Origin: Thermomonas brevis
GTDB taxonomy: Bacteria; Pseudomonadota; Gammaproteobacteria; Xanthomonadales; Xanthomonadaceae
Reading direction: 5' to 3'
NCBI RefSeq assembly: GCF_014395425.1
Contig: NZ_CP060711.1
Location: forward strand, 62,001-126,000
Length of the DNA: 64,000 nt
The translations under genes and the position numbers were made by a program. The notes beneath the pieces are model-generated. The model did not search any database. It was not told the origin of the DNA and worked only from the letters and a program-made list of their open reading frames with translations. Below, piece after piece: positions 1 through 64,000 of this stretch (its first letter is position 1; each line of letters begins with the position of its first letter).

Positions 1-1423
1 CGGCAAGCTGCGGCTCAAGCAGGAGGCGTTCGATCTCAACGCGCTGCTGGAGCAGATCAACCTGATGCTGCGCCCGGAGGCGCGCTCCAAGCGGCTGGAC
101 TACGTGGTCATCGTGCAGCCGGACGTGCCGATCCGGCTCAACGGCGATCCGGCGCACCTGCAGCAGGTGCTGGTGAACCTGCTCAGCAACGCCATCAAGT
201 TCACCGCCTCGGGCGAGGTGCGGATGACGGTGGCGAAGTCCGGCGAGCCCGGCCCCGGCCGCGTGCGGCTGCGCTTCACCGTCTCGGACACCGGCATCGG
301 CATCCCCGCGTCGGCGCGCGCGCGGCTGTTCGAAGCGTTCGAGCAGGCCGACAACAGCCTGTCGCGCCGGCATCGCGGCAGCGGGCTGGGCACCACCATC
401 GCCAAGGGCCTGACCGAGGCGATGGGCGGGTCGATCGGCTTCGAGAGCAACGAGAACATCGGCAGCCGGTTCTGGGTCGAGCTGCCGTTCGAACTGGCGG
501 CGGAGGCGGTCGCGGTCGCCGCGGAAGACGGTTTCGGCGCGCCATCGTCCGCCGTGGCGGATGCGCCGGAAGCGCCGGCCAACATCATTTCCTTCGGCGA
601 TCCGTTCCTGCGCCATCGCGCGCGGGTGCGCTCGGTGCGTGTGCTGGTTGCCGACGACCACGCGGCCAACCGCATGCTCCTGCAAGGGCTGCTGCAGAAG
701 GCCGGGCACCGGGTGATGACGGTCGACGACGGCGAAGCGGCGCTGGACGCGCTGGCCGGCGGCGATTTCGAGCTGGCGCTGGTGGACCTGCACATGCCGA
801 CCCTGAGCGGCATCGACCTGTTGCGCCAGCTGCGGGTGATGGAGGCGGGCGCGCGCTCGCGGACGCCGGTGCTGATCGTCAGCGCCGACGCCACCCGCGA
901 TTCGGTGCAGGCCTGCATGGACGCAGGCGCACGCGCGTTCGTCACCAAGCCGTTCTCCGTCTCGCGGCTGCTGGACACCATCGCCGGGATCGTGTCGGGC
1001 GAGGGCGCCGCGGCGGTGCCGGAGCCGCCGCGTCAGCACGTGCACGCGTCCACCGAGCAGGTGCTGGACCCGTCGGTGCTGGACGAATTCGCGCTGCTCG
1101 GCATGGACAAGGCGTTCGAGGCCGAGTTCGTCGGCCAGTGCGTGACTGACGCGCGCGTGGCGGTGGCGCGGATGCGGCAGGCGGGTTCGGAAGGCGACTG
1201 GGAAGCGCTGCGCGAACAGGCGCACGCGCTCAAGGGCATCGCCGCCAACCTCGGCCTGGTGCAGTGCGCACGCCTCGGCGGCGTGCTGATGCAGATGACT
1301 TCGTTCGAGATCGCCAGGGACTGGCAGCGCCACTGCGATACCCTCGCGCAGCGACTGCGCAGCGGCGAACAGGCGCTGGAAGCGCGCGGGAGCTGGCGTC
1401 CCGCGCGCGAAGACAGCCAGTAG
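1..1423 (+). CDS. rpfC: RpfC-type hybrid sensor histidine kinase (C-terminal part)
   Basis: The gene enters from the left edge, so the sensor region and the phosphoacceptor His of the kinase are outside the window. What remains is the ATPase domain (N box with NLLSNAIKF, G boxes DTGIGI and GSGLG), a receiver domain (VADDHAANR, phosphoacceptor Asp in LVDLHMP, Lys in VTKPF) and a C-terminal Hpt domain (AHALKG). This kinase-receiver-Hpt order is that of RpfC, the inner-membrane sensor of the DSF signal in xanthomonads, which also restrains RpfF. The assignment rests mainly on convergence with rpfF 12 bases downstream, the known rpf arrangement. The cognate rpfG would be expected to the left of the window. 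Confidence 0.88.
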   Translation, partial: GKLRLKQEAFDLNALLEQINLMLRPEARSKRLDYVVIVQPDVPIRLNGDPAHLQQVLVNLLSNAIKFTASGEVRMTVAKSGEPGPGRVRLRFTVSDTGIGIPASARARLFEAFEQADNSLSRRHRGSGLGTTIAKGLTEAMGGSIGFESNENIGSRFWVELPFELAAEAVAVAAEDGFGAPSSAVADAPEAPANIISFGDPFLRHRARVRSVRVLVADDHAANRMLLQGLLQKAGHRVMTVDDGEAALDALAGGDFELALVDLHMPTLSGIDLLRQLRVMEAGARSRTPVLIVSADATRDSVQACMDAGARAFVTKPFSVSRLLDTIAGIVSGEGAAAVPEPPRQHVHASTEQVLDPSVLDEFALLGMDKAFEAEFVGQCVTDARVAVARMRQAGSEGDWEALREQAHALKGIAANLGLVQCARLGGVLMQMTSFEIARDWQRHCDTLAQRLRSGEQALEARGSWRPAREDSQ

Positions 1424-1435
1424 CGGCGGCCGCGG

Positions 1436-2332
1436 TCAGGCCTGCGCCGCGGCGTGCTCGCCATGCCGGCGGTACTGCGCGCGCACCAGCCGTTCCATCG
1501 TGCGCATCGACTTCTCGCCGAGCTGCAGCGCGGTGTCCACCCAGACTTCGGTGATCGCCATCATTTCCTCCAGCGTCACCGGCTGGGCCATCGCCCGCAC
1601 CTTGTGCATGGCGCTGCGCGCGTGCGGGATCCGGCGGTTGCCGCGGATCACGTCCTCGACCGCCTGTACGCCCTGGCCGCGCGGCGCCAGCACGTCCACC
1701 AGACCCATCTTGTGCAGCTCTTCGCTGGACAGCACGTCGCCGCTCAGCATCAGCTGCTCGGCCTTGTGCGGCGGAATGCGCTTGCACAGGAAGGAGTAGG
1801 CGCCCATGCCCGGGAACAGGTCGAACAGCACTTCCGGCAGGCCCATGCCCACGCCTTCCTCGGCGACGATGGTGTGGCAGCTGAGCGCGGCCTCGAAGCC
1901 GCCGCCGAGCGCGTCGCCCTGCACCAGCGCGATGCTGTGCGCGCCGGCGTCGAGCCCGGCGTGGAAGGCGTGCACGCCGCGCACGCACTGGCGCGCGTAG
2001 TGCAGCAGTGCGGGGCGGTCCTGGCGGCGGATCGCGTCGCAGAAGTATTCGAGGTCGCCGCCGAGGTTGAAGGCGTCGCAGTCGGAGGCGAGCACGACGT
2101 GGCGCAAGGTCGCGTCGCCGAGGCTGCGCTCCCGTCGCAGCCGGTCGGCGAGCTGGCCCTGGTACTGGAGGATGTCGGCGACCAGCGCCGGCTTGAAGCA
2201 GGCGCGTCCGGGCGCGGCGGCCAGATCGGCGTGCATGTGGCACCAGTGCACGCTGGCGTCCGCGCTCTCGGCGACGCGCAGGGTGGAATAGCGGGGAACG
2301 GAGACGAGCTTTTCGAGAGTCGCGGTGGCCAT
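1436..2332 (-). CDS. rpfF: RpfF, DSF synthase of the crotonase family
   Basis: This 298-residue enoyl-CoA hydratase-fold enzyme is predicted to make the diffusible signal factor cis-11-methyl-2-dodecenoate, by dehydrating 3-hydroxyacyl-ACP and releasing the free acid. The two catalytic glutamates known from the family are visible as E147 (GGGFEAAL) and E167 (MGLPEVLF), 20 residues apart as in Xanthomonas RpfF. The FNLGGDL stretch is also typical. I start at the ATG giving MATATLEKL because GGAG lies six bases upstream; an in-frame upstream start lacks support. It follows rpfB on the same strand but is separated from it by a terminator, and it converges with rpfC. Confidence 0.95.
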   Translation of the reverse strand: MATATLEKLVSVPRYSTLRVAESADASVHWCHMHADLAAAPGRACFKPALVADILQYQGQLADRLRRERSLGDATLRHVVLASDCDAFNLGGDLEYFCDAIRRQDRPALLHYARQCVRGVHAFHAGLDAGAHSIALVQGDALGGGFEAALSCHTIVAEEGVGMGLPEVLFDLFPGMGAYSFLCKRIPPHKAEQLMLSGDVLSSEELHKMGLVDVLAPRGQGVQAVEDVIRGNRRIPHARSAMHKVRAMAQPVTLEEMMAITEVWVDTALQLGEKSMRTMERLVRAQYRRHGEHAAAQA

Positions 2333-2438
2333 GGTCGCTCCAGACGGGTGTCGCCGGCCCGGGCCACGACCGACGGGCACGCAGGAGAAGAGGGGAGAAG
2401 GGCCCGGGCCCTCTATGCGCCCAAATGGCCGCGAGTGC

Positions 2439-2473
2439 AAGAAAAAAGGCCCCGGCGGCGAGCGCGGGGCCTT
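2439..2473 (-). terminator. Rho-independent terminator after rpfB
   Basis: Read on the minus strand, AAGGCCCCG and CGGGGCCTT form a perfect nine-pair stem round a ten-base loop, followed by a run of six T and then CTT. It lies in the 165-base gap between rpfB and rpfF. It should end much rpfB transcription before rpfF, so rpfF probably has its own promoter in the remaining ~100 bases or depends on read-through. Confidence 0.8.
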
Positions 2474-2497
2474 GGGCGGCGGAACCGGCCGGACGGA

Positions 2498-4174
2498 TCA
2501 GGTCCGGGCCGGCGTGCGCAGCTCCTTGCGCAGGATCTTGCCGACGTTGCTCTTCGGCAGCTCGGTGCGGAACTCGACCGACTTCGGCCGCTTGTAGCCG
2601 GTCAGGTTGTCGTGGCAGAACGCCTTGACCTGCTCGGCGGTCAGCGACGGATCCTTCTTGACGATGAACACCTTGACCGCCTCGCCGGACTTGTCGTCCG
2701 GTACGCCGATGGCGGCGACTTCCAGCACCCCCGGCATCATCGCGATCACGTCCTCGACTTCGTTCGGATACACGTTGAAGCCGGACACCAGGATCATGTC
2801 CTTCTTGCGGTCGACGATGTAGAAGTAGCCGGCCTCGTCCATCTTCGCCATGTCGCCGGTGTGCAGCCAGCCGTCGGCATCGATCACCTTGGCGGTTTCC
2901 TCCGGGCGCTGCCAGTAGCCCTTCATCACCTGCGGACCCTGCACGCACAGTTCGCCGATCTCGCCGACCGGTAGGATGGCGCCATCGTCGCTCTTCACGC
3001 AGACATCGGTGGACGGCACCGGCAGGCCGATCGAGCCGTTGTAGGCGCGCAGGTCCAGCGGATTGATGCACACCGCCGGCGAGGTTTCGGTCAGGCCGTA
3101 GGCTTCGGCCAGGGTGACGCCGGTGACCTGCTTCCACTTGTCGGCCACCGCGCGCTGCACCGCCATGCCGCCGCCGAGGGTCAGGTGCAGGCGGGAGAAA
3201 TCCACCTGATCGAAGCCGGGCGTGTTGAGCAGGCCGTTGAACAGCGTGTTGACGCCGGTGATCGCGGTGAAGCTAGAGCCCTTCAGTTCCTTCACGAAGC
3301 CGGGCATGTCGCGCGGGTTGGTGATCAGCAGGTTCTGCGCGCCGAACTTCATGAACACCAGGCAGTTCGCGGTCAGCGCGAAGATGTGGTACAGCGGCAG
3401 CGCGGTGACGATCTTCTCTTCGCCCAGCTTGACGTTGGTGCCCACCCAGGCCGCGGCCTGCTGCATGTTGGCGACCATGTTGCGGTGGGTCAGCATCGCG
3501 CCCTTGGACACGCCGGTAGTGCCGCCGGTGTATTGCAGGAAGGCGAGGTCGTCGGGCGCGTTGCGGATCGCCGGCAGCTGGTGCATGCGGCCCAGCGTGA
3601 GCGCGTCGCGGAAGCGGATGGCGTTCGGGATGGCGTAGTCGGGCACCATCTTCTTCACGTGCTTGAGCACGAAGTTGACGATCGCGCCCTTGGGGAAGCC
3701 GAGCATGTCGCCCAGGCCGGTGGTGACCGCGCGCACGCCCGGCATCTGCGCCAGCACTTCCTCGGCGACGTTGCCGAAGTTGTCCATCACCAGCAGCACG
3801 CTGGCGCCGGAGTCGGCGAGCTGGTGCTTGAGCTCGCGCGCGGTGTACATCGGATTGGTGTTGACCACGGTCAGGCCGGCGCGCAGCACGCCGAAGATCG
3901 CGATCGGGTATTGCAGGCAGTTGGGCATCATGATCGCGACGCGATCGCCCTTCTTCAGCTTCAGCTCGCCCAGCAGGTAGCCGGCGAAATCGCGGCTGAG
4001 GCGATCCAGCTCGGCGTAGCTGATCGACTTGCCCATGTTGATGAAGGCGGTCTTGTCGCGGTACTTCTGCAGCGCGGTTTCGAACACGTCGTTGATCGAC
4101 GCGAATTCGTTGATGTCGATTTCGGCAGGCACGCCGGCGGGGTAGTGGGCCAGCCAAGGACGTTCGACACTCAT
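2498..4174 (-). CDS. rpfB: RpfB, long-chain fatty acyl-CoA ligase
   Basis: This 558-residue AMP-forming ligase has the P-loop-like motif YTGGTTGVSKGA, the YGLTETSP adenylate motif, the GWLHTGDMA hinge region and the C-terminal catalytic Lys in NVGKILRKEL. In xanthomonads RpfB is the FadD homologue that activates long-chain fatty acids and helps turn over DSF by converting free signal into acyl-CoA. I start at MSVERPWLAHY because GGGGAG lies upstream; a longer in-frame reading exists but runs into the divergent lipoprotein gene. It sits between the acnA/rpfA region and rpfF, as in the canonical locus. Confidence 0.93.
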   Translation of the reverse strand: MSVERPWLAHYPAGVPAEIDINEFASINDVFETALQKYRDKTAFINMGKSISYAELDRLSRDFAGYLLGELKLKKGDRVAIMMPNCLQYPIAIFGVLRAGLTVVNTNPMYTARELKHQLADSGASVLLVMDNFGNVAEEVLAQMPGVRAVTTGLGDMLGFPKGAIVNFVLKHVKKMVPDYAIPNAIRFRDALTLGRMHQLPAIRNAPDDLAFLQYTGGTTGVSKGAMLTHRNMVANMQQAAAWVGTNVKLGEEKIVTALPLYHIFALTANCLVFMKFGAQNLLITNPRDMPGFVKELKGSSFTAITGVNTLFNGLLNTPGFDQVDFSRLHLTLGGGMAVQRAVADKWKQVTGVTLAEAYGLTETSPAVCINPLDLRAYNGSIGLPVPSTDVCVKSDDGAILPVGEIGELCVQGPQVMKGYWQRPEETAKVIDADGWLHTGDMAKMDEAGYFYIVDRKKDMILVSGFNVYPNEVEDVIAMMPGVLEVAAIGVPDDKSGEAVKVFIVKKDPSLTAEQVKAFCHDNLTGYKRPKSVEFRTELPKSNVGKILRKELRTPART

Positions 4175-4294
4175 GCACTGCTCCCCTGCGAATGGGCCGG
4201 CGCAAGAATGCGGCGGCGTATGGAATTGCCTTGGATTTGAGCATAGCCTCCAGATACTGACAAGGCGATGCAGTCGATCACGGAGAATGCCGCA

Positions 4295-4747
4295 ATGCAG
4301 CAAATCCGCCGGTTCCAGCGGTTCCTGGTCGGCGCAGCGCTGGCCTTGGCGGGCGTGCTGTCGGGCTGCGGAGGCGCCGCGCCCGAGCAGGCGGTGCGCG
4401 CGCAGTTGCAGGCGTTGCAGCAGGCCATCGACGCGCGCGATGCCGGCGCGGTGGAAGACCTGATGGCGGAGGATTTCGTCGGCAACGACGGCATGGATCG
4501 ACGCGCGACGAAGCAACTGGCCGCCGGCGTGTTCCTGCGCTACCGCGACGTGGGCGCGAAGCTCGGCCCGGTCGAGGTGGAACTGCGTGGCGACGATGCC
4601 GCGATCGCGCGCTTCGACGTGCTGGCGACCGGCGGCAGCGGCGGGGTGCTGCCGGACAGCGGGCAGGTGTATCGCTTGGAAACCGGCTGGCGGCGCGTCG
4701 ACGGGGAATGGAAGCTGCTCAATGCGGGTTGGAAGCAGCGCATGTAG
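4295..4747 (+). CDS. Small predicted lipoprotein with NTF2-like fold
   Basis: The 150-residue product starts with a charged n-region and a hydrophobic stretch ending in LSGC, a lipobox with Cys25 as the predicted lipidation site. The rest resembles small NTF2-like/DUF4440-like domains: a first helix of the form QAIDARDAGAVEDLMAEDF and a final strand VDGEWKLLNAGW. I prefer the second ATG of the frame because GGAG lies nine bases before it. It is divergent from rpfB and on the opposite strand to all rpf neighbours except rpfC. I do not know its function. Confidence 0.65.
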   Translation: MQQIRRFQRFLVGAALALAGVLSGCGGAAPEQAVRAQLQALQQAIDARDAGAVEDLMAEDFVGNDGMDRRATKQLAAGVFLRYRDVGAKLGPVEVELRGDDAAIARFDVLATGGSGGVLPDSGQVYRLETGWRRVDGEWKLLNAGWKQRM

Positions 4748-4789
4748 CGCATTGCCGGCGCGATTGCCGATCCGCAGGCCGCTTTTGAT

Positions 4790-4901
4790 CGTCATTCCCG
4801 CGAAAGCGGGCCGCTTCTGACAAACGGATGCTCGTCCAATCCATGGACATTGAAAGCCATATCGCGAAAGTCCCTGGATTCCCGCTTTCGCGGGAATGAC
4901 G
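4790..4901. repeat. REP-like inverted repeat pair
   Basis: The 21-base arm CGTCATTCCCGCGAAAGCGGG (4790-4810, first 20 bases GTCATTCCCGCGAAAGCGGG from 4791) recurs inverted at 4881-4901 as CCCGCTTTCGCGGGAATGAC plus G. About 70 bases separate the arms. Each arm is itself an imperfect palindrome (CCCGCGAAAGCGGG). Dispersed extragenic repeats of this type are common in this group and often sit between 3' ends of genes. Here the pair lies between the ends of the lipoprotein gene and acnA, where it could act as a bidirectional 3' hairpin. Confidence 0.75.
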
Positions 4902-4986
4902 GAGCAGGATCGATGCAGAAGCAGCGAAGCAAGCCTCGCTGCTCAAAGCCGCGGATCAGGGATGAAACTGCCCGCGCTGCGCCACC

Positions 4987-7734
<2,748 letters not shown>

Positions 7735-7807
7735 GGACGGGCTCCGGGGTGGCGATGGCGATGCCGGCGCAAACACTTGGGACAGGCGATGACAACGCCA
7801 TCTTGCG

Positions 7808-8689
7808 ATGTCGATGTTAAGCCGGATTGAAAGGGGGCGACGTTCCGTGACGAGGCCGATCAAAGCGAAGCGACGGAAAACCGGCGGGCACCAGGCCCTG
7901 CGCATCGCCGCCTGGACGACGGTGCCGGCGGGCGTGTTCCCGGCACAGGCCGCCACCGGAGGCGGCGCATCCGGCGGCTGGCTGGGCCTGCTGCTCGCGC
8001 TGCTGGTCGGCGTCGGGTTCGGTTGGCTCGTCCGGGGACTGCGCGCGCGGCGCGAACGCGGCGGCCTGGCGCAGCGGCTCGAAGAATGCGGCGCCGACCG
8101 GCAGCGGCAGGACGAACAGTTGCAGGCCGTGCGGCAGGACAGGGACGAACTGGCCGGCCAGTTGCAGCGGCAGACGGTGGAGTTCGCGCGGCAGGCGCAC
8201 GAGGACGCGCTGACCGGGCTGCCCAACGGCCGCGCCTTCGACGAAGGCTTCGCCCACCATTTCTCCCGCGCCAAGCGGCACGGGCAGGCGCTGTGCCTGA
8301 TGCTGCTGGACCTCGACCACTTCCGCGACATCAACAACAACTGGTCGCACGCGGTGGGCGACGAGGTGCTGGTCGAGGCCGCGCGGCTGCTGCGCTCGGT
8401 CTGCCGCACCTCGGACCTGCCGGCGCGGCTGGGCGGCGACGGCTTCGCGGTGATCCTCACCGATACCGACATCGAAGGCGGCAAGCGCTTCGGCCAGCGC
8501 CTGCACGCCGCGTTCGCCAGCTGCCGCAGCTGGCATTCGGCCGAGGTCGGGCCGAACTACGTCAGCGTCAGCGCCGGGCTGGTGCAGCTCGGCGAGGAAG
8601 ACCAGGCGCCGGCCCAGCTGCGCCAGCGCGCCGACCGGGCGCTGTACCTGGCGAAGCACGCGGGAGGCGCGCGCACCAGCCTCGGTTGA
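7808..8689 (+). CDS. Membrane-anchored GGDEF protein with altered active site
   Basis: The ~293-residue product has an N-terminal basic stretch, one membrane segment near residues 57-76, a Gln/Arg-rich coiled coil to about 130 and a C-terminal GGDEF domain (DALTGLPN at 133-140, LDLDHF at 167-172). The signature reads GGDGF (209-213) instead of GGDEF, so the fourth acidic residue is lost. The inhibitory-site motif RxxD is intact as RTSD at 200-203, exactly five residues before the signature. The protein may therefore bind cyclic di-GMP without making much of it. A GTG 39 bases inside the frame is preceded by AGGGGG and is an alternative start. It is divergent from acnA. Confidence 0.85.
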
Positions 8690-8744
8690 AGGCATCGCGG
8701 CAGCCGCGCCGGCCCATGGCCGTTTCGGTATGCATGAAAAAGTA

Positions 8745-8752
8745 TGTATAAT
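8745..8752 (+). promoter_or_regulatory. Putative -10 element and operator of the vapBC-like pair
   Basis: TATAAT at 8747-8752 is a perfect -10 box, preceded directly by TG and followed 29 bases later by the antitoxin start. The -35 region is poor. Two direct repeats, GTATGCAT and GTATGTAT, overlap the promoter 15 bases apart. They are reasonable sites for autorepression by the AbrB-type antitoxin, but that is inference. Confidence 0.5.
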
Positions 8753-8781
8753 TCCGGCCTACCTCTCCGCCGGGAGTCGCC

Positions 8782-8985
8782 ATGGAAGCCACCGTCGCAG
8801 AACGCGGCCAGATCACCCTGCCGAAGGCAGTGCGCGACGCGCTGGGCCTGACCAAGGGCAGCGTGCTGAAAGTGGAGCTGGACGGCGGCCGCATCGTCCT
8901 GTCCAAGCACGTCGACGACGCCATCTCGCGGGTGCGCGGCAAGTTCGCGCTGGACGCGCCGCCCGGCAAGGGCAAGGCCGCGTGA
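8782..8985 (+). CDS. VapB-type antitoxin, AbrB/MazE fold
   Basis: The 67-residue product has the SpoVT/AbrB-type swapped-hairpin sequence near its start ([18 protein letters not shown], then [15 protein letters not shown]), which binds DNA in this family. The C-terminal tail ([14 protein letters not shown]) would be the toxin-binding part. GGGAG lies six bases before the ATG. Its stop codon overlaps the GTG start of the PIN-domain gene, as in typical vapBC operons, so the two are probably translationally coupled. Confidence 0.85.
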
Positions 8986-9380
8986 TCGCCATCGACGCCC
9001 CGGTGCTGGTCGAACTGCTGGCCGACGGCGCGCACGCCGACGCGGTGGAGGCCACGCTGCGGCAGGCGCTGGGCGCCGGCCGGGTGGTGGTCAGCGACGC
9101 CGCCCTGGCGAACCTCTCCGCCGCCCTGCGCAACGGCGCCGATGCGCTGGCCGCGCTGGAGGAGATGGGCGTGCACTACAGCCCCGTCGAGGCCAAGTCC
9201 GCGCTGCGCGCCGGCGAGATGCAGCGCCGCCAGCGCCAGCGCACCGGCGAGCCGCGCCCGATCTCCGACTTCCTGACCGGCGCGCACGCCCTGCTGCAAT
9301 GCGACGCGCTGATCACCTTCGACGCCGAGTTCCACCGCGATTACTTCAAGGGCCTGAAGCTGATCGTCCCCAAGGACTGA
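8982..9380 (+). CDS. VapC-type PIN-domain toxin
   Basis: The 132-residue product starts with a GTG overlapping the antitoxin stop. PIN-domain acidic residues are visible at the N-terminal Asp ([10 protein letters not shown]) and in the C-terminal half ([10 protein letters not shown] and [11 protein letters not shown]). The family usually has a conserved Glu in the second helix; here that place seems to be Asn ([10 protein letters not shown]), a by-eye alignment. PIN toxins are Mg-dependent RNases, so loss of one acidic ligand could weaken activity. It lies 38 bases before acnB, and transcription may read through. Confidence 0.8.
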
Positions 9381-9418
9381 GGCCCTCTCCACACGTTGCA
9401 CACGCCAAGGAAATCCCC

Positions 9419-12010
9419 ATGCTGGAAGCCTACCGCCACCACGCCGCCGAACGCGCCGCCCTCGGCATCCCGCCGCTGCCGCTGACCGCGCAGCAGACCG
9501 CCGAGCTGATCGAACTGCTCAAGAATCCGCCCGCCAGCGAGGACGCCTTCCTGCTCGACTTGCTGGTCAACCGCGTGCCGGCCGGCGTGGACGACGCCGC
9601 CAAGGTCAAGGCGTCGTACTTGGCCGCCATCGCTTTCGGCAGCGAATCCAGCACGCTGATCTCCCGCGCCCGCGCCACCGAACTGCTGGGCACCATGCTG
9701 GGCGGCTACAACGTGGCGCCGCTGGTGCAATTGCTGGACGACGCCGAAGTCGGCGTCGCCGCCGCCGATGCGCTCAAGCATACCCTGCTGGTGTTCGACG
9801 CCTTCCACGACGTGGAAGAAAAGGCCAAGGCCGGCAACGCCAACGCGCAGGCCGTGCTGCAGAGCTGGGCGAACGCCGAGTGGTTCACCAGCAAGCCGGA
9901 AGTGCCGGCCTCGCTGACCGTCACCGTGTTCAAGGTGCCGGGCGAAACCAATACCGACGACCTCTCGCCCGCGCCGGACGCGACCACCCGCCCGGACATT
10001 CCGATGCACGCGCTGGCGATGCTGAAGAACAAGCGCCCGGACGCGCCGTTCGTGCCGGAGGAAGACGGCAAGCGCGGCCCGATCGGCGAGATCGAGAAGC
10101 TCAAGGAGAAGGGCCACCTGGTCGCCTACGTCGGCGACGTGGTCGGCACCGGCTCCTCGCGCAAGTCCGCCACCAACAGCGTGCTGTGGTGGACCGGCGA
10201 CGACATTCCGTACATCCCCAACAAGCGCGCCGGCGGCGTGTGCCTGGGCGGCAAGATCGCGCCGATCTTCTACAACACGATGGAAGACGCGGGCGCGCTG
10301 CCGATCGAGCTGGACGTGAACAGGATGGAGCACGGCGATGTCGTCGAGCTGCGCCCGTACGAAGGCAAGGCACTGAAGAACGGCGAAGTGATCGCCGAGT
10401 TCGAGCTGAAGTCCGAAGTGCTGTTCGACGAAGTGCGCGCCGGCGGCCGCATCCCGCTGATCATCGGCCGCGGCCTGACCGGCAAGGCGCGCGAGGCGCT
10501 GGGCCTACCCGTCACCGACCTGTTCCGCCTGCCGGTGACGCCGCCGGATACCGGCAAGGGCTTCACCCTGGCGCAGAAGCTGGTCGGCCGCGCCTGCGGC
10601 CTGCCGGAAGGCAAGGGCATGCGCCCGGGCACCTACTGCGAGCCGAAGATGACCTCGGTGGGCTCGCAGGACACCACCGGCCCGATGACCCGCGACGAGC
10701 TGAAGGACCTGGCCTGCCTCGGTTTCAGCGCCGATCTGGTGATGCAGTCGTTCTGCCACACCGCCGCCTATCCCAAGCCGGTGGACGTGAAGACGCACCA
10801 CACGCTGCCGGAGTTCATCTCCACCCGCGGCGGCGTCTCGCTGCGTCCGGGCGACGGCATCATCCACAGCTGGCTCAACCGCATGCTGCTGCCCGACACC
10901 GTCGGCACCGGCGGCGACTCGCACACGCGCTTCCCGATCGGCATTTCCTTCCCGGCGGGTTCGGGCCTCGTCGCCTTCGCCGCTGCCACCGGCGTGATGC
11001 CGCTGGACATGCCCGAATCGGTGCTGGTGCGCTTCAAGGGCAAGCTGCAGCCGGGCGTCACACTGCGCGACCTCGTCCACGCGATCCCGCTGTACGCGAT
11101 CAAGGCCGGCCTGCTGACTGTCGAGAAGAAGGGCAAGAAGAACATCTTCTCCGGCCGCATCCTCGAAATCGAAGGCCTGCCGGAGCTCAAGATCGAGCAG
11201 GCGTTCGAGCTGGCCGACGCCTCCGCCGAACGCTCCGCCGCCGGCTGCACCGTGCGCCTCGACAAAGCCCCGATCATCGAATACCTCAACAGCAACATCA
11301 CCCTGCTGAAGTGGATGATCGCGGAAGGCTACGCCGACGCCCGCACGCTGGCCCGCCGCATCGCCAAGATGGAAGCGTGGCTGGCCGACCCGCAGCTGCT
11401 GGAGCCGGATGCCGACGCCGAATACGCGGCGGTGATCGAAATCGACATGGACGAAATCGTCGAGCCCATCGTCTGCTGCCCGAACGACCCGGACGACGCC
11501 AAGACCCTGTCCGACGTGGCCGGCGCCAAGATCGACGAAGTGTTCATCGGCTCGTGCATGACCAACATCGGCCACTTCCGCGCCGCCGCCAAGCTGCTGG
11601 AAGGCAAGCGCGACATCCCGACCCGCCTGTGGATCGCGCCGCCGACCAAGATGGACGCCGCCGAGCTGACCAACGAAGGCCACTACGGCACCTTCGGCAC
11701 CGCCGGCGCGCGCATGGAGATGCCGGGCTGCTCGCTGTGCATGGGCAACCAGGCGCAGATCCGCGAGGGCAGCACCGCGATGTCCACCTCGACCCGCAAC
11801 TTCCCGAACCGCCTGGGCCGCAACACCAACGTGTACCTGGGTTCGGCGGAACTGTCGGCGATCTGCGCGCGCCTGGGCCGCATCCCGACCCGCGAGGAAT
11901 ACCTGGCCGACATCGGCGTCGTCAACGCCAACGGCGCCGCGATCTACCGCTACATGAACTTCGACCGGATCGAGGAGTACAAGGACGTGGCGGATACCGT
12001 CGCGGCCTGA
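9419..12010 (+). CDS. acnB: Aconitate hydratase B
   Basis: The 863-residue product matches AcnB: an N-terminal HEAT-like domain (from [16 protein letters not shown]), the swivel domain ([15 protein letters not shown]), the catalytic core ([12 protein letters not shown]) and the cluster-binding Cys region [14 protein letters not shown] near the end. AcnB is the main TCA-cycle aconitase in many proteobacteria and can also catalyse a step of the 2-methylcitrate cycle. The start is well set by AAGGAAA eight bases upstream. Finding both aconitases within 5 kb is unusual at face value, but fits the rpfA-acnB neighbourhood of xanthomonads. Confidence 0.97.
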
Positions 12011-12035
12011 GCGGCACCGCCGCGAAGCTGACGCG

Positions 12036-12059
12036 AACGCCCGGCGCCGCCGGGCGTTT
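12036..12059 (+). terminator. Hairpin terminator after acnB
   Basis: AACGCCCGG and CCGGGCGTT form a perfect nine-pair stem round a five-base loop 25 bases after the acnB stop. The T tail is short (TTT counting the end of the stem), so termination may be partial. Confidence 0.65.
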
Positions 12060-12100
12060 CGCTAACCAGTGATTCAACGATTGCAACAACGGAGTTGGCG

Positions 12101-12421
12101 ATGACCACGAAGCCGCCGCCGGGCGCATCCGGAAAACTGTTCGCCACCGCCGCGCTGATCGAGGCGCTGACCTGGACCGGGCTGCTGGTGGGGATGTACC
12201 TGAAGTACGTCAGCCAGACCACCGACCTGGGCGTCTGGCTGTTCGGCCGCCTGCACGGGCTGGCCTTCCTCGGCTACGTCGTGGTCGCGGTGCTGGCGGG
12301 GATGCGCCTGCGCTGGCCGCTGTGGGCATTGCTGGTCGCGCTGCTGGCGGCGGTGCCGCCGCTGCTGACCTGGCCGGTGGAACGCTGGTTCCGCCAGCGC
12401 GGACTGCTGTCCGACCGCTGA
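12101..12421 (+). CDS. DUF3817-type small integral membrane protein
   Basis: The 106-residue product has about three hydrophobic segments (ALIEALTWTGLLVGMYLK; GRLHGLAFLGYVVVAVL; LWALLVALLAAVPPLLTW). The spacing and the RLHGLAF motif in the second segment resemble the DUF3817 family of small membrane proteins, whose function is unknown. GGAG lies six bases before the ATG. It is convergent with the chemotaxis operon. Confidence 0.75.
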   Translation: MTTKPPPGASGKLFATAALIEALTWTGLLVGMYLKYVSQTTDLGVWLFGRLHGLAFLGYVVVAVLAGMRLRWPLWALLVALLAAVPPLLTWPVERWFRQRGLLSDR

Positions 12422-12464
12422 CGCCGCCTGCGGCACGGCTGCCGCGAGGCGCTGCGCGCGCGGG

Positions 12465-14543
12465 TCAGGCGACCTTGCGCACGCGCTTGGACAGTTCGAT
12501 GACCTTCGCCATCTCGCCCTGGAGATATTCTTCGGTGATCGCCGCGGGTACGGCATGCGTCTTGGTGGACAGGCTGCCCACATCCACGATCAGGGCCACA
12601 CGGCCGTCGCCGAGGATGGTCGCACCCGCCACGCCGGCGATGCGGCGGTAGTTGCGCTCCAGGTTCTTGACCACCACCTGCTGCTGGCCCAGCAGTTCGT
12701 CCACTTCCAGCGCCAGCCGCTGGCCCTGGCTTTCCACCACCACCGCGATCGGCTGCGCTTCGGCGCGGGCCGCCGGCAGGCCGTACTGGGTGGCGAGGTC
12801 GAGCAGGGGCACGTAGTCCTCGCGCACGCGCAGCAGGCGCGAGTCGCCGGCCACGGTCTTGATGTGGTCGGCCGCCGGCTGCAGCGACTCCACCACCACG
12901 TTCAGCGGCAGGATGAAGACTTCGCCGCCCACGGCGACGGTCATGCCGTCGAGGATGGCCATGGTCAGCGGCAGGCGGATCGAGACGGTGGTGCCTTCGC
13001 CGGCGCGGCTGCGGATTTCCACCTGGCCGCCGAGCGCGTTGATGTTCTTGCGCACCACGTCCATGCCGACGCCGCGCCCGGACAGGTCGGTGAGCACTTC
13101 GGCGGTGGAGAAGCCCGGCGCGAACACCAGGTCCCAGACCTGCGCGTCGGTGGGGTTCTCCGGCACCGGGATGCCGCGTTCCTGCGCCTTGCGCAGGATG
13201 CGCTCGCGGTCCAGCCCGCGGCCGTCGTCGCCGACCTCGATGATGATGTGTCCGCCCTGGTGCGCGGCGGACAGGGTGACCGTGCCGGCCTCGGGCTTGC
13301 CGGCGGCGATGCGCTGCTCGGTGGTTTCCAGGCCGTGGTCGATGGAGTTGCGCACCAGGTGTACCAGCGGATCGACGATCTTCTCGATCACGCCCTTGTC
13401 CAGTTCGGTGCCTTCGCCGGAGGTCTTCAGGTTGACCTTCTTGCCCAGCCGCGAGGCGATGTCGCGCACCATCCGCGGGAAGCGGCTGAAGGCGAAATCC
13501 ACCGGCAGCATGCGCACCGACATCACCGCTTCCTGCAGGTCGCGGGTGTTGCGGTCGAGCTGGCCGAGGCCGGCCAGCAGTTGCTCGTGCAGGCCCGGAT
13601 CGAGCTCGGCCGAGCGCTGCGCCAGCATGGCCTGGGTGATGACCAGCTCGCCGACCAGGTTGATCAGCGCGTCGACCTTGTCCACGGCCACGCGGATGGT
13701 GGTTTCCACCTGATCGTGGCGGGCGCCGCCGCCGGCGGCATCGCCGGCCGCGGGCTTGGTCGCTGCGGCTTCCTGCTTGACGGCCGCGACGACTGGAGCG
13801 GGCTCGGGCGCCGCGGGCGCGGCAGGGGCCGCGGCGACGGCCAGCGGCTCGATGCTGAGCTTGCACTGGTCCTCGACCCAGGCGAACGTGTCCTCGATCG
13901 CCGCGCGCTTGACGTTGCCGACCAACTGCAGGTCCCAGGCCAGCCAGGCTTCGAACGGATCGAGTTCGGCGAACGGCGGCAGCGCGTCGTCGCGGCAGGC
14001 GACCTTCAGTTCGCCGAGCTGACCCAGCTCGCGCAGCATCCGCAGCGGATCGTTGCCGCTGAGGAACAGCGAGCGCTCGGGCTCGAAGCTGATCGACCAG
14101 CCGGTGGGATCGGCGCTGGCCGGCGCGCTGGCGACGGCGGCGGCCGCCGGAGCGGCGGCTTCGCCGGACAGCAGGCGCTCCAGTTCGGTGCGCACGCGGG
14201 TCAGCATCGGCTGGTCGATGGCGTCGCCGTGTTCGGTGGCGGCCAGCAGCATGCGCAGCGCATCGACCGAGCCCAGCAGGGCGCTGATGTCCTCACCGCC
14301 GAGCGTGCGTTTGCCGCCGCGCGCTTCGTCCAGCAGGGTTTCCAGCAGGTGGGTCAGCTCGGCGATGGCGGTGAAGCCGAAGGTGGCGCTGCCGCCCTTG
14401 ATCGAGTGCGCGGCGCGGAACACTACGTGGATGGTGTCGCCGCCTCCGCCGCCGGATTCCATGTCCAGCAGCCCGGCTTCCATGGCGGCGATGTTTTCGC
14501 GGCTTTCTTCGAAGAAGGTGGCGTGGAAGCGGGTGATGTCCAT
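12465..14543 (-). CDS. Second CheA-type chemotaxis histidine kinase
   Basis: This 692-residue kinase has the CheA layout. The P1 Hpt domain carries the phosphoacceptor His46 in AAHSIKGG. A middle region has a P2-like part, then an Ala/Pro linker. P3 dimerisation starts near KVDALINLVGELVI, the P4 ATPase has HLVRNSIDHGLE and GRGVGMDVV, and the C-terminal P5 is CheW-like. It is predicted to phosphorylate a CheY, most simply the adjacent one. It closes the operon after STAS and cheY, 32 bases downstream of cheY, and is distinct from the CheA at 18706-20481. Confidence 0.93.
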   Translation of the reverse strand: MDITRFHATFFEESRENIAAMEAGLLDMESGGGGGDTIHVVFRAAHSIKGGSATFGFTAIAELTHLLETLLDEARGGKRTLGGEDISALLGSVDALRMLLAATEHGDAIDQPMLTRVRTELERLLSGEAAAPAAAAVASAPASADPTGWSISFEPERSLFLSGNDPLRMLRELGQLGELKVACRDDALPPFAELDPFEAWLAWDLQLVGNVKRAAIEDTFAWVEDQCKLSIEPLAVAAAPAAPAAPEPAPVVAAVKQEAAATKPAAGDAAGGGARHDQVETTIRVAVDKVDALINLVGELVITQAMLAQRSAELDPGLHEQLLAGLGQLDRNTRDLQEAVMSVRMLPVDFAFSRFPRMVRDIASRLGKKVNLKTSGEGTELDKGVIEKIVDPLVHLVRNSIDHGLETTEQRIAAGKPEAGTVTLSAAHQGGHIIIEVGDDGRGLDRERILRKAQERGIPVPENPTDAQVWDLVFAPGFSTAEVLTDLSGRGVGMDVVRKNINALGGQVEIRSRAGEGTTVSIRLPLTMAILDGMTVAVGGEVFILPLNVVVESLQPAADHIKTVAGDSRLLRVREDYVPLLDLATQYGLPAARAEAQPIAVVVESQGQRLALEVDELLGQQQVVVKNLERNYRRIAGVAGATILGDGRVALIVDVGSLSTKTHAVPAAITEEYLQGEMAKVIELSKRVRKVA

Positions 14544-14575
14544 GGATGTTCCGAAAGATGTGCCGGAAGCGCGGC

Positions 14576-14941
14576 TTAGCCGAGAACCTTGCGAACGGTG
14601 GCGAGCAGCTGCTCGGGGTCGAACGGCTTGACCAGCCAGCCGGTGGCGCCGGCGGCCTTGCCTTCGCTCTTCTTGTCGGCGCCGGACTCGGTGGTGAGCA
14701 TCAGCAGCGGGGTGAACTTGTAGCTGGGCAGGGCGCGCAGCTGGCGGATCAGCTCGATGCCGTCCATGCGCGGCATGTTGACGTCGGTGATCACCGCGTC
14801 GAACTTCTGGGTCTTGGCCACTTCCAGCGCGGCGAGGCCGTCCTCGGCTTCCTTGACGTTGTAACCGCCGCCGGACAGGGCGAAGGCGACCATCTGGCGC
14901 ATGGAGGTGGAATCGTCAACGATCAGAAGGTTTGCGCTCAC
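14576..14941 (-). CDS. CheY-like single-domain response regulator
   Basis: The 121-residue receiver has all catalytic residues: D9/D10 (LIVDDST), phosphoacceptor D53 (ITDVNMPRMDG), Thr at 83-84 and K105 (WLVKPFD). It lacks any output domain. The start is a GTG that overlaps the TGA of the STAS gene by four bases, so translation is probably coupled. Lying between a STAS protein and a second CheA, it is more likely the partner of that CheA than the main motor CheY. Confidence 0.92.
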   Translation of the reverse strand: MSANLLIVDDSTSMRQMVAFALSGGGYNVKEAEDGLAALEVAKTQKFDAVITDVNMPRMDGIELIRQLRALPSYKFTPLLMLTTESGADKKSEGKAAGATGWLVKPFDPEQLLATVRKVLG

Positions 14942-15222
14942 TCGGTGTCTCCGGGGACGGTATCGACGCCCAGGCTGGCCGCGAGCGCGAGCTGGCGCGC
15001 GGCTTCAACCAGGGTGGGAGAGGGAAGGGTAATGGTGGTGACGCGGCCGCGCGCGGCGCGGTCCCGCATGAAGGCGTGCAGCAGCTGCAGCCCGGCGGTG
15101 TGCACGCGCGACACGTCGGCGCCGGACAGCTCCAGCACCTCGTCGTCGAAATGCGATTGCAGCGCCGCTTGCAGGTCGGCGACCTGTTCGATGCCGAGGT
15201 CGGCTTGCAGTGACAATGGCAT
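14938..15222 (-). CDS. STAS-domain protein (anti-anti-sigma-like)
   Basis: The 94-residue product looks like a single STAS domain. The loop ADVSRVHTAGLQLL corresponds to the phosphorylated Ser/Thr site of SpoIIAA-like proteins, here probably Thr42, and is followed by the usual amphipathic helix and a last TITLPSPTLVEAARQL segment. Such small STAS proteins are common beside CheY/CheA pairs in proteobacteria. I chose the ATG giving MPLSLQADLG because it lies ~25 bases after a predicted sigma28 start site. Its partner is not known. Confidence 0.75.
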   Translation of the reverse strand: MPLSLQADLGIEQVADLQAALQSHFDDEVLELSGADVSRVHTAGLQLLHAFMRDRAARGRVTTITLPSPTLVEAARQLALAASLGVDTVPGDTE

Positions 15223-15256
15223 TGGCGTCTCGAAAAAAGGCTTGATCCCAGACCGT

Positions 15257-15283
15257 TTAACGGCGTGTTCGCGTTCGACTTGA
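15257..15283 (-). promoter_or_regulatory. Sigma28 (FliA) promoter of the STAS-cheY-cheA group
   Basis: On the minus strand TCAAGTCG is followed, after exactly 11 bases, by GCCGTTAA, which differs from the FliA -10 consensus GCCGATAA at one base. The expected start site is ~25 bases before the STAS start codon. The same TCAAG/CCG(A/T)TA form precedes cheY and fliC in this window. Confidence 0.65.
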
Positions 15284-15332
15284 GGCGGCCGGCGCGAACT
15301 GCGCGCCGGCGCACAGTTTGCACGCTTCGCGC

Positions 15333-16253
15333 TCAGTCGAACACCACGCGCGCGTCCAGCAGCACCGTCGGCGGCGCGCCCGGGGTGCGCGCGATGCCCA
15401 TGCCGATGCGGTCGCGCAGGCCCGGCGTGGGCGGTTCGATCTGCGGAGCATCGAGGGTGACGACGTCGGTCACCGCGGTCACCAGCAGGCCGACCAGCTC
15501 GTCCTTGTACTCGAGCACCACGATGCGCGAGCGCTCGTCCGTCCGCACCGCGGCCCGGCGCAGCCAGAGGCCCAGGTCGTGCACCGGCACCACCCGCCCG
15601 CGCAGATTCATCACCCCGAGCAGCGAGGGCACCGCGCCGCGCACCGCGATCACCGGCGCCAGCCGGACCACTTCCTGCACCCGCAGCAGCTCCACCGCGT
15701 AGCGGTCGTCGCCGATCGAGACGCGCAGCCAGCGCTGACCGACCGGGGCGGCGGGGGCGTCCGCGCCCGCCGCCACCTCGACCGGACGGAACGGAGCGGG
15801 TACGTCGCGGGACTCGGCGGCGGGCGGACGGACCTGCGCCACGGCTGGCTCGGAAACCGGCAGCGTCGCCGGAGCCGTCTCCGGGGCCACGGCCGGCTGG
15901 GTTTCCCTCTCGAACTCGGCAAGCAGCTCCAGCACCAGCGCCGGGTCGACGGCCACGGCCGGCTCCGGCTCCGGGGCATTGTCCGGTTCGCATGCGTCGC
16001 GATCGCCGTCCAGTTCGGGCGCCGCCTCGTCCGTGGCCTGCGGCGCGGGCTCGGGCTCGACGGCTTCAAGGACGACGGGTTCGGCAGCGCCCGCCGGTTC
16101 GGTACCGGCGGCCGGCTCCGGTGCGTGCGCGGCGGCGGTCGCGTCCGCCTGCGGCGAGGCAGCCGTCGGCATGCCCAGTAGCGCGTCGACGTAGGCGTCG
16201 ACGATCACGTCGCTCTCCGGCTTCGCGGCCAGGGTGGTTCCCTGCGGGCTCAT
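15333..16253 (-). CDS. parP: CheW-like protein with Pro/Ala/Glu-rich N-terminus (ParP-like)
   Basis: The 306-residue product begins with a low-complexity Ala/Pro/Glu region to about residue 170, then a CheW-like SH3-type domain (RWLRVSIGDDRYAVEL, LLGVMNLRGRVVPVHDLG, LVGLLVTAVTDV). This layout and its place just after a ParA-type ATPase match ParP, which with ParC keeps chemotaxis arrays at the flagellar pole in Vibrio and Pseudomonas. Its ATG overlaps the TGA of the ParA gene. Another possibility is that it is the coupling CheW itself, since no plain CheW is seen in the window. Confidence 0.8.
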   Translation of the reverse strand: MSPQGTTLAAKPESDVIVDAYVDALLGMPTAASPQADATAAAHAPEPAAGTEPAGAAEPVVLEAVEPEPAPQATDEAAPELDGDRDACEPDNAPEPEPAVAVDPALVLELLAEFERETQPAVAPETAPATLPVSEPAVAQVRPPAAESRDVPAPFRPVEVAAGADAPAAPVGQRWLRVSIGDDRYAVELLRVQEVVRLAPVIAVRGAVPSLLGVMNLRGRVVPVHDLGLWLRRAAVRTDERSRIVVLEYKDELVGLLVTAVTDVVTLDAPQIEPPTPGLRDRIGMGIARTPGAPPTVLLDARVVFD

Positions 16254-17014
16254 GCGGCCTCCTGTTCGGCGGGAGCGGTGTCGAGCAGCCATTGCATCGC
16301 GTGTTCGTAGGCGATCAGGCCGCGACCGTAGATGTGTTCGCGGCTGCCCAGCGCGTCGGCGTCGCGCAGGCGGGTGTCCACCGGGATCGGGTAGGGGCAG
16401 GCGGCGGCGCCGGGATGCGACTGCAGCTGCTCCAAGGTGTGCTGGCCGGTGCGGGTGCGGCGGTCGAACAGGGTCGGCAGGATCTGCCGCAGTAGCGGGC
16501 GCGAGCGCGAGCGCTCCACCATCGCCGCGGTGTGCAGCATGCCGGCCAGGCCGTGCAGGGCCAGCGGGTCGGTCTGGGTGGGCACGATCAGGCGGTCGCA
16601 GGCGGCCAGCGCGTTGACCAGCAGCAGGCCCAGCGTCGGCGGGCAATCGAGCAGGGCGTAGTCGTGGCTGTCCGGGCTGGCCTGCAGGGCGCGGCCCAGC
16701 GCCAGGCCCAGGCCCGGCTGGGTGGCGCTGCGCCGTTCCAGCGTCGCCATCGCCGGCTGGGCGGCGATCAGGTCGATGCCGGGATAGCCGGACGGCCGGG
16801 CGACGTCGGCGATGCCCTGGTCGTTGAACAGTTCGTGGGTGCCGATGGGCGGCGGCTCGGTCGGCACGCCGAAGGCGCGGGTCAGCGAGCCGTGCGGGTC
16901 CAGGTCGACCAGCAGCACGCGCTTGCCGGCGTCGGCCAGGCTGCGCCCCAGGCACAGGGTGGAGGTGGTCTTGCCCACGCCGCCTTTCTGGTTGGCGATC
17001 GCCCAAACCCGCAT
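16250..17014 (-). CDS. parC: ParA-family ATPase, ParC-like
   Basis: The 254-residue product has the deviant Walker A motif of ParA proteins (NQKGGVGKTT, residues 8-17), the Walker A' LVDLDPHGSL and the LLDCPPTLG motif. Sitting between motD and a ParP-like CheW protein, it fits ParC, which positions chemotaxis clusters at the pole, rather than chromosome-segregation ParA. Its ATG overlaps the motD stop and its stop overlaps the next start, so the block is tightly coupled. Confidence 0.85.
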   Translation of the reverse strand: MRVWAIANQKGGVGKTTSTLCLGRSLADAGKRVLLVDLDPHGSLTRAFGVPTEPPPIGTHELFNDQGIADVARPSGYPGIDLIAAQPAMATLERRSATQPGLGLALGRALQASPDSHDYALLDCPPTLGLLLVNALAACDRLIVPTQTDPLALHGLAGMLHTAAMVERSRSRPLLRQILPTLFDRRTRTGQHTLEQLQSHPGAAACPYPIPVDTRLRDADALGSREHIYGRGLIAYEHAMQWLLDTAPAEQEAA

Positions 17015-17943
17015 CACGGTGCTCCCATCGTCGGTGTCGCCGCGCCGGCCGCTGCCGATGCGTCCGCGGCGGCCTTCGCCCCGCGCATGTCCAATCCGTC
17101 CATCACGCTGTCCACGCCGCGGGCGCTGGACAGGATCACCAGCTCGACCCGCCGGTTGGCGCTGCGGCCCGCCTCGGTGGCGTTGTCGGCGATCGGCTGG
17201 TATTCGCCGTAGCCCATCGACGCCAGCCGCGCGGGCGCGATGCCGGAATCGATCAGTTCGTAGACCACGTTGGTGGCGCGCGCCGCCGACAGGTCCCAGT
17301 TGGAGCGGAACTGTGCGGTGCGGATCGGCTGGTTGTCGGTATAGCCCTCCACGCGCACGGCGTTGGGCACGTCGCGCAGGACGGTGGCGAGCTGGCGGAT
17401 CGTGCCCAGCGCGGTGGCGCTGGGGGCGGCGACGCCGCTGGCGAACAGCAGGTCGCTCTGGATTTCCACTTCCAGGAAATTCCTGCCGCGGCGCACCCGC
17501 ACCAGTCCGCTTTCCACCAGGCCGGACAGGGCCTGCTCGATGCGGTCGCCGAGCGCGTGCAATTGGTCCTGGCCGGCTTCCTCGTCGCCCGCGCCGGCTT
17601 TCTGGTTCTGCTGTTCCCGCCGGTTGATCGGCATCGGCACTTCGATGCGGCTGGGCTGGGCCGGGCCGCGGCGGGCGCCGGTGTCGATCACCGAAGGATG
17701 GTCGAAGTCGCCGCCGCGCAGTTGTACTTGGCCGACCTGGATCGGCTTGATCGAGCGCGGCGCGCCGCCGAACGCGGCCGACAGCGCATCGGCGACTACC
17801 CGGTACTTGCCTTCGTTGAGCGAGGAGATCGCGTACATCACCACGAAGAAGGCGAGCAGCAGGGTGAGCAGGTCGCCGTAGGGGATCGCCCACGCTTCGT
17901 GGTTGAGGTGTTCTTCGTGCTGGTGGCGGGGGCGGCGGGCCAT
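17014..17943 (-). CDS. motD: Flagellar motor protein MotD (MotB family)
   Basis: The 309-residue stator protein has a short basic N-terminus, one membrane helix with the plug-side motif IPYGDLLTLLLAFFVVMYA containing the ion-binding Asp, and a C-terminal OmpA-like peptidoglycan-binding domain (VEGYTDNQPI, NWDLSAARA, NRRVELVI). It pairs with the MotA-type gene 12 bases upstream. The motC-motD pair after cheA is the arrangement of Pseudomonas polar flagella. A second stator set (motAB), if present, is not in the window. Confidence 0.93.
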   Translation of the reverse strand: MARRPRHQHEEHLNHEAWAIPYGDLLTLLLAFFVVMYAISSLNEGKYRVVADALSAAFGGAPRSIKPIQVGQVQLRGGDFDHPSVIDTGARRGPAQPSRIEVPMPINRREQQNQKAGAGDEEAGQDQLHALGDRIEQALSGLVESGLVRVRRGRNFLEVEIQSDLLFASGVAAPSATALGTIRQLATVLRDVPNAVRVEGYTDNQPIRTAQFRSNWDLSAARATNVVYELIDSGIAPARLASMGYGEYQPIADNATEAGRSANRRVELVILSSARGVDSVMDGLDMRGAKAAADASAAAGAATPTMGAP

Positions 17944-17955
17944 GTGCGCGCGCCC

Positions 17956-18696
17956 TCAGTGCAGGAAGCCGTTGAGGCGCGATTCGATGTTGCGCGGGTT
18001 CTCGCCCTCGGCGATCGCGATCAGGCCCTCGATCAGCATTTCCCGCTCGACCTGCTGGCGATGCACCACGCCCTTGAGCTTGGAGGCCATCGGCAGGAAC
18101 AGCAGGTTGGCCGAGGCGATGCCGTAGATGGTCGCGGTGAACGCGGCGGCGATGCCGTGGCCCAGCTTGCTGGGATCGGTCAGGTTCTTCATCACCGCCA
18201 TCAGGCCCAGTACCGCGCCGATGATGCCGAGGGTGGGCGCGTAGATGCCCATGCCCTCGAACACCTTGGCCGCGGAGGTGTCGCGGTGGTGCTGCGCCTG
18301 CGCCTCGATCTCCAGCATCTGCCGCATGGTGTCCGGCTCCACGCCGTCCACCACCATCTGCAGGCCGCGGCGCAGGAACGGGTCGCTCTCCTGGTCCACC
18401 AGCGGCTCCAGCGCCAGCAGGCCCTGCTTGCGCGAGGTGGTGCTCCAGTCGACCATCCGCGCGATCAGCGCGTGCGGGTCCTGCGGCGGCGGGAAGAACA
18501 CCCAGCCGACGATCCGAATCGCGCGGCTGAAGGTGTGCATCGGCGTCTGCAGCAGGATCGAAGCGCAGGTGCCGAGGATGACGATGACGAACGCGGCCGG
18601 CGACCACAGCCCGGACAGGCCGGCGCCCTTGAGCATGCTGCCGCCGAGCAGGGCGACCAGGCCGAGGATCGCGCCGATGACACTGAGGATATCCAT
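17956..18696 (-). CDS. motC: Flagellar motor protein MotC (MotA family)
   Basis: The 246-residue product has four membrane segments in the MotA pattern, with two near the N-terminus (SVIGAILGLVALLGGSML and AAFVIVILGTCASILL) and two after the cytoplasmic loop (GIYAPTLGIIGAVLGLMAVM and AAAFTATIYGIASANLLFLP). The charged loop that contacts FliG lies between. It forms the proton channel with MotD. It follows cheA by nine bases, so it belongs to the cheYZA operon. Confidence 0.94.
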   Translation of the reverse strand: MDILSVIGAILGLVALLGGSMLKGAGLSGLWSPAAFVIVILGTCASILLQTPMHTFSRAIRIVGWVFFPPPQDPHALIARMVDWSTTSRKQGLLALEPLVDQESDPFLRRGLQMVVDGVEPDTMRQMLEIEAQAQHHRDTSAAKVFEGMGIYAPTLGIIGAVLGLMAVMKNLTDPSKLGHGIAAAFTATIYGIASANLLFLPMASKLKGVVHRQQVEREMLIEGLIAIAEGENPRNIESRLNGFLH

Positions 18697-18705
18697 ATGC
18701 CCACG

Positions 18706-20481
18706 CTAACGGCTGCGCGCGTTGGCGCTTGAGCCGCGCTGCGCGGATTCGAGCAATGCGTCGACGTCCAGGATCAGCGCCATGCGGCCGTCGCCGACCA
18801 AGCTGGCGCCGGCATAGCCGGGCAATCCGCGCAGGCTGCGCGGCAGCGCCTTGATCACCACTTCCTCGCGGCCGACCACGCGGTCGACCAGCAGGCAGAA
18901 GCGCTGCTCGCCGGCCTGCAGCACCACGCCGCGAGTGGCTTCGGTCGTGCGGCCGTCGCCCAGGCCCAGCCATTCGCGCAGCGACAGCACCGGCAGCGGG
19001 CGCTCGCGCAGGTCGAGAATCTTCTGGCCGTCCATCCACAGCACTTCGCTGTCGTCGTGGGTGACCACCTCGATGACGCGCACCAGCGGCAGCGCGTAGA
19101 CGTCGTCGTCCAGCTCCACCAGCAGGGTCGGCAGGATCGCCAGGGTGAGCGGCACGCGGATGATGAAGCGCGAGCCTTTGCCGAGGTCGGACTGGATCTG
19201 CACCTGGCCGGACAGCTCGCGGATCTTGGACTGCACCACGTCCATGCCGACGCCGCGGCCGGACAGGTCGGAGACTTCGGTGCGGGTGGAGAAGCCGGGC
19301 AGGAACAGCAGCGACAGGCATTCGTCCTCGCCCAGCCGGGCGGCGGCCTCGGTGTCGATCAGGCCCTTGCGGATCGCGCTGCGGCGGATCGCCTCGGGGT
19401 CGATGCCGCCGCCGTCGTCGCTGACCTCGATGGCGACGTGGTCGCCTTCCTGCTGCGCGGTCAGGCGCACGGTGCCCTGTTCCGGCTTGCCGGCGGCGCG
19501 GCGGGCGTCCGGCATCTCGATGCCGTGGTCGATGGCGTTGCGTACCAAGTGCACCAGCGGATCGGCCAGGGCTTCGACCAGGTTGCGGTCGAGTTCGGTT
19601 TCCCCGCCCTCGACCACCAGCTCGACCTGCTTCTTCAACTGCCGGGCGACGTCGCGCGCCAGCTTGGGGAAGCGGGTGAACACGCGGCTGACCGGCTGCA
19701 TGCGCGCCGACATCACCGCGCCCTGCAGGCGCGCGGTCACGGTGTCGAGCGCGGTCACCGCGCGGTCGAGGTTCTCGTCGTGCACGCCCGGCCGCAGGGT
19801 CTTCAGGCGGTTGCGCGCCAGCACCAGTTCGCCGACCAGGTTGACCAGCGCGTCCAGGCGGCGCACGTCGACGCGCACGGTCTGTTCGGTTTCCGTCGCG
19901 GCGGGCGCCGGTTTTTCGGCGGCGGCCGGTTTTGCGGGCGCTGCGGGCCTGGGCGGAGGCGGCGCGGCAACCGGGGCGGGCGCGGGCGCCGCGCCGGGGA
20001 TGGCGCCTTCGCCGTGCAGGCTGTCGAGCAGGGCGTCGAAGTCGAGGTCGTCGAGGTTGTCCGGCAGGTCCAACGCGGCCGGCGCCGGCGCGGCGGCCGG
20101 GGCGTCCCCGCCGCGCACCTGGCGCAGCAGGGCGGCATCGACCTCGCCGAGGTCTTCGCCGCGGCCCAGCGCGTCCAGCATGTCCAGCAGCAGGTCCACC
20201 GCGCGCTGGGCGCCGTCGAACGCGGCCGCGTCCAGCTCGCGGGTGCCGCTGCGGGCGGCGTCGATGCGGTCCTCGAAGGCGTGGCAGAGCGCCACCATCG
20301 GCGGCAGGTCGAGGAAGCCCGCGCCGCCCTTGATGGTGTGGAAGCCGCGGAACACGGCGTCGAGCGTCGGGCGGTCGCCCGGATCCTGTTCCAGCGCCAC
20401 CACCTGCTCGCCGAGGCGGTCGAGGATCTCCCGCGCCTCGATCAGGAAGTCCGCGCGGGCGTCGTAGCCGTCCGCCGACAT
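18706..20481 (-). CDS. cheA: CheA chemotaxis histidine kinase (main flagellar set)
   Basis: The 591-residue kinase has P1 with phosphoacceptor His48 (GFHTIKGG). A short acidic region (LDDLDFDALLDSL) probably contacts CheY, and a long Ala/Pro linker follows. P3 starts at RRLDALVNLVGELVL, P4 has HLVRNAIDHGIE and GRGVGMDVV, and a CheW-like P5 ends the protein. It stands between cheZ and motC, where Pseudomonas has cheA followed by cheB. No cheB is present: only nine bases separate this gene from motC. Confidence 0.94.
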   Translation of the reverse strand: MSADGYDARADFLIEAREILDRLGEQVVALEQDPGDRPTLDAVFRGFHTIKGGAGFLDLPPMVALCHAFEDRIDAARSGTRELDAAAFDGAQRAVDLLLDMLDALGRGEDLGEVDAALLRQVRGGDAPAAAPAPAALDLPDNLDDLDFDALLDSLHGEGAIPGAAPAPAPVAAPPPPRPAAPAKPAAAEKPAPAATETEQTVRVDVRRLDALVNLVGELVLARNRLKTLRPGVHDENLDRAVTALDTVTARLQGAVMSARMQPVSRVFTRFPKLARDVARQLKKQVELVVEGGETELDRNLVEALADPLVHLVRNAIDHGIEMPDARRAAGKPEQGTVRLTAQQEGDHVAIEVSDDGGGIDPEAIRRSAIRKGLIDTEAAARLGEDECLSLLFLPGFSTRTEVSDLSGRGVGMDVVQSKIRELSGQVQIQSDLGKGSRFIIRVPLTLAILPTLLVELDDDVYALPLVRVIEVVTHDDSEVLWMDGQKILDLRERPLPVLSLREWLGLGDGRTTEATRGVVLQAGEQRFCLLVDRVVGREEVVIKALPRSLRGLPGYAGASLVGDGRMALILDVDALLESAQRGSSANARSR

Positions 20482-20483
20482 GC

Positions 20484-21104
20484 TCAGAGTCCGAGGTTGG
20501 CGAGCAGGTCGTTGGCTTCGTCCTGGGTGGCTGCGGGAGGATCGACGCCGTTGACGGCGGGGCCGTGGCCCTTGCCGTCTTCGCCGTGCAGCGCCTGGAT
20601 GTCGCCAAGGCCGGATTGCAGGGAGCGGATCAGCTGGATCACCCGCTGGATGATCTGGCCGGTGAGGTCCTGGAAGCTCTGCGCTTCCACCATCGCCGAC
20701 AGCCGCGAGCGGATCGCGTCGACGGTGGCCTCGTGCTCGGCGCCGATGGTGCCCAGCAGGGTGCGGCATTCGTCGGCGAGGTCGAGCGTGCGCATGCTGG
20801 CCTCTTCGGTCATCTTGACCACGTGTTCGAGCCGGCTGCACGCGTCCGGCAGGCCGCCGTTGGCGGACGCGGTGCCGGCGCCGGGGATGCGCGCGTCGAT
20901 CGTGCGCTCCAGGTCGTCCAGTTCGCGCGCGAGCTTGACCAGGCTTTCCACCACCGGCTGGCGGCGCCATTCGAGCAGGGAATCCAGATGGTGCTTCCAG
21001 GCCGCGTTGTCGCCCTGTTCCAGCGCGGACATCGCCGCGTGCAGGCGCTCGACGATCTGGGCGTCGCCGGCGGGCATGGAGGGCGGACGCGTGGGCATGC
21101 TCAT
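20484..21104 (-). CDS. cheZ: CheZ, CheY-phosphate phosphatase
   Basis: The 206-residue product is a mainly helical CheZ with the active-site segment [14 protein letters not shown] and a C-terminal tail ([12 protein letters not shown]) of the type that binds CheY. It ends tumbling or reversal signals by dephosphorylating CheY-P. Its ATG overlaps the cheY stop by four bases and its end touches the cheA start. Confidence 0.92.
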
Positions 21105-21493
21105 GCGGCTTTCTCCATGCGTTCGAAGATCTTGACCAGCTTGTCTTCCAGGGTGGCGGCGGTGAACGGCTTGATGATGTAGCCGTTCACGCCGGCCTGC
21201 GCGGCTTCGATGATCTGCTCGCGCTTGGCCTCGGCGGTGACCATCAGCACGGGAATCTTGGCCAGCGCGGCGTCGGCGCGGATCGCCTTGAGCAGGTCGA
21301 TGCCGGGCATGCCGGGCATGTTCCAGTCGGTGACGACCAGGTCGAACTTGGCCTTCTGCAGCTCGACCAGCGCGGTCGAGCCGTCGTCCGCTTCCGCGAA
21401 GTTGGTGAAGCCCAGATCGCTGAGCAGGTTCTTGACGATGCGGCGCATGGTCGAGAAATCGTCAACGATGAGGATGCGGATGCCCTTGTCCAT
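21101..21493 (-). CDS. cheY: CheY, flagellar switch response regulator
   Basis: The 130-residue receiver has D11/D12 ([11 protein letters not shown]), phosphoacceptor D56 ([12 protein letters not shown]), T86 and K108 (YIIKPFT). The MRRIVKNLL helix and WNMPGM loop are those of motor-binding CheY, and the gene leads the cheYZA operon, so this is the main motor CheY. I start at MDKGIRIL, with AGGA eight bases upstream and a sigma28 promoter just before; the longer in-frame start would include that promoter. Confidence 0.95.
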
Positions 21494-21519
21494 AGTGGAT
21501 CCTGTAGGTAACGGTGTCG

Positions 21520-21546
21520 GTATCGGTTGTGGAGCGGAAAACTTGA
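21520..21546 (-). promoter_or_regulatory. Sigma28 (FliA) promoter of the cheY operon
   Basis: TCAAGTTT matches seven of eight bases of the FliA -35 (TAAAGTTT) and is followed after exactly 11 bases by ACCGATAC, six of eight of the -10 (GCCGATAA). It lies in the 97-base gap between fliA and cheY, with the predicted start ~17 bases before cheY. Confidence 0.75.
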
Positions 21547-21590
21547 TGTTGCCGCATCCGGGGCGCCGATGCAGCACCGGCACGCGTCGC

Positions 21591-22343
21591 TCAGGCGACT
21601 TCCGCGTCGATCTCGCTGCGCCAGTCGGTCAGCCGCGAGCGCAGCCGGAGCATGGCCTGGCCGTGGATCTGGCAGACCCGCGACTCGCTGACGTTGAGGA
21701 CCGCGCCGATCTCGCGCAGATTCATTTCCTGCTCGTAGTACAGCGACAGCACCAGCTGCTCGCGCTCGGGCAGGTTGTCGATGGCATCGCCGAGGGCGGC
21801 ACGGAACGCGCCCTGCTCGAAGCGGCGGGCGGGGGTGAAGCTGTCGTGCTGGTCGAGCCGCGGTTCGCCGTCGTGTTCCTCGGCGTATTCGTCCAGGCTC
21901 AGCAGCTGGCCGCGGGCGGCGTCCTGCAGGATGTGGTGGTAGTCGTCGACGCTCATGCCGAGCGCGCCGGCGATCTCCTGCGAGGTGGCGGTGCGGCCCT
22001 CGCGCTGCTCGATGCTGCGGGTGGCGGCGACCACGTCGCGGTAGCGGCGGTGCACCGAGCGCGGCACCCAGTCGCCGGCGCGGATCGCGTCGATCATCGC
22101 GCCGCGGATGCGGATCGAGGCGTAGGTCTCGAAGGTGGCGCCCTGGTCGGACTGGAAGTTACGCGCGGCCTCGATCAGGCCGATCATGCCGGCCTGGATC
22201 AGGTCGTCGATCTCCACGCTGGACGGCAGGCGCGCGGCCAGGTGGTGGGCGATCCGGCGCACCAGTTCGGCGTGCCGTCCCACGATGGCGGCGGCGTCAC
22301 CGGTCTGCTGTGCGCGGTACTGGGCGGCCCCCGCGTTGATCAT
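21591..22343 (-). CDS. fliA: FliA, flagellar sigma factor sigma28
   Basis: The 250-residue sigma70-family factor has region 2 ([36 protein letters not shown]), region 3 and region 4 ([19 protein letters not shown], then the helix-turn-helix [16 protein letters not shown]). It directs late flagellar and chemotaxis genes and is normally held back by FlgM, whose gene is not in the window. I start at MINAGAAQY, where ATGA overlaps the fleN stop and GGGGAG lies upstream. Confidence 0.95.
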
Positions 22344-23200
22344 GCACAGGCACTCCCCTGGGCGGCAATCAGACGTTCGGTGAAGAACTCGACGTGGCCG
22401 CGCGGCCCCTGCGGCGCCTGCCACTGTCCGATTTTGCGGACGATATCACGGAATGCCAGCGAGGCCGGGGCGGTGGGGAAGGCTTCGACCACCGATTCCT
22501 GGCGCTGCACGGCCAGCCGCAACCATTCGTCGCGCGGGATGGCGCCGAGGTAGGACAGGGTGACGTCGAGGAAGCGCGAGGTGACGCGTTCGAGCTTGTC
22601 GAACACCACCCGTCCTTCGTTGACGTTGGGCACCTGGTTGGCCAGCACCTGCACCCGGTTCACGCCGCGGTCGCGGCTCAGCACCTTGATCAGGGCGTAG
22701 GCGTCGGTGACCGAGGCCGGCTCGTCGCAGACCACCAGGATCACGTCCTGCGCGGCCTGGCAGAAGGTCAGCACGCCGTCGCTGATGCCGGCCGGCGTGT
22801 CCACGATCATCACGTCCAGCGGGATGTCGAGGTGCGAGAACGCGTTGACCAGGCCGACGTGCTGCTGCGGCAGCAGCTCGGTCATGTGGCGCTTGCCCGA
22901 GGCCGCCGGCACCACCAGCAGGCCGCGCGGGCCTTCGACCACGGTGTCGCGCAGCTCGCAGCGGCCGGCGAACACGTCGGCCAGGGTGTACTGCGGCGAC
23001 AGCCCCAGCATCACGTCGACGTTGGCGAGGCCAAGGTCGGTGTCCAGCAGCAGGGTGCGCTGGCCGGCGTGCACCAGCGCCATCGCCAGGTTGATGGAGG
23101 TGGTGGTCTTGCCGACGCCGCCCTTGCCGCCGGTGACGGCGATCACGCGCGGCACGGAGGGGGTGGCGTTCGCGTTGGAAGCGGAATCAGGCGAATGCAT
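22340..23200 (-). CDS. fleN: FleN (FlhG/YlxH), MinD-like flagellar number regulator
   Basis: The 286-residue ATPase has the deviant Walker A GGKGGVGKTT (residues 24-33), LLLDTDLGLANVD and the IVDTPAGI switch. In polar flagellates FleN/FlhG limits flagella to one, partly by restraining FleQ, and works opposite FlhF. It overlaps flhF upstream (14 bases) and fliA downstream (4 bases), the conserved flhF-fleN-fliA order. Confidence 0.94.
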   Translation of the reverse strand: MHSPDSASNANATPSVPRVIAVTGGKGGVGKTTTSINLAMALVHAGQRTLLLDTDLGLANVDVMLGLSPQYTLADVFAGRCELRDTVVEGPRGLLVVPAASGKRHMTELLPQQHVGLVNAFSHLDIPLDVMIVDTPAGISDGVLTFCQAAQDVILVVCDEPASVTDAYALIKVLSRDRGVNRVQVLANQVPNVNEGRVVFDKLERVTSRFLDVTLSYLGAIPRDEWLRLAVQRQESVVEAFPTAPASLAFRDIVRKIGQWQAPQGPRGHVEFFTERLIAAQGSACA

Positions 23201-24770
23201 GGTGGCCTTCGTCGCTAGGAATGCTGGTCGCGCCGCGGCGCGGGATGTCGATCATGCCGGCCAGGTACCGGGCGTCGGCCAGCTCGATGTCGTCGGGGAC
23301 GCACTGGCCGGCGGCGGTGTAGGCCACCGGCAGATTATGCTGCACCAGCACCGAGAGCGCTGCTCCCGGGCAGGTGCTTTCGTCGAGCTTGGTCAGCACC
23401 ACGCCTTCGGGCGCCGCCGGGCGGTAGCGGCGCAGCAGTTCGGACAGGTCGGCCGGATGCGCGTTGGCCGGCAGCACCAGCAGGCTGCGCACGTTGCTGG
23501 CGGAGCGCACCCACAGGATCTGCCGGAGCAGGGCGCGGTCGCGCAGGCCGTGACCGGCGGTGTCGATCAGCACCAGCGGGTAGTCCTCCAGCTGCTCCAG
23601 CGCGTGGGTCAGCGCTTCAGGGCCGTCGGCGTCGCAGACGGTGACGCCCAGCCGCCGGCCGAGCACGTGCAGCTGTTCGCGGGCGCCGGCGCGTTCGTTG
23701 TCGGCGCTGATCAGGGCGACGTCGCGGGCGCGGTGGCGCGCGGCGAAGCGGGCGGCCAGCTTGGCGATGGTGGTGGTCTTGCCGGCGCCGGTCGGCCCGA
23801 GCAGGGCGACCACGCCGCCGTCTTCCAGCAGTTCGTTGCGCAGGACCGGCAGCTCCGCGGCCAGTTCCGCGCGCAGCGGCGCGAGGATGGCGTCGGCGGG
23901 CAGGGTGGGGTCGAGGCGCTGGGCGAGGCGCTGGGCCAGCGCGTCGTCGCAGCCGAACGCGGCCAGCGCGTCGAGCGCCGCCGCGCGGGCGGGCGAGCCG
24001 CGCAGGCGCTCGACCGCGAACTGGCCCAGCTCGCGCTCGATCACCTTGCGCATCGCCGCCAGTTCGGCGCGCAGGGTAGCGACGGCCGGGTCGGTGGCGA
24101 CCACGCGCAGGGCGGGCGCGCCGTCCTGCACTCTTTCTTCCGGCGCTGGTTCCGGCAGCGCGGGCGCCGGCTCCACGGCGGCCGGCTCGAAACGGGCGGG
24201 AACCAGCGCGATCGCTTCCGCCACGACCGGGGCCGGCGGCGGGGCCGGAACCGACGCGCGGCGCAGGGCGGCGGCGAAATCCGCCGGCTGCATTTCGTCA
24301 TCGATCACGGCACGCGGTTCGACGCGCGGCGGAAGCGGCGCCGCGACGGCCACCGGCTGCGGTTGCGCCGACGGCATCGGCTCCGGCCCGCGCGGCGCGG
24401 GCTTGAACGCGGCCATCATCTGTTCCAGCCGGCTGGGCTGGCGCTCTTGCGGGGAAGACTGCGGGGACGGCTGTGCGGCCGTCTGCGGCAGCGGCGCCAC
24501 CGGCACGCCGTCGATCTTGAACACGGCGCGTTCGCGGGCCGGCGCAGGCGTCGGTGTCGCTGCGGGCGGCGGCGCTTCCGCAGCCGGGGCGCTCATCGTG
24601 CGCAGGGTCTGCTGCACCAGCGCCTCGTCGTAATCGGTGGCGGCCACCACTTCCACGCCGCCTTCGGCGGCCTGGCGGCTGGACAGGATCACGGCGTCCG
24701 GGCCTTGTTCGTCGCGGACCATGCGCAGCGCGGTGCGCATGTCGGGGGCTGTGAAACGCTTGATTCTCAT
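23187..24770 (-). CDS. flhF: FlhF, SRP-type GTPase for polar flagellum placement
   Basis: The 527-residue product has a short N-terminal domain (MRIKRFTAPDMRTAL), a long Pro/Ala-rich linker to about residue 220, then the SRP-like NG GTPase with Walker A GPTGAGKT at 325-332, LISADNERAGAREQL and LIDTAGHGLRD. FlhF marks the pole for flagellar assembly. The linker is longer than usual, a tendency of high-GC relatives. I start at MRIKRF; the upstream in-frame ATG adds only five residues. It lies 38 bases after flhA. Confidence 0.94.
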   Translation of the reverse strand: MRIKRFTAPDMRTALRMVRDEQGPDAVILSSRQAAEGGVEVVAATDYDEALVQQTLRTMSAPAAEAPPPAATPTPAPARERAVFKIDGVPVAPLPQTAAQPSPQSSPQERQPSRLEQMMAAFKPAPRGPEPMPSAQPQPVAVAAPLPPRVEPRAVIDDEMQPADFAAALRRASVPAPPPAPVVAEAIALVPARFEPAAVEPAPALPEPAPEERVQDGAPALRVVATDPAVATLRAELAAMRKVIERELGQFAVERLRGSPARAAALDALAAFGCDDALAQRLAQRLDPTLPADAILAPLRAELAAELPVLRNELLEDGGVVALLGPTGAGKTTTIAKLAARFAARHRARDVALISADNERAGAREQLHVLGRRLGVTVCDADGPEALTHALEQLEDYPLVLIDTAGHGLRDRALLRQILWVRSASNVRSLLVLPANAHPADLSELLRRYRPAAPEGVVLTKLDESTCPGAALSVLVQHNLPVAYTAAGQCVPDDIELADARYLAGMIDIPRRGATSIPSDEGHHAFA

Positions 24771-24808
24771 GTTCGTGGTCCGCAATCCAATCTCTTCGGG
24801 GGCCAGGA

Positions 24809-26896
24809 TCAGCCAATCGCGCCGAGCAACCGCAACCGCTTGTCTTCAGGCACCTCGCCGTAGGCCAGGACCGAAAGCTGCGGCACGCTGTGGCGCACCA
24901 GCCGCGAGATCGCCGCGCGGATCCCGCCGGGCACCAGCAGGATCGCGGGCTCGCCGCGCTGTTCCTGCCGGGCCACGCACTCGCTGAGGTTCTGGTGCAA
25001 CCGCTCGGCGAGTCCGGGTTCCAGCGCGGCGCCCTGGCCGCTGACCGAATCCTGCAAGATGCGTTCCATTTGCGGGGCCAGGGTGAACACCGGCAGCTCA
25101 GGCGCCATGCCGTTGAGTTCCTGCACGATGAACGGCCCCAGCGAGGTGCGCACCGCCGCGGTCAGCACGCTCGGATCCTGGGTATGGATGCCGTGCTCCA
25201 GCAGCGCCTCGACGATCCGCCGGATCTGCCGCAGCGGCACCTTTTCCGCCAGCAGCGACTGAAGCACGCGCACGATCACCGACATCGGCAGCAGCTTGGG
25301 CGTCAGGTCTTCGACGAGCTTGGGCGACGCCTTGCCGACGCTGGCCAGCAGCTGCTGCACCTCGTCGTGGCCCAGCAGTTCGGCGGCGCGCTCGCGCACC
25401 ACGTGGGAGAGGTGGGTGGCGATCACGGTGCCGGCATCGACCACGGTATAGCCCAGCGATTCGGCGTGGGCGCGCTGCGAGGGCAGGATCCAGGTGGCGT
25501 CCAGGCCGAACGCCGGATCCTTGCCGGGAATGCCTTCCAGCGGGCCGAACACCTTGCCCGGGTCCAGCGCCAGCATGCGGTCCGGATGCAGCTCGCCGCT
25601 GGCGACCGGCACGCCGTGGACGAGGATGCGGTACTGGCCGGCGGTCAGCTCCAGGTTGTCGCGCACGTGCACGGCCGGGATCAGGAAGCCGAGGTCCTGG
25701 GTCAGCTTGCGGCGCACGCCCTTCAGCCGCGTCAACAATTCGCCGCCCTGCGCCTTGTCCACCAGCGCGATCAGCTTGTAGCCGACCTCCAGCCCCAGCG
25801 GCTCGACCGGCGCCACCTCGTCCCAGCTCAGCTCCGCCACCGCGGTCGAACCGGTCGCGGCGGCCTCCTGCGCGACCGGCATGGCTTCGGCCTCCTCGTG
25901 CTTCTTCAGCCGCCAGGCGGCGTAGCCGAGGATGCCGGCGAACAGCAGGAACGGCAGGTTGGGCATGCCCGGCACGATGCCGATCAGCCCCATCAGCGCC
26001 GCCGCCACCGCCAGCGCGCGGCGCTGGCCGAACACCTGGGTGCTGACCGCCGCGCCCATTTCCTGTTCGCGGGTGGCGCGGGTGACCAGCATCGCGACGG
26101 CGGTGGACACCAGCAGCGCCGGGATCTGCGCGACCAGGCCGTCGCCGATCGCCAGCAGGGTGTAGGTCTGCATCGCCTCGCCGAAGCTGAGGTCGTGCTG
26201 GAGCACGCCGATCAGCACGCCGCCCACCAGGTTGATGGCGAGGATCAGCAGGCCGGCGACGGCGTCGCCGCGCACGAACTTGCTGGCGCCGTCCATCGAG
26301 CCGTAGAAGTCGGCCTCGTTGCGCACTTCCTCGCGGCGCAGCTTGGCTTCCTCGCGGGTCAGCAGGCCGGCGTTGAGGTCGGCGTCGATCGCCATCTGCT
26401 TGCCGGGCAGGGCGTCGAGGATGAAGCGCGCCGACACTTCGGAGATGCGCCCGGAGCCCTTGGTCACCACCACGAAGTTGACGATGGTGAGGATGGCGAA
26501 CACCACGATGCCGACCGCATAGCTGCCGCCGACCACGAAGTTGCCGAACGATTCGATCACGTGGCCGGCCGCCGCGCCGCCCTGGTGGCCGTGCAGCAGC
26601 ACCACGCGGGTGGAGGCGACGTTCAGCGACAGCCGCAGCAGGGTGACCATCAGCAGCACGCTGGGGAACACCGAGAACTCCAGCGGCCGCAGCACGTAGA
26701 CCACCGCCAGCAGCACCATCAGCGACAGCGCGATGTTGACGGTGAACAGGATGTCGAGCAGGAACGGCGGCAGCGGCACCACCACCATCGACAGCATCGC
26801 CAGCACCACCACCGGCGCCGCCGCGCCGCTGCGCAGCGAATGCATCACCGCGGTCAGCGAGCCGCCGCGCCCGCCCTTGTCGGAGGTCGCGCTCAT
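24809..26896 (-). CDS. flhA: FlhA, flagellar export gate protein
   Basis: The 695-residue product has eight or so membrane segments in its first ~330 residues and the family signature around SARFILDALPGKQMAIDADL with the following LLTREEAKLRREEV. The large cytosolic C-terminal domain forms the ring that docks export chaperones. It is the core energy-coupling component of the flagellar type III export apparatus. The ATGA start overlaps the flhB stop. Confidence 0.97.
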   Translation of the reverse strand: MSATSDKGGRGGSLTAVMHSLRSGAAAPVVVLAMLSMVVVPLPPFLLDILFTVNIALSLMVLLAVVYVLRPLEFSVFPSVLLMVTLLRLSLNVASTRVVLLHGHQGGAAAGHVIESFGNFVVGGSYAVGIVVFAILTIVNFVVVTKGSGRISEVSARFILDALPGKQMAIDADLNAGLLTREEAKLRREEVRNEADFYGSMDGASKFVRGDAVAGLLILAINLVGGVLIGVLQHDLSFGEAMQTYTLLAIGDGLVAQIPALLVSTAVAMLVTRATREQEMGAAVSTQVFGQRRALAVAAALMGLIGIVPGMPNLPFLLFAGILGYAAWRLKKHEEAEAMPVAQEAAATGSTAVAELSWDEVAPVEPLGLEVGYKLIALVDKAQGGELLTRLKGVRRKLTQDLGFLIPAVHVRDNLELTAGQYRILVHGVPVASGELHPDRMLALDPGKVFGPLEGIPGKDPAFGLDATWILPSQRAHAESLGYTVVDAGTVIATHLSHVVRERAAELLGHDEVQQLLASVGKASPKLVEDLTPKLLPMSVIVRVLQSLLAEKVPLRQIRRIVEALLEHGIHTQDPSVLTAAVRTSLGPFIVQELNGMAPELPVFTLAPQMERILQDSVSGQGAALEPGLAERLHQNLSECVARQEQRGEPAILLVPGGIRAAISRLVRHSVPQLSVLAYGEVPEDKRLRLLGAIG

Positions 26897-28035
26897 CGCG
26901 GCGACTTCCCGTCATCGAGGGCCGGATCGACGGCCACCGTCGCCAGCGACGGCATCGGGCCGTGCGACGGATGCCAGCGACGCAGCTGGAACACGTAGGA
27001 GAGCACCTGGGCGACGGCGGCGTAGAGCTGCACGGGGATTTCCTGGTCGAGCGCGGAATGCCGATACAAGGCGCGTGCCAGCGGCGGCGCCTCGACCGTG
27101 GCGACCCGGTGCGCCTTGGCGATCTCGCGGATCTTCAGGGCGATCTCGTCGATGCCCAGCGCCACCACCTTCGGCGCGCGCATGCGCCCGGCTTCGTACT
27201 TCAGCGCCACCGCGTAGTGGGTGGGGTTGACCACGATCACGTCGGCGTCCGGCACCGCCTCCATCATCCGCCGCTGCGCCATCTGCCGGGCCAGCTGGCG
27301 GATCTTTCCCTTGACCTCCGGGTTGCCCTCGTTCTCCTTGAACTCCTCGCGGACTTCCTGCTTGGTCATCTTCAATTTTTCGTTGTGCGACCAGCGCTGG
27401 TAGGGCACGTCGACCGCGGCCAGCAGCGCCATCGCACCAACCATCGCCGCCAGCGCGTGCAGCATGAAGCCCAGGCCGTCGGCGACGGCGCCTTCCAGCG
27501 GCATGTTCTGCAGCAGCGGCATCGTCACCATCGCGCGGCGCACCACCCAGAAGCCGACCGCGCCGACCAGCAGGATGCGCAGCACCGAGCGCAGCAGTTC
27601 CACCCGGCCTTCGCGGCCGTACATCCGCTCGAAGCCGGACATCGGGTTGAGCCGGTTGAAGTTCGGCTGCAGCGCCTCGGTGCTGAAATGGAAGCCGCCC
27701 ATCACCGCCGGCGAAATGAAGCAGGCGCCGAGCGCGATCGCCACCAGCGGCAGCAGCGGCACCGCCAGTCCGGCCAGCATGGCCGCCGCGTGCGTCGCCA
27801 GCCGGTCCTGGTGGCCGACCAGGCCGGAATCGAAGGCCAGCGCGTCGCGCATCCAGCCCATTGCGCCGCGCGCCACGCCCGGCCCCAGCACCAGCAGCGT
27901 GATCACCGACGTGCCCAGCACCGCCACGCCGGCCAGCTCGCGCGAACGCGGCACGTCGCCGCGCTCGCGGGCCTGGCGCAGGCGTTTGGCACTTGGGGCT
28001 TCTGTGCGGTCTTCGCGGTCCGCGGCTTCGCTCAT
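26893..28035 (-). CDS. flhB: FlhB, export switch protein
   Basis: The 380-residue product starts with the typical soluble leader (DREDRTEAPSAKRLRQARERG), then four membrane segments, and has the autocleavage site NPTH at residues 270-273 (VIVVNPTHYAVAL). Cleavage there, with FliK, switches export from rod/hook to filament proteins. It starts four bases after fliR. Confidence 0.97.
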   Translation of the reverse strand: MSEAADREDRTEAPSAKRLRQARERGDVPRSRELAGVAVLGTSVITLLVLGPGVARGAMGWMRDALAFDSGLVGHQDRLATHAAAMLAGLAVPLLPLVAIALGACFISPAVMGGFHFSTEALQPNFNRLNPMSGFERMYGREGRVELLRSVLRILLVGAVGFWVVRRAMVTMPLLQNMPLEGAVADGLGFMLHALAAMVGAMALLAAVDVPYQRWSHNEKLKMTKQEVREEFKENEGNPEVKGKIRQLARQMAQRRMMEAVPDADVIVVNPTHYAVALKYEAGRMRAPKVVALGIDEIALKIREIAKAHRVATVEAPPLARALYRHSALDQEIPVQLYAAVAQVLSYVFQLRRWHPSHGPMPSLATVAVDPALDDGKSPR

Positions 28036-28039
28036 CGTC

Positions 28040-28828
28040 TCAACCCGTCACGGCGCGGGCGGCCTCGAATGCCTGCCCAAACAGCGCCTTGACCGGATCA
28101 AGCAATTCATGTGCCAGCACCGTCAGCAGGGCCAGGCCGATCAGCAGCGCGATGGGCATGCCGATCTGGATCGGGTTGAACTGCGGCGCGGCGCGCGACA
28201 GCACGCCCACCACCATGTTGACCGCCAATAGCGCCACGGTCACCGGCAGCGACATCAGCACGGCGACGCGCAGCACGGTCGGGAAGAAGCCCGGCACCAC
28301 CTCGAGGAACGCCGAAAAGTCGGCGAACGGCGTGCCGATCGGCTGCGCCCGGTAGCTGTCCAGCAGCAGCTGGATCAGCGCCAGATGCGCGTCCAAGGTG
28401 AAGAACAGCAGCCCGAACACCAGGTAGAACCACACCGACAGCACCGGCACCGAGGTCTGGTTGGCGGGGTCGGTCATGGTGGCGAACGACAGCGCCATGC
28501 CCTGCGAGACGAACTGGCCGGCCAGGGTCGCCGCCTCGAAGGCGAGCTTCAGCACCAGCCCGATGGTGATGCCGATCGCGAATTCGCGGATCACGTTCAG
28601 CGCGGTCGCCGCGTCCACCGCGGCGGGCGGCGGCGCCGGCAGCACGGTGGACAGGGTGGCCGACAGCGCCAAGACCAGGATCAGCCGCGCCCGCATCGGG
28701 AAGCCCCGGCCGCCGATGGTCGGCAGCACCTGCAGCGCGGCGCCGATGCGGATGGCGTGCCACAGCACCGTCGCCAGCATCGCGAACAGGTTCACGCCCT
28801 GGGCGGTGACGAGGGTGACGGTATCCAT
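28040..28828 (-). CDS. fliR: FliR, export gate membrane protein
   Basis: The 262-residue, six-span protein has the typical features of FliR (LALSATLSTVLP early; EFAIGITIGLVLKLAFEA; FNPIQIGMPIALLIGLALL late). With FliP and FliQ it forms the helical export gate in the basal body. It lies 12 bases after fliQ and four before flhB in the fliL-flhA run. Confidence 0.95.
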   Translation of the reverse strand: MDTVTLVTAQGVNLFAMLATVLWHAIRIGAALQVLPTIGGRGFPMRARLILVLALSATLSTVLPAPPPAAVDAATALNVIREFAIGITIGLVLKLAFEAATLAGQFVSQGMALSFATMTDPANQTSVPVLSVWFYLVFGLLFFTLDAHLALIQLLLDSYRAQPIGTPFADFSAFLEVVPGFFPTVLRVAVLMSLPVTVALLAVNMVVGVLSRAAPQFNPIQIGMPIALLIGLALLTVLAHELLDPVKALFGQAFEAARAVTG

Positions 28829-28840
28829 CGCGCGGCGGCG

Positions 28841-29110
28841 TCAGCCGATCAGGTGCGGGATCTGCTGGAACAACTCGGCGGTGAACGAGACCAGCTTGCC
28901 CAGCAGGAAGTTGCCGGTCAGGGTCAGCGTCGCCACCAGCGCCGCGACCTTGCAGACGAAGGCCACGGTGGGCTCGTTGATCGAGGTGGCGGCCTGCAGG
29001 ATGCCGACCACCACGCCGGTCGCCAGCACCGCCAGCAGCAGCGGCGCGCCCAGCAGCAGCGCCAGCTGCATGCCGGCGGCGATCTGGGCGAGGGCGAGTT
29101 CGGGAGTCAT
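28841..29110 (-). CDS. fliQ: FliQ, export gate membrane protein
   Basis: The 89-residue product has two membrane helices (ALLLGAPLLLAVLATGVVVGI and VAALVATLTLTGNFLLGKLV) joined by LQAATSINEPTVAFVCK, the conserved FliQ loop. Length and order (fliP-fliQ-fliR) are standard. Confidence 0.95.
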   Translation of the reverse strand: MTPELALAQIAAGMQLALLLGAPLLLAVLATGVVVGILQAATSINEPTVAFVCKVAALVATLTLTGNFLLGKLVSFTAELFQQIPHLIG

Positions 29111-29123
29111 GCGCGCACGCCCG

Positions 29124-29924
29124 TCATGCCGGGTTGAAGCTGCCGGCGATCGAGCCGACCACCAGCACCCAACCGTCCACCAGCACGAACAGCAGGATCT
29201 TGAACGGCGCCGAGATCAACATCGGCGACAGCATCATCATGCCCATCGACATCAGCACGCTGGCCACCACCAGATCGATGATGACGAACGGGATGTAGAT
29301 CAGGAACGCGATCTCGAACGCGGTCTTCAGCTCGCTGGTGAGGAAGGACGCGGCCAGCACGCCGAACGGCACGTCCTGCGGCGTCGCGTAGGGGCCGGTG
29401 TTGGACATGCCGGCGAAGGTCATCAGGTCGTTCTCGCGCACCTGCGCCAGCATGAACGCGCGGAACGGCTCGGACGCGGCGGTCCAGGCGGCGCGGAAAT
29501 CCATCTGGTGGTCCAGGTAGGGCGCGATGCCGGCGGTCCACGACTGGTCGAACACCGGCTGCATCACCATCGCGGTGAGGAACAGCGCCAGCGCCAGCAG
29601 CACCTGGTTGGACGGCGTCTGGCCGGTGCCCAGCGCCTGCCGCAGCAGGCTGAGCACGATGATGATGCGGGTGAACGCGGTCACCCCCAGCAGCAGCGCC
29701 GGCAGCAGGGTGATGCTGGTCATCAGCAGCAACACCTGCATCGGCATGCTGACCGGCTGGCCACCGATCTGGCCGACGTTCACCGCCGGCAGGCTGGGCG
29801 CCGCCGCGGGCGCGGCGGCCGGAGCGGCCTGGGCGAATGCGTCGCCGGCAAGGAAACAGAGGGCGAGGACGCCCAGCAGCGGCAGCAGCCGCGTCGCGAT
29901 CCGTCGCAGTGCGGGCCGGTTCAT
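29124..29924 (-). CDS. fliP: FliP, export gate membrane protein
   Basis: The 266-residue product has a cleavable signal sequence (to about AFAQAAPA), then the FliP core with LLLMTSITLLPALLLGVTAF, TRIIIVLSLLRQALGTGQTP and the late FLIYIPFVIIDLVVASVLM segment. FliP5-FliQ4-FliR1 is the export channel. Its ATGA start overlaps the fliO stop. Confidence 0.96.
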   Translation of the reverse strand: MNRPALRRIATRLLPLLGVLALCFLAGDAFAQAAPAAAPAAAPSLPAVNVGQIGGQPVSMPMQVLLLMTSITLLPALLLGVTAFTRIIIVLSLLRQALGTGQTPSNQVLLALALFLTAMVMQPVFDQSWTAGIAPYLDHQMDFRAAWTAASEPFRAFMLAQVRENDLMTFAGMSNTGPYATPQDVPFGVLAASFLTSELKTAFEIAFLIYIPFVIIDLVVASVLMSMGMMMLSPMLISAPFKILLFVLVDGWVLVVGSIAGSFNPA

Positions 29925-30523
29925 GCCTTCTTCCCGAAGTGCTGCGCCAGCAGCTGCGCGAACGGTACGGGCTGCGCCGGCGCCTCGACCGGCAGCGGCG
30001 TCTCCAACGTGTGCAGCAGGCGGGTGCCGGACGCGCCGGTGCCCAGCAGGAGCTGTTGCCCGCCGACTTCGACCACCACCAGCCGCTCGCGCGCGCTCAG
30101 TGCGGTCGAGGCCACGACCCGCAACCCGTTGCCGCGCATGCCGGCCACGCCCGGCATGCGCCGCGCCAGCCAGGCCAGGCCGAAGATCAGGCCCAGCACC
30201 AGCGCCAATGCGAACAGGGTGCCGCCGAGGGTGCCGACCGCACTCGGCGGCGCGGCGTGTCCCGGCTGCATGGTCAGCGCGGTGGTCTTGGCCGGGCGCG
30301 CCGGCATCCCGGCGATGGCGCGCGGCGCAGCGGCCTGCGCTTCGGCTGGCGCAGGCGCGCTCTGCACGGGCGATTCGGTCGTGGCCGGCGGAATCGCGGG
30401 CTGCTGCGTCGCCGGGGAATCAGCGGCGACCTGCCCGGATGCCTGCGCAGCCGGCTGCGGGGCAGCCGCCGCTCGCGGCGCGTCCTGCGCCGGCGCGGCG
30501 CTGGTGGAAGGAACGACGTCCAT
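29921..30523 (-). CDS. fliO: FliO, export gate assembly factor
   Basis: The 200-residue product has a Pro/Ala-rich N-terminal region of about 100 residues, one membrane helix (LGGTLFALALVLGLIFGLAW) and a C-terminal domain with LVVVEVGGQQLLLGT and LLHTLETPLP, as in FliO. FliO helps FliP form its pentamer. It follows fliN by three bases. The long low-complexity leader makes the exact start uncertain. Confidence 0.88.
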   Translation of the reverse strand: MDVVPSTSAAPAQDAPRAAAAPQPAAQASGQVAADSPATQQPAIPPATTESPVQSAPAPAEAQAAAPRAIAGMPARPAKTTALTMQPGHAAPPSAVGTLGGTLFALALVLGLIFGLAWLARRMPGVAGMRGNGLRVVASTALSARERLVVVEVGGQQLLLGTGASGTRLLHTLETPLPVEAPAQPVPFAQLLAQHFGKKA

Positions 30524-30526
30524 CGG

Positions 30527-30867
30527 TCAGCGCAGGCGCTTGATGCGTTCGCTCGGGCTGACCACGTCGGTCAGGCGCACGCCGAAGCGGTCGTTGACCA
30601 CCACCACTTCGCCCTGTGCGATCAGGGTGTCGTTGACGTAGACGTCGAGCGGTTCGCCGGCGGCGCGCTCCAGTTCCACCACCGAGCCCTGGTTGAGCTG
30701 CAGTAGGTTGCGGATCGGGATGCGCGCGTGTCCGACGACCAGCGACAGCGTCACCGGCACATCCAGGATCACGTCCAGGTTGAGGTCGGTGTTCCCGGTC
30801 GCCGGGGGGCGTTGGCGGTGAGCGCCTCGAAGGCGGCGAGTTGGCTGGCTTCGTCGGTAGGGTTCAT
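30527..30867 (-). pseudogene. fliN: FliN, motor switch protein, split by a one-base frameshift
   Basis: FliN with FliM and FliG forms the C-ring that sets rotation direction. The N-terminal part starts at 30867 with ATGA overlap to fliM (MNPTDEASQLAAF), but this frame stops after ~32 codons. The conserved C-terminal SpoA domain (LDVPVTLSLVVGHARIPI to SERIKRLR) continues in another frame. The two frames join perfectly if the six-G run at 30804-30809 had seven G, giving ...ANAPPATGNTDLNLDVILD. This is either a sequencing or assembly undercall, a real frameshift that would disable the motor, or a case needing -1 slippage. No good internal start is seen for the C-terminal domain alone. Confidence 0.88.
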
Positions 30868-31859
30868 GGCATTGGCAACGGGTTCTGGGGCGGACGGGTG
30901 GCGTGCACTTCGGTGATCTTCACCGCGTTCTTGCCGTTGTGGATGCCGAATTCGCCGGTGAACAGCGGCAGGTGCTCCACGTGCACCGGGATCTCGGGCT
31001 TGAGGTCGATCGGGATCACGTCGCCGACCTTCAGCCTGCTCAGTTCGCGCAGGCTGATCTGGCGGGTCGCGAGCATGCTGCTCAGCTCGACCTCGACGTC
31101 CTGCAGCTGCGCATGCAGGGCGTTGGTCCAGTTCTCGTCCTTCTCGACGCGGTCGCTCTGCACGCCGGCGTCGAGCTGCTCGCGGATCGGCTCCAGCATC
31201 GACCAGGGCAGGGCCAGGTGCAGCTCGCCGCCGCCGCCTTCCAGCTCGACGTGGAAGCGGCACACCACGATGTATTCGCGCGGGCTGATGATGTTGGCGA
31301 AATGCGGGTTGACCTCGGAGTTCATGTACTCGAACTCCACGTTCATCACCGGCGCCCACGCCTCGGCGAAGTCGGAGAAGGTCTGCTTCAGCAGCAGTTG
31401 GATCACCCGCATCTCGGTGGGCGTGAACTCGCGGCCCTCGATGCGGGTGTGGTACTTGCCGCTGCCGCCGAAGAAGTTGTCGACCACGGTGAAGATCAGC
31501 CGCGGCTCGAACATCACGATGCCGGTGCCGCGCAGCGGCTTCATCTTCACCAGGTTGAGGTTGGTCGGCACCTGCAGCGAATGGATGTATTCGCCGAAGC
31601 GGATCATGTCGATGCCGCGCACCGACAGGTCGGCCGAGCGCCGCAGCAGGTTGAACAGGCCGATCCGCCAGGTGCGCGCGAAGCGCTCGTTGATCATCTC
31701 CAGGGTCGGCAGGCGGCCGCGGATGATCCGTTCCTGGGTGGCGAAGTCGTAGGTGCGCGCCTCGCCCGGCGCGGGCGGCGGCTCGGTGTCCACCGCGCCC
31801 GAATCGACGCCGTGGAGGAGGGCGTCGATCTCGTCCTGGCTGAGCAGGTCGGTGGTCAT
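30864..31859 (-). CDS. fliM: FliM, motor switch protein
   Basis: The 331-residue product starts with the CheY-P-binding peptide LLSQDEIDALLHGV, followed by the middle domain (MIRFGEYIHSLQVPTNL, FGGSG, EFTPTEMRVIQLL) and the C-terminal SpoA-type domain that contacts FliN (LSRLKVGDVIPIDL). It lies 13 bases after fliL and overlaps the fliN start. Confidence 0.97.
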   Translation of the reverse strand: MTTDLLSQDEIDALLHGVDSGAVDTEPPPAPGEARTYDFATQERIIRGRLPTLEMINERFARTWRIGLFNLLRRSADLSVRGIDMIRFGEYIHSLQVPTNLNLVKMKPLRGTGIVMFEPRLIFTVVDNFFGGSGKYHTRIEGREFTPTEMRVIQLLLKQTFSDFAEAWAPVMNVEFEYMNSEVNPHFANIISPREYIVVCRFHVELEGGGGELHLALPWSMLEPIREQLDAGVQSDRVEKDENWTNALHAQLQDVEVELSSMLATRQISLRELSRLKVGDVIPIDLKPEIPVHVEHLPLFTGEFGIHNGKNAVKITEVHATRPPQNPLPMP

Positions 31860-31872
31860 CGTCTCTCCCCGC

Positions 31873-32394
31873 TTACTGGATCACGATGCTGGTGAACAGC
31901 AACGCGTCCACCTGGTTGGCGGCGTGCTGGGCCTTGAGGATGTTCTTCACCTCGGCCAGCGCCTGCCCCTGCAGGCGTTCCTTGCCGTTGCGGCCGTTCA
32001 GCTGCTGCGAGGTCTGCTGCCCGAACAGCAACAGCAGGCGGTTGCGGATGATCGGCGAATGCAGGGCGATCGCCGCGGCGGTGTCGGGGTCGCGCGTCTG
32101 CAGCTGCACGTCGGCCTGCAGGTAGCGCACGCCGTCGGTGTCGGCCAGGTTGACCACGAAGGCGGGGTCGAGCGCGATGTACTGCGGCGGCGCCAGCGGC
32201 TTGGCGCCGACCGGCTTGGACGGCTTGAGGAACCAGTAGGCCGCGCCACCGCCGCCGGCCAGCACGACCAGCAGCGCCGCGACGATCAGCAGCAGCTTCC
32301 TGGATTTCTTCTTCGGCGGCGGCGGCGTCCCGGCGGCGCCGGCGTTGGCGGGCGGGGCGGGTTTGGCGGGTGCTGCTGGCACGGGGCGATCCAT
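31873..32394 (-). CDS. fliL: FliL, flagellar basal body-associated protein
   Basis: The 173-residue product has a Pro/Ala-rich cytoplasmic leader, a KKKSRK stop before one membrane helix (LLLIVAALLVVLAG) and a periplasmic SPFH/stomatin-like FliL domain (YIALDPAFVVNL, RYLQADVQLQT). FliL surrounds the stator. I start at MDRPVPAAP: the upstream in-frame ATG at 32424 falls inside the predicted sigma54 promoter and would not be in the mRNA. It heads the long fliL-flhA run. Confidence 0.93.
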   Translation of the reverse strand: MDRPVPAAPAKPAPPANAGAAGTPPPPKKKSRKLLLIVAALLVVLAGGGGAAYWFLKPSKPVGAKPLAPPQYIALDPAFVVNLADTDGVRYLQADVQLQTRDPDTAAAIALHSPIIRNRLLLLFGQQTSQQLNGRNGKERLQGQALAEVKNILKAQHAANQVDALLFTSIVIQ

Positions 32395-32418
32395 CCTTGA
32401 ACGGGGCTCTGGGCCATA

Positions 32419-32435
32419 TTGCAAATCGCGTGCCG
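32419..32435 (-). promoter_or_regulatory. Sigma54 promoter of fliL
   Basis: CGGCAC-N5-TTGCAA matches the -24/-12 consensus (TGGCAC-N5-TTGCA) at all but the first base, with the GG and GC in the required spacing. The predicted start lies ~14 bases before the chosen fliL start. FleQ would be the natural activator. Confidence 0.8.
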
Positions 32436-32516
32436 GATTGCAATGGCGGGCCGCGTCGATGCGCCGTCGGCGGGGCGCCTACCGGGGCCGCGCACCGGCA
32501 GGCGCGCTATTGACGA

Positions 32517-33719
32517 TCAGGCGTAGACGTCGAGCAATCCGCGGGCGCGACGGAAATCCGGCGGCAGCGGGCTGCCCGGTTCCGAGGCCGACGACGCGGC
32601 CAGGCCGTCGCCGCTGCGGTGCGAAGCGCCGTCGCCCTGCTGCCCCTGGTCCTTCTGGGTCTGGCCCTGGCCGACGCCGGCGTGGGACAGCTGCAGGCCG
32701 TGCTGCCCGAGCATTTCGCGCAGGCGCGGCAGGCTGGCCTCCAGCGCCTGCCGGACTTCGGGCTGCGCGCTGTGGAACTCGGCGCGCACGTCGCTGCCGT
32801 CCAGGTGCAGGCGGATGTCGATCGCGCCGAGGTGCTCGGGCACGACCCGGATTTCGGCCTGGCCGATGCGCTGCCCGGCGAGCAGGGCAACGTGGCTGCC
32901 GAAGCGGTCGTCGTAGCCGGCGGCGGGATCGGCCGGCTGTTGCAGGATCGGCGGCTGCGCGGCGACGGGCGCGGCGGTCGCAGGCTGCGGCGCCGATGCG
33001 GCCTGCACCGCCTGCAGCGGCGCGAAGACAGGGGAGACGGCCGCGTCGCTCGCGCCGCGCGGCAGCGCCTGCGCGCCATCGTCGGCGGCAAGGGCGAACG
33101 CCGGCGCGAGAGTCGGCGCGGCCGGCTTGGCGGCGTCCGCCTGCGGCAGGACGAACCGCGCGACCGGCGCGGCATCGCGATCGGATTCGGTGGCGGCAAG
33201 GGGAAGACCGGACGCCGCTGCGGCGGGTGCGGCCGGCTGCGCGTTTTCGACGCCGACGGCGGGCGCGGGCTGCGCCGCGGCAGCGGCGGCCATCGCCTGC
33301 TGCAAGGGCAGGGCCGAGGGCGCTCCTTCGGCGGAAACGACAGGTGCAGCCGCATTCGCGGCAGAGGCCGCGGCCTGCGGCTGCGGCGCCGTCTGTAGCT
33401 GCGGCATCTGCGCCAGCACCACCGCCAGCGGATCGACGGCATCCGCGACGGCTTCGCCTGCCGCCGTCACCGACTTGGCCTTGCCGCCGCCCGCGCCGGC
33501 CAGCACCGACGCCACGGTTTTCGCCGCGTCCGCCGGCGCACCCAGCAGCAGATCGAACAGCAGGCCGGCATCGACCTCTGTGTCCGCCGGCGCGCCCGCT
33601 TCCGTCGCCAGGCCGGCCTGGGCCGGACGCGCCGCCGTCGCCGCTGCAACGCCGGTGGCCGCCGCCGGACCGGCAGCCGGCGCGGTCGGCAGCGGCAGGC
33701 TGCCCGGATTGCCCATCAT
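32517..33719 (-). CDS. fliK: FliK, flagellar hook-length control protein
   Basis: The 400-residue product is mostly Ala/Pro/Gln-rich low-complexity sequence, as usual for FliK, with the conserved C-terminal domain around ALLAGQRIGQAEIRVVPEHL, IDIRLHLDG and ALEASLPRLREMLGQHGLQL. That domain contacts FlhB to switch export specificity when the hook is complete. The first of two adjacent ATGs overlaps the fliJ stop. About 120 bases with the fliL promoter separate it from fliL. Confidence 0.92.
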   Translation of the reverse strand: MMGNPGSLPLPTAPAAGPAAATGVAAATAARPAQAGLATEAGAPADTEVDAGLLFDLLLGAPADAAKTVASVLAGAGGGKAKSVTAAGEAVADAVDPLAVVLAQMPQLQTAPQPQAAASAANAAAPVVSAEGAPSALPLQQAMAAAAAAQPAPAVGVENAQPAAPAAAASGLPLAATESDRDAAPVARFVLPQADAAKPAAPTLAPAFALAADDGAQALPRGASDAAVSPVFAPLQAVQAASAPQPATAAPVAAQPPILQQPADPAAGYDDRFGSHVALLAGQRIGQAEIRVVPEHLGAIDIRLHLDGSDVRAEFHSAQPEVRQALEASLPRLREMLGQHGLQLSHAGVGQGQTQKDQGQQGDGASHRSGDGLAASSASEPGSPLPPDFRRARGLLDVYA

Positions 33720-34165
33720 GGCTCGCTCCCTTCCTGCGCGCTGCGCACGCGGCGCGCGCCCAGGTCGTCCAGCTCGCGCTGCTCGCGGCGGTCGGCCACG
33801 CGCGATTCCTCGGCGCGGTAGCTGGCGGCCAGTTGCTCCAGCACCTTGTTGTCGCGGCTGGCCAGCATCAGCCGGGCGCGTTCCACCTCGCAGTTCTGGC
33901 GCGAGGAATCGACCACCTGCGCCTGCTGTTCCAAGGCGGTGTCGAGCTTGGCGCGGAAGGCGACGTGGTTCGCCAGCATTGCCGGCGCCAGCGTGCCGCC
34001 GCTGGCGGGCGCGACGCGGTAGGCGTCGGCGTATTCCTTGAGCATGTCGAAGCGCTGCTGCTGCTCGGCCAGCGCCTTGTCGCGCTCGGCCAATTGCTTG
34101 GCGACCGCGTCCTGGCGTTGCTGGGTGACGCGCAGCAGGGGATCGAGGCGTTGCGATCGGGTCAT
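33716..34165 (-). CDS. fliJ: FliJ, export apparatus stalk protein
   Basis: The 149-residue product is an almost continuous charged coiled coil ([20 protein letters not shown] and following). FliJ sits in the FliI hexamer and links it to FlhA. Sequence conservation in the family is low, so the call depends on length, coiled-coil character and the fliI-fliJ-fliK order. It overlaps both neighbours by four bases. Confidence 0.9.
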
Positions 34166-35544
34166 GGGGCGATCTCCGGTTCGCCGTCGAGCAGACGGGC
34201 GAGGGCATTGCGGCTTTCTTCGACGGTGGCCGATTCGGCCACGTCCTGGCCGAGGAACTGCAGGATCTGCGGCCACAGCGCCAGCGCGTCGTCCACCAGC
34301 GGATCGTTGCCGCGCTGGTAGGCGCCGATGGCGATCAGGTCGCGCTGGGCGTTGTAGGCGGCCATCAATTGCTTGAGCCGGCGGATGCGCGCGCGCCACG
34401 CCGGATCGGTGATGTCCTGCATGACGCGGCTGACTGAGACTTCCACGTCGATGGCCGGATACAGGCCGGCGTCGGCGATCCGGCGGGTCAGCACGATATG
34501 GCCGTCGAGGATGGCGCGGGCGGCGTCGGCGATGGGTTCCTGCTGGTCGTCGCCCTCGGTCAGCACGGTGTAGAAGGCGGTGATCGAGCCGCGCCCGTCG
34601 GCGCCGTTGCCGGCGCGCTCCACCAGCGCCGGCAGGCGCGCGAACACCGACGGCGGATAGCCGCGCGTGGTCGGCGGCTCGCCGACCGACAGGCCGATTT
34701 CGCGCTGGGCATGGGCGAAGCGGGTGAGCGAATCCATGAGCAGCAGCACATGCAAGCCCTGGTCCCGGAACCACTCGGCGATGGCAGTGGCGCGCAGCGC
34801 GCCGTGCAGGCGCGCCAGCGGCGGCCGGTCGGCCGGGGCGGCGACCACCACCGAACGGCGCAGGCCCTCCGCGCCCAACGTGCTTTCGACGAAATCGCGC
34901 ACTTCGCGGCCACGCTCGCCGATCAGGCCCACCACAATGACGTCGGCGGCGGTATAGCGGGTCATCATGCCGAGCAGCGTCGATTTGCCGACGCCGGAGC
35001 CGGCGAACAGGCCGATGCGCTGGCCGCGCCCGATCGGCAGCAGCGCGTTGATCGCGCGCACGCCGACGTCCAGCGAACGGGTGATCGGCTCGCGCATCAG
35101 CGGGTTGATCTGCACGCCGGCCAGGCCGACGAAATCCTCCGCGCGCAGCGGCGGGCGGCCGTCCAGCGGCACCCCGTCGCTGTCGATGACGCGGCCCAGC
35201 AGGCCTTCGCCCACCGCCACTTCGCCGCGGCTCGATCCGGTGAGGACGCGCGCGTTCGGCAGCAGGCCGGACAGGTCGGAGGTGGGCATCAGGAAGGTGC
35301 GGTCGCCGGCGAAGCCGACCACCTCAGCGTCCACCCAGCGTCCTCCGGTGCTTTCCACGCTGCACCGCGCGCCCAGCGGGGCGCTGCAACCAGTGGCTTC
35401 CAGAGTCAGACCGACCGCGCGGCGCAGCACGCCTTCGCGGACCATGCCCAGCGCGTCGATGCGCGAGGCGTCCATGTCGCGCAGGCGCATCGCCAGCCGC
35501 AGGCTGCGAGCCTCGTCCCATTGCGCGGCGGCGATGTTGCTCAT
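34162..35544 (-). CDS. fliI: FliI, flagellar export ATPase
   Basis: The 460-residue product is an F1-beta-like ATPase with Walker A AGSGVGKS at residues 181-188, the [13 protein letters not shown] catalytic Glu region, and the Walker B strand ending in [11 protein letters not shown]. It powers and orders entry of substrates into the export gate with FliH and FliJ. Start ATG follows a 118-base gap after fliH. Confidence 0.96.
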
Positions 35545-35662
35545 CGGCTTCCTCCCGCAAGGCTGGATGCCGTGACCCCTGCCGAACCGCGACGCCCGTC
35601 ACGGTTCCCTGCGCCTATCCAGCGCCTTTTTCCGGCAAAGCGCAAGGGGGACGTTCGCCCGC
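35545..35662. other. fliH-fliI intergenic gap with inverted repeat
   Basis: Where fliH and fliI usually nearly touch, there are 118 non-coding bases. CCGTGAC (35570-35576) and GTCACGG (35598-35604) form a seven-pair inverted repeat with a 21-base loop. No terminator T run and no promoter with correct spacing were seen; a CGGCAT...TTGC pair is present, but its spacing is one base too long for sigma54. Confidence 0.45.
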
Positions 35663-36250
35663 TCACCTGTCGCCCCCGGCCGCGATCTTCTGCAATGCGG
35701 CGTTGAGGCGCGCCGACAGGCTGCCGTCGATGCGCACGCTGTCCGCGTGCAGGCGCAGGTCGCCGCGCGCCAAGGTGGCGTCGCCGCTCATGCGCACGCC
35801 TTCCAGCGTCAGCAGCTGCGGGGTGAGCATCGCGAGGTCGTCCGGATGCAGGCGCAGTTCCACCTGCCGGTGGTCGCTGCCGGCGATTTCCAGCGCTTCG
35901 CGCACCAGCGTTTCCAGCAGTTCGGGCTCGGCGGCGTAGCTGCGGCCGAGCAGGGCGCCGGCGATGCGCACGGCCAGGTCGCCGAGCGCGTCGCCGACTT
36001 CCGCGTCCAGCCGCGCCAGCGGGCGGGTGAACGCGTCCAGGATGCCTTCCATCTGCGCGGCGATGCGGCGGATTTCGGCCTGCCCGGCGGCGGCGCCCTC
36101 GGCGTGTCCGCGCGCATAGCCCTCCGCGTACGCGGCTTCCTCGATGGCCTGCACTTCCTCGACGCTGGGCATGTGCCGCTCGGGCTGCGGCGGAGGCGGC
36201 GGGGGCGGCGGCGCCAGTTCCGGGGCAGCCCAGCGCACTGCGTCGCTCAT
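35663..36250 (-). CDS. fliH: FliH, export ATPase regulator
   Basis: The 195-residue product has a Pro-rich leader, the glycine-spaced helix typical of FliH (AYAEGYARGHAEGAAAGQ, GxxxG-type repeats) and the V-ATPase-E-like C-terminal domain (LVREALEIAGSDHRQVEL, IDGSLSARLNAAL). FliH dimers bind FliI and control its activity. Its ATGA start overlaps the fliG stop. Confidence 0.93.
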   Translation of the reverse strand: MSDAVRWAAPELAPPPPPPPPQPERHMPSVEEVQAIEEAAYAEGYARGHAEGAAAGQAEIRRIAAQMEGILDAFTRPLARLDAEVGDALGDLAVRIAGALLGRSYAAEPELLETLVREALEIAGSDHRQVELRLHPDDLAMLTPQLLTLEGVRMSGDATLARGDLRLHADSVRIDGSLSARLNAALQKIAAGGDR

Positions 36251-37248
36251 ACGAAGACCTCGGCCTTGACCGCCAGCTGGATGGTCCCGTCATCGGCCAT
36301 CTTGCGCACGATGGTGAGGATTTCCTTCTGCGCGGCCTCGACCTCGGCCAGCCGCACCGGCCCGCGCGCCTCCATGTCTTCGACCAGCATTTCGGCAGCG
36401 CGCTGCGACATGTTGGAGGTGATCTTCTCGCGCACCTTGGCGTCGGCGCCGCGCAGCGCCAGCGCCAGCTTGTCGGCGGGCACTTCGCGCAGCACGGTCT
36501 GCATCGCGCGGTCGTCGATCTCGGCCAGGTTGTCGAACACGAACATCAGGTCGCGGATGCGGCCGGTCAGCGGTTCGTCGATCTGGGAGATGGCGCCGAG
36601 GATCACTTCGTCCTGGCCGCCGTCCATGAAGTTGAGGATGTTGGCCGCGACCCGGATGCCGCCGATGGTCGAGGACTTCAGGTTCTGGTTGCCGGCGAAC
36701 TGCTTGGCCATCACGTCGTTGAGCTCGTTGAGCGCGTGCGGCGGGATGCCGTCCAGGGTGGCGATGCGGATCAGCACGTCGGCGCGGGTGCGCTCGGGCA
36801 GGAACTTCAGCGCCTCGGCGGCCTGGTCGCCGTCCAGGTGCGAGAGCACGATGGCGATGATCTGCGGATGCTCGTTGCGCACCAAGTCGGCGATGGCGCG
36901 CGGCTCCATCCACTTCAGCGTGTCCAGGCCGGTGGTGTTGCGGCCCAGCAGGATGCGGTCGATCAGGCTGCTGGCGCGTTCCTCGCCCAGCGCCTGCACC
37001 AGCACGCTGCGCACGTATTCGTCGGCGCCGCTGCCGATGTTCGGCTGTTCGAGCGTGTTGACGAACTCGTCGATCACCTTCTCGACTTCCTGCCGCGACA
37101 CGCCGCCGACCGAGGTCATCGCCACGCCCAGCTTCTGCACTTCCTTGGCGCCCATGTGCTTGAGCACTTCGGCCGCCTGCTGTTCGCCCAGCGACAGCAG
37201 CACCACGGCCGCGCGCTGCACGCCGGAGAGGGCGTACTGTTCAGTCAT
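36247..37248 (-). CDS. fliG: FliG, rotor-stator interface protein
   Basis: The 333-residue product has the FliG N domain (AAVVLLSLGEQQAAEVLKHM), the EHPQ motif region (NEHPQIIAIVLSHLDGDQAA) and the C-terminal torque helix with charged residues (IDDRAMQTVLREVPADKLAL, RGADAKVREKI). It joins the MS ring to the C ring and receives torque from the stators. It overlaps the fliF end by eight bases. Confidence 0.97.
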   Translation of the reverse strand: MTEQYALSGVQRAAVVLLSLGEQQAAEVLKHMGAKEVQKLGVAMTSVGGVSRQEVEKVIDEFVNTLEQPNIGSGADEYVRSVLVQALGEERASSLIDRILLGRNTTGLDTLKWMEPRAIADLVRNEHPQIIAIVLSHLDGDQAAEALKFLPERTRADVLIRIATLDGIPPHALNELNDVMAKQFAGNQNLKSSTIGGIRVAANILNFMDGGQDEVILGAISQIDEPLTGRIRDLMFVFDNLAEIDDRAMQTVLREVPADKLALALRGADAKVREKITSNMSQRAAEMLVEDMEARGPVRLAEVEAAQKEILTIVRKMADDGTIQLAVKAEVFV

Positions 37249-38917
37249 CGGCGTTCACCAGATCGCGCACCACGGCGGCGACGCGCTTGGAATCGACGTT
37301 CACGGCGTCGCGCGCCACCTGCACCTTTTCCTCGAAATTGGCGCGCGCCAGCGAACGCTCCTGGGTCAGCGCCGGCGTCAGCACGCGTTCCTCCTGGTCC
37401 TGCATGTGCGTCACCTCGATTTCCTGCGTTTCGTGCTTGATCGCCACCTTCGGCGTGGTCAGGGCGCGGAAGGCCGGGCGCAGCACGAACCACACTACCG
37501 CCAGCACCGCCAGGCCGCCAAGCAGGGTGCGCAGCAGGTCGCGGGCGCGCGGATTCTCCCAGATCGGCAGCGGGTCGGACTTGGCTTCCGGCTGCCGCGC
37601 GAACGGGGAATTGACCACGGTGACCACGTCGCCGCGCTGCGCGTCGAAGCCGATCGCCTGCTGCACCAGCGACTGGATGCGCTGGATCTCCTGCGCGTTC
37701 AGGGCGCGCTCGGCCGCGGGCTTGCCGTTCGCGGCCGGCGCGCCGGGCAGGTTGTCCACCAGCACCGCGGCGGTCACCCGGCGCACGCGGCCCGGCGCCT
37801 GGCGGGTATGGGTCAGGGTGCGGTCGATCTCGTAGTTGCGCACCGCGCTGCGCGAGCCGTTGCCGGCCGCGGCGGTGCGGTTGGCGTCGGCCTGCGCGTT
37901 CGGTTGCTGCTGCGCGTTGGCCGGGTTGGCCGGGTTGGCGGCGTTCGCCGCGGCGGCCGGCGTGTTGCTGGCGCTGCCCGGCACGCCCTGCGGCGGCGCG
38001 GCGGCGGCGAGGTTGCCGGTTTCCGACACCTGCTCGCTGCGCACGATGGCCGGATCGGGGCCGTACTTCTCGCGCGCTTCCTCGGTCTGGTTGAAGTCCA
38101 TGTCCACGCTGACCTCGGCGCGCACGCGGCCGGGGCCGGTCATCGGCTCCAGCAGCTCCTGGATGCGGCGCACGAACACGCTTTCCTGGCGGCGCTGCTG
38201 CTCGAACTGCTTGGCGCTGACGGCGGCGTCGCTGTCGGGATCGGCGTTGGAGAGCAGGCGGCCGAACTGGTCGACCACGGTCACGTTGCCGGCCGGCAGG
38301 CCGGGGATGGACGAGGACACCAGGTGCACGATGGCGTCCACCTGGCCCTGTTCCAGCGTAGCGCCGCTCTGCAATTGCAGCACCACCGAGGCGCTGGCCG
38401 GCTCCTTCTGGCGGGTGAAGGCGGACGGCTTGGGCATCGCCAGGTGCACGCGCGCCTCGCGGACCGGGCGCAGGTTGGTGATGGTGCGGGCCAGCTCGGT
38501 TTCCAGCGCGTGCTGGTAGCGCGCGTTCTCGACGAACTGGCTGGTGCCGAAGCCCTGGTCGCCTTCCATCGTGGCGAAGCCGCGGTCGGCGGACGCGCCG
38601 ATCCCGCCGGAGGCCAGCGCCATCCGCGCCTCGCCCATGCGGTCCTCCGGCACCGACAGCATGCCGGTGCCCGGATCGATCTTGAACGGCACCTGCGCGG
38701 TACGCAGCACGTCGCGGGCCTCGCTGGCGGTCTTGGCGTCCAGGTCCGGCAGCGGCACGTAGGCGGGCTTCTGGGTCCAGAAGAACAGCCACAGGCCCAG
38801 CGCGATGGCGGCGGCCACCGTGCCCAGCGTCAGCAGCTGGCGGACCACCGGGATGTCCTGCAGGCGGCCGAGGTTCTTCAGGCTTTCGGTGGTTTTCGGG
38901 AGGGCGATGGCGCTCAT
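37241..38917 (-). CDS. fliF: FliF, flagellar MS-ring protein
   Basis: The 558-residue product has an N-terminal membrane helix (QLLTLGTVAAAIALGLWLFF), the ring-building domains (YVPLPDLDAKTASEARDVL; ENARYQHALETELARTI; ARVHLAMPKPSAF), a Gly/Ala/Asn-rich loop, a C-terminal membrane helix (LLGGLAVLAVVWFVLRPAF) and the FliG-binding tail (VRDLVNADD). It is the first ring assembled. Confidence 0.97.
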   Translation of the reverse strand: MSAIALPKTTESLKNLGRLQDIPVVRQLLTLGTVAAAIALGLWLFFWTQKPAYVPLPDLDAKTASEARDVLRTAQVPFKIDPGTGMLSVPEDRMGEARMALASGGIGASADRGFATMEGDQGFGTSQFVENARYQHALETELARTITNLRPVREARVHLAMPKPSAFTRQKEPASASVVLQLQSGATLEQGQVDAIVHLVSSSIPGLPAGNVTVVDQFGRLLSNADPDSDAAVSAKQFEQQRRQESVFVRRIQELLEPMTGPGRVRAEVSVDMDFNQTEEAREKYGPDPAIVRSEQVSETGNLAAAAPPQGVPGSASNTPAAAANAANPANPANAQQQPNAQADANRTAAAGNGSRSAVRNYEIDRTLTHTRQAPGRVRRVTAAVLVDNLPGAPAANGKPAAERALNAQEIQRIQSLVQQAIGFDAQRGDVVTVVNSPFARQPEAKSDPLPIWENPRARDLLRTLLGGLAVLAVVWFVLRPAFRALTTPKVAIKHETQEIEVTHMQDQEERVLTPALTQERSLARANFEEKVQVARDAVNVDSKRVAAVVRDLVNADD

Positions 38918-38973
38918 GGTCGGGGGCGTGGTTCCGGGTTCTGCATTCGATGGTCAGCAACGGCGGGCGGCCG

Positions 38974-39330
38974 TCAGACCGGCATGTTCATCACGTCCTG
39001 GTAGGCCTGGACGAGGCGGTTGCGCACTTCCACGGCGGCTTTGAAGGCGACCTGGGACTGCTGCATGGCCACCATCACCCGCGCCAGGTCGGCGCGCGGA
39101 TCGCCCATCTCGAACGCCTGCTGCAGCGCGCCGGCCTCGTTCTGCGCCTGGCTCACCCCGTCGATGGCGTTGCTCAGAGTCTGCTGGAAGCTGGAGCGGG
39201 CGGGCGCGCCGACGTCGATGGCGCCGGACGGGCGGGCATCGCCCGCCGCGGCCGGGTTGCCCAGCGGCCCGAGCGTCCGCGCTTCGTGGGCGCGGATCTG
39301 GGAGAGGATCGAGCTGATGGCGTCGGTCAT
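38974..39330 (-). CDS. fliE: FliE, hook-basal body junction protein
   Basis: The 118-residue product ends with the conserved FliE helix pair (ARVMVAMQQSQVAFKAAVEV, RNRLVQAYQDVMNMPV). FliE links the MS ring to the rod. I start at MTDAISSILSQI, ~25 bases after the expected start of the sigma54 transcript; the upstream in-frame ATG overlaps that promoter. It leads the fliE-fliK operon. Confidence 0.94.
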   Translation of the reverse strand: MTDAISSILSQIRAHEARTLGPLGNPAAAGDARPSGAIDVGAPARSSFQQTLSNAIDGVSQAQNEAGALQQAFEMGDPRADLARVMVAMQQSQVAFKAAVEVRNRLVQAYQDVMNMPV

Positions 39331-39364
39331 CCGGGCGGTGGGAAAGGAAAGCCTGCCGCCCACG

Positions 39365-39381
39365 ATGCAAGACATGTGCCA
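39365..39381 (-). promoter_or_regulatory. Sigma54 promoter of the fliE operon
   Basis: TGGCAC-ATGTC-TTGCAT is a perfect match to the sigma54 -24/-12 consensus with correct spacing. It lies in the 203-base gap after fleQ and should start RNA about 25 bases before fliE. Confidence 0.92.
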
Positions 39382-39533
39382 TGACCCCGCCGGATGGCGC
39401 CCGGAATGGCGTCAGGCTTGAGGTTTGGCCGAAGCGCGCTTCGACCCTTGAAGTCGCGTTGCAGGAAGCGCCGGGAACCCGTCGCTCCGGGTCGCGGGAG
39501 GTGAAGCTGTCAGGCGGGGAGGCCCGCGCCCGT

Positions 39534-41000
39534 TCAGGATTCGCCGGCGCCGTCGTCCGACGCGCTGCCGCGGCCGATGCCGTACTTGCGCAGTTTTTCC
39601 AGCAGGGTGGTGCGGCGCAGTCCCAGCAGGGGCGCGGCATGGGCGACCACGCCGCCGCTCTGCTGCAGGGCCTGGCGGATCAGCTCGTTCTCGATCTCGG
39701 CGATGTGCTGGCGCAGGTCCAGCCCGCCGGCGGGCAGCGACACCAGCGGCGACAGCGCGCTCGGGTCGGGCGGCAGCGCGGCCGGCTGCATCGGCGGCAG
39801 CTGATCCTCGCGCGGCGGCGCGGCATGCCGCAGCATGTCCTCGGGGATGGCCGCCCGGTAGCGCGCCGGCAGGTCGGCGATGCCGACCCGGCCGTCCGGG
39901 CTCAGCACCGCCAGCCGCTCCAGCAGGTTGCTCAGCTCGCGGACGTTGCCCGGCCAGCCGTAGTGCTGGAGCGCCGCGATCACGTCCTCGGAGAGGCTCA
40001 CCCGGCCGCGGCCGGCGTCTGCGAGCTGGCGGGTGATTGCCGCCACCAGGTCCGGCAGATCGTCGCCGCGCTCGCGCAGCGCCGGCATTTCGATGGGGAA
40101 GACGTTGAGGCGGTAGAACAAGTCCTCGCGGAACCTGCCGTCGGCGATGTGCGCTTCCAGATTGCGGTGGGTCGCCGCCACCACCCGCACGTCGCAGGTG
40201 ATCGGCGCGCCGCCGCCGACGCGCTCGAACACGCGCTCCTGCAGCACCCGCAGCAATTTGACCTGCATCGCCATCGGCATGTCGCCGATCTCGTCCAGCA
40301 GCAGGGTGCCGCCCTCGGCCATCTCGAAGCGGCCCTTGCGCTGAGTCAGCGCGCCGGTGAACGCGCCCTTTTCGTGGCCGAACAGCTCGCTTTCCAGCAG
40401 ATCGGGCGGGATCGCGCCGCAGTTGATCGCGACGAAGGGCTTGTCCTTGCGTGGCGAGCGCGCGTGGATGGCACGCGCCGCGACCTCCTTGCCGGTGCCG
40501 GATTCGCCGAGGATCAGCACGGTGGTGTCGAAGCGCGCCACCTGGTCGATCATCCGGTTCAGCCGCTGCACTGCCGAGCTACGGCCGGTCGGCCCGACCT
40601 GCGGGATCTCGCGCCGCTCGTCGTCGTCCATGCGCTTGATGCTGGCCCGGCGCAGCACGTCCTGCAGCTGGTTGCGGCGGATCGGATAGTCCAGCGGCCA
40701 CACCATTTCCGGGTGCAGCCGGCCGCGCCAGCCGGCATCGCCGGCGGGCGCGGGCAGGGCGATCACCGGTGGATGCAGCGGCTGGCGGGACAACCAGTCG
40801 GCGAACGCGTCCCAAGCGGCGGGGTCGCCCACGTCGCCGGCGATCACCGCCACCCAGTCGGTGGCGCGCGCCTTGTCCAGGTTGATGTCGGCGGCGTCGG
40901 CGACGATGCGCGGGGTGAAATCCATGAAGTCGAGCAGCGTCGCCAGCCGCTCGGTGCGGGCGTCGTCGGCGTCGACCACCAGGATGCGCGATTCGCTCAT
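39534..41000 (-). CDS. fleQ: FleQ, sigma54-dependent flagellar master activator
   Basis: The 488-residue activator has an N-terminal FleQ-type receiver-like domain (to ~120), the AAA+ domain with Walker A GESGTGKE (165-172), the sigma54-contact loop GAFTGA (212-217) and Walker [12 protein letters not shown]. The C-terminal Fis-type helix-turn-helix is near [20 protein letters not shown]. FleQ binds cyclic di-GMP in relatives and activates sigma54 flagellar promoters; several candidate targets lie in this window. It overlaps the receiver gene upstream by four bases. Confidence 0.95.
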
Positions 41001-41395
41001 GCACCGTCCTCGTCGTCGCCGCCCGTCGCGGCCAGTCGCTCCAGCAGCGGCAGCACTTCCTGCATGTAGTTGAGCTTGCTGACGAAGGCGTCGCTGCCGG
41101 CCCGCTGGGCGTGCTCGCGATGCTCGTTGTCGTCGAAATGGCTGACGATGGCGACAAATGGCGGCGCATCCTGCGCTTTTATCAGGCGGGTCGCCTGCAG
41201 GCCGCCCATTTCCGGCATCGCCAGGTCCATCAGCACCACGTCCGGGCGCAGCGACTCGGACCGGGCCACCGCCTCGATGCCGTTGGCGGCGGTGCCGGCG
41301 ATCTCGATCCACGGATGCTTGCGCATGTGGCGCAGCACCGCATTGATGAAGCCCTCGTGGTCGTCCACGAGCAGCACCTTGATCGTCTTGTACAT
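40997..41395 (-). CDS. Receiver-only response regulator between rpoN and fleQ
   Basis: The 132-residue product is a NarL-type receiver ([10 protein letters not shown] with D11/D12, phosphoacceptor D57 in [11 protein letters not shown]) without an output domain. It ends in an acidic tail. It overlaps rpoN by TGATG and fleQ by ATGA, so the three are made together. Xanthomonads have a similar gene at this place, but I know of no firm function; control of FleQ or of a kinase elsewhere is possible. A GTG three bases upstream is an alternative start. Confidence 0.85.
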
Positions 41396-42858
41396 CACGT
41401 CCGCCCCTGTTTCGTCCGTCCCTGTGCCACGCGCTCAGCCCATCCGCACCTGCGCGTCCGGCTTGCCCCCCGCGTGCGCGGGTTGCGCTCGCGCCGGCGC
41501 AGCCGGGCGGGCGCGATGGACAGTTGCTCACGATACTTCGCCACCGTGCGCCGCGCCACGCGGATCCCCTGCCGCGCCAGCATGGCAGCGATCACCTCGT
41601 CGCCCAGCGGCGCGTGCGCCGGCTCGTCCTCGATCAACCGCCGCACCATCGCCTTGATCGCCGTCCCGGACACCTCCGCGCCCTCCAGCCGCACCGCGAA
41701 CAGGCGCTTGAGCTCCAGCGTGCCGCGCGGGGTCTGGATGTACTTGCCGGTGGTGATGCGCGACACGGTGGATTCGTGGACGCCGATCTCCTCGGCCACT
41801 TCCTTGAGCGTGAGCGGGGCGATGGCCTCCTCGCCGCGCTCCAGAAAGGCCTGCTGGCGCGTCACCAGCACCCGCGCGGTCTTGAGCAGCGTCTCGTTGC
41901 GGATGCCGAGGCTGCGCAGCAGCCAGCGCGCTTCCTCCAGCAGGCCGCGCATGCCCTCGTGACCGGACGCCTGCTCGGCGTAGGCGCACAGGCGCAGCCG
42001 GGGCGCGCTGCGGGCGCTCAGCCGCACCTGCCAGCCGTCGGCGGCGCGCCAGGTGATGACGTCGGGCACGATGGCGGCGGTTTCCGGCTCCGGCGGCTGT
42101 TCCACCGGATGCGGCTGTAGCGACAGGATCAGCGCCACCGCGGCGGCCACGGCGTCCGGTGAAGATTTCAGCCGGGCCGCCAGCGCGGCGTGGTCGTGGC
42201 TGGCCAGCAGGTCCAGGTGCTCGCCGACGATCCGCAGCGCCAGGGCGCGCGCATCGCCGGCGGGCAGGGCGCGCAGCTGGGCCAGCAGGCATTCGCCGGG
42301 GTCGGCGGCGGCCATGCCCGGCCATTCGCCGTCCAGCAGCAGGCGCTGGCGCGCGTCCAGCAGGGTCTCGCAGGTGGCGTCAGGGAGGGCGTCCGCCAAC
42401 TGCGCCGCGCCCTGCCGGGCCAGCGCCTGCGGTTCCTCCTCCAGATAGCCGCGGTCGTCGCAGCGATCCAGCCAGTACGCGGCCATCGCCAGCTCGCGGG
42501 CGTCGCAGCGCAGTTGCAGCTGCTGCAACAGGCGCTGGCGCGGGTCGCTGGATTCGCCGGCGGCGATGCGGGCGGTGGCGTCGTCTTCGGCATCGCCGGC
42601 GTGGCCGCCGCCGGACAGGAACATGGGCTCCGGCAGTTCGTCCCAGGCGGCCGTTTCCTGCGCGGCGGTGTCGGCGTCGCTGGGTGGGGCGGATTCGTCT
42701 TCCTCGGTCTCCTGCTCCAGCAGGGGATTGCGCTCCAGGACCTGCTGCAGTTCCTGTTCGAGCTGCAGCGAAGTGACCTGCAGCAGGCGAATGGATTGCA
42801 GCAGCTGCGGGGTCAGCGTCATCGACTGCCCCATCTTGGCCTGCAAGCTCGCCTTCAT
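41395..42858 (-). CDS. rpoN: RpoN, sigma54 (flagellar-locus copy)
   Basis: The 487-residue factor has the Gln-rich region I ([18 protein letters not shown]), the acidic region II, the core-binding domain, the helix-turn-helix ([18 protein letters not shown]) and the RpoN box [10 protein letters not shown]. It would serve the sigma54 promoters listed here. Xanthomonads usually have a second rpoN elsewhere; this is the flagellar one (rpoN2 position). The end is odd: after [11 protein letters not shown] a ~30-residue basic tail follows. One extra G in the six-G run (41466-41471) would give an earlier stop at 41435. I start at MKASLQAKM, with AGGGGG upstream. Confidence 0.92.
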
Positions 42859-43068
42859 TTCTGCCCCCTGCGGATACTGCCCTCGCTGGTCATCCGGCGT
42901 GGTGGAACCACCCCCGCGCAACTGCGCCTCGAGGGCAGTGTAAGGGTGAACTCGATGCAATGGCAGGGTTTCGGGGCGACGGAGTCGGAAAACCGTCACC
43001 TGCCGGAACAGCGCTCGACGCCAACCGCGGGGCGGACGGCAGGTTCTGAATGCGCTTTCCCGACGCGC

Positions 43069-43635
43069 TCAGGCACCCTCGGCGCGGGCGCGGCGGTTGG
43101 CGATCGCCCGCCGGTGCTGGCGGAACAGATGGCGCTCCAGCGCCGACGTGGCGGCCTCGGTCAGCGGGCCGAAGCGCAGCCACAGCTCGGCCCTGCCGCC
43201 CGATCCCGGCTCGCTGGCGATGACGGTGGCGGGCAGCTCCAGCGGTTCCGGCAGCCACGAGGTCGCCTGGATGCGGAACAGGCCGGTGCTGCCCTCGGCA
43301 TGCGGCGCGGCCACGGGCATGCGCGCGCCCAGCGCCGACCAACGTAGCGGCGTCAGCGGATCGGTGCGATCCTGCCGGAGCTTGGCACCGAGCAGGGTCA
43401 TCATCAGCTCCAGCCGGGCCTCGATCCGGCGCAGCGCGGGCGACAGCGGCGCGTCGTCTTCCTCGCCGCCGGTGTCCTCGATGGTGGCGATCGCGCGCAG
43501 GCAGGCTTCGGCGCGCACGCAGGCCGCTTCCGCCAGCACGTCGTCCACCGGCTGCGCGACGAAGGCCGCGCGCTGCGTTTCCTCGCAAGACAGGGATTCG
43601 CCGAACAGCACTGCGTCGGCGGCGTCGCGGTTCAT
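43069..43635 (-). CDS. PilZ-like flagellar-locus protein
   Basis: The 188-residue product has a helical N-terminal half (AEAACVRAEACLRAIATIED, IEARLELMMTLLGAKLR) and a C-terminal beta-rich part ending in a long basic helix (ALERHLFRQHRRAIANRR). The layout and position between fliT and rpoN match PilZ-family genes of xanthomonad flagellar loci. I do not see the RxxxR and D/NxSxxG motifs needed to bind cyclic di-GMP, so it may be a degenerate, non-binding PilZ. Its ATGA start overlaps the gene upstream. The 210 bases after it, before rpoN, hold no clear promoter. Confidence 0.55.
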   Translation of the reverse strand: MNRDAADAVLFGESLSCEETQRAAFVAQPVDDVLAEAACVRAEACLRAIATIEDTGGEEDDAPLSPALRRIEARLELMMTLLGAKLRQDRTDPLTPLRWSALGARMPVAAPHAEGSTGLFRIQATSWLPEPLELPATVIASEPGSGGRAELWLRFGPLTEAATSALERHLFRQHRRAIANRRARAEGA

Positions 43636-43943
43636 CCCATCGCCTGCAGATAGGCGCTGGCGCCCCGCTGGTGGCGCTGGAGCTGCTGCAACTGGTCGGC
43701 GACCTGGTCGCGCAGCACCCCGAGTTCGCCCAGCAGCTCCTGCTGGCGTTCGGCCAGGCCGCGCCAGGCCTGGACCTGGCGGGGATCGAGCAGGGAGGCC
43801 TCGTGCGCCGGCAGCGCCTGGCGGACCGCGCGGTCGTGCGCTTCGAGCAGGGCCAGCGCCGCGTCCAGATCGGTCTGACCCAAGGCTTTGCGCAGCGCCT
43901 CGACGGGCAGCGGCGGCGGGGCGTCGGCGGCGTAGTCGGTCAC
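43632..43943 (-). CDS. FliT-like flagellar chaperone
   Basis: The 103-residue product is short, helical and Gln/Leu/Ala-rich (LRDQVADQLQQLQRHQRGAS), as in FliT-type export chaperones, which hold the cap protein FliD. I choose the GTG that overlaps the fliS stop (GTGA) with GGAG upstream, rather than the ATG 30 bases earlier that lies within fliS. Sequence conservation is low and the call depends on position after fliS. Confidence 0.65.
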   Translation of the reverse strand: MTDYAADAPPPLPVEALRKALGQTDLDAALALLEAHDRAVRQALPAHEASLLDPRQVQAWRGLAERQQELLGELGVLRDQVADQLQQLQRHQRGASAYLQAMG

Positions 43944-44332
43944 TTGCTCCGCTCCGGATCGATCGCCAGCCACGCTTCCTCGATGTCGGCGAACAGACGG
44001 TCGACTTCCTTCAGCTTCCCCGCGTCGTTGTGCAGGTTGCCCTCGAACAGTCGACGCTGCGAATAGTCGTACAGCGACGCCAGCCCGGCGGCGATGTCGC
44101 CGCCCGCCTTGTGGTCGAGCGAACCGTCCAGCTGGCCGATGATCATGCTGGCTTCGCTGATGGCCTGTCCCTTGCGCGCCACGTCGCCGACGTCCATGCA
44201 GGCCTGCGCCAGCTTCAGGCGCTCGCGCACGCCGGCCAGCATCAGCGCCACCAGGCGATGGGGACTGGCATCCAGCACCGCGCTGCTGACGGCGGTCTGG
44301 CGGTAGTGCTGGGCAGAAGCGCGTGCGTTCAT
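43940..44332 (-). CDS. fliS: FliS, flagellin export chaperone
   Basis: The 130-residue product has the FliS signature near its start (QHYRQTAVSSAVLDASPHRLVALMLAG) and the helical layout of the family (SEASMIIGQLDGSLD, LYDYSQRRLFEGNL). FliS holds the flagellin C-terminus before export. It lies 27 bases after fliD. Confidence 0.94.
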   Translation of the reverse strand: MNARASAQHYRQTAVSSAVLDASPHRLVALMLAGVRERLKLAQACMDVGDVARKGQAISEASMIIGQLDGSLDHKAGGDIAAGLASLYDYSQRRLFEGNLHNDAGKLKEVDRLFADIEEAWLAIDPERSK

Positions 44333-44359
44333 GGCGGTTGTCGGTGGGATTGGGGGACT

Positions 44360-45694
44360 TTAGGAAGAGGTGCCGAGGTGCTGTGAGATGTAGCTGGAAG
44401 TGCCCTGCAGTTGCGCCATCATCGTGTCGAGGGCGGTGAAGCGGGCGCGATAGGCTTTTTCCAGCCGCTCCATGCGGGCGTCGAGGTCGGTGCGCTGCTG
44501 GGTGATCGACTTCTGCCGGTCGGCCAGGCTCTTGCTGCGGTTGGACAGCATGCCGTCGTCGCCGATGTAGTTCTGGAGCAGGCCGCGCATGTTCTTGCCG
44601 AACTCGGCGTCGTCTCCCAGCAAATTCTTGACCGCGCTGGGGTTGGTGGCGATGGCGCTGTCGAACTTGCTGCCGTCCAGACTCAGCGTCCCGTCCACCG
44701 CGGTCTTCAGGCCGAGCTTGGCGAAATCGGCATAGCTGTTGCTGATCGCGTTGCGCATCGAGGCCATGATCGCGCGCGGGGTGGCGTCGCCGCTCAGCGC
44801 GCCGGCCGTCGCGTTTTCGCCGCCGGCGGCGCTCTGCTTGCGCATCGCGTTCATGGCGGCGTTGTAGGCGGTGATGAAGCCCTGCAGCGTGTCCTTCAGC
44901 GACGCGGGATCGGCGCCCACGTCCAGGCTGAAGCCCGTGCCCGGCTTGGCCTTGGTCAGGTCCAGGGTGACGCCGTCGATCAGGTCGGTGAGGTGGTTGG
45001 ACGAAGAGGTGCGGGTGATGCCGTCCACGGTGACCACCGCGTCCTGCGCGGCCGACAGCTGGGTCAGGGTGCCGCCGCTGGTCGCAAGCACCGACAGCCC
45101 GCCGTTGCCGCCGCTGGCGCCGATGCTCAGCGCGCCGGCGCTGCCGGTCTTGTCGGAGGTCAGGGTCAGCACGTCGCCGTCGTCGCCGTGCACGATGGTG
45201 GCGGTCACGCCCTTGCCGGCGGCCTGCTTGTTGATGGCGTCGCGGATGTTGGCCAGGGTGCCCTTGCCGGACTCGATGACGACGTTGAACGCCGTGCCGC
45301 CGCCGACCTGGAAAGTCAGCGTGCCGTCGCCCACCTGGGTGGCGCTGGCGACCGCCGCCGATTGCAGCTTGTGGGCGGTGGCGAGCGCTTCCACGGTGAC
45401 CGAATAGTTGCCCACCGTGGCCTTGGAGGTAGCGCTGGCGGTGAAGCCGGCATCGGTGCCGACCGTGGCCTTGCGGCCCGGCAGGCCGCCATCGGCCTTG
45501 AACTTGTCCAGCGCGGTGCTCAGGCTCGACATCGCCGAGGTGATGGAGCCGAACGCGGAAATCTGCGCCTTGGTGGTGGATTCCAGCGCATTCAGGCGAT
45601 CGTCCGCAGGCTTGCGGTCTGCCGCGACCAATCCGGAGACGATGCTCTCGACATTGAGCCCGGAGCCGATACCGGCACTGGTAAGCGTGGCCAT
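44360..45694 (-). CDS. fliD: FliD, filament cap protein
   Basis: The 444-residue product has the conserved N-terminus (GIGSGLNVESIVSGLVAADR), a variable middle rich in Gly/Ser/Thr and the C-terminal D0 coiled coil (RTDLDARMERLEKAYRARFT, TMMAQLQGTSSYISQHL). FliD forms the cap under which flagellin polymerises. Confidence 0.95.
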   Translation of the reverse strand: MATLTSAGIGSGLNVESIVSGLVAADRKPADDRLNALESTTKAQISAFGSITSAMSSLSTALDKFKADGGLPGRKATVGTDAGFTASATSKATVGNYSVTVEALATAHKLQSAAVASATQVGDGTLTFQVGGGTAFNVVIESGKGTLANIRDAINKQAAGKGVTATIVHGDDGDVLTLTSDKTGSAGALSIGASGGNGGLSVLATSGGTLTQLSAAQDAVVTVDGITRTSSSNHLTDLIDGVTLDLTKAKPGTGFSLDVGADPASLKDTLQGFITAYNAAMNAMRKQSAAGGENATAGALSGDATPRAIMASMRNAISNSYADFAKLGLKTAVDGTLSLDGSKFDSAIATNPSAVKNLLGDDAEFGKNMRGLLQNYIGDDGMLSNRSKSLADRQKSITQQRTDLDARMERLEKAYRARFTALDTMMAQLQGTSSYISQHLGTSS

Positions 45695-45739
45695 CTTGCC
45701 TCCTCGGAGCTACCGACGCCCCGTCAATTCCTGAACCGC

Positions 45740-45756
45740 ATGCAATGTTCGTGCTA
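45740..45756 (-). promoter_or_regulatory. Possible sigma54 promoter of fliD
   Basis: TAGCAC-GAACA-TTGCAT matches the sigma54 consensus except that the first G of the near-invariant -24 GG is A. Spacing and the -12 half are perfect, and the site lies 46 bases before fliD. The mismatch may make it weak or inactive. Confidence 0.45.
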
Positions 45757-45818
45757 TGCCTGTAACGGCGCGCGCCGTCCGATCTTGAGCGCGCCGCGGC
45801 CTTGGGACCATGCGCCGT

Positions 45819-46210
45819 TCAGGCTTTCTGGTCAAGCAGGCCGGTGCCGGTATCCGCCAGCCTGCGCGCCACCGCCAGTGCGGCCTCGTCGGGAATCTGG
45901 AGGATGGTTTCGCCGGTGTCGGAATCGACCACCGACACCACCACGCGGCGCAGATCCTCGTCCACGCGGAACTTCAGGTTGGTCTGCACGCGGGATTCGG
46001 CCAGCGTCGCCTCGATCTGCTTCTGCAATTCGCTAGGCGTGGTGCTTTTCTGGGGCGGCGGTGGCGGTTCTGCCTGCGCATCCCGGGCGGGGAGGTGCCG
46101 GATGGTGCGGAAGGACCGCCGGAAACCGGACGCGGCGAAGCCTCGGCGCCATGCGTCGAGGCGGGAAGTGCGCCGCTGGGCGAAGCACTGATGGGCGTGA
46201 TGTTGGACAT
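45819..46210 (-). pseudogene. flaG: FlaG-family protein, split by a one-base frameshift
   Basis: FlaG is a small protein encoded between flagellin and cap genes and affects filament length. The N-terminal part (MSNITPISASPSGALPAS, start at 46210) and the conserved C-terminal part (SELQKQIEATLAESRVQTNL, then LKFRVDEDLRRVVVSVVD and TGETILQIPDEAALAVARRL) lie in different frames. Adding one base in the GC-rich stretch 46082-46092 (runs of CCC, GGG and GGGG) restores one frame, reading ...SGTSPARDAQAEPPPPPQK. The missing base has the same sign as in fliN. Either a sequencing undercall or a real lesion. Confidence 0.8.
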
Positions 46211-46236
46211 GACGGCTCATCAATTTGAAGCCGTTC

Positions 46237-46262
46237 GGGGAGGCCGGCGAACCGGCCGCCCC
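46237..46262 (-). other. Strong UUCG-loop hairpin between fliC and flaG
   Basis: On the minus strand GGGGCGGCCGG-TTCG-CCGGCCTCCCC folds into an 11-position stem with one mismatch and a stable UUCG loop, 19 bases after the fliC stop. There is no T run, so it is more likely an mRNA-stabilising 3' structure or a weak terminator than a strong terminator. Confidence 0.6.
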
Positions 46263-46281
46263 GACGGGGAAAACCAGAGGA

Positions 46282-47166
46282 TCAACGCAACAGGCTGAGC
46301 ACGTTCTGCGGCGCCTGGTTGGCCTGGGCCAGCATCGCGGTGCCTGCCTGGGTCAGGATCTGCGTGCGGGTCAGGTTGGCCGTTTCCGCGGCGAAGTCCG
46401 TGTCCATGATGCGGCTGCGGGCGGCGGAGATGTTCTCGACCGAGATCTGCAGCGTGCTGATCACCGACTCGAAGCGGTTCTGGGCCGCACCGTAGGTGGC
46501 GCGCTCGGCGTTCAGCTTGTCCAGCGCCACGTCGATGTCCTTGATCGCGGCCTTGGCGGCGACTGCGGTGCTGCCGGTGATGGCGGAGGCGGAACCGGTG
46601 ATCGTCGCGATCACGGCGTCGGTGCCGGTCGCGCTGCTCAGGCTGCCGCTGGTGCCGGCGGTGCCGCCGGACAGCTTGCTGCGGGCGATGCTGACGGTGT
46701 CGTTCGAGGTGGTGCCGGCGCCGACCTGGAAGTCGAACGCGGAGGAACCGGTGAACAGCTTGGTGCTGTTGAAGGTGGTGCCGTTGACCACGCGGCCGAT
46801 TTCGTCCTGCAACTGCTTGAACTCGGCCTGCAGATTGGTGCGGTCGTCCGAGCTGTTGGTGGCGTTGGCGGACTGGACGGCCAGCTCGCGCATGCGCTGC
46901 AGCGAGTCGCCGATCTTGCCCAGCGCGCCTTCGGCGGTCTGCGCCAGCGAGATGCCGTCGTTGGCGTTGCGGATGGCGACGTTGGAACCGCGGATCTGCG
47001 CGTTCATGCGCTCGGCGATGGCGAGGCCGGCGGCGTCGTCCTTGGCGCTGTTGACGCGCAGGCCCGAGGACAGGCGCTGGATCGAGGTGGACAGGCCGAG
47101 ATTGCTGGCGTACAGGTTGCGCTGGGTGTTCAGCGACATCAGATTGGTATTGACGCTATTAGCCAT
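46282..47166 (-). CDS. fliC: FliC, flagellin
   Basis: The 294-residue flagellin has the conserved D0/D1 ends (SLNTQRNLYASNLGLSTSIQ; SSGLRVNSAKDDAAGLAIAE; at the end MDTDFAAETANLTRTQIL and QANQAPQNVLSLLR). The central variable part is short and Ser/Thr/Gly/Ala-rich, offering many possible O-glycosylation sites. It is the only flagellin gene in the window. I start at MANSVNTNL, with AGGAG ten bases upstream; the long in-frame upstream extension has no flagellin features. The next gene on the other side is the divergent glycan operon. Confidence 0.97.
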   Translation of the reverse strand: MANSVNTNLMSLNTQRNLYASNLGLSTSIQRLSSGLRVNSAKDDAAGLAIAERMNAQIRGSNVAIRNANDGISLAQTAEGALGKIGDSLQRMRELAVQSANATNSSDDRTNLQAEFKQLQDEIGRVVNGTTFNSTKLFTGSSAFDFQVGAGTTSNDTVSIARSKLSGGTAGTSGSLSSATGTDAVIATITGSASAITGSTAVAAKAAIKDIDVALDKLNAERATYGAAQNRFESVISTLQISVENISAARSRIMDTDFAAETANLTRTQILTQAGTAMLAQANQAPQNVLSLLR

Positions 47167-47263
47167 GGTGCTTGCTCCTGAAGTAGTGTCCGGCGGGGAG
47201 GATTTTTTGCCGGGGTTACCGCAGAAGATGCCGTTCTGGTGGCCCCGTCCTCTGCTGGACTCG

Positions 47264-47290
47264 GTAACGGCGTTGCACCAACCGCCTTGA
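47264..47290 (-). promoter_or_regulatory. Probable sigma28 promoter of fliC
   Basis: TCAAGGCG is followed after exactly 11 bases by GCCGTTAC. Against consensus the -35 is weak, but TCAAG and CCGTTA at this spacing are the same as in the two other sigma28 sites of the window (cheY and STAS groups). The predicted start is about 90 bases before fliC. Confidence 0.5.
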
Positions 47291-47442
47291 GCCGGCTTGG
47301 AGGCGAAGTTGCGGTTTTGCGACCCTTGCCGCAGAAATAAAAAAATTCCTGTGAATGCCCTAAAGTTTCCCGAACGGGCGCGGCCACCGCCCGGATGCCG
47401 GATCCGTCCGGCGCCCGGCCGGGCGCGGTGGCGCATCCCGAA

Positions 47443-47459
47443 CGGCATGCGTCTTGCTT
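47443..47459 (+). promoter_or_regulatory. Sigma54 promoter of the glycan operon
   Basis: CGGCAT-GCGTC-TTGCTT has the invariant GG and GC at correct spacing and fits the -24/-12 consensus (T/C GGCA C/T, then TTGC A/T). It points at the LicD-type gene, whose start is 78 bases further on. This would put the whole LicD to acyltransferase operon under RpoN and probably FleQ. Confidence 0.72.
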
Positions 47460-47536
47460 GATAATCGCGAAGCCATACTGGCCGCGGCGGGCAGGCTGCG
47501 CGCCCGGATGCATCCACTTCGGACAAGGGGAACCAC

Positions 47537-49171
47537 ATGCGGGTCAAGACCATCGACTGGGAACGCTTGCCCCGGATTGATCGCCTGCTCCGCGAGCAAC
47601 GCTACGAGGAACTGGAAACCGTACTGGCGGAGCACTCCAGCCAGGATCTGCTGAGCGACGAAGCCTTGATGGCCGCACGCGCAATGAACCTGGCGCCCAC
47701 CGTGATCTACCTGGCCACGCTGGGCATCGAGAACCTGCCGGCGCCGGGCCAGCGAGCCATGTGGATGGAGGTGTACCGCACGCTGGGCAGAAAGGCGCCT
47801 ACCGAGGGATTCCTGGCGCTGCCCAAGCGGCTGCCGGCTCGTTGGGTGGCGCAGAACGCCATTTCCGGGAGGAAGCCGGATCTGGCCACGCTGCGCCAGT
47901 GCAAGGGGAAACTGCATGACTGGCGCGACGCCTTCGAACTGGCGGTCGACCAAGGGCATTACGAACTGCTGGAATGCATGACGTCGCACCTGCTGGCGCA
48001 GGCCACCTCCGTCGACGATTGGCTGGAACTGGCGGGCATGCTCATGGAGCGGGACTCCATGCTGAACACCAGGATCGACATGCTGCCGCTCGCGCGCAGC
48101 CTGCTGCGCATCTGCAAGCGGCTCCCGGACCGCGGATTGATGTACACCCGCACCATGCTGGCGTTGAAGGCCGCGAATTATTTCCGGCTCGGAGGCGCGA
48201 ACGCGCAGGCCATCGCTGCCGCGGAGTTCATCTCCGATCCCGACCATCAATTGCTCAAGATGATCCTGATCTCCGAGGCGTACTGCCATCTGGGCGACCT
48301 GCCGCGCAGCATCGAATGGATCGACCGCTTGCTGCGCGCCGCCGCGACGCAGCCCAAGCACGCGGACGAAATCAGGATCTGGTACGAAAAGAACGACAGG
48401 CTCAAGGAACAGGCATCCAGCTTCAATCCGGAGAGCGCGGGCGAGGCGCTGGTGGCGTTGCAACGCCTGCTTGACCGCAGCGGCCACAAGGCTTTCCTCG
48501 TCTCCGGCACCTTGCTGGGCTACGCGCGCGAAGGCCGGCTGCTGGCCCACGACAAGGACATCGACGTCGGCGTCATGAACTGGGAAAGCCAGTTCGACAT
48601 CGTCATGGCGCTTGCCGAGAGCGACCAGTTCGCCCTGAACACCCGCACCATGGTCGGCGCGCAGACGTACGCGCTGGTGGTGCTGCACCTTCCCACCGGC
48701 ATCACCATCGACGTCTTTCTGTATCACCCCGAAGGCGACAAGCTGGTCACCGGCGTGCAGAGCCAATTCGGCTATTTGCAGAAGTTCGCGTTCACGCCGT
48801 TCGGCCTCGAGCAGGTGGATTTCCTTGGCATCAAGGTCTACGTCCCGGACGATGTGGATCGCAACCTGACCGAGAACTTCGGCGCAGGCTGGCGCACCCC
48901 GGACCCGGGGTACCTCTCGCACCTCGAATCGCCGTCCACGATGGACGTGGGCGGGCTGGTATACCAACTCGTCGGACGCCAGAACTGCCTCATGGCCATC
49001 CAGAGAGGCAAGCCGGACAAGCTTCTGCGCGCACTGACGCTGCTTGAGCGGGTGCAGGGCGAACCCTGCGGAATGAAGCCCGACCTGGTGGAGGGCCTGC
49101 GCCGACTGGGCATGGACTTCCCGCAGTCTCCCGTTGCCAGCGGGCCGGAGCAGGCGGAGGCCGCGGCATGA
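47537..49171 (+). CDS. LicD/fukutin-type phosphotransferase with helical N-terminal domain
   Basis: The 544-residue product has a ~300-residue helical N-terminal part (for example RIDRLLREQRYEELETVL) and a C-terminal LicD/fukutin-type nucleotidyltransferase-fold domain. Its signature is SGTLLGYAREGRLL (from ~323) with the metal-binding DKDIDVG (from ~339). LicD enzymes move phosphocholine, and fukutin and FKRP move ribitol-5-phosphate from CDP-ribitol. The next gene makes CDP-ribitol and no choline genes are seen, so ribitol-phosphate transfer is the better guess. The gene is divergent from fliC. A helical extension could bind the flagellin acceptor, but that is inference. Confidence 0.8.
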   Translation: MRVKTIDWERLPRIDRLLREQRYEELETVLAEHSSQDLLSDEALMAARAMNLAPTVIYLATLGIENLPAPGQRAMWMEVYRTLGRKAPTEGFLALPKRLPARWVAQNAISGRKPDLATLRQCKGKLHDWRDAFELAVDQGHYELLECMTSHLLAQATSVDDWLELAGMLMERDSMLNTRIDMLPLARSLLRICKRLPDRGLMYTRTMLALKAANYFRLGGANAQAIAAAEFISDPDHQLLKMILISEAYCHLGDLPRSIEWIDRLLRAAATQPKHADEIRIWYEKNDRLKEQASSFNPESAGEALVALQRLLDRSGHKAFLVSGTLLGYAREGRLLAHDKDIDVGVMNWESQFDIVMALAESDQFALNTRTMVGAQTYALVVLHLPTGITIDVFLYHPEGDKLVTGVQSQFGYLQKFAFTPFGLEQVDFLGIKVYVPDDVDRNLTENFGAGWRTPDPGYLSHLESPSTMDVGGLVYQLVGRQNCLMAIQRGKPDKLLRALTLLERVQGEPCGMKPDLVEGLRRLGMDFPQSPVASGPEQAEAAA

Positions 49172-50511
49172 CCGGCAGGACCACGGCCTACGTGCTGCTG
49201 GCCGGCGGCAGCGGCAGCCGGCTGGGCGCGCACGTGCCCAAGCAGTTCATCCGCGTGGCCGGCAAGACCGTGCTGGAGCACAGCTACGCCTGCATCGCCG
49301 GCTTCGCGCCCGGCGCGCGGATCGTGGTGACGGTACCGGCCGATTCATTGGCGTTCGTGCGCGAGCTACTCAGGAACACCGCGGCGGAAGTGATCGTCGG
49401 CGGCGCATCGCGGCAGGAATCCGCCTGGGCGGCGCTGCGCCACCTGAAGGCCTCGGCGCCGGACAACGTCGTCCTGCACGACGCCGCGCGTCCGTTCCTG
49501 GACCACCAGATCCTGCACGACGTCGATGAAGCGCTGGGCCACGTCGATGCCGTGGACGTGGCGATCAAGACCGCCGACACGATCATCGTCGAGCGCGACG
49601 GGCTGATCCAGAGCATCCCCAAGCGCGACCACCTGTTCCGTGGGCAGACGCCGCAAGGCTTCCGCTTCCAGGCGCTGCTGGGCTGTTACGAGGAGCTTGG
49701 CGCGGAACGGCTGGGCGAGTTCACCGACGACTGCGGCATCTACCTGGCCTGCAATCCGCTGAGCCCGGTCCGCATCGTCCAGGGCAGCACCGAGAACATC
49801 AAGATCACCGACGCGGTGGACCTGATCCTGGCCGACGAACTGTTCCGCATCCGCCAGCAGCGGCTCGCGCCCAACCTGGGCGGCGTTGACATGCAGGGCC
49901 GGCGCGTACTGGTGTTCGGCGGCAGCATGGGCATCGGCAAGGCCATCGCGCAGATCGTGGAAGAGGCCGGCGGCACCGTGCGCAGCCTGTCGCGCGGCAA
50001 CGGCTGCGACATCGCCGACCACGCGCAGGTGGCGGCCGCCATCGCGGAAGCGCAGCGGGAGTGGGGCGGGATCGACCACGTGGTCAACGCCGCCGGCGTG
50101 CTGGTCAAGGGGCCGCTTTCCACCCAGTCCCCGCTCGACGTGGCGCAGCAGGTGTCGGTCAACCTGCTGGGCGCGCTCAACGTGGCGCAGTGCAGCCACG
50201 CGGCGCTGAAGGCGTCGAAGGGCATGCTGCTGAACTTCTCTTCGTCGTCGTTCACCCGCGGGCGCGCCGAATACTCCGCGTATTCCGCCTGCAAGGCCGG
50301 CATCGTCAACATGACCCAGGCGCTGGCCGACGAGTGGATGGACGACGGCATCCGGGTGAACTGCATCGTGCCCGGCCGCACCGACACCGCAATGCGCCGC
50401 AGCAACTTCGCCGGCGAGGATACCCGCACGCTGCTGAGCCCCTACGAAGTGGCGCTGGTGGCGGCCAAACTGATGAGTTCGACCGAAACGGGAGTGATTG
50501 CCCGTGTCTGA
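49168..50511 (+). CDS. CDP-ribitol synthase: IspD-type cytidylyltransferase fused to SDR reductase (Bcs1/Acs1-like)
   Basis: The 447-residue product has an N-terminal IspD-like domain (LLAGGSGSRLGAHVPKQF, HDAARPFL, FRGQTPQGF) to about 235, then a short-chain reductase domain with FGGSMGIGKA (NADP-binding loop, ~250) and the catalytic YSACK with preceding SSSS. This is the layout of Haemophilus Bcs1/Acs1, which reduces ribulose-5-phosphate to ribitol-5-phosphate and couples it to CTP. The N-terminal domain alone could be mistaken for isoprenoid IspD. Its ATG overlaps the LicD stop, so the two are co-made. Confidence 0.87.
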   Translation: MTGRTTAYVLLAGGSGSRLGAHVPKQFIRVAGKTVLEHSYACIAGFAPGARIVVTVPADSLAFVRELLRNTAAEVIVGGASRQESAWAALRHLKASAPDNVVLHDAARPFLDHQILHDVDEALGHVDAVDVAIKTADTIIVERDGLIQSIPKRDHLFRGQTPQGFRFQALLGCYEELGAERLGEFTDDCGIYLACNPLSPVRIVQGSTENIKITDAVDLILADELFRIRQQRLAPNLGGVDMQGRRVLVFGGSMGIGKAIAQIVEEAGGTVRSLSRGNGCDIADHAQVAAAIAEAQREWGGIDHVVNAAGVLVKGPLSTQSPLDVAQQVSVNLLGALNVAQCSHAALKASKGMLLNFSSSSFTRGRAEYSAYSACKAGIVNMTQALADEWMDDGIRVNCIVPGRTDTAMRRSNFAGEDTRTLLSPYEVALVAAKLMSSTETGVIARV

Positions 50512-50539
50512 AGCAGCCGCATAACGGAATGATCGTCTT

Positions 50540-51676
50540 ATGAGCGAGTCTCCCATCTTCGTCACTCGGCCCGAACTCCCGCCGCTGGAAGATTTTCTTC
50601 CTTATTTGCAGGAGATCTGGGAAACACGGGTATTGACGAACAATGGCCCGTTCCACCAGAAGCTGGAAGCGGCACTGTGCGAATACCTTGGAGTGCCGTA
50701 TATCTCGCTATTCACGAACGCAACATTGGCGCTGGTCACCGCATTGCAAGCACTGCGCGTCACTGGCGAGGTAATCACGACTCCTTATTCGTTTGTCGCC
50801 ACCGCACATTCGTTGATGTGGAACGGCATAAAGCCGGTATTCGTGGATATCGACCCAGTGACACTGAATCTGGACCCACTCCGCATCGAGGCCGCGATCA
50901 CACCGCAGACGACGGCGATCATGCCGGTTCACTGCTACGGCACACCATGCGATGTCGATGCGATTCGTCGCATTGCCGACGACTATGATCTGAAGGTGAT
51001 TTACGACGCCGCGCATGCCTTTGGCGTCCAGCGCCAGGAAGGCGACGTGATGCGCAGCGTTCTCAACCACGGTGATCTATCGGTGTTGAGCTTCCACGCG
51101 ACCAAGGTATTCAATACCCTTGAGGGTGGCGCGATCATTTCGCCGGATGCACGCACCAAGCAACGCATCGACCACCTGAAGAACTTCGGTTTCGTCAACG
51201 AGACCACTGTGGTCGCGACCGGCATCAACGGCAAGATGAGCGAGGTCAACGCGGCACTCGGACTGCTGCAGCTCAAGCATGTGGATCATGCGATTACACG
51301 CCGCAGCGAGGTCGAGTCAACCTACCGCCAGCTATTTACGGACGTGCCAGGACTGCGCATGCTGGACATACCGGCCAACGCACAGCGGAACCACTCATAT
51401 TTTCCGATTTTGATCGAACCGGGCTTTGGGGCCTCGCGCGACGATGTTTATCAGGCACTGAAGGTGCGCAACGTGTTCGCGCGGCGCTACTTCTACCCGC
51501 TGATTTCCGATTTTCCGATGTATCGAGGCCTGCCATCAGCCAGCGCGGCGAATCTGCCTGTTTCCCATACTACGGCCAGCCAGGTGCTATGCCTGCCGAT
51601 CTTTCCGTCGCTGACGGATGTGGACATCGAACACATCGCCTCCATCGTCCAGAGTACGCCGTCGAGCACGTTGTAA
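50540..51676 (+). CDS. DegT/DnrJ/EryC1/StrS sugar aminotransferase, VioA-like
   Basis: The 378-residue PLP enzyme has the family features: an N-terminal substrate loop (WETRVLTNNGPFHQKLE), DAAHAFGV, and the PLP lysine K189 in SFHATKVFNTLEGGAI. Such enzymes aminate nucleotide 4-keto sugars. With the acyltransferase next to it and a GT56-type transferase, the best fit is VioA, forming dTDP-viosamine from dTDP-4-keto-6-deoxyglucose; FdtB- or WecE-type products cannot be excluded. RmlA/RmlB are not in the window. Base composition is visibly less GC-rich than the genes before it, suggesting separate acquisition. Confidence 0.82.
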   Translation: MSESPIFVTRPELPPLEDFLPYLQEIWETRVLTNNGPFHQKLEAALCEYLGVPYISLFTNATLALVTALQALRVTGEVITTPYSFVATAHSLMWNGIKPVFVDIDPVTLNLDPLRIEAAITPQTTAIMPVHCYGTPCDVDAIRRIADDYDLKVIYDAAHAFGVQRQEGDVMRSVLNHGDLSVLSFHATKVFNTLEGGAIISPDARTKQRIDHLKNFGFVNETTVVATGINGKMSEVNAALGLLQLKHVDHAITRRSEVESTYRQLFTDVPGLRMLDIPANAQRNHSYFPILIEPGFGASRDDVYQALKVRNVFARRYFYPLISDFPMYRGLPSASAANLPVSHTTASQVLCLPIFPSLTDVDIEHIASIVQSTPSSTL

Positions 51677-51691
51677 AATGAGGGGCAGCGC

Positions 51692-52342
51692 ATGAGTGAC
51701 CGCTTGTTCGGGCTGTATGGTGCGGGTGGCTTTGGTCGAGAAGTTATGCCTCTGGCGCGATCTCAGCTCGGTTCGGGTTGGCGGATCGTATTCGTCGAGA
51801 CCCAGCCTCACGACGCCAAGGTCAACGGCTTCCCGCTGCTTTCCGAAGACGATTTCTTCGCGGCGCAGGCTTCCGAACGTTGCTTCGCTGTCGCAATCGC
51901 GGACTCGCATGCACGGGAAGCGATAGAGAAGCGCTGCACGCAGCGTGGCGCACACGCCCTGTCGTTGAGCGCACACAATGCAACGATCTATGACGACAAC
52001 CGGATCGGCCACGGCGCGATCCTGTGCGCGCACACGACGATTACCTCGAATGCAAGCATCGGCTGTCACTTCCACGCAAACATCTATTCGTACGTTGCGC
52101 ACGATTGCGTTATCGGCGACTACGTGACATTCGCGCCGCGCGTGAGTTGCAACGGCAACGTGCATATCGGGAACCATGCTTACATCGGCACCGGGGCAAT
52201 GCTCCGTCCTGGAGTGCCTGGTGGCCGACCATTGACCATCGGCGAAGGCGCAATTGTTGGCATGGGTGCGGTCGTAATCCACGACGTCGAACCGCACACG
52301 ACCGTAGTCGGCAGTCCCGCGCGAGCCATCACGCGTCGCTGA
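51692..52342 (+). CDS. NeuD/VioB-type hexapeptide acyltransferase
   Basis: The 216-residue product has a PglD/NeuD-like N-terminal domain starting with the GAGGFGREV nucleotide-binding loop, then left-handed beta-helix hexapeptide repeats (IGHGAILCAHTTITSNASIG; IGDYVTFAPRVSCNG; VHIGNHAYIGTGAML) and the usual end TTVVGSPAR. The likely role is N-acylation of the 4-amino sugar made by the gene 15 bases upstream, as VioB does for viosamine. AGGGGC before the ATG is the probable ribosome site. Confidence 0.83.
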   Translation: MSDRLFGLYGAGGFGREVMPLARSQLGSGWRIVFVETQPHDAKVNGFPLLSEDDFFAAQASERCFAVAIADSHAREAIEKRCTQRGAHALSLSAHNATIYDDNRIGHGAILCAHTTITSNASIGCHFHANIYSYVAHDCVIGDYVTFAPRVSCNGNVHIGNHAYIGTGAMLRPGVPGGRPLTIGEGAIVGMGAVVIHDVEPHTTVVGSPARAITRR

Positions 52343-52392
52343 ACCCTGCGCGATTCAAGTCTGCGACGGCCTGACCTCGGTTCGCATAGCGC

Positions 52393-53838
52393 CTATGCGC
52401 TGTGTCGCGCTCCCGTCGCCGCCCCAATCAGCGCCTTCGTACGCGCAAGTTGCAACTCGCGCCCGATCATGCCCATGAACACATCGGCCTGTGCGCGACG
52501 CGCCGTGGCCGATAGCGGCGTCAAGTCACCGCCGCCAATCGCCTCGACCGGAACACCCTGCTCGTGCAGCCATGGATGCAGCGGGCTGCTTGGGTTGACA
52601 TGCAGTTTCGCACCCAGCAGCCCACTGATGATGAGGTTGCCAAATGCTTGCTGGCGCACATGATTCATCATCACGTGACCGCAAGATCTGAGTAGCGCGA
52701 TATAGCGCTCGCGCGGCATGAAGTCCACCAATGGCACGAACCGATCGCCGAACTTGTCCCGACCATCTTGCAGGATGGCTGCACGATATGCGCCGTCCCC
52801 ATAGCTCAGCGGCACGATGAGTTGCCGACCGGCAAGATCCACGTGATCGTGCAAATAATCGAACAATTCGAGGTGGTTATTGGTCGCCGTCGCACTATTG
52901 CCCACGAGGATATTGGGCGCGTGCTGATCCAGCGTCGCGCCGGGCAAGCTGAGGTCGTTCTCGGCATTGCCATAGTTCCAGCGCAAGTAGCGGGCACGAA
53001 AGCCGGGAACACAGCGCCGCACGATGTCGAATTCGGAGGGCAAAACCGGGCTGAAGATATCGACACGAGCGAGCGCAGCTTGCTCCTCCATGGTTGCACG
53101 CGGGTAAGGATGCGCGAAGTCCTGCGTTGCAGAGACCAACCCGCGCGTCGCCAGTTGCTCGGCGAGCCTCGTGGTGAGCGGCATCAACAATCCATCGGGA
53201 AAGGCGTCGCGGATCAGACCATAGTAGTCGTAACCCCAGCCGATCCATGTGACACAGCAGTGGTTGGGCACCACCGCCAGCGCGGCAAGGTGGCGCCGCT
53301 CCATGGTGTGACAGACCACACCGGCAGCATGGGCCGCGATCTGTGCGAAACCATCCATATCGACGCAACGCACTCGTGCATCCTTGATGTACTTGAAGGG
53401 CTGACGCCCGTTCAGCACCACCCATTCATGACGCCCAGGATCCGCCTGTTCGAAATCGCGAATGGCCATGTCGATGAACTTGTCATCCACCACCAAGTGC
53501 AGCAGTTTGGAGACAGGAAGTGTGGGGGCGGGCTCGGATGGAACGGTGACGACTGTCGTTGCGAGCGCGACCGCCAGGGCCTGCTCGTAGCGTTGCAGTG
53601 CGGCCAGCGCCGAGCCGCCGGGCAGCGGCCCGCCCAACAGCCCGCGCAAGCTGTCGGCTGCGCCATGCAATGTGGGCTGCTCGGGAAGGCACGTATTCAC
53701 TGCATCCAGCGCCTCGCCGATCAGACGGCGCAGGTCGGGCAGGTCCGCACCTCGCGCCAGGTACTCGACCGCTTCGCGGATGGTGGCGGCCAATTCGCGG
53801 GCGCGCTCGTGATCGGCAGCGTTGTAGCGCGTGTTCAT
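52393..53838 (-). CDS. GT56 (WecF/VioT-like) glycosyltransferase with N-terminal helical domain
   Basis: The 481-residue product has a helical N-terminal ~110 residues (ARELAATIREAVEYLARGAD, ALQRYEQALAVALA) and a C-terminal domain resembling Fuc4NAc-transferase-like GT56 enzymes (LLHLVVDDKFIDMAIRDFEQ, WIGWGYDYYGLI, NILVGNSATATNNHLE, LIVPLSYGDGAYRAAI). WecF uses dTDP-Fuc4NAc, and VioT-type enzymes use the related dTDP-viosamine. It is convergent with the acyltransferase gene and probably transfers the sugar made there. I start at MNTRYNAADH; upstream in-frame codons have no support. Confidence 0.78.
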   Translation of the reverse strand: MNTRYNAADHERARELAATIREAVEYLARGADLPDLRRLIGEALDAVNTCLPEQPTLHGAADSLRGLLGGPLPGGSALAALQRYEQALAVALATTVVTVPSEPAPTLPVSKLLHLVVDDKFIDMAIRDFEQADPGRHEWVVLNGRQPFKYIKDARVRCVDMDGFAQIAAHAAGVVCHTMERRHLAALAVVPNHCCVTWIGWGYDYYGLIRDAFPDGLLMPLTTRLAEQLATRGLVSATQDFAHPYPRATMEEQAALARVDIFSPVLPSEFDIVRRCVPGFRARYLRWNYGNAENDLSLPGATLDQHAPNILVGNSATATNNHLELFDYLHDHVDLAGRQLIVPLSYGDGAYRAAILQDGRDKFGDRFVPLVDFMPRERYIALLRSCGHVMMNHVRQQAFGNLIISGLLGAKLHVNPSSPLHPWLHEQGVPVEAIGGGDLTPLSATARRAQADVFMGMIGRELQLARTKALIGAATGARHSA

Positions 53839-53957
53839 GGGTGTGCGGCGATCCGGGGAAACGGCTAGAGGGCAGAATGATGGGGCGGGGGAGATGAAGC
53901 AAGTCGGTAGCCCAAGAGCTTCGCTCGCGTGCTGCGTGGATGGCAAAGCGTTCCATT

Positions 53958-53974
53958 CGGCACGGCAGTTGCAT
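53958..53974 (+). promoter_or_regulatory. Sigma54 promoter of the modular glycosyltransferase genes
   Basis: CGGCAC-GGCAG-TTGCAT matches the sigma54 consensus at every position except the first T/C, with correct spacing. It lies in the 267-base divergent region and points at the gene starting 132 bases downstream. The same -24 half (CGGCAC) is used at fliL. Confidence 0.75.
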
Positions 53975-54087
53975 AGCGTTTCGGGGGCATCATTGGCTCG
54001 CATTGGCGGCGCGTCTTATGCTCCCAAACGGCCGCACACCAGCCTGTTCGCAGACCTGTCTAAAGCGGCACGAAAAGGCATAACCAA

Positions 54088-54102
54088 CCAAGGAGCCATC
54101 TT
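54088..54102 (+). repeat. Duplicated ribosome-binding leader, copy 1
   Basis: CCAAGGAGCCATCTT lies just before the start at 54106 and recurs exactly at 57373-57387, just before the start of the second modular gene. It includes the AGGAG ribosome site, so duplication of the module took the translation start with it. Confidence 0.85.
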
Positions 54103-54105
54103 TCC

Positions 54106-57100
54106 ATGCAACATGTTCCCCCCTCCGGACCGGGTGAATTGGAGCAAGCCAGAGCTTGGCTGATGCAGGAAGGAATCGTTGCCACGCCGCGCGTGCTGGC
54201 GGTGCTGGCGCAAGTGCCCGACATTGAATCGAACGAGCCCGCGCAAGCCGTGTTGGCCGACGTCGTCGCGGTGCTGCTGGACGGGTGCGAACGGGGAGAG
54301 TTGGCCGGCGTGATCTCCGTGTTCGCGGATTGCCCGCCCGCACTTGCGAAAATGGCGCTGGCCCTGCTCACGGCGGCGTTCTTCCCGGATGGGAAAATCG
54401 TTCCCGCCGAGTTCGACGATTCGGCGATTCTGTGTTTTTCGCTGTTCGTTGCCGTCGCAGGCCAGCCTGCCGATGCATTGGATCTGATCGGCTTGACGGT
54501 GAAAGAGCGCAAGGGCGAACGGTTCGCCGCCAATGCCGCTTTGCTGCGCGCGCATATCGAGAAAGGGCCGGGCGGGGGCCTGCCGCTCTCACAAAGAGAG
54601 CGCGTATCTGAAGCGGAACGCAACGCCATAGTGCTCCAGGTTCGGCAGCATGAGGCCCGACGGCGTGAGGCGGCGGTCAACAAACAACCCAAGGTTCACT
54701 TGGCCGAAAAGCACATGCGCAACTGCGCGTTGCTGCTCGACCGTGGTCAGCTGTTGACCAAGCTGCCACGCGGCGGCACCGTGGCCGAACTCGGCGTGGA
54801 TCGTGGCGACTTCAGTGCCCGGATCCTTGAACTGACCCAACCGACGCGCTTGCACCTGGTCGATCTGTGGGGATCCGAGCGCTACCACGGCGGCCTGTTC
54901 GACAGCGTCAAGCAGCGCTTCGGCACAGAGATCGCCGATGGCCGCGTACAGGTGCATCGCAAGATGTCGGTGGATGCCGCAGACGACTTTGCCGACGCCA
55001 GCTTCGACTGGATCTACATCGACACCGACCATTCTTACGAGACGACCGCTCGGGAACTGCGCCGCTTCGCCTCCAAGATCAAGGATGGCGGCTTGATCGC
55101 CGGCCACGATTACTGCATGGGCAACTGGGCCAACGGCTACCGCTACGGCGTGATCGAGGCGGTGCATGAATTCTGCGTCAAAGAGAACTGGGAGCTCGTT
55201 TATCTGACCGCCGAGCCGCTTGAATCACAGAGCTTCGCGATCCGGCGCATCCGGCAAGACGCCGGCGAGTACGAGTCAGCAAAACCCGCAACAACTCCCC
55301 GCGCCCTGATCTACATGACGGCCAGAAACTGTGAACGCTATGTAAGCGACAGCCTGCGCAGCCTCGCCAGTCAGACCCACGACAACCTGCATGTACTGTT
55401 CATTGACGATGCCTCGGACGATGCCACCGGCAACATCGCCTCCGGATTGCTGGAAGAGCTGTTCCCAGGGCGACACAGCTTCATCCGCAATGACAGCCAT
55501 TGGGGGAAGGCGCGCAACGCCCATGTGCATCTGCGCGCCCTTGCGTCGGACGCCACCTTCGTTGCAATCCTCGATGGCGATGACCACCTGATCGTCCCCG
55601 ACATCCTCGCGCGCGTTGCGGAGCAGTACGCGCTCGGCACGGATGTTGTCTGGACCAACTACGTCACCGACCAGAACAAGGTCGGCCACTGCGGCCCGCT
55701 CGACCCGCGCCGCTCGCCGCGCCATCAAGGCTGGAAGAGCAGCCACCTCTTCACTTTTCGTGCCGAGTTGCTGGCCAATGTCGGCGAGAACTATTTCAAG
55801 GATGAGAGCGGCGCCTGGTTCATGTCGGCCTGCGATTGGGCGATTGCCTATCCCATCCTCGATCAAACCCGGCGCTATCACTACATTCCCGAGAGCACCT
55901 ACCGTTACACCACCAGCAACCCGCACTCGCATCACAACAGCGATCCTGATAACCCGCCGCAAGCAGGCAAATTCACTTCCGCATTGCAGAAGCATAACGC
56001 CAAACAAGTATTGAACAAATCGCCGCTGCCCTGCTTGCGTGACCTACCGCAGGAAGCCTCCCGCCCGGTCCCGCCCAAAGAAGTCCGCCCAACGACCTCC
56101 GAACCTCCTGAACTGGAGAAAGCCAGAGCGTGGCTGACGCAGGAAGGCCTCGTCGCCACGCCGCGCGTGCTGGCGGTACTGGCGCAAGTGCCTGTCATCG
56201 AAGCGAACGAATCGACACAGGCCATGCTGGTCGACGTGATCGCGGTGCTGTTAGACGGGTGCGAACGGGGAGAGTTCGCGAGCGTGATCTCCGTGTTCGC
56301 GAACTGCCCGCCTGCACTTGCGAAAATGGCGCTGACCCTGCTCACGGCAGCGTTTTTCCCGGACGGCAAAATCATCCCAACCGAGTTCGACGATTCGGCT
56401 GTTCTGTGTTTCTCGCTGTTCGTTGCCGTCGCAGGCAAGCCTTTCGAGGCGATGGAACTAATCGACTTGACGGCGAAAGAGCGCAAGGGCGAACGGTTCT
56501 CCGCCGATGCCGCTTTGCTGCGGGCGTACGTGGCGGATTTGAAAATGGAGGATATGAGCGATTTCAGGGGCTTCTTCATCAACCTGGACCGCTCGGCCGA
56601 TCGAAAGAACGCGTTGGAAAGCACGCTTGAACGATTAGGACTCAATGGCGTAGTGAAACGATTCCCCGCAATGGAAGGCGACAGCCGACCCAGCGCGATC
56701 TCGCCGAACGAATTGGGGTGCTTCCTGTCGCATCAGCGGGTCATCGAGACAGCGGATCCCGAACGGCATCTGCTGGTGTTCGAGGATGACGTCTGGTTCC
56801 CGGCGCAGTTTCAGCGCTATTTCCAGATCGCGCAGCGACTGATGGCCAACGATACGTGGGACATGGTTTTTCTCAACATGAGCGTGAACTTTCTGCAGGT
56901 AAGCCGTGTGCAACGACTGATCCGGGCCAAGAGACAGCTCGGCGACATCCATACACCAGCTTTTTCACAGTTCGGCCTGAACGATGCGAGAGGCCTATAT
57001 GACTTCGGGATGATGGCGTATGTGGTCCGCAAGGGCGCGCAGGCGAAAATCGGCGCGATCCTCGCCGAGGCGGCGCATGGTGGCTACCAGCAACCGATCG

Positions 57101-57372
57101 ACAATGTCATCGGCGCGGCGATCCGCACCGGCCGGATCAAGGCCAGCATACTGTTTCCCTATATCGTCGGGATCGACCAGAGCCTGTCCGTCGCGATCTC
57201 CGACCGCAAGAAGCGAAATTTGCTGTTCAACGACATCGTGAATCTGTTCGTAGCGGGTGTCGACACCCAGGCGTTGACTGCACGCGCCGTGGCGGGCGCC
57301 CACGACGAGCCATTCGACGTCGATGCCTACGTGCAGAGCCAACTTGTCTATCGATGGCTGGCGAACGCCTAG
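54106..57372 (+). CDS. Modular protein: unknown domain, methyltransferase, GT2, unknown domain, GT25
   Basis: This 1088-residue fusion has five parts: module A (residues ~10-152, unrecognised, helical), a class I SAM methyltransferase (~200-385; VAELGVDRGDFSARIL, WIYIDTDHSYET, GGLIAGHDYC) and a GT2 glycosyltransferase (~399-620; ALIYMTARNCERYV, LFIDDASDDAT, AILDGDDHL). A second module A (~668-810) and a GT25 glycosyltransferase (~815-1075; FFINLDRSADRKNALE, ELGCFLSHQRVIE, LLVFEDDVW) follow. It may add and O-methylate sugars on flagellin. The methyltransferase is notable because P. syringae flagellin carries an O-methylated viosamine. An internal ATG near 56555 could give GT25 alone. Confidence 0.85.
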   Translation: MQHVPPSGPGELEQARAWLMQEGIVATPRVLAVLAQVPDIESNEPAQAVLADVVAVLLDGCERGELAGVISVFADCPPALAKMALALLTAAFFPDGKIVPAEFDDSAILCFSLFVAVAGQPADALDLIGLTVKERKGERFAANAALLRAHIEKGPGGGLPLSQRERVSEAERNAIVLQVRQHEARRREAAVNKQPKVHLAEKHMRNCALLLDRGQLLTKLPRGGTVAELGVDRGDFSARILELTQPTRLHLVDLWGSERYHGGLFDSVKQRFGTEIADGRVQVHRKMSVDAADDFADASFDWIYIDTDHSYETTARELRRFASKIKDGGLIAGHDYCMGNWANGYRYGVIEAVHEFCVKENWELVYLTAEPLESQSFAIRRIRQDAGEYESAKPATTPRALIYMTARNCERYVSDSLRSLASQTHDNLHVLFIDDASDDATGNIASGLLEELFPGRHSFIRNDSHWGKARNAHVHLRALASDATFVAILDGDDHLIVPDILARVAEQYALGTDVVWTNYVTDQNKVGHCGPLDPRRSPRHQGWKSSHLFTFRAELLANVGENYFKDESGAWFMSACDWAIAYPILDQTRRYHYIPESTYRYTTSNPHSHHNSDPDNPPQAGKFTSALQKHNAKQVLNKSPLPCLRDLPQEASRPVPPKEVRPTTSEPPELEKARAWLTQEGLVATPRVLAVLAQVPVIEANESTQAMLVDVIAVLLDGCERGEFASVISVFANCPPALAKMALTLLTAAFFPDGKIIPTEFDDSAVLCFSLFVAVAGKPFEAMELIDLTAKERKGERFSADAALLRAYVADLKMEDMSDFRGFFINLDRSADRKNALESTLERLGLNGVVKRFPAMEGDSRPSAISPNELGCFLSHQRVIETADPERHLLVFEDDVWFPAQFQRYFQIAQRLMANDTWDMVFLNMSVNFLQVSRVQRLIRAKRQLGDIHTPAFSQFGLNDARGLYDFGMMAYVVRKGAQAKIGAILAEAAHGGYQQPIDNVIGAAIRTGRIKASILFPYIVGIDQSLSVAISDRKKRNLLFNDIVNLFVAGVDTQALTARAVAGAHDEPFDVDAYVQSQLVYRWLANA
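54133..54561 (+). repeat. Module A, copy 1 (143 codons)
   Basis: This is the first of three in-frame copies of a ~143-residue helical module (ATPRVLAVLAQV, VLLDGCERGEL, FFPDGKIVPAEFDDS, KERKGERFAANAALLRA). Copies 1 and 2 agree at most bases over the last two thirds, by eye well over 80 percent. I do not recognise the domain. Similarity to copy 3 continues a little past the module (GPGxGLPLS). Confidence 0.9.
56107..56535 (+). repeat. Module A, copy 2 (143 codons)
   Basis: This copy lies inside the same gene and stands directly before the GT25 domain. It has the same length as copy 1 without visible insertions or deletions, and shares long identical runs with it, such as the one coding for the KERKGERF region. 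Confidence 0.9.
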
Positions 57373-57387
57373 CCAAGGAGCCATCTT
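57373..57387 (+). repeat. Duplicated ribosome-binding leader, copy 2
   Basis: This is an exact copy of the 15 bases at 54088-54102. It begins at the stop codon of the first modular gene, which shows where the duplicated unit was joined and supports the start at 57393. Confidence 0.85.
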
Positions 57388-57392
57388 CAATC

Positions 57393-58748
57393 ATGCAGCC
57401 ATTGCCTCCCGGACTTGCCGAACTGGAACAAGCCAGAACATGGCTGACGCAAGAAGGCATCGCCGCCACACCGCGCGCGTTGGCTGTGCTGGCGCAAGTG
57501 CAAGACATCGAAGCGAATGAGCCAGCGCAAGCCGTGCTGGCCGACGTGATCGCAGTGCTGTTGGATGGCTGCGAACGGGGAGAGCTGGCGAGCGTGATTC
57601 CCATGCTTGCGGATTGCTCACCTCCGCTTGCCAAAATGGCGGTCGCCATGCTCGCGGCGGCGTTTTTCCCTGATGGAAATATTGTTCCGGCCAAGTTCGA
57701 CGATTCGGCTGTCTTGTGTTTCGCACTGTTTGTCACCGTTGCGGGCCAGCCTTTCAAAGCCCTGGAGCTGATCGACTTGGCGGCGAAAGAGCGCAAGGGC
57801 GAACGGTTCGCTGCCAATGCCGCTTTGCTGCGTGCATATATCGAGCAAGGCCCGGGCAGCGGCCTGCCGCTCTCCGTGATCGTCCCCAGCTACAAGGGGG
57901 ACGACTGGATTCTCGACGGTCTCGATTCGCTTGCGGAGCAGTCGCTGCCGTGGAGCAGGTACGAGGTGATCGTGGTGGTCAACGGGCCGCGCACCCAAAC
58001 CCCGGAGCTGATCGAGTCGTGGCTTGCCCGCCATCCCGGCTTCCCGCTGAAAGTGATCGTCACCGAGAAGGCCGGGGCCGCCCACGCCCGCAACCTCGGG
58101 CTGGATGCGGCGCAGGGCGAGTACGTCGTCTTCATGGACGACGACGACCGGGCTGGGCGCACCATGCTGGAGGCGCTGCTGCGTAACGCCGCGCCTGACG
58201 TGGTGCCCATCGTTCCGGTCGGCTTCGTCACGAACGACTGGCAACATCCGCAAAACGACAATTGGTGCAATCGCAGCATTCTTCCCCTGCTCGGACATAT
58301 CTCGCCATGGCAGGATCTCAGGCACTCGGGCGTACACGTGTGGGGGAAAGCATGGCTTCGCAAGCGTGCCCTACTGGCGCGATTCAACGAGGATGTGATG
58401 ACGGGGGAAGACTTCGTATTCACCCTTGACTACGTGAACGTCGCACCCAGCGCCTTGGCGCCGGTTTCGCCGGGCCACGAATCGTCTTACCTGTGGTGGC
58501 ATCGCCCCGGCTCCCTGTCCGTCAGGGCCGCGGACATGAACGACTGGGATAAGCACGTCGAGCCGTGGCTGAAGGTGGTCAAGGCACTCGCCGCAGCGAG
58601 GCCCACCTCGACCGCAGCCGCCGCACTCCAGAAGTACATGGTGCCCAAGGTGGTGGACACGTTCCTGAGTGCTTATCTGCAACGGCACCCGGAGGACATG
58701 CAGCGCATGGTCGATGCGCTGACGGAGCGCGGCGTCAAGGTTGGATAG
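57393..58748 (+). CDS. Modular GT2 glycosyltransferase with N-terminal module A
   Basis: The 451-residue product has module A (~9-151), the linker GPGSGLPLS and then a GT2 domain from about 162 (VIVPSYKGDDWILDGLDSL; ARNLGLDAAQGEYVVFMDDD, with the metal-binding acidic run at ~248-252). A C-terminal helical region follows. I start at MQPLPPGL rather than the in-frame ATG at 57354, which lies inside the previous gene, because the duplicated leader with AGGAG precedes it. In its partner gene the same linker is followed by a methyltransferase instead, suggesting domain swapping at the linker. It is presumably co-transcribed with the gene before. Confidence 0.85.
   Translation: MQPLPPGLAELEQARTWLTQEGIAATPRALAVLAQVQDIEANEPAQAVLADVIAVLLDGCERGELASVIPMLADCSPPLAKMAVAMLAAAFFPDGNIVPAKFDDSAVLCFALFVTVAGQPFKALELIDLAAKERKGERFAANAALLRAYIEQGPGSGLPLSVIVPSYKGDDWILDGLDSLAEQSLPWSRYEVIVVVNGPRTQTPELIESWLARHPGFPLKVIVTEKAGAAHARNLGLDAAQGEYVVFMDDDDRAGRTMLEALLRNAAPDVVPIVPVGFVTNDWQHPQNDNWCNRSILPLLGHISPWQDLRHSGVHVWGKAWLRKRALLARFNEDVMTGEDFVFTLDYVNVAPSALAPVSPGHESSYLWWHRPGSLSVRAADMNDWDKHVEPWLKVVKALAAARPTSTAAAALQKYMVPKVVDTFLSAYLQRHPEDMQRMVDALTERGVKVG
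57417..57845 (+). repeat. Module A, copy 3 (143 codons)
   Basis: This third copy forms the N-terminus of the GT2 protein and has the same length as copies 1 and 2. It is somewhat more diverged from them (for example ATPRALAVLAQVQDIEANE and VIPMLADCSPPLAK). Confidence 0.9.
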
Positions 58749-58803
58749 CGTCTGAATTAAGCTACGCACCGAAGGGGCATCGGCTCGAATGAATTGTTAG
58801 CGC

Positions 58804-59013
58804 CTACTTCCATGAAAGGTTGAGTGTGCGATGTTCTGCCGCGCAGTCACGCAGATACAGATTGATCAAGCTCTGGTAGGGGATGCCAACCTTCTCTGAA
58901 ATCGACTTGAAGTAGTCGATAGCGTCACCGTCCAGGCGAATGGTGATTTGCTTCTTAAGTTGAGAAGCGTAAGGGTTCTTCTTGGCTTTGGAGAAATCGT
59001 ATTCCTTGCGCAT
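58804..59013 (-). CDS. brnA: BrnA-type antitoxin
   Basis: The 69-residue product has a basic N-terminus followed by a ribbon-helix-helix-like domain (KKQITIRLDGDAIDYFKSIS, IPYQSLINLYLRDCA), as in BrnA antitoxins. It follows the toxin gene by ten bases, the usual brnT-brnA order. Codon use is clearly less GC-rich than in the flagellar genes. AGGTG lies before the ATG. Confidence 0.88.
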   Translation of the reverse strand: MRKEYDFSKAKKNPYASQLKKQITIRLDGDAIDYFKSISEKVGIPYQSLINLYLRDCAAEHRTLNLSWK

Positions 59014-59023
59014 GTTGCACCTG

Positions 59024-59302
59024 TCAGTACTGACGAGATTCTGGTTTTGTTGCCTTTCTGGCGGAGATGATACGGATGGAGTTGTTCTGTTCGCGGTAAC
59101 AGTGACAGACCACCAGCAATCGTAAGTGGAGGTTGAGGCCGAGGAGGATGAACCGATCCTCATCTTCCGAATGGTCCGGGTCAGGGATGATTTTTGCTTG
59201 TTCGTCAGCGAAGACTGACCTCGCCTCGGCGAAGTCGATGCCATGCTTCTTGAGGTTCGCGGCGGCTTTGGCCGGATCCCACTCGAAGTGAAGTTCGCTC
59301 AT
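59024..59302 (-). CDS. brnT: BrnT-type ribonuclease toxin
   Basis: The 92-residue product matches BrnT: FEWDPAKAAANLKKHGIDF near the start, then EDRFILLG, LVVCHCYRE and the end RIISARKATKPE. BrnT is a RelE-fold RNase whose key residues include the His and Arg of these motifs. I start at MSELHFEWD, after the palindromic operator; the longer frame reads through that operator. Confidence 0.92.
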   Translation of the reverse strand: MSELHFEWDPAKAAANLKKHGIDFAEARSVFADEQAKIIPDPDHSEDEDRFILLGLNLHLRLLVVCHCYREQNNSIRIISARKATKPESRQY

Positions 59303-59313
59303 GTGACGATCAT

Positions 59314-59328
59314 AACTACGATGTAGTT
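59314..59328 (-). promoter_or_regulatory. Putative BrnTA operator
   Basis: AACTAC-GAT-GTAGTT is a perfect six-base palindrome with a three-base centre, 12 bases before the brnT start. It is a likely binding site for the BrnTA complex, which represses its own operon in relatives. The rest of the gap to flgL (59329-59534) shows no gene I can support. Confidence 0.6.
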
Positions 59329-59534
59329 TGATCGCAACCAGCCGGCTGCAGGCGTTGCCGGGGGGTGCTTCCTCAGAAGACCTCAAGATGCGGCTTCGAA
59401 ATAATCCTCATGCGGGAACCCTGGTCCCAAACATTGGACTAAGCAAGGTCCCCATTCACGTCCTCGCCCTCTTGTCGTTCCTTGTGAAGCAGTCGTCCAG
59501 CACGCATTCCCCGGTATAAGCAGAACGGCGATGC

Positions 59535-60743
59535 TCAAAGCAGATCGAACAACGAACTCCGCTGTATGCGCGCCATCAGCTGCTGAGCCGCATCCAGCGC
59601 GGCCTGGCTGAGTTGCAGTTGGCTGATGGCTTCCACCGGGTCGGTATCGCGCAGGTTGGACAGCGCTTCCGACAGGGTGATGCCGTCGGCACTGCGCGAG
59701 GCGTCGGCGCCGTCGAGGTCGTTGCGGCGGATGCCGGTGGCGGAGCGGATGTCCAGCAGGTGGTCCTGAGCGGACACCAGGTCCTTCTGGCCGGCGCGCA
59801 GCGCATTGGTGCGGCGGGCCACGTCGGCGTCGGTGCTGCCGGGCGAGTCCAGCGCGTCGATCAGGTTCTGCAGGGTGGCGAAGATGTCCTGGTTCGGCGC
59901 CTTTTCCAGCGTGAAGCTGTCGCCCGCGGCCGGCGCGCCGGTGACGTTGAACTGCACGCCCTGCGCGGTGATCGCCTGGCCCGGCGTCCATGCGCCGGCC
60001 ACCGGCGGGCTCAGCGGATTGCCGCTGCCGTCCAGCACTTCGTAGCTGTCCGGCGTGGGGAAGCTCAGTTGCAGGGTGCCGCCGTTCCACAGCGCCTGGT
60101 TGGTGACCTGCGCGGAGCCCAGCACGCCGCTGCCGGTGTTGCCGGCGCCCGCGAAGGCGCGACTGATGCCGTCGCCGGTGGCGACGCGCAGGAACACCGC
60201 GCTGCCCGGATCTGTGTCGGCGACCGCCACCGACGGCGCCACGTCCACGTCGTTCTGGCCGTCGTCGCCGAGGTAGATCACGTTGCCGTTGCTGTCGGTG
60301 AACGGCGCCACGCCGTCGCGGTTACCCGCGAACAGGCTGCGGCCGGTGCCGTCGTCGCGATTGGCGATCTGCAGCAGGCTGGAACGCAGACCGCGCATTT
60401 CCACCGCGATGGAATGCAGGTCGCTGTCGCTGAGGATGCCGTTGCTGGCCTGGATGGTCAGGTCGCGCGCGCGCTGCAGCACGTCGCCGGCGTCGGACAG
60501 GGCCGACTCCTGGCTGCGCAGGCGGTTGCTCAGCACGGTGCTGTTGCTTTCGAACTGGTCGAGGCTGGCGAGGGTGTGCTCCAACCGCAGAGCGCTGGAC
60601 ATGCCGACCGGGTCGTCCTCGCCGCGGGTGAGCTTCACGCCGGTGCTGATTTGCTGCTGCAGCTTGCTGATCTCGCTCTGCCGGGTGCGCATCGCGTTCA
60701 GCGAATTGAAGTGCATCTGGGCGGTGGAAATGCGCATCGACAT
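59535..60743 (-). CDS. flgL: FlgL, hook-filament junction protein
   Basis: The 402-residue product has the flagellin-like N-terminus (MRISTAQMHFNSLNAMRTRQ; ISTGVKLTRGEDDPVGMSSA) and C-terminal coiled coil (LSEALSNLRDTDPVEAISQL) of FlgL/HAP3. It joins the hook to the filament after FlgK. It lies ten bases after flgK; either of two ATGs two codons apart could start it. Confidence 0.95.
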   Translation of the reverse strand: MSMRISTAQMHFNSLNAMRTRQSEISKLQQQISTGVKLTRGEDDPVGMSSALRLEHTLASLDQFESNSTVLSNRLRSQESALSDAGDVLQRARDLTIQASNGILSDSDLHSIAVEMRGLRSSLLQIANRDDGTGRSLFAGNRDGVAPFTDSNGNVIYLGDDGQNDVDVAPSVAVADTDPGSAVFLRVATGDGISRAFAGAGNTGSGVLGSAQVTNQALWNGGTLQLSFPTPDSYEVLDGSGNPLSPPVAGAWTPGQAITAQGVQFNVTGAPAAGDSFTLEKAPNQDIFATLQNLIDALDSPGSTDADVARRTNALRAGQKDLVSAQDHLLDIRSATGIRRNDLDGADASRSADGITLSEALSNLRDTDPVEAISQLQLSQAALDAAQQLMARIQRSSLFDLL

Positions 60744-60753
60744 GGAGGCGGCC

Positions 60754-62640
60754 TCAGCGGCGGACGGCGGAGAGCAGGGTCTGGAACATGGTGTCGGCGG
60801 TGGCGATCACCTGGGCGGCGGCCTGGTAGGCCTGCTGGAAGCGCATCATGTCGGCCGCTTCCTCGTCCAGGTTGACGCCGGAGATGGATTCGCGCTCGGC
60901 GGTGACCTGGTCGTCGATCGCCTGCTGCGCTTCCAGGTTGAGCTTGGCGTGGCGGGCGTCGCCGCCCACCCGGCCGGCGAGCTGCGACATCGCCGCGGTC
61001 ACGTCGGTGGTGCCGCCGTTCAGTACGTCCTTGGCGTCCACCACGGCCAGCAGGCGCGCGTTGCCGTTGTCGGACGAGCGCGGCCCGGTGCGGCCCAGAT
61101 TGATTTCGTCGCCGGCGGCGGGCGTGCCGTTGATCGTCAGCGACCAGCCGCTGCCGCTGATGGTGGCGCCCGGCGTGTAGGTCATCGGCGGGCCGCCGTC
61201 GACGCTGTAGGTGGTGGCGTCGAGGAAGGCGATGTTGGCGCCGGTGAAGCCGGCGAACAGCGCCGGATCGGTGATCTGCGCGTTGCCGCCGGTGATGTTG
61301 CCGGTGTTGCCGGTATCCAGCCCGACCGTCATCGGCGAGGCGGCGGCGATCCCGTCGCCATCGTCCAGCGCCAGGGTGATGCCGCCGCTGGCGGCGGCGG
61401 TGGGCTGCAGCAGGAAGCGGTCGCCGGCGGAGGCCGTGCCGGACAGCACCAGTTCCACGCCGTCGACCACGAACGGATCGCCGGCGACGCCGGTGCCGGT
61501 CATCGTCACCGGCTGGCCGGTGTCGGCGCGGGTGGCGCCCCAGTTGGTGCCGTCGAAGCGCAGCACCACGTTGTTGCCGGTCAGCGCGCCGACATCGCCG
61601 ATGCCGGCGGAGAAGCTGGCGGTGCTGGCGGGGTTGTTGCCGGCATGCGCGTTGAGCTGCGGCGGCGGCAGGGTGAAGAAATCGCTGCCGGGGTTGCCGG
61701 CATAGTCGACGCCGCCGCGCTGCACGGCGTTGAACGTTTCGGCGAAGGCGGTGGCCAAGCGGCCGAGCTCGGCGCGCGCCGGATCGAGCACGCTGCTGCG
61801 GAATTCCAGCAAGCCGCCGATCTCGCCGGACAGCGCGCCGGCCGGCAGCGGCACCGTGCCGGCTTCCGTCTTCACGGCCAGCTGCGAACGGTTGGCCTGG
61901 TACGGGTCGGCGACGGTGGCGAGCTGCATCGCCTTGTTGCCCAGCACCATCGGCTGGCCGCCGGTGGTGAAGACGTTCATCGCGCCGTTGTCCTGCATCA
62001 CCGTTTCCGCGCCGACCAGCGCGGCCAGCTGGCCGACGCGCAGGTCGCGCTGGTCGAGCAGGTCGGGCGAGACGTTGGCGCCGGCGGAGACGATGTCGCG
62101 GTTGAGGTTGGCGATTTCCCCGGCCAGCCGGTTGGCGGAATCGACGCGGTCCTTGAGGCTGGATTCGACGTCGCTGCCGATCTGGCTCAGCTGGTTGTCC
62201 AGCATGTTCCAGCGGGTGGTCAGCTGCTTGCCGGTGGTCAGCAGCTGGTCGCGGGCGGCGCTCGAGGTCGGATTCGCCACCAAGCCCTGGGCGGCGTTGA
62301 AGAAGCCGGACCAGGCGCTGCCCAGGCCGGTATCGGCGCCGGTGATCAGCCCGTCCACCCGCGACGCCAGGCCGGACATCTGGGTCAGCCTGCCCATCTC
62401 GCTGGAGCTGTCGAGCTGGCGCGCGTAGACCAGGCCGTCGGCGAGGCGGCGCAGGTTGTCGACATCGACGCCCTGGCCGATGTTGAGCAGGGAGGTCTGG
62501 CCGGGGCGCGCCTCGAACTCCACGCGCTGGCGGCTGTAGCCGGGCGTGGCCGCGTTGGCGACGTTGTGGCCGACGGTCGCCAGCGCGCGCTGGAAGGCGA
62601 TCAGAGCGGAGGTGCCGGTGCCGAGCACGTTGGTCGTCAT
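60754..62640 (-). CDS. flgK: FlgK, hook-filament junction protein
   Basis: The 628-residue product has the FlgK N-terminus (GTGTSALIAFQRALATVGHN and TPGYSRQRVEFE), a long Gly/Thr-rich middle and the conserved end (ESISGVNLDEEAADMMRFQQ, AYQAAAQVIATADTMFQTLL). It is the first hook-associated protein. It lies three bases after flgJ. Confidence 0.96.
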   Translation of the reverse strand: MTTNVLGTGTSALIAFQRALATVGHNVANAATPGYSRQRVEFEARPGQTSLLNIGQGVDVDNLRRLADGLVYARQLDSSSEMGRLTQMSGLASRVDGLITGADTGLGSAWSGFFNAAQGLVANPTSSAARDQLLTTGKQLTTRWNMLDNQLSQIGSDVESSLKDRVDSANRLAGEIANLNRDIVSAGANVSPDLLDQRDLRVGQLAALVGAETVMQDNGAMNVFTTGGQPMVLGNKAMQLATVADPYQANRSQLAVKTEAGTVPLPAGALSGEIGGLLEFRSSVLDPARAELGRLATAFAETFNAVQRGGVDYAGNPGSDFFTLPPPQLNAHAGNNPASTASFSAGIGDVGALTGNNVVLRFDGTNWGATRADTGQPVTMTGTGVAGDPFVVDGVELVLSGTASAGDRFLLQPTAAASGGITLALDDGDGIAAASPMTVGLDTGNTGNITGGNAQITDPALFAGFTGANIAFLDATTYSVDGGPPMTYTPGATISGSGWSLTINGTPAAGDEINLGRTGPRSSDNGNARLLAVVDAKDVLNGGTTDVTAAMSQLAGRVGGDARHAKLNLEAQQAIDDQVTAERESISGVNLDEEAADMMRFQQAYQAAAQVIATADTMFQTLLSAVRR

Positions 62641-62643
62641 CGT

Positions 62644-63618
62644 TTATCCCTCCAGCCCGGCCAGCGCGCGGCGCAGGGTGGCGCCGTCGGCGATGGCCAC
62701 GATCTTGGCCGCGTAGGCCGGGTCGGTCGCGTAGCCGGCGCGTTGCAACGCCTTGGCGAAATGATGGACGTCGCCGCCGGTGCCGCGCGCCTGCGCGTAG
62801 CGCGGGTTCTGCAACAGCCTGGTGTAGTCGGCGAAGCTGTCGGCGGGACTTCCGTAGCTGCGGAAGGCGGCGCGCGCGCTCACCCGCTGGCCGTCGACAT
62901 ATTCGTGGGTGGCCGATTCGACCTTGCCGCCGCGCCAGCCGCCGCCGGCCTTGATGCCGAACAGGTTGTGCGAGGTGGCGGTGCCGTCGCGTCCGGCCAG
63001 GCGCCGGCCCCAGCCGGTTTCCAGCGCGGCCTGCGCCACCAGCGCCTTGGCCGGCACGCCCAGCTCCGCCGCCGCCTTCTGCGCGTGCGGCCAGACCGAG
63101 CGGGCGAAGGCTTCCGGGCTGCTGCAATCCAGCGGCGCGTTCTCGTCGCAGGTCTGGGTCGCCAGCATCGGCGGACGCGGCATCGCCATCGCCTGCATCG
63201 ACCTGCCGCTGCTGGCCGGGGCGAGGGTCAGGGAATCGCCGCGCAGGCCGGCCGGCAGCGGCAGGCCGGAGGGCGTGTCCGCCGCCGGCAGCGCCATCGA
63301 ACCGCCGGACGCGCGCAGCGGCAGCGGGCCGGCGGGCGCCTGCGCCGAGGCGTTCGCGCGGCCGTCCAGCTGGCGAACGATCATCGGTTGCAGGCCCAGC
63401 CCGCGGCCCTTGGTGAGTTCCTTCGCCAGCGCCTGGTCGTACATGTCGCGATAGGTGCTGTCGCCGCCGAACGGATCGCCCGGCGAGGCGCTGCGCATGC
63501 TCTTGATCAGCATCTGCGCGAACTGGCTTTCCAGCCCGCGCGCCGCTTCCTCCACCCGCGCGCGCGGCGTCGCTTCGGTGCGTTGCAGGGGCAGGGCGGT
63601 GGCGGCGGGCAGGCGCAT
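62644..63618 (-). CDS. flgJ: FlgJ, rod-cap protein with peptidoglycan hydrolase domain
   Basis: The 324-residue product has an N-terminal rod-binding domain (LESQFAQMLIKSMRSASPGD, YRDMYDQALAKEL), a low-complexity linker and a C-terminal glucosaminidase-type domain with catalytic Glu in LVAQAALETGWGR, NLFGIKAGGGW and the late YAQARG region. It scaffolds rod assembly and opens peptidoglycan for it. Two-domain FlgJ is typical of gammaproteobacteria. Confidence 0.95.
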   Translation of the reverse strand: MRLPAATALPLQRTEATPRARVEEAARGLESQFAQMLIKSMRSASPGDPFGGDSTYRDMYDQALAKELTKGRGLGLQPMIVRQLDGRANASAQAPAGPLPLRASGGSMALPAADTPSGLPLPAGLRGDSLTLAPASSGRSMQAMAMPRPPMLATQTCDENAPLDCSSPEAFARSVWPHAQKAAAELGVPAKALVAQAALETGWGRRLAGRDGTATSHNLFGIKAGGGWRGGKVESATHEYVDGQRVSARAAFRSYGSPADSFADYTRLLQNPRYAQARGTGGDVHHFAKALQRAGYATDPAYAAKIVAIADGATLRRALAGLEG

Positions 63619-63652
63619 GTCTAGCGGGGATGCAAACGGCGTGCCGTCGGCA

Positions 63653-64000
63653 TCAGATCACTTCCAGTTCGGCGCGCAGAGCGCCAGCCTGCTTGAGTGC
63701 TTCGAGGATGGCGACAATGTCGCCCGGCGCCGCACCCACCGCGTTCACCGCGCGCACGATCTCCTCCAGCGAGGTGCCGCCGCGGAACAGCACCATGTGG
63801 CTGCCCTCGGCGTTGGCGCTGACGCTGGACTGCGGCGCGACCACGGTGTCGCCGCGGCCGAACGCGCCCGGCTGGCTGACCTGGGTGGATTCGCTGATGG
63901 TGACGGTGAGTGAGCCGTGCGCCACCGCCGCCGGCAGCACGCTGACCTGGCCGCCCATCACCACGGTGCCGGAGCGGGCGTTGACGATGACCTTGGCCGC
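63653..64000 (-). CDS. flgI: FlgI, flagellar P-ring protein (C-terminal end)
   Basis: Only the last ~115 codons are in the window; the gene continues past the right edge. The visible part has [31 protein letters not shown] and [20 protein letters not shown] followed by [18 protein letters not shown], all characteristic of FlgI. It precedes flgJ by 34 bases. Confidence 0.95.

What the first reader, a model, noticed from the sequence alone, without database searches (positions are those of the whole stretch)
47537..50511. Predicted ribitol-phosphate pathway beside the flagellin gene
A LicD/fukutin-type transferase overlaps a Bcs1/Acs1-like fusion (IspD-type cytidylyltransferase plus SDR reductase), the architecture known to make CDP-ribitol. 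Fukutin-type enzymes use CDP-ribitol, so the two form a minimal synthesis-and-transfer pair. They stand divergent from fliC, behind a sigma54 promoter, inside a flagellar cluster. I know of no described bacterial flagellin carrying ribitol phosphate, so this could be a new filament modification. The target could also be another surface glycan.
Basis: partly seen in the sequence, partly recalled or inferred. Interest (0 to 1): 0.88.

Follow-up and report, generated by a model that had tools for sequence, protein, structure and literature searches.

The report
Fukutin-like ribitol-phosphate module beside flagellin gene
Two overlapping genes next to a flagellin gene look like a bacterial counterpart of the human ISPD/fukutin-related protein pathway, and relatives of the pair sit in flagellar gene clusters in other bacteria, which makes ribitol phosphate a testable new decoration of the flagellum.

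Summary
At 47537-49171 lies a 544-residue protein: a TPR-like N-terminal half, then a LicD/fukutin-type domain with its catalytic aspartates intact. It overlaps by 4 bp a 447-residue fusion of an IspD-fold cytidylyltransferase, closest to ribitol-phosphate enzymes, and a short-chain reductase. Their nearest solved structures are human FKRP and human ISPD, the two ends of the human ribitol-phosphate pathway. The pair stands divergent from fliC, between fliC and flgL.

A survey supports the flagellar link. Of 26 public loci with the full-length transferase, 24 also carry the fusion (the other two contigs end there). In 18 of 26 a flagellin, FlgL or FlgK gene lies within 10 kb; in six more (all Hydrogenophaga) fliC is on the same contig 10.9-13.0 kb away; two are unlinked. 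None of 14 distant LicD loci has either feature.

Best reading: the fusion makes CDP-ribitol; the TPR half docks flagellin (as in Caulobacter FlmG) while the LicD half transfers ribitol phosphate to it or its glycan. Not shown: the chemistry, the exact polyol, protein or glycan acceptor. The sigma54 site is weak. A 2016 survey already mentions ribitol genes in two flagellin islands; the TPR-LicD architecture is the new part.

The parts
47537..49171 (+). TPR-like + LicD/fukutin-type phosphoribitol transferase (predicted), 544 aa; residues 1-290 helical, TPR-like; about 293-530 LicD domain; motif H338-D339-K340-D341-I342-D343, further Asp D392
   Evidence: (invariant residues)
49168..50511 (+). 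Bcs1/Acs1/ISPD-type fusion: IspD-fold cytidylyltransferase (res 8-225) + SDR reductase (res about 240-447), predicted CDP-ribitol synthase
49168..49171 (+). 4-bp ATGA overlap of the two genes (translational coupling inferred)
46282..47166 (-). fliC flagellin, 294 aa, presumed target
47443..47458 (+). weak sigma54-like site upstream of the pair (9 of 11)
47264..47290 (-). sigma28-like site before fliC (TCAAG-N14-GCCGTTAC, 5 of 5 and 6 of 8; consensus recalled)
50540..51676 (+). DegT-type sugar aminotransferase, same island
51692..52342 (+). NeuD/PglB/VioB-type sugar acyltransferase, same island
   Evidence: TIGR03570 180.9 bits, over its cut-off 160.8
52393..54003 (-). WecF-like (GT56) glycosyltransferase, same island
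54106..57372 (+). 1088-aa multidomain protein: Methyltransf_24 + GT2 + GT25, with two copies of a repeated domain
57354..58748 (+). GT2 glycosyltransferase carrying the same repeated domain at its N-terminus
59535..60743 (-). flgL, other border of the island
   Evidence: Flagellin_N and Flagellin_C; identity as FlgL inferred from its place before flgK

Best explanation
The pair is an accessory flagellar-filament modification module. The SDR half of the fusion reduces D-ribulose 5-phosphate to D-ribitol 5-phosphate with NAD(P)H and the cytidylyltransferase half couples it to CTP, giving CDP-ribitol (inferred from family). The transferase's TPR-like half docks cytoplasmic flagellin, as the TPR half of Caulobacter FlmG does, and its LicD half moves ribitol phosphate (sugar alcohol plus phosphate) from CDP-ribitol onto flagellin or onto a glycan already on it, before export (inferred). 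Shown here: domain make-up, conserved catalytic residues, structural closeness to FKRP and ISPD, flagellar linkage in many genomes. Not shown: the reactions, the polyol, the acceptor.
Against: No biochemical or mass-spectrometric evidence. LicD Pfam score just below cut-off. NCBIfam scores the cytidylyltransferase higher as ispD (163.7) than as ribitol type (141.9), both under cut-off, and most JGI-named homologues in the list are called MEP cytidylyltransferase, three ribitol enzymes. The ISPD match has rmsd 11.9, so the two domains are not superposed as one body. Two of 26 relatives (L028, L030) have flagellins only on other contigs. The loci are not independent: 6 Hydrogenophaga and several near-copies. 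The pair is absent from the 24 other genus genomes searched, 8 of which have flagellin, so it is dispensable for flagella. The TPR-like assignment rests on weak hits (E 0.005 and 0.019).
Confidence: 0.74

Rival explanations
1. Same module and same flagellar target, but a different CDP-activated polyol (for example arabitol or mannitol phosphate) is made and transferred.
For: The reductase domain is a generic SDR by sequence and structure, so polyol specificity cannot be read from it; pneumococcal CDP-arabinitol and CDP-mannitol enzymes exist (recalled, no call).
Against: The cytidylyltransferase half is closest to TarI and ISPD among solved structures. Acs1 is described as a ribulose-5-P reductase/CDP-ribitol pyrophosphorylase fusion (PMC4873967 passages); the same passages say ribitol-5-P was the best substrate found for ISPD.
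Confidence: 0.13
2. The pair serves an O-antigen or other surface glycan and is only parked in the flagellar slot.
For: Distant fusions sit with short LicD proteins in a capsule-type locus (Parabacteroides L063) and an O-antigen-like one (Proteus L062, read by eye); L028 and L030 are not linked to flagellins; the island also holds sugar genes.
Against: Different arrangements in Burkholderiales and Hyphomicrobiales all put this N-extended family in flagellar clusters: downstream of fliC, divergent from it, after fliA, after FlgL. Of 20 ORFs scanned by Pfam beside Hydrogenophaga pairs (14 in L020, 1 in L021, 5 in L024) none matched a glycosyltransferase or polysaccharide-export family; 3 of the 20 had no match at all.
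Confidence: 0.08
3. A version of the best explanation: the module acts on flagellin but only on a glycan already built there by neighbouring glycosyltransferases (an amino-deoxy sugar from the DegT and VioB-type genes), never on protein directly. (Its odds overlap with those of the best explanation.)
For: In the window the pair is followed by DegT, VioB-type and three glycosyltransferase proteins; in L029 by rmlC, B, D, A-type genes and a TPR-GT41 protein, with the same gene clusters in L025 and L032; FKRP itself acts on a glycan.
Against: Hydrogenophaga pairs without glycosyltransferases among the neighbouring ORFs scanned, and no GT41 match in 4 of 6 of those genomes; other glycosyltransferase families there were not searched.
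Confidence: 0.45
4. The fusion is a second MEP-pathway IspD and the neighbour an inactive or unrelated nucleotidyltransferase.
For: IspD family match; NCBIfam prefers ispD over the ribitol model, under cut-off.
Against: A canonical ispD is elsewhere in the genome; catalytic residues of both proteins are invariant in the relatives aligned; the two occur together in 24 of 26 loci.
Confidence: 0.02

Closest known systems
Human ISPD (CRPPA) plus FKRP/fukutin, ribitol phosphate on alpha-dystroglycan
   Same: Best structural matches of the two window proteins are FKRP and ISPD; same donor logic and catalytic Asp motif.
   Different: Bacterial, presumably cytoplasmic; the transferase carries a TPR-like half instead of FKRP's GT-like stem; the reductase keeps SDR catalytic residues; presumed target is flagellin.
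Haemophilus Acs1/Bcs1 bifunctional CDP-ribitol synthase
   Same: Cytidylyltransferase plus reductase in one protein (Acs1 described in passages of PMC4873967; domain order recalled).
   Different: Sits with flagellin genes, not in a capsule locus. No Acs1 or Bcs1 sequence was aligned here.
Cytidylyltransferase/SDR fusions near LicD in polysaccharide loci (Parabacteroides L063, Proteus L062)
   Same: Same two enzyme types, adjacent in L063 and one gene apart in L062; fusions 39-40% identical.
   Different: LicD proteins there are 302 and 265 aa, lacking the N-terminal half. L063 has an annotated Wzy; L062 bears no annotation and its reading is mine.
FlmG, modular TPR-glycosyltransferase of Caulobacter flagellins
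   Same: N-terminal TPR half (1-313) plus C-terminal transferase half (309-596): nearly the same layout (PMC7591256 passages).
   Different: FlmG has a GT-B domain and modifies with pseudaminic acid; here a fukutin-type phosphotransferase. Homology of the two N-terminal halves not tested.
Phosphate-containing flagellin glycans: P. aeruginosa PAO1 b-type, C. difficile Type A
   Same: Phosphodiester-bearing flagellin decoration (PMC11833859, abstract and opening).
   Different: Those carry N-methylated threonine through the phosphate, not ribitol.
Enterobacteriaceae flagellin glycosylation island type 12 with ribitol genes
   Same: Earlier genomic mention of ribitol biosynthesis in a flagellin island, 2 strains (PMC4875605 passages).
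   Different: LicD is not mentioned in its main text (0 occurrences); other bacteria; relation to this pair not tested.

Membership tests
LicD/fukutin phosphotransferase family | LicD sequence signature and nucleotidyltransferase fold | tested here: met
LicD/fukutin phosphotransferase family | Catalytic Asp residues (FKRP D360, D362, D364, D416) | tested here: met
   D339/D341/D343 align with the FKRP motif and are invariant; D392 is invariant, its match to D416 is inferred
LicD/fukutin phosphotransferase family | Transfers a phospho-group from a CDP donor | not testable with these tools
   needs an enzyme assay
Bcs1/Acs1 bifunctional CDP-ribitol synthase | IspD-type cytidylyltransferase fused to an SDR | tested here: met
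Bcs1/Acs1 bifunctional CDP-ribitol synthase | Ribitol-type rather than MEP-type cytidylyltransferase | tested here: inconclusive
   PDB sequence and structure hits and motif columns favour TarI/ISPD; NCBIfam ispD 163.7 vs ribitol model 141.9, both below cut-off; a relative in Proteus passes the ribitol model's cut-off (183.4 vs 166)
Bcs1/Acs1 bifunctional CDP-ribitol synthase | Intact SDR active site | tested here: met
   N307, G310, S359-361, Y372, K376 invariant in 25 rows; roles of these positions recalled
Bcs1/Acs1 bifunctional CDP-ribitol synthase | Ribulose-5-P reductase activity | not testable with these tools
   needs an assay
Flagellin modification island | Accessory, variable genes in a flagellar slot next to flagellin | tested here: met
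   distance between the fliC and FlgL-type domain matches 1.1-6.3 kb in 7 other genomes of the genus, about 60 kb in an eighth (G014), about 13 kb here; later island genes GC 0.57-0.63 against 0.70; fusion absent from the 24 genus mates searched
FlmG-type modular flagellin modifier | N-terminal TPR domain that binds flagellin | tested here: inconclusive
   TPR-like hits only: CTPR3 E 0.005, OGT TPR domain 1w3b E 0.019; binding not testable
FlmG-type modular flagellin modifier | GT-B glycosyltransferase domain | tested here: not met
   C-terminal half is LicD/FKRP-like; it may work like FlmG, it is not a member

The most novel reading that the evidence does not exclude
A TPR-guided, fukutin-type enzyme puts ribitol phosphate directly on Ser/Thr of flagellin, with no glycan in between: protein O-phosphoribitylation, a new class of protein modification and of flagellar decoration, spread as a two-gene cassette among Burkholderiales, Hyphomicrobiales and the window's lineage.
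Probability: 0.3. Interest if true: 0.88.

Novelty: new variant of a known kind. Interest (0 to 1): 0.74.

Why it matters
Ribitol phosphate on a protein-linked structure is documented for alpha-dystroglycan, where loss of the pathway causes muscle disease (PMC4873967, passages). A simple two-gene bacterial version aimed at an abundant, easily purified protein would give a new flagellin chemistry, a tractable model for fukutin-type transferases, and a marker of filament surface diversity. It is directly testable in cultured Hydrogenophaga type strains by mass spectrometry of flagellin.

Tried and rejected
Single-sequence scan of genome contigs with the LicD protein gave no relative; the scan with alignment A1 gave 40 loci. 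Single-sequence PDB search of the LicD protein gave only chance AcrIIC4 hits (E 0.13-0.15). In the class sample of 369 genomes only the window's own had the full-length transferase; one other (G111) matched in the LicD domain only (E <= 1e-20); only the own genome had the fusion at E <= 1e-32. My first sigma54 scan used a wrong register and was redone. The structural second look at the fusion filled with SDRs and did not examine the cytidylyltransferase half; Foldseek did. A second-copy MEP enzyme was rejected. The RPF column alone is not diagnostic: IspD comparator L006 has it and fusion L063 lacks it. A weak FlgK-type hit in L023 (25 bits) was dropped from the 10-kb count.

Literature searches: flagellin + ribitol (57 papers, 20 listed), flagellin glycosylation + Xanthomonas + gene cluster (18), CDP-ribitol + flagell (2), LicD + flagellin (1), LicD + CDP-ribitol (4), flagellin + phosphodiester and others (73 with 4 of 5 terms, 15 listed), flagellin + ribitol phosphate (10), flagellin + cytidylyltransferase + glycosylation (33, 25 listed), flagellin + TPR + LicD family (351 with 2 of 3 terms, 8 listed). 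In what I saw (listings, and passages of the papers cited) there was no report of flagellin carrying ribitol phosphate; most listed papers were not opened, and the library lacks most subscription papers. Passages of PMC5560731, PMC7526173 and PMC5109656 gave no LicD-ribitol flagellin case; PMC5109656 does report a tagD gene in one Geobacillus flagellin island. No homology test of the LicD N-terminal half against FlmG was run.
Full report
WHAT IS THERE. Two plus-strand ORFs, 47537-49171 (544 aa) and 49168-50511 (447 aa), overlap by 4 bp. A 370-bp gap separates them from the divergent fliC (46282-47166, minus strand; Flagellin_N and Flagellin_C). Beyond fliC lie FlaG, FliD, FliS, an atypical PilZ protein, RpoN and a FleQ-type activator; on the other side are a FlgL-position flagellin-domain protein, FlgK and a FlgJ-type protein. 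So the pair opens an island between fliC and flgL. The island goes on with a DegT aminotransferase, a NeuD/VioB-type acyltransferase, a WecF-like glycosyltransferase, a 1088-aa methyltransferase/GT2/GT25 protein and a GT2 protein. GC of these later genes is 0.57-0.63 against 0.70 in the first 46 kb; licD is 0.646 and the fusion 0.688.

THE FUSION. IspD 155.7 bits and adh_short 111.7 bits. The two best PDB sequences are ribitol-5-phosphate cytidylyltransferases (114.2 and 111.1 bits). The next two (108.5 and 94.7) carry MEP names in the PDB, though 2vsh is, as I recall, pneumococcal TarI; other MEP enzymes start at 86.8. Foldseek's first hit is human ISPD over 479 columns (E 5e-20, rmsd 11.9, so the domain arrangement differs), the second S. 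aureus TarI (model pLDDT 81.8, pTM 0.51). Against 15 IspD comparators from genomes, the fused family shows TarI-like stretches (AVDVAIKTADTII where IspD typically has GAILAAPVRDTLK; RGQTPQ for RALTPQ; TDDCGI for TDEAMA); L006 departs from the IspD pattern in part. NCBIfam is ambiguous: ispD 163.7, ribitol model 141.9, both below cut-off, whereas the genome's own separate ispD scores 235.8, above its cut-off, and the Proteus fusion passes the ribitol model (183.4 vs 166). The SDR keeps Y372, K376 and the Asn and Ser positions in all 25 rows. JGI names three homologues 'ribitol-5-phosphate 2-dehydrogenase (NADP+) / D-ribitol-5-phosphate cytidylyltransferase' (P0168, P0177, P0180), but most JGI names in that list say MEP cytidylyltransferase. 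The genome has no other LicD and no TagF-type match; the PF04991 search also missed the window's own LicD, so its sensitivity is limited.

SURVEY. A scan of GTDB-representative contigs with A1 found 40 loci. In 26 (L020-L045) the relative is the long, N-extended protein; in 14 (L046-L059) the match is to the C-terminal part. The fusion follows in 24 of 26; in L036 and L045 the contig ends. Flagellin, FlgL or FlgK lie within 10 kb in 18 of 26; a fliC-type gene in 15, and within 1.1 kb in 13 (in L045 it is an 877-aa ORF with 89 bits). The six Hydrogenophaga loci have none within 10 kb (one weak 25-bit FlgK hit in L023 was not counted), but fliC lies on the same contig at 10.9-13.0 kb, with a second, weaker flagellin-domain gene (FlgL by inference) 13-27 kb on the other side. 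In L020 the order upstream is motA, motB, a CheY-type regulator, cheZ, flhB, flhA, an FlhF-type GTPase, one unscanned ORF, fliA, then the pair; a FlgA-domain ORF and a FlgE/F/G-type protein follow further on. L028 and L030 have flagellins only on other contigs of draft assemblies. None of the 14 control loci has the fusion or a flagellin hit. Fisher p is 1.4e-5 for 18/26 against 0/14. The loci are not independent (Hydrogenophaga and several near-copy pairs), and the controls include short contigs and possibly non-flagellate hosts. Arrangements differ: downstream of fliC on the same strand, divergent from fliC, after fliA, after FlgL. Such scatter with a constant theme points to function. Neighbour counts come from mechanical ORF calls.

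SPREAD. None of the 24 other genomes of the genus has the fusion (best match E 8e-25, IspD part only); 8 of the 24 have flagellin. The window's transferase groups with the Hydrogenophaga ones (100/99, midpoint-rooted tree), so gain by transfer, perhaps from a betaproteobacterium, is likely (inference). The distance between fliC and FlgL-type domain matches is 1.1-6.3 kb in seven genus mates and about 60 kb in G014, against about 13 kb here: a variable slot.

MECHANISM. Inferred: ribulose-5-P to ribitol-5-P to CDP-ribitol by the fusion; transfer of ribitol phosphate by the LicD half; flagellin recognition by the TPR-like half. The last step follows FlmG, whose TPR half binds flagellins while its catalytic half alone neither binds them nor restores modification (PMC7591256, passages). 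Protein or glycan acceptor is open. For glycan: neighbouring sugar genes here, and rmlC, B, D, A-type genes with a TPR-GT41 protein in L029, whose clusters recur in L025 and L032. For protein: no glycosyltransferase match among 20 ORFs scanned beside Hydrogenophaga pairs (14 in L020, 1 in L021, 5 in L024; 3 of the 20 had no Pfam match) and no GT41 match in 4 of 6 of those genomes or in the window's genome. Other glycosyltransferase families were not searched.

KNOWN WORK. ISPD-FKTN-FKRP (PMC4873967, passages). Phosphate-bearing flagellin glycans exist in P. aeruginosa PAO1 and C. difficile, with N-methylated threonine rather than ribitol (PMC11833859, abstract and opening). PMC4875605 lists ribitol biosynthesis in 2 strains of FGI type 12 (passages). 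My searches showed no report of ribitol phosphate on flagellin in the listings and passages seen, within an open-licence library.

VERDICT. The pathway chemistry is a known kind; the TPR-LicD architecture and its flagellar home are a new variant.

Noticed in passing
54106-57372 and 57354-58748: A domain of about 160 residues occurs three times in two neighbouring glycosyltransferase proteins (1088-aa protein residues 1-162 and 648-809; 464-aa protein residues 10-174; 68-78% identical). Possibly a docking domain; no Pfam match listed there.
   Followed up: partly
58804-59302 (minus strand): A BrnT toxin / BrnA antitoxin pair (Pfam 103.4 and 34.9 bits) sits at the flgL end of the island, in a stretch with GC 0.528.
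   Followed up: partly
L028 12921-14159, L030 4325-5563, L041 12945-14198: A second LicD-like protein (20.2 bits in L041, under cut-off) follows the pair in three loci; L041 has a CTP_transf_like (TagD-type) gene next and the other two share that gene cluster: perhaps a glycerol-phosphate step beside the ribitol one.
   Followed up: no
L040 6235-7818: A second, very diverged full-length transferase-like ORF with no Pfam match, 2.9 kb from the first and nearer the flagellins.
   Followed up: no
L039 and L044 downstream of the pair; L027 13002-13883: L039 has an adenylylsulfate kinase-type protein and an inositol-monophosphatase-family protein after the pair, L044 the same clusters; a Stf0 sulfotransferase-type protein in L027 has cluster mates in both, suggesting a sulfated decoration.
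   Followed up: no
39381, 32435, 28116, 25068, 63646 (minus strand): Sigma54-like sites scoring 10-11 of 11 on the minus strand across the flagellar cluster, stronger than the one before the pair.
   Followed up: no
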